Of a DNA stretch of 64,000 nt, positions 1 to 64,000 are shown piece after piece (within the stretch, counting starts at the first letter, position 1; every line of letters begins with the position of its first letter). The translations under genes and the position numbers were made by a program. The notes below the pieces were generated by a model. The model ran no database searches, was not told the origin of the DNA, and worked only from the letters and a program-made list of their open reading frames with translations. The DNA comes from Rosa chinensis (taxonomy: Eukaryota; Streptophyta; Magnoliopsida; Rosales; Rosaceae), in the NCBI RefSeq assembly GCF_002994745.2, contig NC_037094.1:2774001-2838000 (forward strand). The letters run 5' to 3'.

Positions 1-467
1 AGGAGGGGGCAATACATGGTTAATAGACGTCTATTGGGGGGCAATACATGGCTGATAGTCGTCTATTGGGGGGCAATAGACGTCTATTGGGGGCAAAAAA
101 AACTTTCCGGTGGGTGGTAGCCGATGATCGGAATCCGGCGACCGGTGACCGGATTCCGGCGAAAATTGCCGGATTCCGGCGAAGTTGGCCGGAATCCGGC
201 GGCCGGTGACCGGAATCCGGCTGCCGGTGATCGGACTCCGGCCAAGTCCCCTATGGTTTCTCTCTCTTCCATTCTCTCTCTCTCTCTCTATAAGTAACAA
301 AGGTGAGGGTAAAATGGTATTAAAAAAATAATAAAAACAAAAAAAAAATCTTAATGGGGTAGTAGGGAAGACCTCCTTAGAGTGTTTTGAGTAAGAGGGA
401 ATTAAAAAAACTTAGTGGGGTAAGTGGGAAAAAAATCTCTAAAAATGGTGTAAATGGACAAAAACCC
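1..467. repeat. Right part of an unclassified repeat or transposon end
   Basis: The first 100 bases repeat a short unit three times, each with the palindrome AATAGACGTCTATT or a close variant followed by a G run. Bases 105-245 are built from many direct and inverted CCGGATTCCGGCGA-like words. From 300 the sequence becomes A-rich and ends at 467 in ACAAAAACCC. An end of that kind often marks a plant MITE or Mutator-like terminus, but the left end lies outside the window, so the class is inferred. The minus-strand ORFs here are composed of these repeats and do not look like genes. Confidence 0.45.
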
Positions 468-1195
468 TTTTTTTTTAGTCTTCTTGATGATAACATAATT
501 GTTTGCTCAAAACTATAACCCTATGCCCACAGGAAGGTTCAATTGTGGAAGCTCAATGTTTTGGATTCACTTGGTGAAATTGCTGAATTATAATCGCGGT
601 CAGAGAACGAGCTGCAATATCCTGTTAGCCGTTAAGGGCCCAAGCGGATTAGTACTTGGGCGTAACAAGATTTGGGATACCGCGAGTCCGCGACCAATCT
701 AAAAAAATTATAGGATTACTTTTGATACGCTTCTCTCAGATTGATTGCAGTGAGTCAATAACTATGAGATGTTTATATAAATTGTAATGATTACATATGT
801 TCGTAAATCATAATGAAAAGAAGTCATTTACCTGCTCTGAGAGAATACAAAAAACAATCCATAACATATATTGGTACACAAATGTGTTCACAAATAGTAG
901 ATATAACACATTCCACATTCCACATTCCATTACCACTTACTCAGTAAAATTTCAGTAATCTATAAATAAGTGATCTTTTACAACATTTTAGTTTTGTGAA
1001 AAACATAATTATAAAGGTGGTACACCGTACACGGAGTTTTATTCTATTACAAGATACAAAAACTAAGTAACATCGGTCACCAAAACCCCAAAGTAGCAGG
1101 GTTATTGCTGCCAAACACTAAAACAGAAAAACAAAGTTGACAATGAGAAGAAGTAAACTCATCACAAAAGTACATGGTCATTGACTCAAAATTGG
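468..1195. other. Intergenic, no gene recognised
   Basis: AT-rich sequence with no convincing coding region. The last ~200 bases are probably the 3' untranslated region of the minus-strand GST that ends at 1196. Confidence 0.5.
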
Positions 1196-2261
1196 TCAAG
1201 CTGTAGCAGACTTGAGGGCATTTTCCCTAAGGAACTTGAGGAAGGCCACCGTCTTTTCATGAGGAATCCGCGACTCTTTCAACGCAGGGATCTCAATCAG
1301 AGCTGTTATGCAGGAAACTACCAGCGGAGTCTTCTCGGAGTCGACAAACTTTAGGCCAAGGACTTCTTCCTGAGCTTCATATCCCCCGAAGTGTGCGAAA
1401 ATGACCAAATCTAGCAGTGTCACATTTTTGCTGTACTCATCTACTGAAGGAATGCCATCCGGGAACAAACCCTTGAGTCCAGTTTCAAGTAATTTTACCT
1501 TCTCAGACACTTCTTTGATGGCTTTCTCTTGTGCTTCTCCAATGGTTTTGACCACTAATAACATGGCCTCAAACACCTGCACCAAATTCAGAATCAGTTA
1601 TTTAATTTGTTCGAGTACGTACAATTACTTTTGCATGAATGATAAAGAAGTTTATGAAATTTGACATGGGTACAGTGAATATGTCTTATGTCCTTAACAC
1701 CATCTCAACTATTCATGTCACGTCTCTTTTAGGATTATCTTATTAAATGTGTTGTCATTTTTAAAATGAAAATGATTAAAAACATTAAGGTCAAAGTTAC
1801 GTGTCACTATAAATTAATGAAAAAATTACTAGAATCGATTGATTTACTAACATGTTAGTCATGTGAGGATGAGTGTCATAAAATAAAATAAACCAGTAAA
1901 GTGATGGTGGGAAACTAACAAACTTTAAACTCTAAAGTCTCACCTGCTGCATATAGCCAGCCCAGAAACGAATTTGGGATCGTTTGTATGGATCTTCTGG
2001 TAAAAGTTGAGGGCCAGTTTTCCAGGTTTCATCAATATATTCAATGATCACAAGAGACTCAGCAATGGCTTTCCCATTGTGGACAAGCACAGGAACCTTC
2101 TTATGAACAGGGTTGAACTTGAGGAGCAATGGACTTTTGTTACTCAAATCTTCTTCCACATATTCATAGGGTATACCCTTCACTTTGAGAGCAAATTCCA
2201 CCCTCTTTGTTAAGGGACTAGCCCACATTCCGTGTAGGATCACCTTGTCTTGCTCTGCCAT
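1196..2261 (-). CDS. Tau-class glutathione S-transferase, two exons
   Basis: Predicted 232-residue cytosolic tau GST, which conjugates glutathione to electrophilic substrates and usually acts in stress and xenobiotic responses. Exon 1 is 2261-1944 and exon 2 is 1576-1196. The intron has GT (CAG/GTGAGA) and AG (GGTGCAG) borders and is phase 0, giving ...GYMQQ/VFEAM. The N-terminal thioredoxin-like domain has the tau motif [13 protein letters not shown], with the catalytic Ser at residue 15, and the glutathione-site ES in the segment [17 protein letters not shown]. The C-terminal helical domain fills exon 2. I chose the ATG at 2261 because MAEQ matches the usual tau start; an in-frame ATG at 2276 would add five residues. 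The single intron position and length are typical of the family. It is one of a local cluster with the copies at 3554-4099 and 4457-5535. Confidence 0.93.
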
Positions 2262-2335
2262 TTCTCTTTGACTCACTTTTCTTCTTTCTTTCTTGTGGTT
2301 TTCGCTTGGATGCTTAGTTCATGTGCTATTAGCAG

Positions 2336-2344
2336 CTTATATAG
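2336..2344 (-). promoter_or_regulatory. Probable TATA box of the first GST gene
   Basis: Minus-strand CTATATAAG lies about 75 bases upstream of the GST start codon, a normal distance for a plant TATA box plus a short leader. Confidence 0.5.
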
Positions 2345-3394
2345 AGTTTTAGAGTGCAGGCCATTCCACTTTGCTTGGTCGAGAAGCCGATAGCAAAAAC
2401 TATCTTTAAAGAAGCCTTAATTAAATAGAGACGGTGACAGAAGCTTCTTGGTCCAAACAATTTAACCATCCTATTGACATTGAGTGTGTCATTGCATATG
2501 TATAGTTTCAAATGCTATTTTAACTTGTCTACATTCATTTCCAAAAGCATTCAAAGGCAAATTTCACTTGTCTACATTGCATTAACGAATACCGACAGCA
2601 TTCAAAAAATTCATGTATGGTAATTACTCGGTCAAGTATGATGGAATTTTATATTTAGAAAGGGTCACACAAGTTTCTTGGTCCAAACAATTTTACTATC
2701 TTATTGTAGGCCCTATTGTAATGGAATTCTATGCTCCGATTACCAACTACCTAACTACCGGGTTGATCAGTTCATTCAGTGCGTCATTGCACATGTATAT
2801 ATATATATAGTTCAAATGCTATTTTAACTCGTCTACTTTCATTTCTTTTATTTTTAATCTTTTAAATTAAAAAGGAAACTAAAAACCTAAAAATAAAAAG
2901 AATCCTAAAACAAATTTAAGACTAGCCTAAAGAAAAAATTAAATCACGAATCGGATAATGAAGACAATACATTTTGGCCTAAATCTGATAGGGCTCACTA
3001 AAGTGAGTCTTGAAGATCTCGTCGTTCATATTCTGGAAAGGTATCATGCGTCTCAAACGGACATTTTGGCCAAAAGTTGATCAAATCTGATTCACAATTA
3101 AAACCTGAATTTTTGAACGAGAAACCCGAAAAGTCCAAAACCAAATTTTCTTGGATATTGCAGCAGCTAGTAACCTCATTATGCGTGAATTACCTATTTT
3201 CCAATCACTATTCTTAATTTCACGCCGCTTCTTTATTTTTCTAATTTTCTTGCTAAACCAGACTCATTCTCGTCCTACATCAATTTCCAAAAGCATTCAA
3301 AGGCAAATTTGACTTTTCTTCATTGCATTAACGAAAGCATTTGAATAATGATCATAACAAGTAGCATATACATTTTACTGTACTGATAGTTGTC
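2345..3394. other. Intergenic with a duplicated short segment
   Basis: No gene recognised. A segment around 2535-2610 containing 'cattcaaaggcaaattt' and 'cattgcattaacgaa' recurs at about 3285-3345. A piece containing 'ttcaaatgctattttaac' occurs at 2507 and 2811. A (TA)n run lies at 2793-2809. The pattern fits an old duplication of GST-flanking DNA. Confidence 0.5.
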
Positions 3395-3445
3395 AAGAAT
3401 CTGTAAAGAGCTTGAGGAATGCCACCACTTTTTCATGAGGACCGG
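3395..3445 (-). pseudogene. Small remnant of a GST C-terminus
   Basis: Read on the minus strand this encodes PHEKVVAFLKLF, closely matching the [15 protein letters not shown] and [14 protein letters not shown] segments near the ends of the two intact GSTs. It then runs into a stop. Only about 50 bases are recognisable, so it is a relic of another tandem GST copy. Confidence 0.6.
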
Positions 3446-3553
3446 AATATGCGTCTTATTCACAAACAGAAATACAAAATCAAATTTCACAACAAGAAGA
3501 AGCAAACCGAATGACATTACGTACTACGTACATTGCTATCGACTCAATACTGG

Positions 3554-4099
3554 TCAAGCTGTAGTAGACTTTAGGGCATTTTCTCTAAATGCAATGAGGA
3601 AGGCTACCATCTTTTCATGAGGGTGACACGCCTCTTTCACCGCAGGTTTATCAATGGGAGGTGTTATGCAGGAAAATACCAGTGGAGTCTTCTCAGGGTC
3701 TATAAAATTTATGCCAAGAACTTCTTGCAGAGCTTCATATGTGCCAAAGCATGAGAACATGACCAACTCTGGTAGTGTCACATTTTTTCTAAACTCATCA
3801 GCTGATGAAGCAATGCCATCTAGGAACAAACCCTTGAGTCCCTCTTCAAGTAACTTTAATTTCTCAAACATTTCCTTGATAACTTTCTCTTGTGCTTCTT
3901 CACTGGTTTGACCACTAATACCAAGGCCTCAAATACCTGCAACACCTTAAGAACAAGTTCTTTACTTAGTTTGAGTACAGTGGACAACGATGAAATGTAA
4001 GGGGAGTTAGTGGCGGAATTAGGAATCTGTGATTGGGCAGGCACGTTGAAGAAGTAGCCCACATTCCATATAAGGTCACTTTGATTTGCTCTGCCATTT
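3554..4099 (-). pseudogene. Broken tau GST copy
   Basis: Exon 2 is recognisable (GLKGLFLDG, ..LGINFIDPEKTPLVFSC.., PHEKMVAFL) down to the stop at 3554. It is frameshifted near 3890-3910: VFEALVLVVKP is read in one frame and the rest in another. Exon 1 is reduced to its first ~14 codons (MAEQIKVTLYGMWA, from about 4099). These run straight into sequence equivalent to the intron, so most of the glutathione-binding domain is missing. It lies between the two intact GSTs in the same orientation, as expected for a decayed tandem duplicate. No functional enzyme can be made. Confidence 0.85.
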
Positions 4100-4456
4100 C
4101 ACTTACTTCTTTCCCATCTTTCTCTCCTATGGCTTTTGCTTGGATGCCGAGCTCCTGGTTTTGGTTTTGTTAGTCTTGCTGGATAGATTTTCTTAACTGT
4201 TCAATAGGATAAGATATCTACCCACAATGGGCCTGGTTGGAGTGAAATTAATCCACACTAGCAAACATCTGATAAGATCAGACTAGATGATTAGTCCACT
4301 GCTGCTCCTGAACATGGCCTACATATTTCTTTACTCATTATTACTTTTTGTTTCTGCCAAAAAACAGTAGGCAATAGCATTAGCCTTATTTAACCAAATT
4401 TGGGATACACTAACAAGTAGTAAAGATATTCAGTATTCTGACTATTCTCTACTTGG
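4100..4456. other. Spacer between GST copies
   Basis: AT-rich, no coding feature seen. It probably contains the promoter remnant of the broken GST and the 3' end of the next one. Confidence 0.5.
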
Positions 4457-5535
4457 TCAAGTATCTGAAGAAGAATTCATGGCCAATTTTCTAAAAAGCT
4501 TGACAGATGCCACCACTTTTTCATGAGGAATATGCAGCTCTTTCACCACAGGTAGCTCATTTATAGCTTTAATCCAGGAAAATATTACTGGTGTCTTCTC
4601 AGGGTCTATCACCTTTATGCCGAGGACTTGTTCATGAGCCTCATATGAATCAAAGACAGAAAACATGAGCACATCTAGTAGACCTACATTGATCTTGTTG
4701 TCAACCGACAAAGGAATCCCATCTGGGAATAAATCCTTCATTCCGTCTTCGAATAACTTCAATTGGTTATACAGTTGTTTGATGGCTTTCTGTTGTGCTT
4801 CTCCGTTGGTTCTGATCACTAAGACCAGGGCCTCAAATAACTGCAATACCAGCGAACAACAGCCACAAGTTTTTCAATTTACTAGCTTGAGGAAAAATCT
4901 AACTTAATCTTTGTTTGATCTGGTCTCGAACATAAGTTGAGGGTTTTCAGACAATCTACATAGTAATTTTTTTTTTTTTTTGGCCTCACGGAGCACCGGT
5001 AATTATATTAAGGAGCAAATCAAACACTACTTTTGGATAAATTAACTAAATACCAACATGATACTTTACAACCTAAATGATTTATAACTGCAATATTGTT
5101 ATTATACTCGTACTAGATCCTAAACTACTAGGAAATTTCCTCTAGAAATCCTAAACCAACTTTTTTCACAATACTATCAAGCAGGAATTGCTAAAAACTA
5201 CATATAAGTCTCACCTGTTGGTGCAGAAAGCTAGCCCAAAAGCGAACTCGGGCTCTTCTATATGGATCTTCTGGTAGAAGTTGAGGGCTAGTTTTCCAGG
5301 TTTCATCAATATACTCAAGGATGACAAGAGACTCAGCAAGAGGTTTTCCATTGTGGACAAGTACAGGAATCTTTTTGTGAACAGGGTTGTACTTGAGGAG
5401 CAATGGACTCATGTTCTTCAAATCTTCTTGCACAAACTCATAGGGTATGCCTTTGATTTTGAGGGCCATTTCCACCCTCTTAACATAAGGGCTAAGTCTG
5501 CTTCCATGGAGGATCACTCTGGTTTCCTCTGCCAT
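4457..5535 (-). CDS. Tau-class glutathione S-transferase, two exons
   Basis: Predicted 234-residue tau GST. Exon 1 is 5535-5215 ([11 protein letters not shown]...LHQQ) and exon 2 is 4840-4457 ([10 protein letters not shown]...SSSDT). The intron has GTGAGA and TTGCAG borders and is phase 0, the same position as in the first GST. The catalytic Ser is residue 15 in [12 protein letters not shown], and the ES glutathione-binding pair is in [16 protein letters not shown]. The C-terminal domain is complete and family-typical in length. Compared with the first GST the C-terminal half has diverged noticeably (for example [17 protein letters not shown]), suggesting different electrophile specificity. 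The 374-base intron includes a T run at about 4970. Confidence 0.93.
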
Positions 5536-5585
5536 CTCTCTCAGCTATTTGATGGTTAATCAGTTCATGCTAATTACCAGCTTAA

Positions 5586-5594
5586 TTAATATAG
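5586..5594 (-). promoter_or_regulatory. Probable TATA box of the upstream GST gene
   Basis: Minus-strand CTATATTAA sits about 50 bases upstream of the ATG at 5535. Confidence 0.4.
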
Positions 5595-5757
5595 AGCTTA
5601 AACCATTATTTAATAAATTCCTTAACTTGCTTGACCATTCTTCTGGTTAAAATTCTCTCAGTCAATGTTTTAGTAATTTAAAAACACAAGATAAGCAAGA
5701 CTTCCAAAAATATCTTCTAATATTTATTAGTTGCATATATATATATATATATGTGTG

Positions 5758-5972
5758 TGTTCAAGTAAATCCTAATTTATGTTTGGGCCAAACTCTAAGT
5801 TACTTGACCTAGTGGTAATAGAGTTAAATTAGAAGGATCTAGATTCCTATTCAATGTACGATTACTTTCCTTGTATGATTGAGATTCTATACATTGTAAT
5901 TCTCTATATAAAGAGGCTCCTATTGTCTATGAGAATACACAGCAAATTCATCTCAATTTCAGTTTCTCTACA
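5758..5972 (+). repeat. 5' LTR of the Copia element
   Basis: 215 bases, TG...CA ends. It contains CTCTATATAAAGAGG, a TATA box inside a short palindrome, about 60 bases from the 3' edge, which fits a short-R retroelement promoter. Confidence 0.92.
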
Positions 5973-6010
5973 ACACGTTATCAGCACGAAGCTCTAACCC
6001 TGAAACCCTA

Positions 6011-6295
6011 AATTCGTAACCTTCAAATCTCAGATACCACCACCACCCTCCTGAAGCGGCTGCTGCACCTTGAACCGCTGCTAGCTTTGTTAATTTTAAT
6101 TCCTCTGTTTCCAGACGAGCCCAGAAGAAAGAAGAAAAGAATGAGAAAACAGAATTCGTAACCTTCAAATCCCAGATACCACCACCACCCTCCTGAAGCG
6201 GCTGCTGCACCTTGAACCGCCGCCTGCTTTGTCAATTTTAATTCCCCTGTTTCCAGACGAGCCCAGAAGAAAGAAGAAAAGAAGGAGAAAAGAGA
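6011..6295 (+). repeat. Tandem duplication in the Copia leader
   Basis: A ~142-base unit beginning AATTCGTAACCTTCAAATC occurs at 6011 and again at 6153, with only a few differences. It encodes nothing convincing. It is followed by a purine-rich tract (6255-6480) that generates long low-complexity ORFs on both strands. Confidence 0.85.
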
Positions 6296-7113
6296 GAGAA
6301 ATGAGAGAGTCTCGGCCAAAGGAAGAAAAGAAAGAAGGAAGTGGGCCCAGAGAGAAAAAAAGAAAAAGAAAAAAAAGAAGTTGCCCACGTGCTGGGCAGA
6401 AGAAAAAAAAATAACAAAAGGGAGAAGGGCCTCGTGGTCCAGTCAGCAGAAGAGAAAGAAAAAAAAAGAGAGAAGGTTGCAGCCCAGTGGGCCTGGGCCG
6501 AAGCATGAAAAGAAAAAAGGGAGAGCCCAAGCAGCAGCTCAAGCCCAGAAGCCCCATCCTGCCACCTTAACTGCAACATCAGCACTACACGTCAGCAGCA
6601 GGACCCACTGCCACATCAGCAGAAGGACCCACTGCCACGTCAGCCTCCGGTCAACTACTTTTCCGGCCACTTCCGGAGACTTTTTCTGACCACTTTTTCA
6701 GGTCCAATTTTCCGGCGACCTATTTCGAAGTATTTTTTACTAAACATTCCCTTTTTTTTGGAGTTTTTAAATTTAATTTCTCTTCTTTTTCGGGGACTTG
6801 CAACCTTCCTTCTTCTACCCTCATTTCTTCATCATAGGGGAGACCTAATTAAGCCGAACTGTGGGGGTTTGTGCTCACTCCAAGCTTGGAGCTTGTTGAG
6901 ATCTCCAAACTTAGAGTTTGTAGAGAATTTATGATCGACCACTTACGTAATTGTTTCGATCTAATCCAGTATCTCTTGGAATTGAATTTCTTGGAAGCAA
7001 TTACGCTCAGAAATTCCTAATTTCTTGGAAGCGACTACGCTAAGAAATTTTATATGTTTTCGTGGTAACTTTTTCCACTCTGAAACTAACCATTTTTCTT
7101 GTTCTCTTTCAGG

Positions 7114-10100
7114 ATGAGTAACCTGAACAAATTAGACTTTGCTCCATTGGGAACAACTGGCTCTGAATATCACAAGTGGGTTCGTGATATCCGCCAGCAT
7201 CTCAAGGCCGATGGAATCTTGAATACGATTCTCGAGCCTAGCCAGGACGTGCTAACTGTTGAGCAAGCTCAAGCTTTGGAAGCAAATAGAGCAGCCTTAG
7301 AGGCAAATAAGGCGAAAGCCATCATCCTAATGAATCATCATATGGATGATTCGCTCCAGTACGAGAGTATGAATGAAGATAGATTTGGCAACGTCTGTGA
7401 CTCCCTACTTCCTGACCTAGAAGTGAGATGGCATAGCCTCCGCTTCTGTGATTTCAAGTCAGTTCTTGACTACAACTCGGAAGCACTTCGCATTAAATCC
7501 TTAATGGAATTCTGTGGTAAAGAGATCACAAATGCGATGTTGATTGAGAACACTCTCTCTACCTTCCTCATCTCTGCATTGATGGTTGCTAAGAACTATC
7601 GAATTACTGTTACTGCAGGACGGATCACAAGGTTTCATGAGCTCATTGGAGCTATGAATGTAGCTGAAAAGCATGACAACATCCTTGTCAAGAACTATAA
7701 TTTGAGATCCGTGGAAATAGAGCATATTCCCGAATCCAATTATAGTCACGCCCCTACGAGAAGGGGCTAAGAGCGAAACTCTAACCTTAGGGATACTTCT
7801 GGACTTTCGGGTCCATATAATCGCTCTACTTGGGAAGGTAATAGCCAAAATAGGTGAACACGGAACTGAAGAGGTAAACGTGGAAAGAGAGAGGGAGGCA
7901 ACGCCTCTAGCCATGTTGGTGGAGCCACCAACACTAAGAGCCATCTAAATGACGCTTTTAAAGCTCCTCAATCAATGGAGTTTGAGCAAAGAGATGTATG
8001 TTCTCGATATGGAGTGTCTGATCATTAGGCACACATTTGTAGAGCTCGTGAAGAAATTGTCACCGCCTACAACATATTGTGAAGCAAGAGAAGCTCACTA
8101 TATGGAACAAGAAAATCAAGAAGATGATCTAGAGTGAAGGGGTGAAGATTACAAATCTGGCTGGGATCAATAGATCGCCAATTCTGTTTAAGTCTTTATT
8201 TTTCCAAGAGATGTAATAGGCAATTACCGTATATTTTTGTGGTAAATGCCAATGGTTTGGTCTTTCTTCAAAGTAAGCTCACCCAAAGTAAGTGTGATGT
8301 CTAGGAAGGTTCTGAGATTAGTGGTACTTAAGCGAGCCTTGCTCTACCGACATCTCTCTACTCACCTGGTCATATTTATTTTGGAATTACCAAAAAAAGT
8401 TAGACGACTACCATTGTTTTGCATTAGCTAGCATTTTGGATTAGATTTTCTTTGGTCAAAGAAACAATGATGTAACTCCGTTGGCTTATGAATAAAAGTT
8501 CAAGTTCTTTTCTTTATGACTCCATTTTGATTCTAAGCATATGACTTTTGTGACTATGATGGCTGAGCCATCAATATTAATTTAAGGACATGGAATAGCC
8601 CAAGTTCCACTTGCCAAATGACACCTTAATTACTGTCATAGAAACTCTCTACGCTTCTAGGGAATAATCACACCTATGATTAGCCGACGGATTCCATGCG
8701 AAAATGCATGTAGAGAACGGAAATGAGTTCCTTTGCAATACCTCTAATGATTGCGAATAAAGGCGCATCTTAGAGAAGTTTATGTGTCTCTCTAGTGGAC
8801 TTTATGTCACTATTCGAGCTATTAAATCCAATAAAGTTACGAGAGAAGATCTCTTGGATTTAGACACATATTGGCTTTGTCACAACAGGATAGGTCATCT
8901 TGGCCATGATATGATGATCCGTCTACTAAAGACTTCACATGGACATCATTTCTTTCGAGCGAAATGAAACATGAATCAAAAGTTGATTTCTGGACTAAGT
9001 GTGACCGACGCAGCTGCCTAGGGCACCGCCTCCTTCCACCACCAGCCTAGGGCTGGCACAGTCCCTATCCATAACGCCATGGATAGCGTCCATTATGGAG
9101 ATGGCGCCTCAGGTGATGCTGCAATCACCAACTTGCTTCAAATAGCGTTTCAAACACTCAGGCCTAACCAAAATACTCATTGGTTGCTTCTAAAGCCTCT
9201 CGCTCGTTTTACAAAGCCCGTTCTTTAGGGAAATTAGGACTAAGACCGTCCTATGCAAAGGAAATGAACGTACTCTTTCTGTTCTTATATAGAATCCATG
9301 GGGATTTTGTGGATTGATTCAACCAACTTGCGGACGCTTAAATATTTCATGATGTTGGTTGACACGCAAACATGTTGGTCACGTGTTATGCCATTGTCCA
9401 CCTATAAATGCTGCTTATGCTACACTCCTAGCACATATCATATGACAACGGGCTCACCCCCCATATCATCTTATTCAGTCAATTGGATTTGACTATGCTA
9501 GAGAGTTTACATCGAAAGACTTTCGATGGATATTGCAATGGGACTGATGTTGGACATCATATTCCCATGTAGACACCCAAATGGTCTTGCGGAAATGACT
9601 ACGATGATAGTCAGGACATTGGTAATGTGCACCAATCTCCTTATATCTGCTTGGGGTAATGCAATATTGCATACAGCTATGCAAATTCGTCTACGACTCA
9701 CAGCCACTCAATCTAGCTCCGCGTTACAGCTACTGACTGGGTACATGTATCGTACTTACGCATCTTTGAGTATGCCACTTATGTGCTAATTGCGCCGCCA
9801 CAGCGCTCTATGATGGGTCCTTATAAATGAATGGCCAACTACGTTGGATTTGAGATTTCGACAATCGTCCGCCACTTAATGCCCTTGCTAGGCGATCTCC
9901 TTACCGCTAGATTTGCGGATGTCACTTTGATGAGACAGTCTTCTGGTCGTTAGGGGGAGGTAAGAACACGGATGTTCAGCAGGAACGACAAGAATTGTCA
10001 TAGTCTGTCCCCACTATGTCTCATCTCGATCTATGTTAAAGTGGCGAGATCACAAAAATATGCTGCAAACATGCCTGCAAGGAAGGACGTCCCTATGAAA

Positions 10101-11990
10101 GGACGCAGCGCCACCCTACACGGAGGTAGGCATGGCGCCAATGCCAAAGAGAGTGGCACTCTGGCGTTACAGGCCATGGCCCCAGCTAGGATGCGTGGGA
10201 GGCCCGTAGGTTCGAAGGACACTTTGGCACATTCCAATCCTTTGATCATCAAGACTCAAAATCGGTCTCATGAGAATCTTCCGTGTTAGGGTTATCGTTG
10301 GGGGACGCCTCAACGTCAGAACTTATTCCAGAGAATATAGAGCTCTATGAAACTTACACTAGTGTACATGAGACATGGGATAGAAACTCTATCATAATTG
10401 ATGATGTAGTTGCGCATTTTGTTTCACATGAGTTTGTTGAGTCAGATGATATCGAACCACGCTCCGTTGATGAATGAATGCCAATGTAGAGAAATTTGGC
10501 CTAAATGGAAAGATGCGATCCATGTTAAGATGGATTCTCTAACGAAGAGGAAGGTTTTCGAGCTAGTGATACCAACACCTCCTAACATAAAACCTGTTGA
10601 CTAATGGGTCTTCGTTAGAAAGCATAGTGAGAAAAAGAGATGGTAATCTCGCCTTATGGCGCAAGGCTTCTCATAAAACGCCCTGAAATCGACTACGATG
10701 AGACATATCTCTCGTAATGGATGTCATTTCACTCCACTATCCTATCAGTTTGGTAGTTTCCAAATAACTGAACATGTAGATTACAAATGTGGTCACTACG
10801 TATCTCTATAGGGATCTAGATACAGAATATACATGAAGGTTCATGGTGAACTTCATTTACCCAAGTCAAGTGGCTCTAGACCACGGAACACGTTTACAAA
10901 GAGGTTGAAACGCTCGCTAAAATGACTACTTGATTGGGAAGGGATATGCCCACGCGTTTCCATGACAAGTTTTGGATTCCATCGCTGTTCATGTTAGAGA
11001 TGATCTTCATTAGAAGCCCTTAAAGAGTTAATCGAAACCGTTGAACACTTGAAATCCGATTTTGAGATGAAGGATTATGGGAGAACACGATTATGTCTCA
11101 GTTTGGAACTTGAGCATCGTGTCGATAGATGCTTAGGCATTTTGACAAGGTCAAACCTTCAAGCACCCCTATGATCGTCCATAGTCTTGATCCTAAAAAG
11201 GATCCTCTTCGTCTGAAGGATGATGACGAAGATGTGCTAGAGGCAGAAGTGCCTTACTTGAGTATAATAAGCGCATTATTGTACTTAGCTCAATGCACAG
11301 GACCAGACATCTCGTTTGTAGTAAACTTGTTAGCTAAGGTATAACTCTGCACCAACGTGACGCCATTTTGATTGGTGTAAAGGATATCTTTTAGTACTTG
11401 AGATGTACGATTGATATGGGCTTGTTCTATCCCTACAGAGAGAAGATCGATTCAAACCCATCACATACCAGAAATGCCTCCAACGCTGCCTACGTTCTCT
11501 ATCCCCATCCCAAAACGATATAAGTGTTTTGGAAGGTTTTGTTGATACTGGGTGCCTCTCTGACCCACACAAAGGTCGCTCCCAAACTGGTTAAGTGTTT
11601 ACCATGGGAAATGACCGTGATATCTTGGAGGTCTACATAACAGACCGTAGTCGCTATATCTTCGAACCATGCAGAGATTATTGCTCTTCATGAAGTGGTT
11701 CGTGAATGTTTATGGATTGGATCTATAATCATGCATGTTCGAACAATTGTGGTTTGAAGTCTACCACAAGATGGGCCTACGAGCATTTAGGATAATCCTG
11801 TTCATTTTGAACAAATGAAGCAAGGCTACATCAAAAGCGACAACACCAAGCATAATCAGCAACAATAGACTCACCTCAAATACCAAAGTGAACTAGGTTT
11901 GATCTGAGGATAATATGGCAGACTTGTTTACTAAGTCATTGCCCAAATCCACGTTCGAGAAACATGTGGCAAGAATTGGCTTGCGGAGAT
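7114..11990 (+). pseudogene. Decayed Copia gag-pol
   Basis: The gag ORF starts at 7114 (MSNLNKLDFAPLGTTG, then YHKWVRDIRQHLKADG) and runs 219 codons to a stop at 7770. This is the usual start of a plant Copia gag, but it ends before the zinc knuckle. Later domains survive only as short frames. A GAG-pre-integrase piece is at 8782-8967 (YWLCHNRIGHLGHDMMIRLL) and an integrase-core piece near 9298. Reverse-transcriptase pieces lie at 10499-10604 (WPKWKDAIHVKMDSL) and 11129-11344 (PYLSIISALLYLAQCTGPDI). An RNase H tail is near 11925 (DLFTKSLP). Many stops and frameshifts separate them, so no active polyprotein can be made. Confidence 0.88.
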
Positions 11991-12199
11991 TATCTGAACT
12001 CCCATGATTGTAGTCATCAGGGGGAGACGCAGACATCAGGGGGAGATGTCTACATGTTCACCTCGAAACGTGAATGGTGTGTTGTGCTCTTTTTCCCCTT
12101 CGACCGAGGTTATTTTTGTCCCACTGAGTTTTTGTTACTAGGCAAGGTTTTTAACGAGGCAACGAGAGAAGCACCGCGTTTGGGCAACACAAGGGGGAG

Positions 12200-12414
12200 T
12201 GTTCAAGTAAACCCTAATTTGTGTTTGGCCCAAACTCTAGGTTACTTGACCCAGTGGTAATATGGTTAAATTAGAAGGATCTAGATTCTTATTCAATGTA
12301 CGATTACTTTCCTTATATGATTGAGATTCTATACATTGTAATCCTCTATATAAAGAGGCCCCTATTATCTATGAGAATACACAGCAAATTCCTCTCAATT
12401 TCAGTTTCTCTACA
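12200..12414 (+). repeat. 3' LTR of the Copia element
   Basis: 215 bases starting directly after the polypurine tract, same ends and length as the 5' LTR. Two copies of CATCAGGGGGAGA lie just upstream, around 12017-12047. Confidence 0.92.
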
Positions 12415-12534
12415 ATAATATCCAAATTTTGACTTGTCTACATTGACTTCCTGAAGCACTGAAATAATCAATACACTTATCATCACACTCAACAAATACT
12501 GATTAATAGATTAAAACTTGCAAATTTAGTATTT

Positions 12535-14036
12535 CACTACTAGCAAAATAACAACACACACGGATTTACTGTAGTTAAAAGTCACAAATATTCGTGTAAA
12601 ATATAAATACTAACAGATAATGGTGTGAATTGAGCATAATTGGGCCCACAATAATTTATACAATAACAATATCAACGGAAATTCGTGTGAATAAACAACA
12701 GTAACAGATATTTGTGTAAAAACTAAAACAATTTCACACGGAAATCTGTGTGAAAATCAATTCACACGGATTTCTGTACGTATTATAAATTACTTTATTT
12801 CAAAATCATTAATTTTTTATATTATGTGAATTATAGAGGGACGGATTTCAATCAGATAAGTATTTGATACAGATTTATGTGTGAAATGAGTAACACACAA
12901 ATATCTGTGTGAAATGTTGACAGAGATATCCATGTAAAAAGAACAATTAGCTATAGAATTTCGTGTGAAAAAGGAGACTACACAGAATTTTGTGTAAATA
13001 ATCGACTGACAATTGACATGATAGTTAGTGATTACTGAGGTAAATACACACGGAAATCAATTGCAAACGTGTAAGTATTTCACACGGATTTCAGTGGTAA
13101 TTCTTCTTATAACTAGCAGATTGATCAAAGTTTTCCATTGTTCTTTCTGTTCTTCTGCTCATAGCTTTGGCCTCTCACCTCTCTTCTCTAAGATATTCTT
13201 CATATTCACATTAAGCAACGGCATCTGCTCCTACTAAGTGCTTCTTAAGCTATTTTTTTTATAGCTTTTGATCATCAAGTATCTCTTTAGATTAATCTTC
13301 TCACATAGTGATTTTGAATCTCTCCTTTTTTTTTTTTTAAAGATGGATTATGATGAAGACTCAGATCTGCAGGTTGATAAACAATATATTTGTTCAAGGT
13401 ATGTTCTTTCCCTCTTATTCCCCCAAACTCTCTATTATTTTTGTTACTGGATCTTAAATCTTATCAGCGTTTTGTAGTTTTATCTCTATCAATAGATTGT
13501 TTCAGATCCGTAAGTACCTGAAAGAGATTGCGAGATTTGGTTTATGCCTACTTATTTTGCAATTAGTATATGTATTTTACTTAGGTTTCATTCCTCTTGC
13601 TTGTAATTATCCTGGGAGACGTATTGGCTTAAGTCTCCCTCTCCCTCCTTGTATAATTTGTCTCATTTGATCAATAAATTGGGATTTTTGTCAAGAGTTC
13701 AAGATAAAAGAAATAGAAAATCTTGTTGGTTTTATCTGTCATGATTTGCAACAATAGAAGATCTTGCCTGAGAGCCATGGCATCTGGAGCCACTAACAGT
13801 GGTGTATGATGAGAGCCATGGCATAGCAAACAAGTAGGAATGATGGTGTACTAAGCCATGGCATCTGGATGATGAAACCTATGTGAGATGAGTATTAGCC
13901 CCCCCTCCAAATAGCACGGTAATTCAATTTGTGCATGTACCGTGGGTAAAAAGCCTTCACACACTGAAATCTATGTGAGAAAGTCTTATTTCACACAGAT
14001 TAAAATCTGTGGGTAATTGCTGTTTTGCTAGTAGTG
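12535..14036. mobile_element. Non-autonomous CACTA (En/Spm-type) transposon
   Basis: Terminal inverted repeats begin CACTACTAGCAAAA on the left and are matched by TTTTGCTAGTAGTG on the right. The flanks carry the 3-base duplication TTT expected for CACTA elements. Both subterminal regions are packed with direct and inverted copies of CACACGGATTT/AAATCTGTGTG words (for example 12560-12780, 12840-13100, 13985-14012). These are the kind of array bound by CACTA accessory proteins. The 1502-base body has no transposase. A short exon-like ORF (MDYDEDSDLQVDKQYICSR) at 13343-13399 is followed by a plausible GTATGT donor and may be a remnant of an element gene. Confidence 0.88.
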
Positions 14037-14080
14037 TTTATTACTTGTAGACATACTATTCGGTCCCACTGTGGGAGCTA

Positions 14081-14198
14081 GGATGCAATCTTAATCATGC
14101 ACCGGATCCCATCACACCTCTAAAGTTAGGCTTGGTTGAGATGTAGTAGTACCAACCATAATGGTGACTTCTACGGAAGTTCTTGTCTTGCACCTTTC
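14081..14198 (+). pseudogene. 5S ribosomal RNA pseudogene
   Basis: The stretch GGATGCAATC...ATGCACCGGATCCCATCA...AAAGTTAGGCTTGGTTGAG...AGTAGTAC...ATGGTGACTTC...GGAAGTTC...TTGCACC follows the plant 5S rRNA order from end to end. It has numerous substitutions, including in the internal control region (AAGTTAGGCTTGGTTGAG instead of the usual AAGTTAAGCGTGCTTGGGC). Length ~118 is close to the normal 120. It is single copy here and has no obvious terminator run at its 3' end, so it is probably an inactive dispersed copy or a 5S-derived retroelement head. Confidence 0.8.
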
Positions 14199-14199
14199 C

Positions 14200-16314
14200 A
14201 TGTTTTACTAGACAAACCAAACTTTGATCCCCTAGAACCAGAACGACAGTGGTCCAGGGTGACAATACTCATGATTTCGATATGAGTACTGATCGATCAG
14301 GAGTACCATTATCCCTACCTATACATATTGGTCCCTTTTTTTTTTTTTTTGAGGAGATAAATATTGGTCCCTACTTAGCTTCACAAGTTTACCTTCCTTC
14401 ACTAGTTTCTCTCATTTCAATTAAATGTCCATGCTTTTTTCTCTCCAGCTTTCATCTACATTAATTCAAGGCTTATCTACAGTTCCTTTGTTGCATCTGC
14501 CTTCCCAATTCTTTAAGATCTACCAGTTCCTTGATAATGAACTTTTAAGGTTATAGCCAAGTGAATGAGAATTATATATTGTTGGCTTTCAATGAAAAAT
14601 TTCATTACTAGCGACTGTGCTGGAGAGAAAGCATGCAGTTTTTGGCAATATAGTCCTTCAACTACGCAAACAGTCAGTATTGAATGAGTAGCACTGCAGC
14701 AGTCACTTCTTAAATTAATTTTCGGTCCATATTTGCCTAAAAATCAAATATACATGACAACATACGAGTTAAAGAATTTCTGGATATTTCTATTCTTCTC
14801 CATTAGAAGGTATTCCTAGTGAGACTAAATAAACACCATGAGGAAACCTATTAGAAATATTATTCGACTATATTGCTAGTTTGGTCACGATGGCGTCCAA
14901 ACTCTCTTATGCAAATACATTCGGCAGTGTAGTTTCATGATATGAACCGTTTGTCTTTTAAATTAACATTGAAGATAATCACTATAAAAAAAAAAATCCA
15001 AATAAGAGATCCGTAATGGAAAATACAGGGAAGAGTTTGGGAGAGAGTACTTTCCGTCAATTTTTGCTGATATATAATCCGATACAACATTAATTAATTC
15101 TTTTATTACGATAGATAGGAATGGGATTGCCAAAATTGAAACTGAAAGTGAGAGATAGGAATCGGATCGCCTAAATGGCCTTACAAGTTTCTGTTGCATG
15201 AAAGTGAGAGAAGAAAAGGAGTATGGGATCCACATGGTTGTGAGATGGTTAGGGAATTGAATGTTGCCACTCAACTTGTTCATATCATATATATCCTAAA
15301 GGGTTATGAACACATTCCTTGGTGTGTTTCAATTCCACATATCATTTTAATAAAAATATCTTCTTCATTGAGACCTCCTACCTCTATATCAAAGCAAGGT
15401 GTCACCTTTACTTCTGAACGATGAAAAACTCATTGCCTTTTAATGCAAAAACAACCCAGAATTGGTATTTTGGTTGAATGCAGTGGAGTTCTATATTCTG
15501 TTAATACCCTTTACACCTTTAGATTTGTTTCTCTAATTTCATGCATCGTTAGGTATCATTATATAGCGTCATTGAAATGACAGAAGCCTTTTTTGTCGTT
15601 GTTTTTTAACCGACTCTAGTAAGTTCATCTGAGATTTCGAGCTCACAAGTAACGTGCCAATGTTGGGCTCAAAATACAGCAAAACTGCGATTAATTGGAT
15701 TTGGACTGCTTGTTAGTACTTTGTGATGCATAAGCTCTCCTTGTAGGGCCTTTTGGTTTCTAGACTTGTATGCTCATAAATGTCATGAGGGAGGCAAAGG
15801 TGGCTTGTGAAAAGCAGTTTCTGGTAAAGTCAGTAGAAAGCTCCAAAACATGAAAGGCCACCCATTTGTAAATCAAGAGAACAAAGATAAACTTTGAACT
15901 GGAAAAGGTGAGAGACTTGTTGGATAAAGTATCTATTATTAATCTTTTGGTGGAAGTGGCCCCAAAAGTCCGGAATCTCTTTCCTGTTTTACCTTTGCAT
16001 AATTATAGATATTTTGTGAAGTGTTTTTCCGGAAATGAGTTTGTGATGTTATGTTGTTATATTGTCGACGACGTCATGCATGATCCAATAACAGTTCTGG
16101 TAAAATAACATACCAGATTGTGTAGCAAACGAAAGTATGATTGAAATGAAAGACATAAACATGATAATCCGAAAGTAAAGCTGGTCTGGTCAATTTTGGA
16201 ACAATATATCATTCGCTGCAGATTAACCTACAGTTGGAAAAGTTTTACACATTTTCCCTACTTGCTTGTACAAGATAGCAACGCATGTGCACTCAAAACA
16301 TTTTCACCTCAGTC
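14200..16314. other. Intergenic, no gene recognised
   Basis: AT-rich with a T run at 14338-14350. No coding domain seen on either strand. The last ~200 bases before 16315 are probably the 3' untranslated region of the PKS-like gene. Confidence 0.5.
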
Positions 16315-17409
16315 TCAGATTGTAACTTTGCCTACTTCCATTGAAGAATTCAGGCTTTGATGTTGCAGTTGGTTGGCCGGCACTAATTTCTTCTCATCGT
16401 AATCTGAAACTGCAGCTGAGATAAAATTAGCTGTGACAACACTACAGTCAATGCTGGTCTCACTTGAGTCATACTTGGTGGGGGAAGCCATGGACAATCC
16501 ATCAGATGCTTGCTTTGTGAATATTAATGGCTGACAGGTGCCGGTTAAGTTCTCAATCTCAAACAAATCAGAACTAGCATCACTCTCAATATCTTCATTG
16601 ATCATTTCACTATTTCCAGAAGTAATTGAGTGGCTTTGAGCTTTTGGAATGGCATCCCAAGATAACATGGAAAGTCTCCTCTCTAGATTTATTGCCACTA
16701 ACTCTTCTCCTTCCTTCTTCATTTCGGATCCAAACACTTCCAGCGATTTTTGTGGCTCTTCTTCTTCTAGTTTTGTCTTCTTCTCTTCTTTAGCTCCAAA
16801 ATTTGTAAACCGAAAATGTTGTTTTTTGTTTGATCCTCCAAAGCTAGGGTAGCGGTGAAGAAGCTCGTGATCTTTGGCCTTAATTCTTGGTGGAGACTGC
16901 TTGACAGGATGGTGATCACTTCCAAAACTTAGTTTCCTGAAATCTCTAGCAACACGTACATTAACCTCATGAACATGAATGGATTTCTGATCTGAACAAG
17001 AACCATTGCAGCCAAAACCGGAAAATATCTTCTTTCCATTCACCTTTTTCTTCTCGTTCTGAGACTGGTTTCTTCTCCGAGAAGGCAAGAAAGCGGTTTG
17101 AATGTTCCAGCTTGCATTAGAACAAGTACTAGGAGTTCCTGGCCTACCAGTCTTTGCTTGCTTCAGTCGCTGCAGACCAGCTCTGCTGGTGTTGTTAAAG
17201 TCCACAAGTACTCTTGGACTGTCATCTTCCAGCATCATGCTGAAATATCTTTCAGCGCCGAAGACACTGATTTCGCCCTCCTGATCGGTCTTTTGGCTCA
17301 AGTTCAAGGCAGGAGACTTGAGCACCAAGTTCCCTTCTGCTCTGGTGAGGTAAGAAGCAAACGAGGCGTCGCGGGTATGATTAGTGTTGTTGTTAGCCTC
17401 TCTTTCCAT
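16315..17409 (-). CDS. Phytochrome kinase substrate (PKS) family protein
   Basis: Single-exon 364-residue protein. The N-terminal DASFASYL segment (residues ~14-21) and EISVFGAERYFSMML (residues ~46-60) match the conserved motif of PKS proteins. Further family-like features are NASWNIQTAFLPSRRRN and the Cys-containing GFGCNGSCSDQKS. The middle is basic, the rest acidic and low in structure. Known PKS proteins are plasma-membrane-associated partners of phytochromes, phototropins and NPH3 that act in phototropism and leaf positioning; applying that here is by homology. The start MEREANNN is the first ATG of the frame. A TATA-like CTTATAAG lies ~130 bases upstream. Which PKS paralogue it is cannot be settled by eye. 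Confidence 0.88.
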   Translation of the reverse strand: MEREANNNTNHTRDASFASYLTRAEGNLVLKSPALNLSQKTDQEGEISVFGAERYFSMMLEDDSPRVLVDFNNTSRAGLQRLKQAKTGRPGTPSTCSNASWNIQTAFLPSRRRNQSQNEKKKVNGKKIFSGFGCNGSCSDQKSIHVHEVNVRVARDFRKLSFGSDHHPVKQSPPRIKAKDHELLHRYPSFGGSNKKQHFRFTNFGAKEEKKTKLEEEEPQKSLEVFGSEMKKEGEELVAINLERRLSMLSWDAIPKAQSHSITSGNSEMINEDIESDASSDLFEIENLTGTCQPLIFTKQASDGLSMASPTKYDSSETSIDCSVVTANFISAAVSDYDEKKLVPANQLQHQSLNSSMEVGKVTI

Positions 17410-17540
17410 GGTTTTTCGAGGAGCAAAAAGAAAAACCGAAATTGAGCACAGAACTGGAAAGTGCCAAGGGAGTGTGTGATTGTTAATGACAGGAAGCTTT
17501 TGGAGACTTTGGAGATGACTTGGTTTGTTGAGTCCTAGTT

Positions 17541-17548
17541 CTTATAAG
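17541..17548 (-). promoter_or_regulatory. Possible TATA box of the PKS-like gene
   Basis: CTTATAAG, palindromic, about 130 bases upstream of the ATG at 17409. Confidence 0.35.
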
Positions 17549-18110
17549 TAGGCCTTTGTGGCCTGTGTAGTTGCAACAGAGAAGGAACAAGGGTCCTACA
17601 CTCTTAGACTTAATTGCCACTAAGCCTCCTGCTTTCCCTAAATCAAATCATGTCGTACTCCGTGTTTTTTACTCATTCTAGTAAGTTTGGAAAGAACTGG
17701 ATTGTCTATGTTTTGAATCTTCTTTACTTCTATAGTACATATTCTGATATTCTATAGCATTAGATAAATATTTAATGACAATAAGATTAAATGAAACCAT
17801 TAACTTAAGCCACGAGCATTGTCAATCTACAAGTAAATGTTAAAATGAAAATGAAAACAAAACTATTAAATTAATTTGAAAGAAAATGCAGTAGAAATGT
17901 GATGTTAAGGCAAAAATGAAAAGAAAAAGACATTCAATTAATTTAAAGGGAAGAAAGGGTGGGGGGTGAACATGGCAATCTACAAAAATGCTGTAGAAGC
18001 CCTTGGCCTACGACTTGCTTGTTTGCTCAGGACAATGAAATTGTCCCCTTTTGTTTCTTTTATCTTTTCTGTTCTTTTGGTCTGTGTCTGTTTTGCTTCT
18101 TACTTCATCA
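17549..18110. other. Spacer: PKS promoter and methyltransferase 3' UTR
   Basis: AT-rich sequence upstream of the PKS-like gene and downstream of the methyltransferase stop codon. No further gene seen. Confidence 0.5.
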
Positions 18111-20992
18111 TTATGTGGATGTAGAATTGTTTTCACCAGCAACCCAGTACTGTTTAACCGCAAACAGCGCCTTTTCTGAAATAAGAGGGCCATCTTCATG
18201 ATCCACAATTTTTGTTTTCCACCTCATTCCTCTCACTGTTCTGCTCACTTTGGTCAGCACATCCATTTGGTCACGAATTATCACTGCTCCTTCAGGCCGT
18301 AGAATGCGATCCATCTCAAGAAGAATATCTTCAACATCACACCTGCATTGGTTTTTTCATCAGAGGAATTGCCAGAAACATTAAAATGTAGGAAAAGAGT
18401 AAGCAGGGAATTGCAACTTACTTATCCTTATACAAGCTGAAAATACCATTTGCATGAATGAGGTCATATGTCCTTGGATACGTGGAGAAGGCTTCACACC
18501 TGGTGGACGACAAAAAGATTATCAAACGAACAATATCATTGCTGTTTTTCTGACTAAATGCATGCCAAACGCATCCACGACACATTGAATAAGAACAGAA
18601 TGATTGAGAATTACCAATCATGATAAATGCCTATTAATCCACGCTCAAATATGACTCCCAAAGTGTCTTTCTCAGCTATTGTGGGCATAACATTCATTAC
18701 CCACAGTTTGGGAGAATCAAGTGCAGCAGCAAAACTTCCAAGACCAGCATTCATATCCATAATATTGCGATACCTTCCTGTATCCAACAATTTGTTGGTC
18801 CTCTTATATGCACTCACATGTTTCTTCCATGCCTTGTTGTCGTCCTCGAATGTATCTGCAGAGACTCCAGGGACAGATCCGGTGGATATTCTGGAAGGTA
18901 AAACCTTGAGCCTTTCGGGATATGGCTTCCATGCCGCACCACCATCCTCGTCATGACTAATAGTCTCGGGAGAAGGAGTTATGCACAATTCCATATTTTT
19001 GTACCTGGGAAACATCAAAAGTTAAATAGTAAAAATATGCATAAAAATAACTCATAACCCAAAATTAAAGAAAGAACAAAAAAAAAAAAAAAAAAAAAAT
19101 CCTATAATAACATGAAGCAGTCTGAAATTATTTGTTATGATCTTTTAATTTTCTTTCTCAACTACTCACACTGAATTCCAATGCTTCAGATTGGATACAT
19201 GAATCTTATCTCATATTAATTTGGATCCACCAAATTAAGATTATTTCTCTAGCCAACAAGACAGTCAATGCAATTCCTTTGTTACCCTTGAATGTTAAAC
19301 AGACATTACACATTACATTCTCTAAGTCTAAATATCAGAGTTAAGGTGGGGTGAATACAACTTTTCAGCACATGAACTAATTGGCTAATACATAGTATTT
19401 GTAAAAGAGTCAGAAAATCAAATAAGTGACATACCAAACATCATCAGCATTCCTGGATTCACACATAGTAGGTTGAGGATCTTGGTCATGACGAAAGCCA
19501 GTTCGTTTTCTCCATATGGCAATTTCACCCTTCTCATGCTTCTTTTCCCAGCCAAGAAGCTTTGCAGTATCTTCGATCTTCCTCTGCTCTTCCTCAAGTT
19601 CTTCTTTAGGCCGCTGCCATGCAACAAAATTGTTCCTCCAGTTAATAGGAGGACCAGAAAGCACCCAGTAACCACCAGGTCTAAGAACTCGATCCACTTC
19701 CATCATGTACATTCCATCTGCAAAAGAAGTCCAACAATGATGTCATGTTCTAGATAATATCATCATCGTACTATTCTGATAATTATGAAGATCCTGAACT
19801 TTGTAAAATAAACGTGGCAGTGCTATATACCATCAACATGGCAGTGTAAGTGGGGCCAAAGCTGGATTGGCAAAAGGCAAGGAGTCAAGGCAGCCTCAGC
19901 AAAGCAAAGGCAATTAACATATGTCATATGAACTTAAGGAGATAGGATGGCTGTAGAGATTTTTATCTACATTAGACATCAATTTGGATTCTAATTTATT
20001 CACATTACCATTTCCACTCCATGGAATGAGGCAACGAGAACAGTGAGCCATGTCAAAGGCCCCAGAAGGATATGGCAGCTTTATAGTTCCAAGAACACCA
20101 ATAACTGCCGGAACACCTCTTTCCAGAGCAAATTGAACCTGTGCTTCATGAGAGTCTCTTGGTGCGAATGACATGGCTATAACATTCTTTTTAAACAGGT
20201 AAGCACCCCAGCTGGCAACCTATGAAACATGAACCAATATGAGCATTACATCAATTAGAAGAAAAGTATATTTATACTACAGAAATATCCAGATAAAATC
20301 AGATTGAGACAAGTATGAAAAGCCTAGCAGACTGAAAGGCGGAAAAAGAAGAAGAATATTTAAGTTACCCCACACCCAGTGTCTAATGCAGTTCTAACTA
20401 TCCCATTGTCCATGGGAATCACAGCTGCAAGTTCATTGATATATGCATCTGCTCCATGAGGAAACTGTGTTCCACCACCCGGGAACCTAAAGACATTGCC
20501 CTCATATTGAATCCAGTTCTGAACAGCCTTCTCTACTGTCAGGCTCTTATAAGGCGCATTGGCATACGGTACATAGTCACGGCTTTGGGGCCACCGAAAA
20601 GGGGTCACATAACCTTTGGGTGCTGGGATAAGGCAATGCAACTTCTCTTCTTCACGAGGACAATGTCGTTCCCTGTAATTCATATTTTCTCGGGGGAAAG
20701 TCATGGCTCGCATTTGGTCATGACAAGGAGTGTAATCGATGTAGCGATCGGCGCACGGTTTGAACTCCTTGATCACTCCTTCATCAATTCCATGATGGGT
20801 CTCATAATTCAGTGTGGAAAGGATACTGCAGTCTGTCTGCCTGGTAATCTCCACAGCTATGCTATCTCCCTTTCCGAAACCACTTCGCTGCCACGCACCC
20901 AATATGTAAAAGAAACAACAGAGACCAGCTACAATGAAAACTGATATCGAACTTCGACTTCTGTTGTCTCCTGAGTTCCCTTTTGTCGCCAT
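18111..20992 (-). CDS. DUF248 putative methyltransferase (PMT2/PMT14-like)
   Basis: Six coding exons: 20992-20369, 20219-20009, 19717-19435, 19004-18615, 18499-18422 and 18342-18111. All have GT-AG borders and keep frame, giving 605 residues, the usual length for the family. It is a type II membrane protein. A short cytosolic tail with SGDNRSRSS is followed by one transmembrane segment ([18 protein letters not shown]). The luminal DUF248 methyltransferase domain follows, with the SAM motif LDTGCGV at the exon 1/2 junction. Further family blocks are [25 protein letters not shown] and MDMNAGLG. Close in sequence to Arabidopsis PMT2/PMT14. Family members sit in the Golgi and are tied to pectin methylation and cell adhesion. 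The ATG at 20992 follows an acceptor (TTCAG) at about 21000; an in-frame ATG at 21019 would lie in the preceding intron. Confidence 0.94.
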
Positions 20993-20999
20993 GATGTGC

Positions 21000-21778
21000 C
21001 TGAATATCATTTTTACCAAACACCAATTAAGAAATCAAAGCAAATACAGCTGACTAAAAAGATAAAAACAAAAGTAGGGTGGATCCTAAAATATCTTACA
21101 ACATAAGTTATATGACATTTCATATTCAAACTCCACAGCTACTCAACTCTGGGATATAGCCATATGTAAGAACTAACAAATACAATAAGAAGCAGATACA
21201 AAGATCTGCAAGCCAAAGGCCATAAAACAGGTTGTGATAATAAATTGCTGATAGTGAATGCTAAACTCAAATAAGAAAAGTAAACCATATAATAACAAAC
21301 AAAAACAAAAACAAAAAATCAAAGATTGCAAATTTAACCTCAACACTAATCAAGCTGATTCCTTCATTGCTTTTCTAGTAAACTTGGACAGTTATGAAAC
21401 ATGCCACTAGTGTAGAACCCATAATTCAAATCTTAAGAGATACAAGATTTTGTTAAATGAACCTCCAAGCCTACCTGTCAGCTAATCCTATCACAACTTT
21501 GTAAGCTCAATAAACACAGAATCCCAAAATTGAGTGAGAAACAAATCACCAATTGCTCAATTAACCCACATAGCATACCACAAATGAGATTCAAATCAAC
21601 TAACATAACCTTTCCACCAAATCCCAGAAATAAAAGGATCAGAAAAATGCAGGGCAAACATAAAGATTGAAGCTTTGAATGTAAAATCAAAAGGGGATTG
21701 AGAACCCTTACGGATCTTAGGGCCTGCAAGCTTCAATCTTTCTGGGTCCAATCAAATCAATGCTTCTTCATCGTTAAT

Positions 21779-21821
<43 letters not shown>

Positions 21822-21880
21822 GTGATGTGTTTGTTTGTGTTTGGGTGCAGGCGACTGAAAACAGAGGAGTACGATGAGTC
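21000..21880 (-). other. 5' UTR exon, leader intron and GA repeat of the methyltransferase gene
   Basis: A leader intron is predicted from a donor at about 21711 (ATCC/GTAAGG) to the acceptor at about 21000. The first exon, from about 21712 upward, contains a (GA/CT)n run at 21785-21817. Such pyrimidine-rich runs are common in plant core promoters and leaders. The intron contains only AT-rich sequence and a minor ORF. Confidence 0.6.
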
Positions 21881-22969
21881 CGAGGACGCGGAGTCGGTTT
21901 CTGGAGAACAGTGTATGTATGGGAATTAGTTAAGAATTAAGATCGCATGTTTTGAGGTGAAGGGGGGGCGAAGACGATGATGTTGCATCCAATCACGTCC
22001 CGCCAGTTTAGTTAGTCGGGTCCCGCGGACAAGGGGGAGATTGGGGATCCTTGAGATTTAAGCAAAGAATGAACTTTTTTTTCTTTTTCTTTTTTCATGG
22101 AGACAAATATTTGTTTGAGAAATATGGCATGATTTGTTTAAAAGAAAATACTTACATCATACATGTAATGAATCTAGAGTGGACTTTCTCAGTGGTTGGA
22201 TTTGATAATGTAGTTTAGTGTTTGAAACTTTGTATATTTTCAGTTGGTCTATTGTGCATTTAGTACATTGCAACCATCTTTAGTTCTTTACAATAGTTTT
22301 CACCATTTTGTTAATTGTAATTGAAAAAAAAAAAACATAAATTGCTTCGTCAAAGTAATAATTTATTAGTTTATGTTGCAGAATTTATAATTAAATAATT
22401 ACAATTACAAAAATAGTAAATGATATTGTAAACTATAATATAGAGTTTTTATATGTTCCTCAAGTACCGAGATGATCTTACAAATCCATTACAAAAATCA
22501 TTTACCAAAAACTATTTTAGAGAGTCAGTTGAATATGATAGTTCAAAGTTTGACTCTGAAGAGATATTTATGTGTTACATATGGCTTTATCCTTTAATGA
22601 AGTATTTCATTAACCAAAAAAAAAAAAACATAAAGTGTCTCAATGCCAAGTCTTTTTTACTACCCTAGTAAAATTTTGTAGTTCTTTCTTCCATGTGATA
22701 AAACCAACCATCTATCATTCTACCCCCCTTACTTGATATGTTTAAACAAGAACAAAAACTGCATAAAAGGTTTCACCTTTTAGATCAATGAGGTCAACAA
22801 CTCTTTCAAATCAGAGATTGAGAACATGGAATGATCATCTTTTTCTAGTTGGGTTGATCAAAAGCACAAAAAGTTAAGAGCTTTATTTCTCTCTCACTCT
22901 CACACTCAATAGCTTCACATGTTTTGAACCAAACACAGAAACCACCACTCTGCTTTGAGCCTTTGATTA
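21881..22969. other. Intergenic between the methyltransferase and the PPR gene
   Basis: Promoter side of both genes, which point away from each other. AT-rich, with A runs at 22322 and 22617. No gene recognised. Confidence 0.5.
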
Positions 22970-24967
22970 ATGAGACAAAGACTGACTCATCTTCTCCACC
23001 AAAACCCCAAGCTCTTCTCCCCCCAAAACCTCCTTCAAATCCAAACCCAGCTCACCACCACAGGCCTACTCTCCTTAAACCCCTCATTCCTTATACCCTT
23101 CCTAAACCTCACCCTATCAAACCCTTCAACTCTTCACCACGCCACCGCCTTATTCACCCACACACAACACCTCAACGCGCCCACATGGCCCATCATGGTC
23201 CGCCGGCTCAACTTGGACGCCGACCCTTCTCGGGTCGTCTCTGTTTTCAAAGCCATGCAGAGGCTGAAACGTAATGGCCATGTTCTTGATCCTTATGTAT
23301 ATGCTTCTTTGGTTAAAGCCTGTAACAAATTAATGGCTACCCGAGAAGGGAAAGCTGTACATTGACATGTTGTTAGGATTGGTTTGGATTATAATGTGAA
23401 TTTTTGGAACAGTATATTGAATTTGTATTCGTGTTCCGAGAGTTTGATTGGGTATGCGTCTAGGGTGTTTGATATAATGCCTCAGAGCACGGTTGTTACT
23501 GTTAATGGTATGGTATCTGGGTTTGTGAAGAATGATATGTTGGATGAGGGGGTTGGTTTGTTCAAGAAAATTTTGGATTGCTCCTTTGGTTTGGAGTTGA
23601 AGCCGAATTATGTTACTTTGGTTGTTTTGGTTTCCGGGTGTGTGGAACTGGATGGGTTTATTGTGGGAAAGGTGCTTCATTCATACTGTTGTAAGACAGG
23701 TTTGGATTTGGTGAATGAGGTTAGTAATGCAGTGATTGATTTGTACTCGAAGTTTGGGCATATAAGTGAGGCAGCAAGGATGTTTAATGAGATGCCTGAG
23801 AGGGATTTGGTTTCGTGGAATTCGATGATTGCAGGGTATGCTGGGGTTGGTGATTGTAGAAAGGCTTTGTATTTGTTTAGGGAAATGAGAGCAGACAATG
23901 TTGGATTTGATAGAGTGTCGTTGATTAGCTTGATTTCGGCTGCTGCTAATGGGCGAGATCTTGGTATGGGGAAGGTGGTTCATGGGTATATGACAGCTAC
24001 TGGAGCAGAGATCACTGTGGCTATTGGGACAGCACTGATTGATATGTATTCCAAATGTGGATCAACCAAGTGTGCTAAAAAGGTCTTGGATGAACTTCAA
24101 GACGAAAACATTGTGCTGTGGAACTCTATGATTCATGGATATGTCGAATGTGGTCATAATCAAGAGGCATTAGAGCTCTTCAATCAAATTCAATCAAGAA
24201 AGCTAAGGCCAGATGAAATAACAATGGTAGGATTAATCCTAGCTTGCCGCAACTCAGGGGACTTGTCTCATGGTATTGGCATTCATTCTTATATAGAGAA
24301 TGACATACATCTTCAAGGGAGTATTGTACTGCAGAATGCTCTTGTTGATATGTACGCAAAATGCGGGAGCATGAGCCTAGCTAAAGTTGTGTTTGATAAG
24401 ATGCCTAGCAAAGATGTTGTCTCATGGACTTCAATTATAGTGGGTCACGCCATCAATGGTGAGGGAAAGGAAGCGATTCTTGCTTTCAGGAAAATGTGTG
24501 CTGAGAAAGTTGAGCCGAACTCTGTTACCTTCATAGGTGTTCTATCAGCATGTGACCATGCTGGCTTGGTTGAGGAAGGTCTGAACTTGTACGATGATAT
24601 GTGCAGAGTGTACCATATCAAGCCCCAGATTGAGCACTGTGGATGCATCATTGATATGCTTGCGCGAGCAGGAAGGCTAGAGGAGGCTCACAAGTTTGTG
24701 AAGAGTATGCCTATAGAACTAAATGCAGTTGTGTGGAGGATGTTGGTTAATGCTTGTAGAGTTCATGGTGATTTTGCTAGAGGGTTGTGTTTGGTTAGTG
24801 GATTCACAGATCTAAACACACTGCATGGTGCTGAAGATCATGTTGCTTCATCCAACATTCTAGCTGATGCAGGAAGGTGGGATGATGTTCTTAACGAAAG
24901 GAGCTTGATGGCCACCAGGACAAATACAAAAGCTGCGGGTAAAAGCTCTATTAGAGACTTCCGATAG
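22970..24967 (+). pseudogene. PLS-class PPR gene with one premature stop
   Basis: One open frame from the ATG at 22970 to the stop at 24967 (665 codons) is interrupted only by TGA at 23363-23365. The text around it reads GKAVH*HVVRIGLDYNVNFW. PPR proteins of this class often have a Cys or other residue there (VHCHVV), so one base change from TGC/TGT explains it. Downstream are clear repeats with L/S signatures (LIDMYSKCGSTKCAKKV, LVDMYAKCGSMSLAKVVFD, SWTSIIVGHAINGEGKEAI) and an E-like C-terminus that stops early at KSSIRDFR. Such proteins normally edit or process organelle transcripts. With the stop only a 131-residue peptide is made, unless translation restarts at 23384. Confidence 0.85.
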
Positions 24968-25315
24968 AAAATGGTAACCTATGCAGTAATGTGCATCTTT
25001 TTACCAAAGACATTATGAATTGCTCAGTTAACCGGTTCACTTCTGTTGTTAATATTGTTATTATTTCAATTGCATTGTCAATTTTCAATACCGAGTCTGA
25101 CGGGAAAGAGAAAGAAAGGAGTCGTGCAAATAGTAGCTGAAAAGATTGCACCAAGTAAAATTTTAATAGCCACTGTTCTAAATTGGCCATGAGTCTGTTA
25201 AAGTCAGTTGAGGAATGTATATGCAAAGAAAAGATGTAGTAGGAAACTTGTATATTAATTCAATTCCTTCAATGTATCTTTTTTGAAAACAATAAAGAAA
25301 TCCCATAATCTCCCC
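24968..25315. other. Convergent 3' spacer
   Basis: Holds the 3' ends of the PPR gene (+) and the ASC-1-like gene (-). An AATAAA-type signal on the + strand lies near 25290. No gene. Confidence 0.5.
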
Positions 25316-27242
25316 TTAGCGGTAGTCTAAAGAACATTTTCCTCCATCATCGTCATCAGGCAGAACTCCACTTATAGAAGGCCCTTGAGAAAAATTTTCA
25401 TTTGAGGTTGTCTCCAACTGATCGTGAGCCACAAGATCTTTCATATCATTGTTGACATGCTGCACCCTCCCAGTTATCTCTAAGCACAAGCCTTTGGTTG
25501 GGCTCTTGTTTTCCTTCCTACCTTTCACAACAGGCTTCTTTCTGGAGCCTGGATCCACAAAGAGTGGTTGCACTTTAAGACTAGGATTCGGTTTAATACG
25601 GTTCACTTCTCTTTCATCTAGTGGCTTCAATGTTAAGCTTTCTGATTCCAGTTCAGAAACTTCATCTTCATTCAAAAGTACCTGCAGAACACGAAATGTT
25701 AAAAGGGAAAAACGTATCTGCAGAATTCAAGCTGCACAAAGCAACAAGGAAGAAAAAGAAACTACTGTGACAAATGTACTGGAGCTAATGATGGGAAATA
25801 AGTATTTGTCCAAGATTTTCGTGCAGCATTAAATCCAACTCATTAAGCAGAGCAGTCCATTATCAAAGGTTTATTACCTTGCGCCCAAACAAATCAAAAG
25901 TCACAACTACTCTATTTCGTTTGGCCCGCTCAGCTTCTTCAATTTGCTCCTGCTTCTCTTTTAGAAGTTCCTTTTCCTGTAAGTAACAATAAATGAGATG
26001 CAAGTGAATTTAATATGTACACACACACACACACAGAAATACCTACCTCCTTTGATAACCAGCTGTTCCCCTCAATTTCAAAGTAGTCACTTTGGTCATC
26101 AATCACTGTTGTACGGGCTGCAGAGTCTCGATCATACTCAACGAGTCTCTTTGCATAAGCTTCAGCTGCTGCCTCAGCATCTGACACCACAGGAGTGAAA
26201 CTCTCATCCAGACCAGCATAAGTGCTCCCTTCCCTCAGCACAAGAGCTCCACAAAAATTGCAAGGTCCCTCTCCCTCTTGTTCACACACTATCTTCCCAC
26301 ATGATAAACAATTGCTCACAAGCCGGTGGCGACGCGCTTGGCACGTGCATGGCTTCCCCTGCTGGAATACAATTGATCCTTTAGCAGCCTCCGCAAGTGA
26401 AACAACTTTTCCAGCCTTCTTCTTCTTAGAATTACTTTGGTTTGCATTATTTGTGGTCCTTGACTCACTGGCCTGAGCCGGAACAGGCTTTCCCTGAGAG
26501 CTAGAAGCTTCCTGATGACTAGGTACTTTAGCCACTTTTGGCGTTTTCAGTTGTTTCTTGGTTCCCCCTACAGAAAACTCATTCGATGGTGGCTTAACAT
26601 ATGCATGTAAACTCGAGGCTGGAACATCCGGGGTGCTGCTGCAAAGATCTGAACGACCTCTTTTCTGTAGATACTCCTCAATCACAGATTTCCCCACCTC
26701 CTGCCCTATTATGTTCTGCATACAAAAACAACACTAATCTTACAAACCACCATAAATCAAAGTTCAGACAAATAAGTAGCACATTCTTCTAGTAAAAGCA
26801 ACATATAAGGGTACAGAAGCAATTCTAAATGTAAAGAAACTACAGAAACCAATATCTTTATTCTATAGAGTCACTCAATATATACATTCTAAAACAACAA
26901 TCAACACTGCAAAAGGAAAACCCCAATTGTCCAAATCACATTGAACGGTTCCTCATCCAAACCCTAATTCAAGAACCAAGATCAAAATCCAATCGGTAAA
27001 ATAAAAAGTTCATACAAACTGAAACCCAAAACCAAAAAGCACAAATCTTTAGAAGAAAAAGAAAGAATCAAAGACAAAGTTTGAGGCTTTACATCAAGGT
27101 ATTCTTTAGCGTCTCTGGGATCAGCTAGCTCACAGTAGGAGACTAGACCCGAAATCATATCCCGATCCAAGCCCAAAACCGATTCCATCTTCTGGCATAG
27201 ATCCACCAACGCCTTCTCTAGCCACTGACCCGACTGACCCAT
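25316..27242 (-). CDS. ASC-1/TRIP4-like C2HC5 zinc-finger protein
   Basis: Four exons: 27242-27093, 26715-26047, 25976-25878 and 25681-25316. All are phase 0 with GT-AG borders, giving 427 residues. The N-terminus (residues 1-60) is a helical segment. A basic, Ser/Gln-rich linker follows. The C2HC5 finger (residues ~150-190) contains KPCTCQARRHRLVSNCLSCG and CEQEGEGPCNFCG, the signature of activating signal cointegrator 1 (TRIP4). A charged helix EKELLKEKQEQIEEAERAKR and FDLFGRK follow. In animals ASC-1 is a transcription coactivator and part of a complex that resolves collided ribosomes. The plant role is inferred from homology. It lacks the ASCH domain found at the C-terminus of the animal protein, at least as far as I can see. 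Confidence 0.88.
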
Positions 27243-27905
27243 CTTCCCTTTCCGTTCTCAAAGTCTCAAACTTTCTCTGAAACCAAAAAAAAAAAATCCC
27301 AGCTTTGATTTTGGGGTTTTAGCCCCTGATATTCTGCAACGCAGGACCATGAGGCCTCATGTAGCCTATATAGGTGATCTTGCCACGTCAGAATGAAGAA
27401 AGTAAAATGTGGGTCCCACAATGATGACATGGCAATGTGATTCTTACACTCCCTGCTACTTTCTTCTTCTTCTTCACCTCAATTTCCCAGTTCAAAACCC
27501 TAATTGCCCCAATTTGAACCTTATTTCTCTGTTCTTGGAAAACCCATATTCAGCTACACGTAGCATTCCAACGAGTTGGGGAGCTTTTACTTTTCAGGTA
27601 AATACCCTTTATCTGGTGATTTTTCACTTTGTATCTATCTGTTAAAAACTATACAAAGTGAATTTTAGGGCTCTTTGGTTCTGAGAGAACACAAAGAATG
27701 AAGCTTTTCTCTTATTTATGTTCAAAGATTGGAACTTTAACTTTCAAGAGTTTTGTTTTAGTTAGCAAAATAGTGATGAATTTTTCTGTGTAAATTTAAA
27801 ACTAGTGATAGTAGTTTTGTGGTTTCAGGATAGCTAAACCCTGAAGCTAACTTCTTCTGGGTTATGGATTTTATTGCTAGAGTCTATCAGTTATAGAGCT
27901 TTGGG
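27243..27905. promoter_or_regulatory. Shared divergent promoter region
   Basis: The ASC-1-like gene (-) and the PPR gene (+) diverge from this 663-base interval, so it must hold both promoters. On the + strand a leader intron is plausible, from TTTTCAG/GTAAAT at about 27597 to TTTCAG at about 27829. No TATA box stands out. Confidence 0.6.
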
Positions 27906-30233
27906 ATGAGTCGGGCTTTACTTCCTAAGCATATTTCTGCTGTTGTGAAATGTCAAAAGGATCCTCTCAAAGCGCTTGAGATGTTTAATTCGGTGAAGAA
28001 GGAAGATGAGTTTAAGCACACATTGTCAACTTACAAGTGTATGATTGAGAAGCTTGGGTTTCATGGGGAGTTTGAAGCCATGGAGCTTGTGCTTGCCGAG
28101 ATGAGGATGAATATCGATAACAGGTTACTAGAGGGAGTGTACATTGGGGCCATGAGGCATTATGGAAGGAAAGGAAAGATTGAAGAAGCTGTGAATGTGT
28201 TTCACCGGATGGATTTTTTTAATTGTGAGCCCTCAGTTCAGTCTTATAATGCAATCATGAATATACTGGTTGAGTATGGGTATTTCAATCAATCCCATAA
28301 GGTGTATATGAGGATGAGAGATAACGGGATTACCCCGGATGTGTATACTTATACTATACGAATAAAGTGTTTCTGTAGGACTAGTAGGCCTCATGCTGCA
28401 TTGAGGCTCCTTAATAACATGCCTTCACAGGGGTGTGAGTTCAATGCTGTTGCATATTGTACAGTCATTAGTGGATTTTATGAAGAGAATTATCGGATAG
28501 AGGCATATGAATTGTTTGAAGACATGCTTGGGCAAGGTATATGCCCTGATGTTACCACATTTAATAAGCTTATACATACCCTGTCCAAGAAGGGGGATGT
28601 CCAAGAAAGCGAAAAACTTCTCAACAAGGTTCTGAAGAGGGGAGTGTCTCCAAATTTGTTTACACTTAATATATTCATTCAAGGGCTGTGCAAAAGAGGT
28701 TCCATTGATGGGGCTGTCAGAATGTTAGATGGTTTTGTGAAGGAAGGTCTGACTCCAGATGTTGTCACGTATAATACATTGATCTTTGGTTTGTGTAAAA
28801 ACTTCAGGGTTGAGGAAGCAGAGTCCTATCTGCGTAAAATGGTGAACAATGGATTTCAGCCTGATGCCTTTACCTACAACAGTATTGTTGATGGATATTG
28901 CAAATTGGGCATGATACAGAAAGCAGAAAAGATTCTCAGTGACGCCATCTTCAAGGGGTTTGTGCCTGATGAGTTCACGTATTGCTCTTTAATTAAGGGG
29001 TTTTGCCAGGATGGTGACATAGAACGTGCCATAGCAGTGTTTAAGGAGGCATTGGGCAAGGGTTTAAAGCTTAATATTGTTCTCTTTAACACATTGGTAA
29101 AAGGGTTGTCACAGAATGGGCTTATCTTGCAAGCCTTACAATTAATGAATGAGATGTCGGAAAATGGTTGCAGTCCCAATATCTGGACTTACAATTTGGT
29201 TATAAATGGGTTGTGCAAGATGGGTTATGTTTCTGATGCCACTAGACTTGTTGATGATGCTATTGCCAAAGGTTACCTTCCTGACATATTTACGTTTAAT
29301 ACAATAATTGATGGTTACTGTAAACAGTTGAATCTGAATAATGCTATCGAGATAATAAATAGCATGTGGAGTCATGGTGTTACTCCTGATGTGATCACAT
29401 ATAATACTGTGTTAAATGGCCTTTGCAAGTCTGCAAAATATGAGGATGTGATGTGCACTTTTCAAGCGATGATGGAGAAAGGGTGTGTTCCTAACATCGT
29501 TACGTATAACATACTTGTAGAAAGCCTTTGCAAAGCTAGGAAAGTAAATGAGGCCCTGGACATGCTACAGGAAATTAGGAACAAGGGCTTGACTCCAGAT
29601 ATTGTTTGTTTTGGCACATTGATGAGTGGTTTGTGCAGCAATGGGGATTTGGATGGAGCATACCATCTATTTAGAAGAATGAAAAGGGAATATGATATAT
29701 CACCTACAACAGCAACATACAATATCATGATCAATGCTTTGTGTGAAAAACTAGAAATGAGTACTGCAGAAAAGCTTTTTTGTGAGATGTGTGACAGTGA
29801 CAGTAACAGTAACAGTGTGCCGGACTGTTTCACGTACCGTGTCATGATTGATGGTTTCTGCAAAGCAGGAAACAGTGATTCAGGGTGCAATTTCCTTCTG
29901 AAAAAGATTGAGAAAGGGTTCGTTCCAGCATTGGTGACATTTGGAAGAGTCCTAAATTGTCTTTGCATGAAGCATAGAGTTCATGAAGCTGTTGGTATCA
30001 TCCACCTGATGGTCCGCAAAGGCATTGTTCCTGTGGTTGTCAATTCAATATTCGAGGTCGATAAGAAGGAAATAGCAGCACCTAAGATTCTTGTAGAAGA
30101 TTTATTGAAGAAGGGCCATGTAACTTATTCTGCATATGAGCTTCTATATGATGGAATTAGAGATAAAAAGCTGGTCAAGAAAACAAAGAAAGGTTCCACA
30201 CCACTTACTGCAACTCGACAACAAACTAAGTGA
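27906..30233 (+). CDS. P-class PPR protein, At1g74580-like
   Basis: Intact single-exon protein of 775 residues. It starts MSRALLPKHISAVVKCQKDP, essentially the N-terminus of Arabidopsis At1g74580, and stays collinear with it to the C-terminal DVDKKE(V/I)AAPK and DLLKK segments. From about residue 40 to 700 it is almost entirely 35-residue P-type repeats with the usual TYNTLI.GLCK and G..PD core (for example GLTPDVVTYNTLIFGLCKNF). It lacks E and DYW domains, as expected for the P class. P-class PPRs bind specific organelle RNAs to stabilise, splice or activate them. No obvious transit peptide can be identified, so mitochondrion versus plastid is open. Confidence 0.95.
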   Translation: MSRALLPKHISAVVKCQKDPLKALEMFNSVKKEDEFKHTLSTYKCMIEKLGFHGEFEAMELVLAEMRMNIDNRLLEGVYIGAMRHYGRKGKIEEAVNVFHRMDFFNCEPSVQSYNAIMNILVEYGYFNQSHKVYMRMRDNGITPDVYTYTIRIKCFCRTSRPHAALRLLNNMPSQGCEFNAVAYCTVISGFYEENYRIEAYELFEDMLGQGICPDVTTFNKLIHTLSKKGDVQESEKLLNKVLKRGVSPNLFTLNIFIQGLCKRGSIDGAVRMLDGFVKEGLTPDVVTYNTLIFGLCKNFRVEEAESYLRKMVNNGFQPDAFTYNSIVDGYCKLGMIQKAEKILSDAIFKGFVPDEFTYCSLIKGFCQDGDIERAIAVFKEALGKGLKLNIVLFNTLVKGLSQNGLILQALQLMNEMSENGCSPNIWTYNLVINGLCKMGYVSDATRLVDDAIAKGYLPDIFTFNTIIDGYCKQLNLNNAIEIINSMWSHGVTPDVITYNTVLNGLCKSAKYEDVMCTFQAMMEKGCVPNIVTYNILVESLCKARKVNEALDMLQEIRNKGLTPDIVCFGTLMSGLCSNGDLDGAYHLFRRMKREYDISPTTATYNIMINALCEKLEMSTAEKLFCEMCDSDSNSNSVPDCFTYRVMIDGFCKAGNSDSGCNFLLKKIEKGFVPALVTFGRVLNCLCMKHRVHEAVGIIHLMVRKGIVPVVVNSIFEVDKKEIAAPKILVEDLLKKGHVTYSAYELLYDGIRDKKLVKKTKKGSTPLTATRQQTK

Positions 30234-30990
30234 CTGTTGAAAAGATCCGTTTTTTCATTTAGGTAGCATACTTCTTGATATGGTGTAAAACCTAGTGACT
30301 CCAAAAGCTCAAGTAGCAAGCTTTTTTATCAGTGCTCTGGTAGCTTCTAAGAGTAAGTTACTCCTGAGCTATTGCTCTTGTTCATATTTTTATTCTTGAA
30401 GCTTAATTTTGTTTTGCATAGTTTGCTTAGATGACTGAAGAATTGCTATTTTCCATTTACAGCCTTATTTGTCATGGACTTTGCAGAGACATTGAGTATT
30501 GGCATTTATCTTGTTTTCACGACCAAATTTACACTGGTAACCTTTTATACTTCTTATACGTAATCCCAAGTTAAATGATTTTGAAAATGACTAGATTGCT
30601 GTAGCTGGTATGTTACAGGAACTGCCCCAAGAGTGCCATGCTTATAATGACGATAATTTAATTAGCTCCTTTTTGTGCCTCTGTATAACAGGAGGAAGCA
30701 TGAGGTTGGTTATTCTGGCTTTAGTCTTCTTGTTCTGTTTCTTAATTTTCGGATTTTTAGCTGTGCATAATTATTTTTCCATCATGATTTTCACATGTTT
30801 TTCATTGCTGAATCCTGGTTCTCTCATGGACGATCTTACGAAAGTATCATGATCCTCATCTGTTATTTCAGGTTTTAATTCAGAATGTGTTGGCTGTCAT
30901 GCAGGAAATTAATGACAGAAGAAAAATGAGAGTATGTGAAATTATGTGGCCTTTGGTTTTGGTTCCAAATCTATTGTCTGGTTCTTTGAG
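30234..30990. other. 3' flank of the PPR gene
   Basis: Untranslated and intergenic sequence. No protein domain recognised in the short ORFs. Confidence 0.5.
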
Positions 30991-31395
30991 CAAGCACATC
31001 ATGCAGGATCTTTTTGGTGAGACTACTCTTTATTGGATCCACATGCTCTATCTTATTATGAGTATGTCGGAGAAGTTATGATTATGTATATGAGCGTATT
31101 ACAGAGTTCACAACAGGGAATACAATATTTGCTTAAAGCCTGCCATGCTAGCAGGAAGGTCCGAGAATATGGTGTCCGTGAGTTAATCATGTTTCTGGAC
31201 AGAGGAGAAGTGCAGGAGGATCCAAAGACAGGCTTGTGATCATAAAGAATGATGAGTCAATTGTTAAAAAGGAAATCTCCTTGTGACAGGATATACAAAA
31301 TGGTAGTTGAGACTTGAGAGAAGTTCAATTATCATCGGAGTGAATGCTGATTCTCCATCGAAAAAAAAAAAAGACGGATTGAATGTCGATTTTCA
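30991..31395 (+). repeat. Duplicated segment, copy 1
   Basis: Runs from AAGCACATCATGCAGGATC to the A run near 31365 and recurs at 35255-35655 with scattered substitutions. Short ORFs inside are broken in both copies, so it behaves as non-coding duplicated DNA. Confidence 0.85.
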
Positions 31396-31404
31396 TTCTA
31401 GACA

Positions 31405-31500
31405 CAGTAGAAGCAATCAAAAATCTCAACACGTTGCAGTCGAAGCCTCTCGCCGCTCAAACTTCACCGTTAACCGTCGCTTAATTAATGAACTTGCTAG
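31405..31500 (+). pseudogene. Carboxylesterase N-terminal fragment
   Basis: Reads EASRRSNFTVNRRLINELA, matching GDASRRSNFTVNRRLWNLF near residue 25 of CXE1. Only about 90 bases are kept, preceded by CAATCAAAAATCTCAAC. The same type of fragment recurs at about 32552 and 51887, so several partial esterase copies were made and truncated at this locus. Confidence 0.75.
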
Positions 31501-32550
31501 ACCACCTTCTTCCAGGAGCCGGCTCTAGTGTTACACTTCTGCATGAGAGTGCAATGTTCCTTTAAATAATCAAATGAATGATCAATAAGAAAGTCTACGT
31601 TTCCTTCCAAAGTTTCTCAATGATTGGTCTCCATGACTTCCTTCACTACCATAATTTTTCACCCAAAGCTTGTCTTTGCCAAAGTCGCATGTTGTTGTTT
31701 TTCACCAAAATTTCTTTCTCCACCATCAAATAATGATTCTTAAGCACTTCTCGAACTGACGCAACTCAAAAATTATCATGCACGTTTATTTCACAAATTT
31801 CAAAGTAAGATTATAATAAAATTTCTTTGAGGTTTCGTTATTCCGTTAATTGAAATAAGTTCTGAAAATCATGCTCTACTAATGGTGAAAACCGTGAGAT
31901 TATGGTACCAGAAAAATTAAAAAAAAAGAAGAAGAAGAAGAAGAAGGTGTTAATATGATTGAGAATGTTTAGAACAAAACCCTAGAAATGTCGAACAGCT
32001 TTGTAACATTCTAAATCTTGTTAACACCTTTTTTTGACATGAAATGAACATGACCTCTTCGGCTTAACCATGTTTTATTTTTTAACATATTTAAACAGTG
32101 TCAGTGGCATCCAAAGAACTGTAAAGTTTGCCTGTAATTAATTAAAGAAAAATTAAAAAGAAATAAGTTAAATAAGATTCAATTAATCATTTCACCATCG
32201 ATGCCTCAAAATGGTCGGAATACAGAGAATGTAAAAAGGATGATATTTTCCTTGACACTACAGTAGATCAATACGTGTATCACCATAATTGAAAAATGAG
32301 CCACTCTAAATGGGTTCAATATTTATGGGCTCATGCATAACTATTGGGCTAGCACACTAAAGGTTGGTTGAAGGAATGATCTCTATATAAGGGTTAAGAT
32401 TGATGTAAAATGTAGAACAGTAAGAGAGAAAAAGTTCTGAAACTCAAAGCACAACGTTTGTTGAGTTTTGTTTATCTGTTCTTGTTTCATTTGCCACTGC
32501 AAATTAATCAAATCATTTAAGTTGTGGTTTGGATTATTTTGTTTAAATAC
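31500..32550 (+). repeat. CXE flanking module, copy 1
   Basis: From ACCACCTTCTTCCAGGAGCC through the 'gttaatatgattgagaatgtt' block to the 'tttaaatacaaaatagaag' junction. It aligns with 35970-36987 (copy 2). Its middle part also aligns with 54455-54742 plus 60310-60465 (copy 3, split by a CACTA element). The junction ATACAAAATAGAAGCAATC at about 32546 is the unoccupied equivalent of the Pack-MULE insertion site in copy 2. Confidence 0.85.
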
Positions 32551-32551
32551 A

Positions 32552-32650
32552 AAATAGAAGCAATCAAAAATCTCAACGCATTGCAGTCGACGCCTCTCGC
32601 TGCTCAAACTTCACCGTCAACCGTCGCCTAATTAATGAACTTGCTAGACA
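32552..32650 (+). pseudogene. Second carboxylesterase N-terminal fragment
   Basis: Reads VDASRCSNFTVNRRLINELA, again equivalent to residues ~25-45 of CXE1, and lies only 250 bases upstream of the intact gene. No start codon or catalytic residues. Confidence 0.75.
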
Positions 32651-32851
32651 ACCAACCCCTCCCCCAACAAATAAAAACAATACCATTAATTTCTGATGCA
32701 CAACTTTAAGGACACCAACGTGCAATCTCTTTCACTGAATCACTGGTGTCCGCTGAAATCATATTGTTGGTCAGCAGCCGCTAAATTCAGTTGCCAGATA
32801 TTGTCATCAATTAATTTTCAATATCGTATCCACCAGAATATGCTAATCAAA

Positions 32852-32858
32852 TATAAAA
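32852..32858 (+). promoter_or_regulatory. Probable TATA box of CXE1
   Basis: TATAAAA 41 bases upstream of the ATG. A second TATATAAAA at about 32886 is too close to the ATG for a normal leader. The equivalent of the first box is at 52150 in CXE2. Confidence 0.45.
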
Positions 32859-32898
32859 CAGCTCCGCCATTTGTTCATAGCTTCATATATAAAACAAG

Positions 32899-33897
32899 AT
32901 GGCCAAAATCCAAAGCTCACCAGATCTGCCATGGACCGTCCGCCTCTTCCTCTCCGTCGGTTCCTTCGTAGGCGACGCCTCTCGCCGCTCAAATTTCACT
33001 GTCAACCGTCGCCTCTGGAACTTGTTCGACTACAAAACCTCTCCCTTAACAAAACCTCACGGAAACCTCATGAGCTCCGACGTCGTCACCGACCCTTCCC
33101 GCAACCTCTGGTTCCGCCTCTACACTCCCACGGCCGCAACCACCAAGCTCCCCATCATCGTCTTCTTCCACGGAGGCGGGTTCGTCTTCATGTCCGCCAG
33201 TTCAAAACCCTTCGACGATTTTTGTCAACGCCTTGCTCGGGAGCTCCCCGCCGTCGTCGTCTCCGTCAACTACCGCCTCTCGCCGGAGCATCGATATCCT
33301 TGCCAGTACGACGACGGATTCGACGTCCTCAAGTTCATCGACGGCAGCAGCAGCAGCTGCTTGTTCGAGGGCGCCAATCTCGGACAGTGCTTTCTGGCCG
33401 GGGACAGCGCCGGCGGGAACATAGCGCACCACGTGGCGATCAGAGCCAGCGGGCACGAGTTCCGGCACGTAAAGGTGGTCGGCATGTTGGCGATTCAGCC
33501 GTTTTTCGGCGGAGAAGAGCGGACGGAATCGGAGACGAGACTGAAAAATATGCCGCTGGTGAACATAGAGCGGACGGACTGGATGTGGAAGGCGTTTTTG
33601 CCGGAGGGGTCGGATCGGGACCATCCGGTGGCGAATGTGTTCGGGCCGAACGCAGTGGATATATCGGGGGTGGATTTTCCGGCGACGGTTGTGATTGTTG
33701 GGGGATTGGATCCGTTGCAAGATTGGCAGAAGAGGTACTACGAGGGATTGAAAAAAAGCGGGAAACAAGCGGAGCTGGTGGTGTTTCCGAATGCAATTCA
33801 CACTTTCTATGGTTTTCCCGAGTTGGATGACTCTTCTGTGTTTATTCACAAAGTCAGGGATTTCGTACAAGCGCATGCAACTGAAACTCAACATTAA
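32899..33897 (+). CDS. Carboxylesterase, plant CXE/HSL class (CXE18-like), copy 1
   Basis: Intronless 332-residue alpha/beta hydrolase of the hormone-sensitive-lipase-like family that also includes the gibberellin receptor GID1. The oxyanion-hole motif HGGGF is at residues 91-95. The nucleophile elbow GDSAGG has Ser170, with Asp271 in GGLDPLQD and His301 in NAIHTFYGF, so the catalytic triad is complete and it should be an active esterase. The N-terminus (PWTVRLFLSVGSF..RRSNFTVNRRL) resembles Arabidopsis CXE18. Natural substrate unknown. The coding region is strikingly GC-rich compared with its flanks, and its other frames therefore hold long spurious ORFs. CXE2 at 53371 is a near-identical copy. 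Confidence 0.93.
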   Translation: MAKIQSSPDLPWTVRLFLSVGSFVGDASRRSNFTVNRRLWNLFDYKTSPLTKPHGNLMSSDVVTDPSRNLWFRLYTPTAATTKLPIIVFFHGGGFVFMSASSKPFDDFCQRLARELPAVVVSVNYRLSPEHRYPCQYDDGFDVLKFIDGSSSSCLFEGANLGQCFLAGDSAGGNIAHHVAIRASGHEFRHVKVVGMLAIQPFFGGEERTESETRLKNMPLVNIERTDWMWKAFLPEGSDRDHPVANVFGPNAVDISGVDFPATVVIVGGLDPLQDWQKRYYEGLKKSGKQAELVVFPNAIHTFYGFPELDDSSVFIHKVRDFVQAHATETQH

Positions 33898-35030
33898 TCA
33901 AATCTCACTCATCAAAATTCCTCTATGCACTAGCGAATGCAAGTGACCTGCCTTTTATTAGATAATCTCAATGATTGATTATTATTAATAATTAAAAAGT
34001 TTATTTAATGTTATCTAACTGTTAATTCGTGTTAGTGCAAGTATATGGTGGGACTCTTAATCCTCTTTGATTTTCATATGGCAATAACTTTGTGCATCTT
34101 ACTGTTTGCGTTTCGACTTGCTGATTCTTACTTTCTTGTCCAAATCTCCTGATAAAGTAATTTAGGGTTTACATCCAAAATCAATTGGCAATTGATGGAG
34201 TGACCCAAACCCTTATAAACTCATAGACAAGGTCCCATTTTTCTCATGTGAGATGTATATATTCTCAACAACTCCCAATTCATTGAAAAACTTTTTATTA
34301 TACATTTATTCTAAAATGTTGCTAATTCATTATGCTCATAATTAGAGCATATTACGGTTATTACAGGAGTTACAATATTCCAATAATTATCTTATTAAAT
34401 TTGCATAATATCTCTAAGCCCTTTCATCTACTATATATACCTATCACTTCTTGGTCTTACACACACAATGAAATTCATTACTTATATAGTTCTCTCCGTA
34501 GCCATTTCTCTAGTGATCGAGTTCATACATATTTTAGAGTGTTCCTTGTTCTTGCTCTTCCATAATGCCAAAGGAAAAAAAATCAAGCATTTCTAGGATC
34601 CAAGTTTGCGAGTGTACGCTTACAAGGATTAACTTTTGTTGTACCCTAGAGGGTAGGGCATCACAAACCTGCTACACCAAGACATTGTCTCCGAGAAGCG
34701 AAATCTACTCTTAAGGACAGTGTTTACAAGCCTCAACCTTAAACTCTTTTCGAGTAATGTGTCATTCGGAAGCCTATAAATCCAAGAGATTGATTATAGA
34801 ACTTTTGTTATTTAATCTATTATGACAATAATATTATTATAATTATTTATTATTAATATATATTGTATTCGTGTGATTTTGTAGGAGAATCAAAATATGG
34901 TGACTCAAGTAGCATCCATCAACAAAATTCCCAACTCAAATTTCACTGTAATTTTGATATGAAGCTTCAAACCTTTGAAGATCAACATCATTCACCTGTG
35001 AGAACTAGCCAATCACAATACAATTCTAGT
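33898..35030. other. Intergenic, no gene recognised
   Basis: AT-rich sequence with no convincing gene or repeat boundary. Confidence 0.5.
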
Positions 35031-35247
35031 TCACACTAAGCTCCACCCAGGTTCCTTCCTCATACGATTTCCCCTCATCTGGTTTCTAATCTGCTTGGCT
35101 TGTTCCCACAGGCCCAAATCTGCACACATGCTTGAGAGGGAAACATATGTGCTAGCATCACATGGCTCCAAATCCATAATCATTTCAGTTGTTAATTGTC
35201 CAAGCTCTACATCTCTATGTATCACACAAGCAGCAAGCAGTGTTCCC
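35031..35247 (-). pseudogene. PPR E-domain fragment
   Basis: About 70 residues with the typical end of a PLS-class PPR protein: LLAACVIHRDVELGQ, then DASTYVSLSSMCADLGLWEQ, then KEPGWSLV before a stop. It has no upstream repeats and abuts the duplicated segment beginning near 35250, so it is a truncated piece captured at the duplication junction. Confidence 0.8.
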
Positions 35248-35254
35248 CGCATTA

Positions 35255-36987
35255 AGCACATCATGCAGGATCTTTTTGGTGAGACTACTCTTTATTGGAT
35301 CCACATGCTCTATCTACTTATGAGTATGTCAGAGAAGTTATGGTTATGTATATATATGAGGGTGTTACAGATTTCGCAACAGGGAATACAGTATTTGCTT
35401 AATGCCTGCCATGCTAGCAGGAAGGTCCGAGACTATGGTGTCTGTGGGTTAATCATGTTTCTGGACAGAAGTGGAGGAGGATCCAAAGAAAAGCTTGTGA
35501 TCATAAAGAATGATGAGTCAATTGTTAAAAAGGAAATCTCCTTGTGACAGGATATACAAAATAGTAGTTGAGACTTAAGAGAAGTTCAATTATCAACAGA
35601 GTGAATGTTGATTCTCCATCGAAAAAAAAAAGACAGAGTGAATGTCGATTTTCATTCTAGGAGCTATATTTCTATTTTTACTGGAGAAACAGAGGCTGTA
35701 GGGATCATGCATGGGGATTGATTTTGTTAAAAACATCTGTATTTTAATACATGCCTTGCCAGAAGTTGAAAGGATCTATTATCAAATTTATCAAAATTGG
35801 CTGATCAGTCATCAGAGTATGGTAAAATCTTCGAGTATTGCAATTCAAAAGTTCCAATGTTTAAAATCGCAGCTTGATAAGTAAAAAGGAGCATGATATT
35901 TCTGTTCTATTCATCTTGTTAAACCATGTATCTAACAAATCGGAAGTTGGAATAGCTTGGTGTTAGACCACCTTCTTCCAAGAGCCGGCTCTAGTGTTAC
36001 ACTTCTGCATGAAAGTGCAATGTTCCTTTAAATAATCAAATGTATGATCAATAAGAAAAAGTCTCCCGCGTTTCCTTCCAAAGTTTCTCAATAACTGGTC
36101 TCCATGACTTCCTTCACTACCATAGGCCTGTCCTTGCCAAAGTCGCATGTTGCTGTTTTTCACCAAAATTTCTCCACCATCAAATAATGATTTTTTAAAC
36201 ACTTCTCAAACCGACGCAACTCAAAAATTATTATGCACATTTTTTTTTACAAATTTCAAAGTCAGATTACAATAAAATTTCTTCAAGGTTTCGTTATTCC
36301 GTCAATTGAAACCAGTTCTAAAATCATGCTCTACTAATGGTGAGAATCGTGAGATTATGGTACCAGAATTTTTTTTTTTTTTTTTAAAAAGGTGTTAATA
36401 TGATTGAGAATGTTTAGAATTAAACCCTAGAATGTTCGGCATGCTTTGTAACATTCTAAATCTTGTTAACACCTTTTTTTGACATGAACTCAACATGACC
36501 TCTGTGGCTTAACCAGGTTTTCTCTTTTAACATATTTAAACATAATGTCAATGGCATCCAAAGAATTGTAAAGCTTGCCTGTAATTAATTAAAGAAAAAT
36601 TAAAAGAAAATAAGTTAAATAAGATTCATTTCATTATTTCATCATCGATGCATACAGAGAATGTAAAATGGAGGGATATTTTCCTTGACACTACAGTAGA
36701 TCAATACGTGTATCAGGACCACAGTTGAAAAATGGGCCACTCTAAATGGGTTCAGTACTTATGGGCTCATGCATAACTATTGGGCTAGTACACTAAAGGT
36801 AAGTTGAAGGAATGATCTCTATATGAGGGTTAAGGTTGATGTAAAATGTAGAGGATTCAAAGATATGAAACTCAAAGACCAACGTTGCTGAGTTTTGTTC
36901 ATTTGTTCTTGCTTCATTTGCTACTGCAAATTAATCAAATCATCCAAGTTGTGATTTTGATTATGTTTTATTTAAATACAAAGTAGA
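35255..36987 (+). repeat. Duplicated segment and CXE flanking module, copy 2
   Basis: 35255-35655 matches 30991-31395, and 35970-36987 matches 31500-32550. The piece between (35656-35969) is unique. In place of the esterase fragment of copy 1 it has unrelated AT-rich DNA. The block GTTCGGCATGCTTTGTAAC at about 36436 is the unoccupied equivalent of the CACTA insertion site at 54743. Confidence 0.85.
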
Positions 36988-37414
36988 GGATTCAAATTTG
37001 CTCACCACATTTATTTTGCGGTAATATCACCAACCTATTAAAACTTGCCACGTCTTATAGAATTAATTGAATACTTAAAATATAATTTTTTAATAAAACA
37101 TCATGATAAACTATAAGGGAGGTTCTATTCATACCTCCAAAATTAGCATTTGGACCTCTTCATTTTTTCAAGTGATAGTTGACTTTGTCAACTCATGTTA
37201 AATTACCAATAAAGACACAAAATAGGAGAAAAAAAAAAAAATTCTTCTTACCTCTACGAACAAGTGAACAACAGTAGTCTTCAACTTAAAGAAATTATGT
37301 GATTTTTGTTTCGTTTATTAACATTTCTTGATTTGGATGCCAAGATTTTTTGGGGAGAAAATAAACTTTCCCCTCGTCTTCTTCTTGCTTTGAATTTTTT
37401 TTTTTTTGTAACGT

Positions 37415-39373
37415 TGATAGGAGCATTTTAATGCGGTATTTTAATAGTTAATTTCTCACATTTTGCTTAGTTAATTCCTTAACTGAATCGATTTTTAATT
37501 CAATTTCTATTTTTAGGTACATTGGAGTAAATGAAGGTGAAATGAGCGTTAGGTCCATAATTACCTAGAAATGATGGAGAAAAATGGAAATGTATTAAAA
37601 GATCAATTTTACACATATTCCTACTCCGGCTAGGAGAAATCAAAGCCAAGCAAGGAAGAAGGAGCGGCCACCTGACCAAATGAACTCGAAATGAGCTGAA
37701 ACTCTCCAGATCCATTCTAGACACCCAAATGATCATTTCTTATGAAGAGTACCAGAGAAAAATATGAGTGGAAGGCCTTCAAACAATCAGCCCAATTTTC
37801 TACAGAAGCAAAACCGGAAAACTGGACCTGTAAGAGGTCCAGCAGCATTTCCGGCCCAACCACATGGAATAAAGCTCTGAAAATTTGTGAGGATGATATA
37901 CACTCATAGTGGAACATTTTTTATGAAGAAGTCGAAGGCTCATTCTGAAGTTTTGATGGAGAAATAATTGAAGGAATAAAGGGGAAGAAACTGACCTGAA
38001 AACAGCTCAACACCACATATTCATGTTTCCCACCCATATGAAGAAAGCATTTCTTTTTCCTTGGATACAATTTTTCTACCCTAAAAGATCATCATCACTT
38101 CCACATTTCTTCACCTTCATGCTTTGCTTTCATCATTACCTCATCTTTTACATATTTTACAAACCACTCTCATACTCCACTTTCATTATTTTTCTTCATC
38201 TCATCATTTCACTCTTCTTTTTCTTCCCTATTTAAACACCTTCTCCTCTCACTCTCAATCACCAATTCCTTCATCCATTCCATCTTCTTTGTCTCTCCAT
38301 TTCCTTTCCATTTTCTCTCCATCCTCTAGTGCATTCAACATTTCAAGCAAGGCCAAGGGAGAAGAAGAATTGCCGTGAGCATCATCCTCCATCACCATCC
38401 TTGAAGCTTGCTTTCGAGATTCAAGAGACCACATCCTCAATTCGTTCATCTCATCTCCATCTCACGGTGTAATCCGATTCTCCTTTGTAACCTTTGCTTT
38501 GATTTCGTTGGTTTTGTTCTAGTTGACATATGTGTTTGAATGAATATTAATTTCTGGAATTTTATGATTAATTGAGAATTTTCAGATTCATATTATTGTG
38601 ATTCGAAGGTTGCTTATGTGGGTTTGTTTAATTAAATTTGCGTTATAGATAACTTTTGTATTTTAATCTTATGTGGTTGCAAACACTTAGGGTTTTGATA
38701 TGAATGGTGCTAGGTTTAAGAACATGAAATCGACTTTTCGTTTTGTGTAAACTTGAATCAAAGTAGTAAAGGTTTTGTGCAAAGACCGAATTTAATTAAA
38801 GAGAATTGCAATTAGGTGGACTTTTCCATACTAAGTTGTACACTTGAGTTGATAGCCTTTCACTATGTGTAATGCGTTAAACATGACATGATTGACTAGC
38901 TTTCTAGGGTTTGATTGCATGTTTGATAGGATTAATCTAGGTGCTTTCGCTTAGGTTAATTAGCATTGAAAAGTAAAAAATGGGAATTCATTTGCTTTCG
39001 AATGTTTCACATGATCAACTCCTCTCTCATGACTTAGATGAACAATATTAGGGTTTGAATCAATTTTAATCATATGTTTCGGTTTTTGATCTTTGTTCTC
39101 TCACTCCATTTGTATTTTTATGTTTTTGCATTTTAATTATTTTGTTAACTTAGTTTTATTTTCGAAAATCCAAAAACAAAATCCCCCTTTTTTCATAAAT
39201 AATGTTTATAGTTGTGAATATATTTGTGAATATTATACTTTGTTTTAAATTTAATTGTTTAATTGTTTGACAATGACAGGTGTACCCTCAATCCCCGGAA
39301 TAGAACGATCCCTATTTGCTTATACTACTAACGATATTTCAGGGTTAAATTGCGCGCTCCCAAAGGCGCATCA
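37415..39373 (+). repeat. 5' LTR of the Gypsy-type element
   Basis: 1959 bases, TG...CA. A pyrimidine-rich zone with CCTATTTAAACACC near 38225 is a plausible TATA region for LTR transcription. Confidence 0.93.
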
Positions 39374-39378
39374 ATTTT

Positions 39379-39396
39379 TGGCGCCGTTGCCGGGGA
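39379..39396 (+). other. Primer-binding site
   Basis: TGGCGCCGTTGCCGGGGA, starting five bases after the 5' LTR, as for Tat/Ogre elements. Confidence 0.8.
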
Positions 39397-40373
39397 AAGG
39401 GAAAGGCTATGAACTTTTTCATCTTAGTAAGTATAGCCTATGTGGAATGGTGTCTAGGAAGGGGACAACGTTCATGACGGGTTTTTGAATCCAGAAGTGC
39501 TTGCAAATGGGCCTAAACCACTATGTGGGAGTAGCTCATGCCAAAATGGATTTTTCCTCTCGTGTTCGTCCTCCCCCACCTGGCCATTTCAGTAAGGTTG
39601 CCCAAACGATTTGAAAGGGAGTTTGTGTCTAGGCGACTATACTTGGGCCGCACGTCCACTTGATTTACCGCTTGGAATTTGATTCGATATCAATAATGTT
39701 TATAATAAAAGAAATACTTGTGAATACTCTATACGTGTAAATTATTTTGTTGTTTCACACTTTAAACTTGTAAAAATACTTTTCACGTTTTATACTCACT
39801 TGAGTACTTAACTTGTGTCTTATGTACAAAATACTTGTTAATTTTACTTGTAGTTTGTAATTAATAGTTATACTTGTTTTTATTTTGTATTTCTTTGTTA
39901 ATTATAGTTACTAACTTTATTTAATGTAGGTACCGTCTGGCTGCAAGACGTAAAATACAAGCGCTACTTGGGAGGCAACCCAATTCAGAATATAATCAGA
40001 TTTGCTTTCTCTTTCCCTATTTCTTTTTATTTTTCATTTTTTTCTCTATTGTTTTTATTTTAGGATTTGTTTTCGTAAATGTCTTCTATCTATGCTTACT
40101 TATTTCATTGCATGCTTTTAATTGATTACATTGAGGATAATGCAATATTTAAGTGTGGGGGAAGGGATTTATATTTTTGTCTTTCATTTTGAGTCCTATA
40201 TATATTTTTGTCTTTTATTTTTGAGTCCTTTATAAAAAAAAAAAAAAAATAAAAAAAAAAAAAAAATTTGCATTCATTCAGTCTTATTAAATTCAGCTAT
40301 TTACAAAAAAAAAAAAAAAAAAAAAAAAATATTAAAAAAAATATTAAAAAAAAAAATAATAATAATAATAATA

Positions 40374-40985
40374 CTAAGCCATGTCTGCATCTCTGTAGGA
40401 GTTGAGACTGAGCTCAAGGGAAATGTGAGAGCCACCGCCATAACCGCCACCTCCCTCGGAAGTAGTCTTCATGTTGCCCAAGATGTCCTCACCATGCATG
40501 GGGAATAGTGGAAGGGTTTCAATCTCCTGGTGATATTCTCCTCGTTGTTCCATGATCGATCCATCAACACCATAGCCGACACGTGAGCCAAAGTTTAGAT
40601 CAATGGATCTACCATCATCAGTAGAACTAGTGGATCCAAAATTGAGATCGAGAGATCCACCAACCGGAACGTTCTGAAATTCCTTCAACTTCTGCCTCTC
40701 ACGAGCCTTGAGGTTCTGGAACCAAAAGAAGACATTTTTGTCCTCGATCTGCCCATACTGTTTCAGATGAAGGCAGATCTCTTGAATCTGCTCTGGAGTT
40801 GGGTACTTAAAACCCTTATCATAGTAAAGGCCCTTGAGGATTCTTAGTTGAGGCGGTGTGGGAGCCCACCGGTTACTACTCCCGGCTGCTTGGATGCTTC
40901 CTCCCTCCTCGGTTGGTTGCTGGGCTTGTAATTCCATTTGTTGCTGGGTTTGTAACTCCATTAGTTGCAGAGTTCGTGGTTCCAT
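40374..40985 (-). CDS. WUSCHEL-type (WOX) homeobox ORF carried antisense in an LTR element
   Basis: Intact 203-residue ORF. An N-terminal Gln-rich stretch with repeated MELQ precedes a WOX homeodomain (residues ~38-102: RWAPTPPQLRILKGLYYDKG, then KNVFFWFQNLKARERQK). The LYY motif and extra residues in the homeodomain are WUS-like. The WUS box TLPLFPM is at 157-163 and a C-terminal EAR-type repression motif SLELSL at 189-194. Two DLNFGS repeats lie between. Known WUS proteins are stem-cell transcription factors. Differences from the family consensus include QNLKARER for QNHKARER and FFW for FYW. The usual WUS introns are absent, suggesting a retro-copied source. It lies antisense to the element, upstream DNA (40986-41460) may include a promoter, and a 3' scrap recurs at 47045. 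Whether it is expressed is unknown. Confidence 0.85.
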   Translation of the reverse strand: MEPRTLQLMELQTQQQMELQAQQPTEEGGSIQAAGSSNRWAPTPPQLRILKGLYYDKGFKYPTPEQIQEICLHLKQYGQIEDKNVFFWFQNLKARERQKLKEFQNVPVGGSLDLNFGSTSSTDDGRSIDLNFGSRVGYGVDGSIMEQRGEYHQEIETLPLFPMHGEDILGNMKTTSEGGGGYGGGSHISLELSLNSYRDADMA

Positions 40986-41577
40986 GTTGATGAAGAAAGG
41001 ATTGGAGTTTCGAAAGAAAGGCTGAAGGGTTGAGAGAGAAAGGATGGAACTCGGAAGAATTTTCTTTTGGAGTGAATAGTCACTCCCTCAGAATGCACCT
41101 AATTATAGAACGAGTGAGCAGATCTCCACCGTTGGATGGACGACCTCTGAGATTAAATCTACGCGTTGGATTAAAGTCACCCGCAAACACGGAAAAGCTG
41201 TTGTCGCGTGGAAGACACGTGGGGGAACCAAACGAATCTCGAGGAGCTGTGACAGACAAGCTACAGCCGAAAGTAGGTTTAATTGCCGTGAATCAAGGAA
41301 AAGAAGGATGCGTGGGGGAATCAAACGAATCTCGAGGAGCTATAGCCGAAAGCATGCCATAAATCCAGGAAAAGAAAGGAATATTTACACGTGGGGGAGT
41401 TTCTTGGGCCGTGAACTGTCATAACTCTTCTCCTTCCCGGAGAAGCTTTGTTAAAACCGTGTGCCTGTTGAGATTTCTACCCTATTTTGTGCTTTACATA
41501 TACATCCTTTTTTGTCTCCTCCAGATTTTACTAAGGTTTGTCTAAAGCGTGCAGTTTCAAATTCCTTCTACTTCCTC

Positions 41578-42108
41578 ATGGCTCGAACCAAGGTAACCCC
41601 TCGCAGGGGCGTCAATCAACGCCGTGTTCTCTCTTTGGAGGAAGAAGGTCGTCAAGCGGCCACTAGAGCTGGACTTACTCGTCCATGGGACCATCGTCCT
41701 ATCCGTGAGCGTACCCGCAGTCCCCCTCCTCTGCCTCGTCGCTCTCCCAGACTGCATCCCGGAGAGTCTTCTTCCTCACCAGCTGCTCGTGCTCCTCGCC
41801 CTATGGCCACCCTGGAAAGCTTGTCGGATTCAATTGATGATTTGCGCTCCTCTCTCCGCGATGGTATTATGGTGACAGATTGGAGAGTCAATTGCATGAT
41901 CGATTACATCTCTGAGATGAACTGCTCTTTGATCCGCTGTCACACTGCAATAAACAAGCTTGCTCAGGAAGTCAATAACTTGCAGAGTTATCCTCCTGGG
42001 TTTCCTCGCAAGGACGCTACTGCATCACAACATGAGGACCCACCTCCGAAGGCTGAAACCAGCAAGAGGGCTGCCACTCGCCCGCACACCGCTCCTCCAA
42101 AGGAGTAA
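41578..42108 (+). CDS. Uncharacterised retrotransposon ORF
   Basis: 176 residues from MARTKVTPRRG. A basic, Arg/Pro-rich N-terminus (RSPPPLPRRSPRLHPGE) is followed by a probable helical segment (SLSDSIDDLRSSLRDG..IDYISEMNC..INKLAQEVNNLQ) and a charged tail ending TAPPKE. I do not recognise a gag or enzymatic domain. It is in the sense direction of the element, and only its last ~15 codons are repeated at 47105-47137. It may be a gag-like or accessory RNA-binding protein, but this is a guess. An upstream in-frame start at 41461 is possible. Confidence 0.55.
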   Translation: MARTKVTPRRGVNQRRVLSLEEEGRQAATRAGLTRPWDHRPIRERTRSPPPLPRRSPRLHPGESSSSPAARAPRPMATLESLSDSIDDLRSSLRDGIMVTDWRVNCMIDYISEMNCSLIRCHTAINKLAQEVNNLQSYPPGFPRKDATASQHEDPPPKAETSKRAATRPHTAPPKE

Positions 42109-42577
42109 ATGGAGGTACAAGTCTAGGCTGAAAGACTTTAAACATTAAGCGCTGCATGGGAGGCAACCCATTTCAACCGTATCTGTGGAGGAGCCATCAA
42201 ACGCAGATTTGCTTTCTTGAACTCTTCCTTCTATTTTATTTTCATGAATTTTAAGTTGTTTTAGGTTTCGTTGTGTTCATTTTCTCTTCTATGCTTGATT
42301 TATGCTTTGCATGATTTATATTTGTTTATACATTGAGGACAATGCATGAATTAAGTATGGGGGACGGATTATTGCTTTGTTGTGTTTTTAGTAGTTAGTA
42401 TATAAAGAAAAAAAAAAGAAAAAAAAAATGTGTTTAACAAAAGAAAATGTTGTGATACACTAAGGTATATTGGATTAAACATAGTCTTGAAAAAGGGTAG
42501 CTGTTTCAGTCCCATTGCACATCGAGACTCCCTGTTCCCGTACCTAAGTGTTGAAATTAAATTAAATTGTAAAAAAA

Positions 42578-44122
42578 AAAAAAAATGTTGGTTTTAGAGT
42601 GATTTTGTTTGTTTGAGTCTTAGGATGCTCCTAACGTCTAGGATGAACATGTCTCTGAATTCATGGCTGAAGGTTTTCACAATCAAAATAGAACTTAATT
42701 GAATTCTGTGGTTAATCGACATTGTGATGCTTGTATGAAGATTTGAGATAGGATTGTAACTTGGTTCATTAAGCATGCTAGGATTAAGTCTAATTCATTT
42801 GACCCGAAGTGAGCTATTGAGCTAAAATACTTTCTTTTCGAGTGCTTAATTGATAATTCCAGAATTTCGTGGCTGTATTTGCAAAACCTCATCATTCTTT
42901 GAAAATCCAATGATCATGTGCCATAGATTTTAATGGACTAGAGAATACTAGAACTCGACTGTTGTGACTGTCAAAACTTGTATGCCATAATATGCACTGA
43001 TCCTGGATAGGATAGAAGGCATTAGGGTAACCACCAAAGCCAAACAAGCATGTGTCCCCAATTGTGCCCGTCGTGGGACTCCTTAGAATGAACCCCTTTG
43101 AGCCTACGTTGAAAACCTTTATTTCATCACCCTCACTACCCTACCATGAGCTTAGTACAGGATATCTCTACCCTTGTCTTAAGGACTTAGTAGAGCATGA
43201 CATAGTATGTAGGGGTGACGATGAAAGACAAGTATGGGGTGGGAAAAATCCAAGAAAAAAAAATTTTGCCTTGAAAAAAAAAAAGAAAGAAAGAAAGAAA
43301 GAAAGAAAAGCGGCAAAAGAGAAGAAAAATTGAAAAGAAAACTCTTGGGAAAATGTTGAAGTGTGGTTTTGGACTTGCAAATTTGTAGAAGGCTCAAAGT
43401 TGAAAATTATGCCTTTGTCCATTCCCATGTTGGTTAGAGTGAAGGTTTGGCCCAAAACAATGATATTTGGTCTACAAAAATGATGACATAAGGTGGTCCT
43501 TATATGCTCTGCTAGGTCCTTAGGATTTTTTTTGTATCCTTAATCTTCATTTCGAAAACCCTAGCTTAGCCCCATTACAACCTGTTTTAAGTGCTGACTT
43601 GATCCTTGAGATGGGCAGTCTTTGGTTAGTGGAGTCAGTTACGCAGTCGAGCTTATGGTTTAGGTCCATTTGTGCACTTAGTCATTTCATGAGGTCTTTA
43701 AAAATTCTTCACAAAATGTGTTTATTGATGAAATATGCAAGCTGTTTGTTGCCTTACAATTTGTTCTCTTGCATATACTTGAGTGTGAAGCTTTTAAGCA
43801 TAGCCATTTCTGAGAGAAAAATCGAGAGTATGCCCTGTAAGTTTGGATTGGACTTGTTCGAAACATGCTATCATTCACTGTATAACTTAAGTTCTCCATA
43901 TCTTGCTTAGTCATATGAATGTCACAGGTTTATTAACCATGGAATTATCTTTGTGATTTTGATTAAGTGTTTAACGTGAAAGCCATGAGTTTGGAGTCTC
44001 TGAGACAACAGTTAGGAGCAATAGAGTCATTTACTTGCTTTTTGTCAAGTCTTTGTTCTGTGTTGGATTTTTTTTGTTTTGTTTTGCTAAGGGACTAGCA
44101 AAAGCTAAGTGTGGGGGAATTT
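42578..44122 (+). repeat. Internal block of the Gypsy-type element, copy 1
   Basis: From GAGTCTTAGGATGCTCC to the purine tract before the middle LTR. It is repeated at 47485-48982 with small differences: an AAAG microsatellite of different length near 43285/48157 and scattered substitutions. Short ORFs inside (for example MILEMGSLWLVESVTQSS) are shared by both copies but resemble nothing known. Confidence 0.85.
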
Positions 44123-44964
44123 GATAGGCGCATTTTAATGTGATATTTTAAATGTTAATTCCTCACATTTTGCTTAGTTATTCCTTAACGAATCGATTTT
44201 TAACTTAATTTCTATTTTTAGGTACATTGGAGTAGATGAAGAAGAAATGAGTGTTACGTCCATAATTACCTAGAAATGATGGAGAAGAATGAAAATGCAC
44301 TAAAAAGTCAACCTTGAATATTTTCTTACTCCGGCTAGGAGAATCAGAGCCAAGCAAGGAAGAAGGAGCGGCCGCCTGACCAAATGAACTCGAAATGAGC
44401 TGAAACTCTCCAGATCCATTCTAGACACCCAAATGATCATTTCTTATGAAGAGTGCCAGAGAAAAATATGAGTGGAAGGCCTTCAAACAATCAGCCCAAT
44501 TTTCTACAGAAGCAAAACCGGAAAACTGGACCTGTAAGAGGTCCAGCAGCATTTCCGGCCCAACCACATGGAATAAAGCTCTGAAAATTTGTGAGGATGA
44601 TATACACTCATAGTGGAACATTTTTTATGAAGAAGTCGAAGGCTCATTCTGAAGTTTTGATGGAGAAATAATTGAAGGAATAAAGGGGAAGAAACTGACC
44701 TGAAAACAGCTCAACACCACATATTCATGTTTCCCACCCATATGAAGAAAGCATTTCTTTTTCCTTGGATACAATTTTTCTACCCTAAAAGATCATCATC
44801 ACTTCCACATTTCTTCACCTTCATGCTTTGCTTTCATCATTACCTCATCTTTTACATATTTTACAAACCACTCTCATACTCCACTTTCATTATTTTTCTT
44901 CATCTCATCATTTCACTCTTCTTTTTCTTCCCTATTTAAACACCTTCTCCTCTCACTCTCAATC

Positions 44965-45530
44965 ACCAATTCCTTCATCCATCTCATCTTCTTTGTCTCT
45001 CCATTTCCTTTCCATTTTTCCACACACCAATTCCTTCATCCATCTCATCTTCTTTGTCTCTCCATTTCCTTTCCATTTTTCCACAGACCAATTCCTTCAT
45101 CCATCTCATCTTCTTTGTCTCTCCATTTCCTTTCCATTTTTCCACACACACATTCCTTCATCCATTTCATCTCCTTGTCTCACCATTTCCTCTCCATTTT
45201 CCTTAACACATTCCTTCATCCATTTCATCTCCTTGTCTCACCATTTCCTCTCCATTTTCCTTAACACATTCCTTCATCCATTTCATCTCCTTGTCTCACC
45301 ATTTCCTCTCCATTTTCCTTAACATATTCCTTCATCCATTTCATCTTCTTGTCTCACCATTTCCTCTCCATTTTCCTTAGTCACAAATTCCTTCATCCAT
45401 TTCATCTTCTTGTCTCACCATTTCCTCTCCATTTTCCTTAGTCACCAATTCCTTCATCCATTCCATCTTCTTTGTCTCTCCATTTCCTTTCCATTTTCCC
45501 ACACATATTCCTTCATCCATTCCATCTCCA
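44965..45530 (+). repeat. Minisatellite in the middle LTR
   Basis: About ten copies of a 55-61-base pyrimidine-rich unit with core ATTCCTTCATCCAT and TCTCCATTTCC. The outer LTRs and the solo LTR have only one or two copies. Translated ORFs here (Phe/Ser/His-rich) are artefacts of the repeat. Confidence 0.9.
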
Positions 45531-45629
45531 TATTTCTTTTTCATTCTCTAGTTTTCTTGTTCTTCATTTTCAAGCCTAGAGAAAGAGAAGCCATGCAATA
45601 CATCAATTTCCTAACCGCCATCCACCCGT

Positions 45630-45985
45630 CCCTTTCAAATCGTTTGGGCAACCTTACTGAAATGGCCAGGTGGGGGAGGACGAACACGAGAGGAAAAATC
45701 CATTTTGGCATGAGCTACTCCCACATAGTGGTTTAGGCCCATTTGCAAGCACTTCTGGATTCAAAAACCCGTCATGAACGTTGTCCCCTTCCTAGACACC
45801 ATTCCACATAGGCTATACTCCCTTAAGGTTGAGGGCGGCCTTTATTAACACTTGTTGAACTGTCTTCACACTTATGAACTTTCTCATCTTAGTAAGAAAG
45901 CCTATGTGAAATGGTGTCTAGGAAGGGGACAACGTTCATGACGGGTTTTTGAATCCAGAAGTGCTTGCAAATGGGCCTAAACAAG
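45630..45985. repeat. Inverted duplication of primer-proximal interior
   Basis: 45630-45818 is the reverse complement of 39426-39621. 45890-45980 is a direct copy of part of the same segment. The two therefore form a local inverted repeat of about 90 bases around a ~70-base loop, containing CTAGGAAGGGGACAACGTTC and its complement. Confidence 0.85.
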
Positions 45986-46961
45986 CGCTACTTGGGAGGC
46001 AACCCAATTCAGAATATAATCAGATTTGCTTTCTCTTTCCCTATTTCTTTTTATTTTTCATTTTTTTCTCTATTGTTTTTATTTTAGGATTTGTTTTCGT
46101 AAATGTCTTCTATCTATGCTTACTTATTTCATTGCATGCTTTTAATTGATTACATTGAGGATAATGCAATATTTAAGTGTGGGGGAAGGGATGATGGAGG
46201 ATATGATCTTCACGGCTCCTTCTTCTTCTTCCTCTCACGGTGTAATTCGTTCCTTTTCCTTGTAACCTTTTTGGTTTCCTTGTTTGATTTCGTATGAACT
46301 TGTTTCTAGTTAACAATAATGTTTAGGGCAAAGTTTAAGCCCAATTTCTATGTTTAAATAAAGTTTTCGAATTCTATAATTGTGATTCTAAGTTGCTTAT
46401 GTGAGTTTGTTCGATTAAATTTGCTTTACAGAAAACTTTTATATGTTTATCTTATTTGGGTCGACACTTATAGGATTTGCATGTAATTGGTGCTAGGTTT
46501 AAGAACATGAAATCGACTTTTCGTTTTGTGTAACTTGAATCAAAAGTAGTAAAGGTTCTGGACAAGAATCGAATTTAATTGAAGAGGATTGCAATTAGGT
46601 GGACTTTTCCATACTAAGTTGTACACTTAACTTTATTTAACGTAGGTACCGTCTGGCTGCAAGACGTAAAATACAAGCGCTACTTGGGAGGCAACCAAAT
46701 TCAGAATATAATCAGATTTGCTTTCTCTTTCCCTATTTCTTTTTATTTTTCAATTTTTTTTCTCTATTGTTTTTATTTTAGGATTTGTTTTCGTAAATGT
46801 CTTCTATCTATGCTTACTTATTTCATTGCATGCTTTTAATTGATTACATTGAGGATAATGCAATATTTAAGTGTGGGGGAAGGGATTTATATTTTTGTCT
46901 TTCATTTTGAGTCCTATATATATATATTTTTTTTATTGTCTTTTATTTTTGAGTCCTATAT

Positions 46962-46992
<31 letters not shown>

Positions 46993-47044
46993 TAAAATAA
47001 AATAAAAAATATATATATAATAATAATAAAAAATTTACACTATA

Positions 47045-47105
47045 CTAAGCCATGTCTGCATCTCCGTAGGAGTTGAGGCTGAGCTCAAGGGAAATGCGAA
47101 AGCCA
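47045..47105 (-). pseudogene. 3' scrap of the WUS-type ORF
   Basis: About 60 bases match the last codons (GISLELSLNSYGDADMA-like) and stop of the ORF at 40374, then jump at 47105 into the end of the 41578-42108 ORF. The join marks a deletion between duplicated copies of the interior. Confidence 0.8.
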
Positions 47106-47484
47106 CTCGCCCGCATACCGCTCCTCCAAAGGAGTAAATGGAGGTACAAGTCTAGGCTGAAAGACTATAAACATTAAGCGCTGCTTGGGAGGCAACCCAA
47201 TTCCAACGTAGCTGTGGAGGAGTCGTCAACGCAGATTTGCTTTCTCTTTCCCTTTTACTTCTCCAATTTTCCTTTGTTTTAGTAGTCATTTTCGTAAATT
47301 TCATCCCTATATGCTTAAGTGTCTCATTGCATGCTAATAATTGATTACATTGAGGACAATGCAATATTTAAGTGTGGGGGAAGGGATTTACACTTTTATC
47401 TTGAGTCATATATATTGAAAAATACAAAAAAAATCGAAAAATGTCAAAAATTTAAAAAAAATTTGGGTACTTTTGTTTTTGTTT

Positions 47485-48982
47485 TTGAGTCTTAGGATGC
47501 TCCTAACGTCTAGGATGAACATGTCTCCGAATTCATGGCTGAAGGTTTTCACAATCAAAATAGAACTTAATTGAATTCTGTGGTTAATCGACATTGTGAT
47601 GTTTGTATGAAGATTTGAGATAGGATTGTAACTTGGTTCATTAAGCATGCTAGGATTAAGTCTGATTCATTTGACCCAAGTGAGCTGTTGAGCTAAAATA
47701 CTTTCTTTTGAGTGCTTACTGATAATTTCAGAATTTCATGGCTATATTTGCAAAACCTCATCTTTCTTTGAAAATCCAATGATCATGTGCCATAGATTTT
47801 AATGGACTAGAAAGTACTAGAACTCGGCTGTTGTGACTGTCAAAACTTGTATGCCATAATATGCACTGATCCTGGATAGGATAGAAGGCATTAGAGTAAC
47901 CACCATAGCCAAACAAGCATGTGTCCCCAATTGTGCCCGTCGTGGGACTCCTTAGAATGAACCCCTTTGAGCCTACGTTGAAAACCTTTGTTTCATCACC
48001 CTCACTACCCTACCATGAGCTTAGTACAGGATATCTCTACCCATGTCTTAAGGACTTAGTAGAGCATGACATAGTATGTAGGGGTGACGATGAAAGACAA
48101 GTATGGGGTGGGAAAAATCCAAGAAAAAAAAAATTTGCCTTGAAAAAAAAAAAAAAAGAAAGAAAGAAAGAAAAGAGGCAAAAGAGAAGAAAAATTGAAA
48201 AGAAAACTCTTGGGAAATTGTTGAAGTGTGGTTTTGGACTTTCAAATTTGTAGAAGGCTCAAAATTGAAAATTATGCCTTTGTCCATTCCCATGTTGGTT
48301 AGAGTGATGGTTTGGCCCAAAACAATGATTTTGGTCTACAAAAATGATGACATAAGGTGATCCTTATATGCTCTGCTAGGTCCTTAGGATTTTTGTATCC
48401 TTAATCTTCATTTCGAAAACCCTAGCTTAGCCCCATTACAACCTGTTTTAAGTGCTGACTTGATCCTTGAGATGGGCAGTCTTTGGTTAGTGGAGTCAGT
48501 TACGCAGTCGAGCTTATGGTTTAGGTCCATTTGTGCACTTAGTCATTTCATGAGGTCTTTAAAAATTCTTCACAAAATGTGTTTATTGATGAAATATGCA
48601 AGCTGTTTGTTGCCTTACAATTTGTTCTCTTGCATATACTTGAGTGTGAAGCTTTTAAGCATAGCCATTTCTGAGAGAAAAATCGAGAGTATGCCCTGTG
48701 AGTTTGGATTGGACTTGTTCGAAACATGCTATCATTCACTGTATAACTTCAGTTCTCCATATCTTGCTTAGTCATATGAATGTCACAGGTTTATTAACCA
48801 TGAAATTATCTTTGTGATTTTGATTAAGTGTTTAACGTGAAAGCCATGAGTTTGGAGTCTCTGAGACAACAGTTAGGAGCAATAGAGTCATTTACTTGCT
48901 TTTTGTCAAGTCTTTGTTCTGTTTTGGATTTTTTTTGTTTTGTTTTGCTAAGGGACTAGCAAAAGCTAAGTGTGGGGGAATT
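47485..48982 (+). repeat. Internal block of the Gypsy-type element, copy 2
   Basis: Second copy of 42578-44122, ending in the purine tract just before the 3' LTR. Confidence 0.85.
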
Positions 48983-50942
48983 TGATAGGAGCATTTTAAT
49001 GCGGTATTTTAATAGTTAATTTCTCACATTTTGCTTAGTTAATTCCTTAACTGAATCGATTTTTAATTCAATTTCTATTTTTAGGTACATTGGAGTAAAT
49101 GAAGGTGAAATGAGCGTTAGGTCCATAATTACCTAGAAATGATGGAGAAAAATGGAAATGTATTAAAAGATCAATTTTACACATATTCCTACTCCGGCTA
49201 GGAGAAATCAAAGCCAAGCAAGGAAGAAGGAGCGGCCACCTGACCAAATGAACTCGAAATGAGCTGAAACTCTCCAGATCCATTCTAGACACCCAAATGA
49301 TCATTTCTTATGAAGAGTACCAGAGAAAAATATGAGTGGAAGGCCTTCAAACAATCAGCCCAATTTTCTACAGAAGCAAAACCGGAAAACTGGACCTGTA
49401 AGAGGTCCAGCAGCATTTCCGGCCCAACCACATGGAATAAAGCTCTGAAAATTTGTGAGGATGATATACACTCATAGTGGAACATTTTTTATGAAGAAGT
49501 CGAAGGCTCATTCTGAAGTTTTGATGGAGAAATAATTGAAGGAATAAAGGGGAAGAAACTGACCTGAAAACAGCTCAACACCACATATTCATGTTTCCCA
49601 CCCATATGAAGAAAGCATTTCTTTTTCCTTGGATACAATTTTTCTACCCTAAAAGATCATCATCACTTCCACATTTCTTCACCTTCATGCTTTGCTTTCA
49701 TCATTACCTCATCTTTTACATATTTTACAAACCACTCTCATACTCCACTTTCATTATTTTTCTTCATCTCATCATTTCACTCTTCTTTTTCTTCCCTATT
49801 TAAACACCTTCTCCTCTCACTCTCAATCACCAATTCCTTCATCCATTCCATCTTCTTTGTCTCTCCATTTCCTTTCCATTTTCTCTCCATCCTCTAGTGC
49901 ATTCAACATTTCAAGCAAGGCCAAGGGAGAAGAAGAATTGCCGTGAGCATCATCCTCCATCACCATCCTTGAAGCTTGCTTTCGAGATTCAAGAGACCAC
50001 ATCCTCAATTCGTTCATCTCATCTCCATCTCACGGTGTAATCCGATTCTCCTTTGTAACCTTTGCTTTGATTTCGTTGGTTTTGTTCTAGTTGACATATG
50101 TGTTTGAATGAATATTAATTTCTGGAATTTTATGATTAATTGAGAATTTTCAGATTCATATTATTGTGATTCGAAGGTTGCTTATGTGGGTTTGTTTAAT
50201 TAAATTTGCGTTATAGATAACTTTTGTATTTTAATCTTATGTGGTTGCAAACACTTAGGGTTTTGATATGAATGGTGCTAGGTTTAAGAACATGAAATCG
50301 ACTTTTCGTTTTGTGTAAACTTGAATCAAAGTAGTAAAGGTTTTGTGCAAAGACCGAATTTAATTAAAGAGAATTGCAATTAGGTGGACTTTTCCATACT
50401 AAGTTGTACACTTGAGTTGATAGCCTTTCACTATGTGTAATGCGTTAAACATGACATGATTGACTAGCTTTCTAGGGTTTGATTGCATGTTTGATAGGAT
50501 TAATCTAGGTGCTTTCGCTTAGGTTAATTAGCATTGAAAAGTAAAAAATGGGAATTCATTTGCTTTCGAATGTTTCACATGATCAACTCCTCTCTCATGA
50601 CTTAGATGAACAATATTAGGGTTTGAATCAATTTTAATCATATGTTTCGGTTTTTGATCTTTGTTCTCTCACTCCATTTGTATTTTTATGTTTTTGCATT
50701 TTAATTATTTTGTTAACTTAGTTTTATTTTCGAAAATCCAAAAACAAAATCCCCCCTTTTTTCATAAATAATGTTTATAGTTGTGAATATATTTGTGAAT
50801 ATTATACTTTGTTTTAAATTTAATTGTTTAATTGTTTGACAATGACAGGTGTACCCTCAATCCCCGGAATAGAACGATCCCTATTTGCTTATACTACTAA
50901 CGATATTTCAGGGTTAAATTGCGCGCTCCCAAAGGCGCATCA
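48983..50942 (+). repeat. 3' LTR of the Gypsy-type element
   Basis: 1960 bases, collinear with the 5' LTR. The only difference I found is one extra C near 50751. Followed by the target duplication AACGT at 50943-50947. Confidence 0.93.
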
Positions 50943-51149
50943 AACGTCAATAAAAGAATGAAAATCTACAAATGATCCCACATAGGAAAGCTGACTGAGA
51001 ATATAATTTTGATGAATTATGGTGATGTTGTTTGGGTTTCAAAGAGTTCCATAACCCTCCTACCAACTAATTTAAACGGCAAAACGCCATAAACTTTTTT
51101 TTGTTGCAAATAGCTTTGAGCTATCAAATCTCATGGGATTGTTTTTGTT

Positions 51150-51500
51150 TCTCAGAAGCCTATGATCCAAATGATCCTGCTAACTATGGAGTCATTTAAG
51201 AACAACTGAAGCCCTCATTTCATCTTCTGGAAGATGCTAGATTTGAAAAAGAAAAAGAAATCATCCCAGCTGTTGATGATGATGATTAAGAAGAATTCAA
51301 TGACATGAAGGAGAAAGATGACAAATTGTTAGAAAAGCCAAATGCTATTGACAAGAAACTTGAAGAAAAGCTAGCAGAGTAGGATCATACTTTTGGAAAG
51401 AAAGGAAAGGTTCTAGAGAAAGAGATAAGAGAGCTAATAGAGGAAAGAAATGATTTGACGGAGAAGAAGAGAAGCCTTCTCTATAGAAAAGTATGTAAAC
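51150..51500 (+). pseudogene. Captured gene fragment in the Pack-MULE-like element
   Basis: A conceptual frame reads EAYDPNDPANYGVI, then stop, EQLKPSFHLLEDARFEKEKE, DDDD, stop, EEFNDMKEKDDKLLEK, KLEEKLAE, stop, DHTFGKKGKVLEKEIRELI and NDLTEKKRSLLYRK. It has three in-frame stops but uniform coding character. From memory this resembles the acidic region preceding the S5 domain of a plant mitochondrial ribosomal S5-like protein; that identity is tentative. It lies inside the 9-base-duplication element, so it is best explained as transposon capture. Confidence 0.6.
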
Positions 51501-51886
51501 GTATCGGGACGCTCTGTCTACAGAAAATTATATATACCGCATGTCCTTGAATTCATGGATCACATGCTTGTTAATTGTGGGCGACTTTGATTCATGGGCA
51601 TGGACTCCGAGGTTATTCTCTTTCAAAAAATAAAAAGGCTTTTATAGATTTTATTAGGCAATGGGCATTGTGGGAAAATTAGGGAGGTGCAAATAACATA
51701 TTGGTTATTTGTAAAAGTAAGTTGGAGGTGTATTAAATGAGGAGGTCCAAATGCCAATTTCGGAGGTATGAATAGAAGCTCCCAAATTATAATTATATTT
51801 TATAACACGTGACAGTTTTGTATTGAGTGAATGGTGGTATCACCACCAAAGTATTGGTGGTGAGCAAATTTGAATCCCAAAGTAGA

Positions 51887-51975
51887 AGCAATCAGAAATC
51901 TCAACGCATTGCAGTCGACGCCTCTCGCCACTCGCGTCAACCGTCGCCTAATTAATCAACTTGCTAGACTACACA
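51887..51975 (+). pseudogene. Third carboxylesterase N-terminal fragment
   Basis: AGCAATCAGAAATCTCAACG leads into a shortened VDASRH..RVNRRLINQLA segment, the counterpart of 32552-32650. It starts immediately after the Pack-MULE duplication, confirming that this is the CXE2 equivalent of the CXE1 upstream region. Confidence 0.75.
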
Positions 51976-52149
51976 ACTTTATGACACCAACGTGCCATGG
52001 ACCACTGACACAATTCGCCGAAATCTCTTTCAGTGAATCACTGGTGTCCACTGAAATCATATTGTTGGTCAGCAGCCGCTAAATTCAGTTGCCAGATATT
52101 GGCATCAATTAATTTTCAATATCGTATCCACCAGAATATGCTAATCAAA

Positions 52150-52156
52150 TATAAAA
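52150..52156 (+). promoter_or_regulatory. Probable original TATA box of CXE2
   Basis: TATAAAA in the same context as the CXE1 box. It is now about 1.2 kb from the CXE2 start codon because of the inserted inverted-repeat element. Confidence 0.45.
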
Positions 52157-52192
52157 CAGTTCCGCCATTTGTTCATAGCTTCATATATAAAA

Positions 52193-53357
52193 GGGTTTTT
52201 ATCATAGGTGGGGTCTGAACTATGTCTGACCGGACTGAATGGTACCTGGACTTTTAAAATGATCAAATAGGTACCTGAACTTCCAAAACCACATCATTAA
52301 GGTACTTCCGTCTATATTCCGTTAATCCTCCGTTAATTACAGGGATAAATCAGACATTTCACCCAAATTGACCACTAAAATGACTGTTACAACCTCATCT
52401 GACATTTTGTCCATTTCCCTCCTTTCTATCTTAATTTCCCTCCAAAAAAATTGACTCTTCCCCCAACACTATTCATATAAAACTTTTCATCAAATTTTAC
52501 CTCCAATTTGTCTTTCGATAAATAATAATCAACATCTCAACATCAAGTTTTCTTGAATAATTTTTATTGTTCTTCAAAAATTAGCCTAACATAATGAAAT
52601 ACCAAATTATTCAAGTTTTAGTGTTTTACCTCCAATTATTATCTTTCGATAATAAAATTAGCCTAACATAATGAAATACCAAAATAATTTTATTGTCTTT
52701 CGACAAATAATAATCAACATCTCAACATCAAGTTTTCTTGACTAATTTTTATTGTTCTTCAAAAATTAGCCTAACATAATGAAATACCAAAATAATTTTT
52801 ATGTTAGGCTAATTTTTGAAGAACAATAAAAATTATTCAAGAAAACTTGATGTTGAGATGTTGATTATTATTTATCGAAAAACAATAAAATTATTTTGGT
52901 ATTTCATTATGTTAGGCTAATTTTATTATTGAAAGACAATAATTGGAGGTAAAACTTGAATAATTTGGTATTTCATTATGTTAGGCTAATTTTTGAAGAA
53001 CAATAAAAATTATTCAAGAAAACTTGATGTTGAGATGTTGATTATTATTTATCGAAAGACAAATTGGAGGTAAAATTTGATGAAAAGTTTTATATGAATA
53101 GTGTTGGGGGAATAGTCAATTTTTTTGGAGGGAAATTAAGATAGAAAGGAGGGAAATTGACAAAATGTCAGATGAGGTTCTAACAGTCATTTTAGTGGTT
53201 AATTTGGGTGAAATGTCTGATTTATCCCTGTAATTAACGGAATATAGACGGAAGTACCTTAATGATGTGGTTTTGGAAGTTCAGGTACCTATTTGATCAT
53301 TTTAAAAGTCCAGGTACCATTCAGACATAGTTCAGACCCCACCTATGATAAAAACCC
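52193..53357. mobile_element. Hairpin-forming Mutator-like inverted-repeat element
   Basis: 1165 bases bounded by GGGTTTTTATCATAGG and its inverted repeat, with a perfect 9-base duplication TATATAAAA at 52184-52192 and 53358-53366. CXE1 has a single TATATAAAA at the same point, so the insertion is certain. Nearly the whole element is a palindrome: the left and right halves are complementary inward to about 52795, apart from a few indels. Blocks containing GTTCTTCAAAAATTAGCC are repeated within each arm. No protein is encoded. Confidence 0.92.
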
Positions 53358-53370
53358 TATATAAAACAAG

Positions 53371-54390
53371 ATGGCCAAAATCCAAAGCTCACCAGATCTG
53401 CCATGGACCGTCCGCCTTTTCATCTCCGCCGTTTCCTTCGCAGTCGACACCTCTTGCCGCTCAAACTTCACCGTCAACCGTCGCCTCTGGAACTTGCTCG
53501 ACTACAAACCCTCTCCCTTAACAAAACCTCACAGAAACCTCAAGAGCTCCGACGTCGTCACCGACCCTTCCCACAACCTCTGGTTCCGCCTATACACTCC
53601 CACCGCCGCAACCACCAAGAAGCTCCCCATCCTAGTCTTCTTCCACGGCGGCGGGTTCGCCTTCATGTCCGCCAGTTCAAAACTCTACGACGATTTTTGT
53701 CAACGCCTCACTCGGGAGCTCCCCGCCGTCGTCGTCTCCGTCAACTACCGCCTCTCGCCGGAGCATCGATATCCTTGCCAGTACGACGACGGATTCGACG
53801 TCCTCAAGTTCATCGACGGCAGCAGCAGCAGCTGCTTGTTCGAGGGCGCCAATCTCGGACAGTGCTTTCTGGCCGGGGACAGCGCCGGTGGGAACATTGC
53901 GCACCACGTGGCGATCAGAGCCAGCGGGCACGAGTTCCGGCACTTGAAGGTGGTGGGAATGTTGGCGATTCAGCCGTTTTTCGGGGGAGAAGAGCGGACG
54001 GAATCGGAGACGAGACTGAAAAATATGCCGCTGGTGAACATGGAGCGGACAGACTGGATGTGGAAGGCGTTTTTGCCGGAGGGGTCGGATCGGGACCACC
54101 CGGTGGTGAATGTGTTCGGGCCGAACGCCGTGGATATTTTGGGGGTCGATTTTCCGGCGACGATTGTGTTTGTTGGGGGCTTGGATCAGTTGCAAGATTG
54201 GCAGAAGAGGTACTACGAGGGATTGAAGAAACGCGGGAAACAAGCCGAGCTGGTGGTGTTTCCGAATGCCATTCACACTTTCTATGCTTATCCCGAGTTG
54301 GATGACTCTTCTGTGTTTATTCACAGAGTCAGGGATTTTGTACAAGCCCATGCAATTATTCAATGCAACTCAAACTCAACAATTATCTAA
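53371..54390 (+). CDS. Carboxylesterase, plant CXE/HSL class (CXE18-like), copy 2
   Basis: Intronless 339-residue paralogue of CXE1, collinear and mostly identical. The triad is intact: HGGGF, Ser171 in GDSAGG, Asp272 in GGLDQLQD and His302 in NAIHTFYAY. Differences include an inserted Lys near residue 83, VGDASRRS to VDTSCRS near residue 25, DPLQD to DQLQD beside the catalytic Asp, YGF to YAY after the His, and a longer C-terminus (AIIQCNSNSTII). The coding region is undamaged. The ATG is only 13 bases from the end of the hairpin element, so its promoter and leader have been replaced or disrupted. Expression may be lost, changed or driven from the element. Confidence 0.92.
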   Translation: MAKIQSSPDLPWTVRLFISAVSFAVDTSCRSNFTVNRRLWNLLDYKPSPLTKPHRNLKSSDVVTDPSHNLWFRLYTPTAATTKKLPILVFFHGGGFAFMSASSKLYDDFCQRLTRELPAVVVSVNYRLSPEHRYPCQYDDGFDVLKFIDGSSSSCLFEGANLGQCFLAGDSAGGNIAHHVAIRASGHEFRHLKVVGMLAIQPFFGGEERTESETRLKNMPLVNMERTDWMWKAFLPEGSDRDHPVVNVFGPNAVDILGVDFPATIVFVGGLDQLQDWQKRYYEGLKKRGKQAELVVFPNAIHTFYAYPELDDSSVFIHRVRDFVQAHAIIQCNSNSTII

Positions 54391-54742
54391 TCTCATTCAT
54401 CAATTCTGTTGTTTTTGGCCAATACCGAAGAACAATTACGTACAATACCTTGTCTTTGGCCAAGATCGCATGCTGTTGTTTTTCATTATCAAGTATGATT
54501 CTTAAGCACTTCTCGAACTGATGCAACTGAAAAATCATTTAAGCACATTTTTTTACGAATTTCAAGTCAGAAAACATTAAAAAATAATTTCTTCAAGGTT
54601 TCGTTATTGCGTCAATTGAAACAAGTTCTAAAAATAATCTTCTACTAATAGTGAGAATTGTGAGATTATGGCACAAGAAAAATTCAAAAAAAAAAAGAAG
54701 AAGAAGAGGTGCATGTTAACTTGATTGAGAATGTTCGGCATG
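54391..54742 (+). repeat. CXE flanking module, copy 3, left part
   Basis: From about 54455 it matches 31670-32000 and 36130-36440, then is interrupted by the CACTA element at 54743 and resumes at 60310. Confidence 0.8.
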
Positions 54743-55113
54743 CACTACTAAAAACAATTGCAATTGCTTCGGAAATTTGCGACGGAAACGTTTTCCGTCG
54801 CGAAAAGTCAACTTTTGCGACGGCATGTGCTACGACTATTTTACCGTCGCATCTCGAAGAATTTTTGCAACGGAAATAACCTTACCGTCGCATAATTATA
54901 CATCTATTGCGACGGTATGGTCACGCCGTCGCTTGTATAATTAAAAAAAAAAATCAGAAAACAAGACTATTCAATCCTTTAGATCAGATCTAGACCAAAA
55001 CTGATTTTCTTTCGCATGCCACTTCCTCCTCTCTCTCTCTCTCGCTTTATTCACCGATCTCAAAACTTAACCTAGCGATCCCTGGCCTCCTTTGAAGCAA
55101 GAGATTTGGTGAG

Positions 55114-55330
55114 AAGCGGAGCAGATCGAGCTTCATTGACGACATGACCGAGGAGGACGAGGAGGAGGAAGAGGAGGACGACGACGATGATGAATACGGC
55201 CCCTATCGTGGCGGCAGCGGCGGGAGTCGTAAGCGGAGCAAGAAGAGGCCCTTCGGTGGATTTTCTTGATCTCGAAGCGGTGGTCGATTCAGATGAGGAG
55301 GGTGAGGAGGAAGATACTATACGTTATCAA
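55114..55330 (+). pseudogene. Captured SPT5-like N-terminal fragment
   Basis: KRSRSSFIDDMTEEDEEEE, an acidic run, RKRSKKRP and, after a one-base frame change near 55262, FLDLEAVVDSDEEGEEED match the acidic N-terminus of plant SPT5 transcription elongation factors in order. The frame change and the missing KOW/NGN domains make it non-functional. Confidence 0.75.
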
Positions 55331-55483
55331 TAAGCCCCTTTGCCTTTTCTCCTTCTCTGTAAATTTAACCCCAAATTGCTTTTAACCCCAAAAAAAAAAA
55401 AAAAATCCTCAGTTGAGACAAATCCTAGTTTGAGAAACCAGGATTGATTAATGGTTCATTTTTCTGTGGTGGTTTGGTTTTAG

Positions 55484-56163
55484 GAGGTAGAGGAGCAGCT
55501 GCAATCCAAAGTCACAACAAAGTGTTTTTTTGATATAGACATTGGCGGTGAAGCTGTTGGTCTAGTTGTGATTGGTCTTTTTGGTGAGGTTGTTCCTAAA
55601 ACAGTAGAGAATTTCCGAGCTCTGTGCACAGGCAAGAAAACCCATCCTTGTCTGCTTTTCTATTGCTGCTCTTGTTGTGGTCATTTGCTGTAGGTTGAAA
55701 TTGATTGTGTTAGTGTTATCAATTATTTGCAGGAGAGAAAGGATATGGTTATAAAAGATGCTCGTTCCACCGCATCATTAAGGATTTTATGATCCAAGGA
55801 GGGGATTTCACTGAAGGAGATGTGAGTCTCCTTTTCGTTTTGATTTCTTCTTCTTCTGATCAATAGCGGGTTTTCTTGCTCAAAGAATCTAAATTGAATG
55901 GTTTTATTGGCTGCAGGGAACTGGAGGGATCAGTATCTATGGTTCCAAATTTGATGATGAGAGCTTTGCTTGTATGTCCTTGTATCTTGGTTTTGTTTTA
56001 AATTTGAAGTTTATATCAGATATGTGATTATCTGATCTCAACTGAAAGTCGTTTTTGCTTGTATGTGTTGTTTGCAGTGAAGCATGTTGGGCCTGGTGTA
56101 TTGAGCATGGCTAATGCAGGCCCTGGTACTAATGGGAGTCAGTTTTTAATCGGCACAGTAAAG
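55484..56163 (+). pseudogene. Captured cyclophilin fragment (CYP20-2-like)
   Basis: Four exons with intact-looking introns: 55484-55631, 55733-55821, 55917-55971 and 56078-56163. They encode [72 protein letters not shown] and [20 protein letters not shown]. This is the cyclophilin core up to the NGSQF motif, closest by eye to plastid CYP20-2. The catalytic FHR and QGGD are present, but the C-terminal third is missing. Retained introns show the capture was from genomic DNA. The first donor reads GC instead of GT. Confidence 0.85.
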
Positions 56164-56272
56164 GTAAGATATGGTTGCTGCATCACATATTCTTGAGATG
56201 CTTAAATTTGCACAATATTTTCTTCCAACCCCAGATGTATTGTATGTTTATGAACTGAGCAAATCTTTTTAG

Positions 56273-56339
56273 GAAAATGTGAAGACAAATCCTCAATTGC
56301 TGTATGAATCCAAGTTGTATAGGATCCTACAAGGAGGAA
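56273..56339 (+). pseudogene. Captured casein kinase 1-like exon
   Basis: One exon between TTTTAG and GTATGT encodes ENVKTNPQLLYESKLYRILQ plus GG. Casein kinase 1 kinases have ENVKTKHPQLLYESKLYRIL here, just after the ATP-binding Lys. One codon is missing relative to that consensus. Nothing else of the kinase is present. Confidence 0.75.
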
Positions 56340-56423
56340 GTATGTAATTTTCAGTTGATTAGTAGTTTTGTTATACAGAGTTTTACACTATTGGTTTCAA
56401 TGGCTTACAAGTTTTTGCTGCCA

Positions 56424-58469
56424 GGTTGACTGATCAGCAAGCTTTCCAAATTTCAAGTAAGTTCCTCAATTCATTTCAGGGAATTATAATTTAAACAGGT
56501 CCATGGATTTGTGAATAACCATTGAACTTTGACAGAGATGCCTGGAGTTGTTTCGGTTTTTCCCAACTCGAAAAGGAGTTTGCACACCACTCATTCTTGG
56601 GATTTCATGGGTCTTTTGGGTGAACAGACCTTGGAGGTTTCCGGCTTTAACATCAAGAATTAAGTAAATGTCATTGTCGGTTTCATTGATACTGGTAAGC
56701 ACTAATCACTCAAACTGTACTTTGCTCTTTCTTTGGGGGATTTGTATTATACTATTAAGGTATAAAACATGCCACGAGTTGTTGTTATCTGTATTCACAT
56801 GAACATGCCATAATTTGTTGCTTTATGTATGCTTGAACATGTGCTTGCCTCTGGTTTTTTTGTTATGGACTGTTTATTACATTAATGATTAAAGGGAAAA
56901 AGATATTGCTTTCTCAATTGTGTTGACCGCCTAATCAATCACTACACCATAAAAGTATGCATATTTTTATTAAACAATCTCAGAAGTGATCAAAACATAA
57001 TGTAACATTCATTGAAATACACAAGCATTACATTTTCTCATTCTTTTCCTTTATAAATGAAAAAAGTCCTCAACAGAACAAAACTGATCTATAACTTCTC
57101 CTCCATAGCAGCATCCAAAACTTACGTGTCTCTAAACTGCAAAAACATGATATTGAAAGCTTATTCAAATATTATAATAAACTGACACAATTAGCAGAAA
57201 ATATATATTTCAAACAAAGTATCACATCTTATTGACCTTAAAATATATTCTTACCTACAAGTATAGTGTTAACTTTTTCATGAGCACAATCATAGAAGTT
57301 GGCATCAGATACACACCTACATAAAAACACATCCGAACTCTTTATGATGTATTATCAAACTATTCTTCGCGTTAGATTAAACATGAAATTGTTTACGTGA
57401 ATGCAAAATTGACATGCCACTACTTAAATAATCTACCAAAGCAAAAAGCATAAGAAAGTTTGAAGATTCTTAATATTTGTGATTAGTGCTGAACCAACTG
57501 TAAAAAATGAAAAAGAAAAAATAAAAATAAAAGCATGTAAAGAAATAAACTTACTTAGATCAACATAAATAATCCTCTCCTGCAATTAGGAACTGTGGAT
57601 TGCAGAGGTTGTGAGAACCTTGTTAAATTTACCTTCCCTGTTCCTAAAGCGAGAGAAATCAAAACAGTTGCATGACCAGACAAAGATATAGATAAAGATA
57701 AAGAAAGAGAAAAAGAAAAAAAACAAGAAAAGAAATAGCAGATACTAGCTATGAACTAGACAAACTAATACCTTACCTCATCAAGTATGAATGACTCAGG
57801 CATAGTATGGTCAGTAACCTCAACCTCAATATCTTTCTCCTACAAACATCAAAAGATGCAAGTAAGCTAATTAGCTATAAAGAGTCACCTAAAAATTGAT
57901 ACTCTTTTGAAATTGTATTTACAGGAAGCCATTCAACCTAACTTGTATCCCCTATCAGAAACCAATTTTCAATGTACGGTTTTAATTTAACAGCGTTTAA
58001 AAAGTATAAACGCTACCAAATAGTACAGATAATACAATCCATAGCATTTGCTGAAAAAACGCTATAGTGAAGTGCTATAAATATAACTTTTTCTTGTAGT
58101 GAATGCAGGAATTTGGCCTGAATCTCCAAGTTTTAATGATGACAACATGCCTCCAGTGCCAGCTAGATGGAAGGGGGTTTGTCAATCAGGAGAGGCATTC
58201 AATGCTTCAACTTGCAACAGGTTCCCATCATGGCTTTGTATTGAGTGTTTAGATTGTTTGAACAAAAATTATTGACTGGTAATCTCAAACTGATTATAAC
58301 TTTTTTCAATAGAAAAGTGATTGGGGCTACTATAAGTCCGGTTATGAAGCCGAGGAAGATTCAGCGGACACAGTGGCATTCAGTTCTCCAAGGGACAGTG
58401 CCGGTCATGGCAGCCACACAGCCTCTATAGCTGCTGGTCGTTATGTGTCAAACATGACTTATAAGGGCT
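56424..58469 (+). pseudogene. Captured subtilase (S8 protease) fragment
   Basis: Exons at about 56424-56457 (LTDQQAFQIS), 56536-56694 (MPGVVSVFPNSKRSLHTTHS..VIVGFIDTG), 58109-58220 ([20 protein letters not shown]..) and 58313-58469 (..SPRDSAGHGSHTASIAAGRY). They cover the end of the inhibitory prodomain and the S8 Asp (DTG) and His (GHGSHT) motifs. The catalytic Ser half is absent. A TAA replaces a Gln codon after GFNIKN, and a small deletion shifts frame after KVIGA. The intron between exons two and three is interrupted by a nested CACTA-type element. Confidence 0.88.
56940..58101. mobile_element. Nested CACTA-type element
   Basis: Ends CACTACACCATAAAAG and CTTTTTCTTGTAGTG are imperfect inverted repeats beginning with CACTA, flanked by the 3-base duplication AAT (56937-56939 and 58102-58104). 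It lies at the 3' end of the captured subtilase intron, leaving the acceptor AATGCAG just outside. The subterminal region has AACGCTATAGTGAAGTGCTATAA-like words. No transposase; two splice-like fragments near 57585-57840 are unidentified. Confidence 0.75.
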
Positions 58470-58581
58470 GTAGCCACCTTTGGTTGATTTAACAGAAATC
58501 CAAATTCTTACAAGTTGTTTTAAATGTCATCTTACTTTTCCTTTTCCTTTATAATGTTGAACAATGATCTTGGATCTACAG

Positions 58582-59121
58582 CTCAAGGCATGGCTTGAGG
58601 ATGGAAAAGATATCCGTCTAGGGGACTGGAAAGCTGCTGATGTCGAGATCCTGAATACCTTTCAATTGCTAACAGCTAAGCCTGTTGTTTACTTGGTAAG
58701 TTTAACTCTTGCATGGAATTCGAACAGACAATCATTGCTATACTTGTAGAAAGAAAATGTGATGAAACTTGTACAGAATTATATTCACCAAAATCCCTAA
58801 GGCTTGACTGCTAGTATGTAGGACCCTTATACTATGAATCTCTTTTTCATTCGTCCTTTTTTTTCTTTTGCCTTCTCTCTTTAATAAGTTTAGAGTATTA
58901 AGTCTTCAAGTATGTTAAGAGTTTTATTTAATAATTGTGTTTGAATTCACATATCTAGGCTTGCTCTGTTTACATGAGCTCCTTTCCATGACCTTCATGT
59001 GAGTCTAAAATACTATTACCTTTGGCAGGTGAAATGCTGGCAAATTAGGCGGCTTTCAAAGGCTCCTCAAGCTGCAGGGACCATCCATACTGATTTTGAG
59101 AGAGGATTCATTTGTGCTGAG
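58582..59121 (+). pseudogene. Captured OLA1/YchF (Obg-like ATPase) fragment
   Basis: Two exons. 58582-58695 encodes LKAWLEDGKDIRLGDWKAAD and VEILNTFQLLTAKPVVYLV. 59029-59121 encodes [20 protein letters not shown] and [11 protein letters not shown]. Both match Obg-like ATPase 1, the first from the region before the NMNE motif and the second from the TGS domain. The exons that should lie between them are missing, as are the P-loop half and the C-terminus. A short tandem duplication of ATTTTGAGAGAGGATTCATT follows at 59160. Confidence 0.85.
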
Positions 59122-59673
59122 GTAGCTTCTAGCTTACATGGCAGTTTACTAACTTCCATTTTGAGAGAGGATTCATTTGTGCGGCTTTCTCCTGTTTTTA
59201 ATTTCACCTATTTATGGCAGTTTACTAACTTCCATGTTTCTGCATCCTCTTTATTTCCTTTGCTGTTATCAACTTATTGTGTTTGTTTCCTTCCACTTTT
59301 ACGATTTTCAACATTAACACCACATTTTACAATAGATTTTATCTTCTTAAATTATTTCATGCTTCCTTAAAATATAAGACAAGGAATTAATTAGAAGGGT
59401 TTCAGCTTTATAAGTTTTTTCCTCTACATGATAGTAGGATATTGGTTTTGATTGATAGTGTTTTCTGCAAAACTTATATTTTAATATGCTCTATATTTCT
59501 GTTACTTTTTGTGATGCAAGCTCTTTGCTAAAGGTTTAGTCTTTTTCTATAGTTCTAGACTACTTCGAATATGCTCTATATTTCTATATGCTCGCATAAT
59601 TCTTTGTGCAAGATGGAAACCCCTTGATTTTAACCCAAATTGTTAAATTTTTGGTTGTGGCTTTTGTGTGCAG

Positions 59674-59850
59674 GACTCTTATGAGTATCTATTTAAAGAG
59701 CTGAGCAAGTACAAATGGATCATTCTCAGGCTATAATTAAAGAGTCGGTGTATGAAAAGCAATTGGATAGGCAAGGAATGGATGACTTGATGAAGCAAGA
59801 TGAGCTAGAAGTTGAAAGAAAGTTGAGAAAGCTTTGGCTGATCTTTGTTT
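59674..59850 (+). other. Unidentified exon-like segment in the Pack-CACTA
   Basis: After a good acceptor (TGTGCAG) the sequence reads DSYEYLFKELSKYKWIILRL to a stop. In another frame it reads DHSQAIIKESVYEKQLDRQG followed by MDDLMKQDELEVERKLRK. It looks coding-derived with a frame change but I do not recognise the parent. It could be a sixth captured gene or a remnant of an element gene. Confidence 0.4.
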
Positions 59851-60309
59851 TTTAACAACCTTTGGTTGGTCTGAGAATTGTGATTGTTGGTGGGTTATAG
59901 ATGTGATGGGTTTCATAATATTTTTCAATTTATGATATTTGCTGCAGATGGTACTAGCTTTGGTGTGCAATTCACACCATTTTTTTTTTATAAATGAAAT
60001 ATTCTTTTGCGACGGCAACAGTTTTCCGTCGCAAAACCAATTTTTTTTTATAAATGAAATATTATTTTGCGACGGCAAAGTATCCGTCGCAAATAGTTTA
60101 GCCATTGCGACGGCAACAGTTTTCCGTCGCAAATACTTTTTGCGACGGCATTTTACCGTCGCAAATGGATTTTGTGACGCCACCTATTGCAACGCCAACA
60201 TTTCCGTCGCAAAAGGCTCAATTTTCCGTCGCGAAAAGTTTTTTCCGTCGCAAAAGCCCATTTTGCCGTCGCAAAATAGGCGTCGCAAAAGCAATTTTTT
60301 TTAGTAGTG

Positions 60310-60465
60310 ATGCTTCGTAACATTCTAAATCTTGTTAACACTTTTTTTTGACATGTCCTCTTTGTACTTTTATTTGTCAGCTTAACCAGGTTTTCTTTTT
60401 CAACATATTTAAACACAGAATTAGTGGCATCCTAAGAACTGTGAAGCTCGCTTGTGTCAGTGTTG
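60310..60465 (+). repeat. CXE flanking module, copy 3, right part
   Basis: ATGCTTCGTAACATTCTAAA and the following 'cttgttaacac...ttttttgacatg' resume the module interrupted at 54742 and match 32005-32130 and 36441-36580. Confidence 0.8.
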
Positions 60466-61139
60466 GATCAAAATCCATAAAAAAAGAAAAGAAAAAAAAA
60501 GAGGTATTTCGATCCAAGTCATTTTTATTATATAAAATCCAAGTCCGCACATCTTTTCTTATTACTTGCGGTCCATTTACTTTTTCTAGTAGTCTATTTT
60601 ACCCTTGCAACCAAATAAGGTAAATAATTCAAATTCACTAATTTTTTTTTTTGATAAAAAAATTCACTAATTGAATCACAATTTTAGCTCAAATCTAAAT
60701 TTTAAATTTTAAATTCAAAATCAACAATTCATCAATGAATAATTTTCAAACATTGAATTTATTTCCTATGAATTCAATATACCTAAAATGTAGGTTTAGA
60801 AATATCGAATACTTATATACCTATATTATAGGATGAAAAATATTAAAACAAAAATTCAAATATAAAATATGTACTTATATACCTACATTATAGGTATTTA
60901 AAGATGTATAGTAGAGATTCGATCCGCCTATACATACAAAGGAACAAAAATTCAAATATAAAAATATCGAATACTTATATACCTACATTATAGGTATTTA
61001 AAAGAGATTTGATCTACCTATACATATGAAGGAACAAAAATTCAAACATAAAAATGCCGAATACTTGTATGCCCACATTATAGGTTTAAAGATACCTATC
61101 AAGTAGTCATATCATTTCTCAATAAGACTCTAAAATGGG
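60466..61139. repeat. AT-rich tandem repeats
   Basis: From about 60800 to 61095 a ~90-100-base unit with ATACTTATATACCTACATTA, TAGGTATTTAAA and GGAACAAAAATTCAAA recurs three to four times with drift. The flanking 300 bases are AT-rich with no gene. Confidence 0.7.
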
Positions 61140-61644
61140 AAAAAACATGTTTATGCCTCTCGAAAGAGAGTTCTCTCCTCCGCCACCTTTTGTTGGTGGA
61201 GGCCGTGTACTTCCGATCTAGAAGGATGGTTTTGCCTCCTTCTACGGTCCAAATTGTGGAGGTGAAGACGGGCCTCTCCGTCGAAACCTGCCTACTTTTC
61301 TTTCTCAAGCTTCTGATGGCGGAAGTGATGGTGATCTGGTGTTTGACCGGCTATTCAGAGGCGTGCTCGTGGGTGAAGCAATGGGTGGCGTTTGGTGTAT
61401 GCAGTCGTCCTGGGTTGTGACATCTGGTTCGCGTTGGAGACCTGATGGATCCGATCGGATATGGAATTTGAATTGTAGGAGGCTGGGTTTTCCATGTGAC
61501 GGTGGTGCTCTCGAGCATGGCTGGGATTGGTTGTTTCTCTTGGAAGATAAAGGGACCGGTGGTGCTCTCGATTCTCTTTCCCTAGCAGGGGTGGATTCCG
61601 GGCTAGATTTGGGTATTGAGTATAGTCAGCATGGTAGTAGTATT
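61140..61644 (+). other. Unclassified GC-richer sequence, left of the solo LTR
   Basis: Noticeably richer in G and C than its surroundings and open over some frames, but no known domain. It continues after the solo LTR at 63638, so the two parts were once contiguous. It could be a LINE-like or other repeat leader. Confidence 0.35.
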
Positions 61645-63632
61645 TGATAGGCGCATTTTAATGTGATATTTTAAATGTTAATTCCTCACATTTTGCTTAG
61701 TTATTCCTTAACGAATCGATTTTTAACTTAATTTCTATTTTTAGGTACATTGGGGTAGATGAAGAAGAAATGAGTTTTACGTCCATAATTACCTAGAAAT
61801 GATGGAGAAGAATGAAAATGCACTAAAAAGTCAACCTTGAATATTTTCTTACCCCGGCTAGGAGAATCAGAGCCAAGCAAGGAAGAAGGAGCGGCCACCT
61901 GACCAAATGAACTCGAAATGAGCTGAAACTCTCCAAATCCATTCTAGACACCCAAAGGATCATTTCTTATGAAGAGTGCCAGAGAAAAATATGAGTGGAA
62001 GGCCTTCAAACAATCAGCCTAATTTTCTACAGAAGCAAAACCGGAAAACTGGACCTGTAAGAGGTCCAGCAGCATTTCCGGCCCAACCACATGGAATAAA
62101 GCTCTGAAAATTTGTCAGGATGATCTACACTCATAGTGGAACATTTTTTATGAAGAAGTCGAAGGCTCATTCTGAAGTTTTGATGGATAAATAATTAAAG
62201 GAATAAAGGAGAAGAAACTGACCTGAAAACAGCTCAACACCACATATTCATGTTTCCCACCCATATGAAGAAAGCATTTCTTTTTCCTTGGATACATTTT
62301 TTCTACCCTAAAAGATCATCATCACTTCCACATTTCTTCACCTTCATGCTTTGCTTTCATCATTACCTCATCTTTTACATATTTTACAAACCACTCTCAT
62401 ACTCCACTTTCATTATTTTTCTTCATCTCATCATTTCACTCTTCTTTTTCTTCCCTATTTAAACACCTTCTCCTCTCACTCTCAATCACCAATTTCTGAA
62501 TCCATAATACCAATTCCTTCATCCATTCCATCTTCTTTGTCTCTCCATTTCCTTTCCATTTTTCTCTCCATTCTCTAGTTTTAAGTTTCTGCATTTTTAA
62601 GCAAAGAGAAGAAGAGAAGAAGAAGCCATGAAGCCTCCTAGCCGTCATCATCCACCTTGTGCCGTGATAGTGAAGTCTTGCTTTAAAGATTCAAGATCAA
62701 CGTCTCAAGCTCTTCATCATCCACTCCCTTCATGGTGTAATTCTATCTTTTTCCTTGTAATTTCTTTTGGTTTTCTTTGTTTAGATTTGTAGAACTATGA
62801 ATTCTAGTTAACAAATAATGTTAAGGGCAAAGTTTAAAGCCCGTTTATATGTTTTGAGATAAAGTTGTGATTTCTATATGTTGATTTTTATGTTGCTTAT
62901 GTGAGTTTGTTTAATTAAATTTGCATGATAGAAAACTTTTGTATTTTAATCTTATGTGGTTGCAAACACTTAGGGTTTTGATATAATTGGTGCTAGGTTT
63001 AAGAACATGAAATCGACTTTTCGTTTTGTGTAAACTTGAATCAAAGTAGTAAAGGTTTTGTGCAAAGACCGAATTTAATTAAAGAGGATTGCAATTAGGT
63101 GGACTTTTCCATACTAAGTTGTACACTTGAGTTGATAGCCTTTCTCTATGTCTAATGCGTTGAACATGTCATGATTGACTAGCTTTCTAGGGCTTGATTG
63201 CATGTTTGATAGGATTAATCTAGGTGCTTTCGCTTAGGTTAATTAGCATTGAAAAGTAAAATATGGGAAATTATTTGCTTTCGAATGTTTCACATGATCA
63301 ACTCTTCTCTCATGACATTTAAAATCAACTATATGAATTGTAATTGGATTTCTTGCATATGGATGTGGTTTTGATCCACCCTTGTATATATGTTTTTACA
63401 TTTTCTTTATTTTATTTATCTTAATTTTCAATTTTAAGAATCCTAAACCCCCCCCTTATTTTTGTTCACTTGTATATATTTATTCTTTATTTTATTTTTG
63501 TAAATAATACCTTTCTTTATTTGTTTCACAATGACAGGTGTACCCTCAATCCCCGGAATAGAACGATCCCTATTTACTTATACTACTAACGATATTTCAG
63601 GGTTAAATTATGCGCTTGCTTTTAGCGCATCA
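61645..63632 (+). mobile_element. Solo LTR of the Gypsy-type family
   Basis: 1988 bases from TGATAGGCGC to GCGCATCA with a perfect 5-base duplication GTATT at 61640-61644 and 63633-63637. No primer-binding site or interior follows. It is the signature of LTR-LTR recombination after insertion. By sequence it belongs with the middle LTR (44123) subfamily rather than the outer LTRs. Confidence 0.93.
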
Positions 63633-64000
63633 GTATTTTGCTGGAATGAGATCCATTTCTGTTTGGGTTTCTTGCTGGTATGGGTGGCATCCAGGAGGGA
63701 GCTATCAATAGTGGTTGTAGTGCAAGCGTCGAACTCCGGTGAGTAGTGTATGGCGGCGGCGGCTTTACTGTAGTCTCACCTAGGGTTTGCCCTAAGTGTT
63801 TTTGTGGGGCCTTGTATTGGGCTGCTAGGGTTCTGTTTTGAGCCCATGGAATTGTTTAAATTTTTGTTAGGTCGCAAGAACCAGTTGCTCTGAGGATCAT
63901 TTTACTCTATTAGCTTCGGAGTTTCTAGGTTTTTGTTTGGAATATGAAATATTGATCAAAAAGAGTAAAGAGTATGCAGAACAAAGTGAAAAAATTTGTG
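63633..64000 (+). other. Unclassified sequence, right of the solo LTR
   Basis: Continuation of the sequence at 61140-61644, including a GGCGGCGGCGGC run and CTAGGGTTTGCCCTAAG. No gene recognised. It runs off the window. Confidence 0.35.

Follow-up and report, generated by a model that had tools for sequence, protein, structure and literature searches.

A non-autonomous CACTA element in Rosa chinensis carries pieces of five unrelated genes, probably gained in successive steps

Transposons that carry pieces of several host genes are known from other plants. Soybean Tgm-Express1, a CACTA element of 5.7 kb in the wp allele (Zabala and Vodkin, 2007), contains pieces of introns and exons from five unrelated host genes (PMC1947982). 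Maize Pack-TYPE elements often hold DNA from several loci, Pack-CACTA most of all (PMC8903248), and maize Helitrons have acquired several gene fragments sequentially over successive transpositions (PMC3288121). The debate on how DNA transposons capture genes sets fusion of neighbouring elements against template-jump repair.

The element described here lies in a 64,000-nucleotide window of R. chinensis (NC_037094.1, 2,774,001 to 2,838,000), and coordinates below refer to that window. Like Tgm-Express1, it is a CACTA element with fragments of five unrelated genes at similar size, although host and genes differ. A sequence-only reading of the window had called so many sources in 5.6 kb unusual; this claim falls because Tgm-Express1 and the maize Pack-TYPE elements are precedents. 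A five-gene CACTA element is therefore not new in itself, and the interesting parts are its layered history and the sense bias of its cargo. Splicing has been shown for Tgm-Express1 (PMC1947982), whereas the rose element is known here from DNA alone; set beside Tgm-Express1, the rose family has near-identical copies, matching genes, sister elements and layered divergence within one genome. With the Pack-CACTA and other Pack-TYPE elements of Arabidopsis, rice and maize it shares non-autonomy, conserved ends, internal host DNA and several loci per element, and fusion of neighbouring insertions has been proposed there too (PMC8903248). Compared with the elements as described in the relevant sections of that account, the rose element has more dated layers, and in its family half-swapped elements stand next to composites that retain an internal 5' terminus. 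The stepwise gain also recalls maize Helitrons, from which transposon class and mechanism differ (PMC3288121).

The complete, non-autonomous element occupies positions 54743-60309. Its outer ends read CACTACTAAAAACAATTGC from 54743 and AGCAATTTTTTTTAGTAGTG up to 60309, with CACTACTAAAAA at both ends in terminal inverted repeats of 36 nt that are 78% complementary. An ATG target-site duplication flanks it on the left (54740..54742) and right (60310..60312), so the claim of clear CACTA ends with an ATG duplication was correct. The 5' terminal repeat and subterminal GCGACGG repeats (54743..54992, plus strand) are of the AATTG subtype of 5' end. The 64-kb window contains 14 copies of TTGCGACGG (0.08 expected), every one of them inside the two ends of the element, and GCGACGG/CCGTCGC is found seven times in the first 250 bp, 12 times in the last 350 bp and nowhere between. 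Around this motif, repeat families of 14-29 bp are present in both ends; subterminal repeats of 10-20 bp in both orientations are a criterion for CACTA elements (PMC8978399). CACTA-starting inverted ends, a 3-bp duplication and subterminal repeats place the element in CACTA (CMC/EnSpm), and internal host-gene fragments, matching genes elsewhere in the genome and past movement with cargo place it among Pack-CACTA elements. No transposase domain was detected in it at E 0.01, and the transposase that moves it would be supplied from elsewhere. We consider it very probable that this is a non-autonomous, gene-capturing (Pack-type) CACTA element with cargo added stepwise and with ends of mixed sublineages.

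All five gene pieces lie on the plus strand and retain introns. An acidic SPT5-like stretch (MTEEDEEEEEEDDDDDEYGPYRGG; 55109..55307), part of a 5' module common to elements L015-L018, is 76% identical in DNA over 201 bp to a gene (L035) whose protein matches SPT5; in sister element L016, Pfam Spt5_N is found at E 4e-4, below the cut-off. Next comes a piece (55324..55405) that is 89% identical to the upstream part of a CK1-type gene at C2:6.93 Mb and was labeled 5'-UTR by eye from its position ahead of the first coding exon. A second CK1 piece, exon ENVKTNPQLLYESKLYRILQGG with flanking intron (56266..56415), has 91% DNA identity to a CK1-type gene encoding a protein that matches casein kinase I. 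Between the two CK1 pieces sits a cyclophilin fragment with four exons and their introns (55426..56269; Pfam Pro_isomerase, E 1.8e-28). The protein of its matching gene (C3:32.29 Mb) is closest to chloroplast PnsL5, and we take the gene to be CYP20-2. The subtilase fragment has a left part (56400..56939), whose alignment runs 16 bases into the CK1 piece, and a right part (58102..58467) with a 4-bp deletion. It is 97.6-98.1% identical in DNA to a gene at C2:9.38 Mb, the protein of which matches cucumisin and other plant subtilisin-like proteases; Peptidase_S8 was matched at E 0.0057 (Pfam), below the cut-off. The OLA1/YchF fragment (58475..59139; Pfam YchF-GTPase_C, E 8.9e-12) is collinear with a gene at C5:11.29 Mb, and three internal deletions reduce 2579 bp of that gene to 665 bp. 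When short pieces were searched against Pfam, no family was returned for the CK1 piece, the first two subtilase exons or the stretch 59676-59855. The Pfam matches and the identities to genes of the genome bear out the sequence-only reading on the five kinds of piece and their common orientation, and the intron-bearing pieces, with matching genes elsewhere in the same genome, uphold its case for capture at the DNA level.

That reading had also proposed a single element; its captures from at least five unrelated genes stand, but there are two elements, one nested in the other. The second CACTA element (56940..58101; 1162 bp, ends CACTACA, duplication AAT) lies in the subtilase intron, and the subtilase gene at C2:9.38 Mb shows its empty site. 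The nested element entered the intron after the subtilase had been captured. What had been taken for one unidentified segment is two things, mainly this nested element; the remainder is a repetitive, gene-like stretch at about 59591-59799, with at least eight further loci at 81-85% identity among the best 40 of 120 candidates scored. The stretch 59676-59855 recurs in the genome though it has no Pfam family.

A search of the 515-Mb R. chinensis genome, the check suggested by the sequence-only reading, yielded both matching genes and other copies. It placed the best matching genes for the five pieces at unlinked sites on C2 (two, approximately 2.5 Mb apart), C3, C5 and C6. They are not collinear, which rules out origin of the pieces from a single host locus. 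Judged by similarity, these genes need not be the true donors, and the SPT5 match is too diverged to judge. Divergence from the matching genes is approximately 24% for SPT5, 6.7% for CK1 (10 substitutions in only 149 sites), 3.2% for cyclophilin (27/839), 1.5% for subtilase (14/904) and 1.0% for OLA1 (6/609), these counts being of substitutions only; between copies of the element it is 0.2-0.6%. Divergence differs by layer and position, so cargo was added stepwise. At the cyclophilin position, sister L016 has 524 bp that align nearly throughout to the CK1 gene. The order of capture would then be SPT5, CK1, cyclophilin inside CK1, and finally, in either order, subtilase and OLA1, whose divergence intervals overlap. 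Insertion of the nested element and spread of the whole package would have followed. Among the best 40 of 419 candidates, we found no intermediate with cyclophilin but without subtilase and OLA1; a further cyclophilin match of 75 bp (92%) lies at C4:2.145 Mb.

Three near-identical copies of the full element exist besides that in the window, so that four are spread over three chromosome-size contigs. Separate target duplications (ATG, CAA and TTT) flank three of them, so the whole package has moved as a unit. The fourth (L002, C2:79.0 Mb) lacks a duplication, and the first bases of both its ends are altered. Pairwise differences among the four number 13-24 (0.23-0.57%, substitutions only). A single segmental duplication was rejected as their origin, since their flanks differ. 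The exact 5' end of the family occurs 48 times in the genome, on all seven large contigs, and the reversed pattern not once, so the ends are not peculiar to this locus. An assembly artefact or chance resemblance is hardly credible, given that the four copies sit at distinct sites in differing surroundings and that exact 5' ends occur on every large contig. Within 12 kb, 21 of the 48 5' ends pair with one of 27 3' ends, giving sizes of 780-6494 bp; the 28th 3' end, that of the altered copy at C2:79.0 Mb, was left out. One 3' end was used twice, for the inner and outer end of a composite, and a 784-bp pair also represents the inner portion of a composite; by themselves, the inner units of 780 and 784 bp are without matching flanks. 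Because the 3' ends come from a similarity search in which the best 40 of 419 candidates were scored, the 27 unpaired 5' ends are uninformative. Identical 3-bp flanks were found in 17 of the 18 family elements for which the two outer ends were located (12/13, 3/3 and 2/2), including L016 and L018, which have the same flanks and represent one insertion.

The junctions bear on how cargo was gained. Gisby and Catoni (2022; PMC8903248) describe a model from Catoni et al. (2019) in which capture occurs by fusion of neighbouring insertions: two related elements insert close together on either side of host DNA, their inner termini disappear, and the outer pair is mobilized as a single element. The 3' module (59247..60309, plus strand), with the gene-like stretch and the 3' terminal repeats, belongs to another sublineage (L021/L022), matching at 95.5-95.6% (blastn), with substitutions of 4.1% (43/1060, L021) and 4.0%. 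By these similarities the left and right ends of the element are shown to derive from different sublineages. Hybrid L042 is comparable: its left part is L026-like (mostly 96.8-98.2%, 88.0% for the first 1.46 kb) and its right part L015/L017-like (96-97%). Two composite relatives of 4975 and 5542 bp retain an internal 5' terminus. Such hybrids and composites favor fusion, but as the only route it seems doubtful, since the unlinked subtilase (C2) and OLA1 (C5) pieces stand back to back with 7 unmatched bases between them, and the three deletions in OLA1 and the local duplications at its edge look like break repair. That edge is a patch at 59140..59246, between OLA1 and the 3' module, with 25-bp repeats at 59093/59158 and 59138/59214.

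Repair of gaps by template switching, following excision or a stalled fork, accounts for (a gap-filling model has been proposed for animal Pack-TIRs, PMC8277862) the internal CK1 stretch replaced by cyclophilin, the TTTT common to both sides of the cyclophilin/CK1 junction, the filler between subtilase and OLA1 and the duplications at 59140-59246; the CK1/subtilase junction shares TTT. As the sole source of cargo it is equally tentative, because it leaves unexplained the right kilobase from another sublineage and the internal termini of the composites. Fusion and break repair are not mutually exclusive. We infer that new cargo may enter by template-jump repair of breaks in an element or between two nearby elements, and also when the 5' end of one element and the 3' end of another move together. 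Genes matching the cargo, elements carrying fewer pieces, hybrids, composites with an internal terminus and young copies of the element with the largest load seen are all present in one genome; because these stages coexist, the order and edges of capture can be read here and tested in other roses, and the steps of assembly are unusually clear.

For cyclophilin and subtilase, the data lend no support to a preserved coding unit. In cyclophilin, exons (12/378) differ from the gene about as much as introns (15/461), with eight amino-acid changes and three silent ones; compared with the C2:9.38 Mb gene, the subtilase has a nonsense change in its left part, besides the 4-bp deletion in its right part. 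Exon differences in OLA1 (0/207 sites) and CK1 (2/68) involve too few sites to judge constraint. Cargo decays with no visible coding constraint. The retained introns, the sense orientation of all pieces and the splicing of Tgm-Express1 fragments into chimeric transcripts (PMC1947982) would suit a working chimeric gene maintained by selection, or small RNAs arising from the cargo and directed at the parent genes, but with the stop, the deletion and no constraint in sight this is improbable. Any effect of the cargo would run through putative sense chimeric transcripts or small RNAs.

Cargo orientation extends beyond this element. Cargo strand is not treated in the sections on the fusion model and maize elements of the Pack-TYPE account (PMC8903248), and a literature search, with most subscription journals outside it, found no publication on strand bias of CACTA cargo or on these rose elements. 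Orientation may be non-random, either because capture is tied to transcription starting at the 5' end or because elements with antisense cargo are removed, although we advance this only tentatively; removal could follow from double-stranded RNA formed with the parent gene. If so, the family would be a natural assembly line for sense, spliceable chimeric transcripts, and a family-wide bias would tell something about which captures survive. The count excludes a Rab-like piece recognized by eye in L041, for whose internal part neither strand gave a Pfam family at E below 0.01, and a further gene-like piece in L016 with no Pfam match. All 11 captured genes identified in the elements examined are sense to the 5'-to-3' direction of their element (p = 0.001); with a possible twelfth, antisense cargo, Questin_oxidase on the minus strand of L015 (Pfam E 3.6e-4, below the cut-off), the value for 11 of 12 is 0.006.

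The element at window positions 54743-60309 starts with CACTACTAAAAACAATTGC and ends with the inverted counterpart of this sequence, and ATG immediately flanks it on both sides as a target duplication, as claimed in the sequence-only reading. Across the 64-kb window, 0.08 occurrences of the motif TTGCGACGG would be expected; 14 are present, all of them within the ends of the element. No transposase domain was found in any frame (E 0.01); therefore, the element is taken as non-autonomous. A tandem array (60913-61085; period 90, 1.9 copies, 86% matches) lies just to its right, and a further complete CACTA-type element of 1502 bp is located at 12535-14036, with ends CACTACTAGCAAAA and TTT flanking both sides.

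The cargo runs, from left to right, from an SPT5-like stretch through a small CK1 piece (the gene's upstream part), cyclophilin, a CK1 exon, subtilase, and OLA1/YchF to a module common to other elements. Searching the same genome (515,083,735 bases, 53 contigs; the large contigs C1-C7 together about 504 Mb) located matching loci for all five on C2, C3, C5, and C6. These are termed genes on the strength of their exon series, without annotation, and the donors, as best matches inside one assembly, are putative. The SPT5-like stretch matches an SPT5-type gene (C6:52.91 Mb), the small upstream piece and one exon of CK1 match C2:6.93 Mb, four cyclophilin exons with introns match C3:32.29 Mb, and subtilase exons with introns match C2:9.38 Mb; among solved structures, the proteins from these loci match SPT5, casein kinase I, PnsL5-type cyclophilin, and cucumisin-type subtilisin-like proteases, respectively. 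The OLA1/YchF exons and introns match C5:11.29 Mb, and the piece contains YchF-GTPase_C (Pfam). Introns are kept in the pieces and the frames of the matching genes run on past the captured part, which bears out the earlier proposal of capture at the DNA level. Seventy-five base pairs of the cyclophilin piece also occur at G000:C4:2145352-2145426 (92% identity).

So many sources in 5.6 kb had been considered unusual, but the account of soybean Tgm-Express1 (PMC1947982) describes five gene fragments in 5.7 kb, so this kind of element and this fragment number were already known. Tgm-Express1 fragments are spliced into chimeric transcripts according to that account, whereas the rose element is known here from DNA. 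The present case contributes matching genes, sister elements, hybrids, and recent copies that all occur within one genome, along with a possible sense bias.

The previously "unidentified segment" was partly accounted for. Positions 56940-58101 (1162 bp, CACTACA ends) lie between two subtilase parts; the subtilase gene reads CCTAATCAATGCAGG with no insert, and AAT stands on either side of the insert in the window element, which identifies it as a second CACTA element inserted into an intron. A gene-like stretch at about 59591-59799 belongs to the 3' module and is found at 81-85% at at least eight further loci. A 3.2-kb relative of the nested element (L028 621-3847, C7:14.70 Mb) has AAA flanking both sides.

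Divergence from the matching gene was 6.7% for CK1 (10/149 substitutions; 95% interval 3.3-12.0), 3.2% for cyclophilin (27/839; 2.1-4.7), 1.5% for subtilase (14/904; 0.9-2.6), and 1.0% for OLA1 (6/609; 0.4-2.1); the SPT5 stretch has about 76% identity across 201 bp. The CK1 and cyclophilin intervals overlap. SPT5 and CK1 are also present in sister elements L015-L018, and cyclophilin occupies the exact place of 524 bp in L016 that align nearly throughout to the CK1 gene; therefore, cyclophilin was captured later than CK1. The subtilase and OLA1 intervals also overlap, so either of the two may have been captured first. TTTT is common to both sides of the cyclophilin/CK1 junction and TTT to both sides of CK1/subtilase, seven bases at subtilase/OLA1 belong to neither, and the first CK1 piece is separated from cyclophilin by about 20 bases with no assigned source. 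The OLA1 piece has three internal deletions, and 59140-59246 is involved in two 25-bp local duplications. We infer that these features were left when breaks were repaired by copying nearby templates, a process that would bring in cargo.

Cyclophilin exons and introns have diverged equally from the gene (12/378 and 15/461), with eight amino acid changes and three silent changes in the exons, and the subtilase piece carries a stop and a 4-bp deletion. OLA1 changes (exons 0/207, introns 5/288) are too few to judge. From sequence, the cargo looks like decaying passengers.

The proposed search for other copies found three: two are near-complete (C2:79.0 Mb, C3:38.6 Mb), and one, at C2:52.33 Mb, lacks 57161-58491. 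Target duplications are ATG (window), CAA (C3), and TTT (C2:52.33); the near-identical C2:79.0 copy (C2:78995462-79001025) has altered first bases at either end and no target duplication. Copies differ pairwise at 13-24 sites (0.23-0.57%). At a substitution rate near 7e-9 per site per year, the divergence would correspond to a few hundred thousand years. The nested element, of which the copy with the deletion retains the left 221 bp, is present in all four copies and therefore entered before the spread.

Among 48 exact 5' ends, there are two main subtypes, AATTG and ATTCG. The window element combines an AATTG end and the SPT5/CK1 module with a last 1063 bp at 95.5-95.6% identity (blastn) to L021 and L022, both with ATTCG ends. 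L042 (C3:21327271-21332351) is a hybrid, L026-like on the left and L015/L017-like on the right. Two composites have a second 5' terminus inside: L024+L043 (C5:76888909-76893883, at C5:76.89 Mb; 4975 bp, outer flanks ACC/ACC) and L025 737-6278 (C4:36.46 Mb; 5542 bp, CAT/CAT). Their right 2.57 kb are in common at 96.8%, and their left halves differ. In both, one element's right end serves a larger unit, as predicted by the fusion model of Pack elements (PMC8903248). L016 and L018 represent a single insertion, found once on a chromosome and once on an unplaced contig, as probably do L019 and L020. Family elements L040 (C6:26.98 Mb) and L041 (C3:18.73 Mb) carry a tandemly repeated unit of ~520 bp in the left half.

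Whole-frame Pfam scans covered both strands of seven elements picked for likeness to the window element and including it (with L015, L016, L021, L023, L026, and L030). They missed the CK1 and subtilase exons and are thus insensitive, equally on either strand; the internal part of an eighth element, L041, was empty on both strands. Plus-strand matches in the seven were PCO_ADO, Spt5_N, ECH_2, Aconitase, Ribosomal_S8, DNA_photolyase, Pkinase, Pro_isomerase, and YchF-GTPase_C, with Spt5_N and ECH_2 falling short of their cut-offs; Questin_oxidase, likewise below cut-off, was the single match on the minus strands. Counting genes common to several elements once, and including CK1 and subtilase from DNA matches, 11 genes are sense and none or one is antisense (p 0.001 or 0.006), which points to a possible sense bias of cargo in the family.
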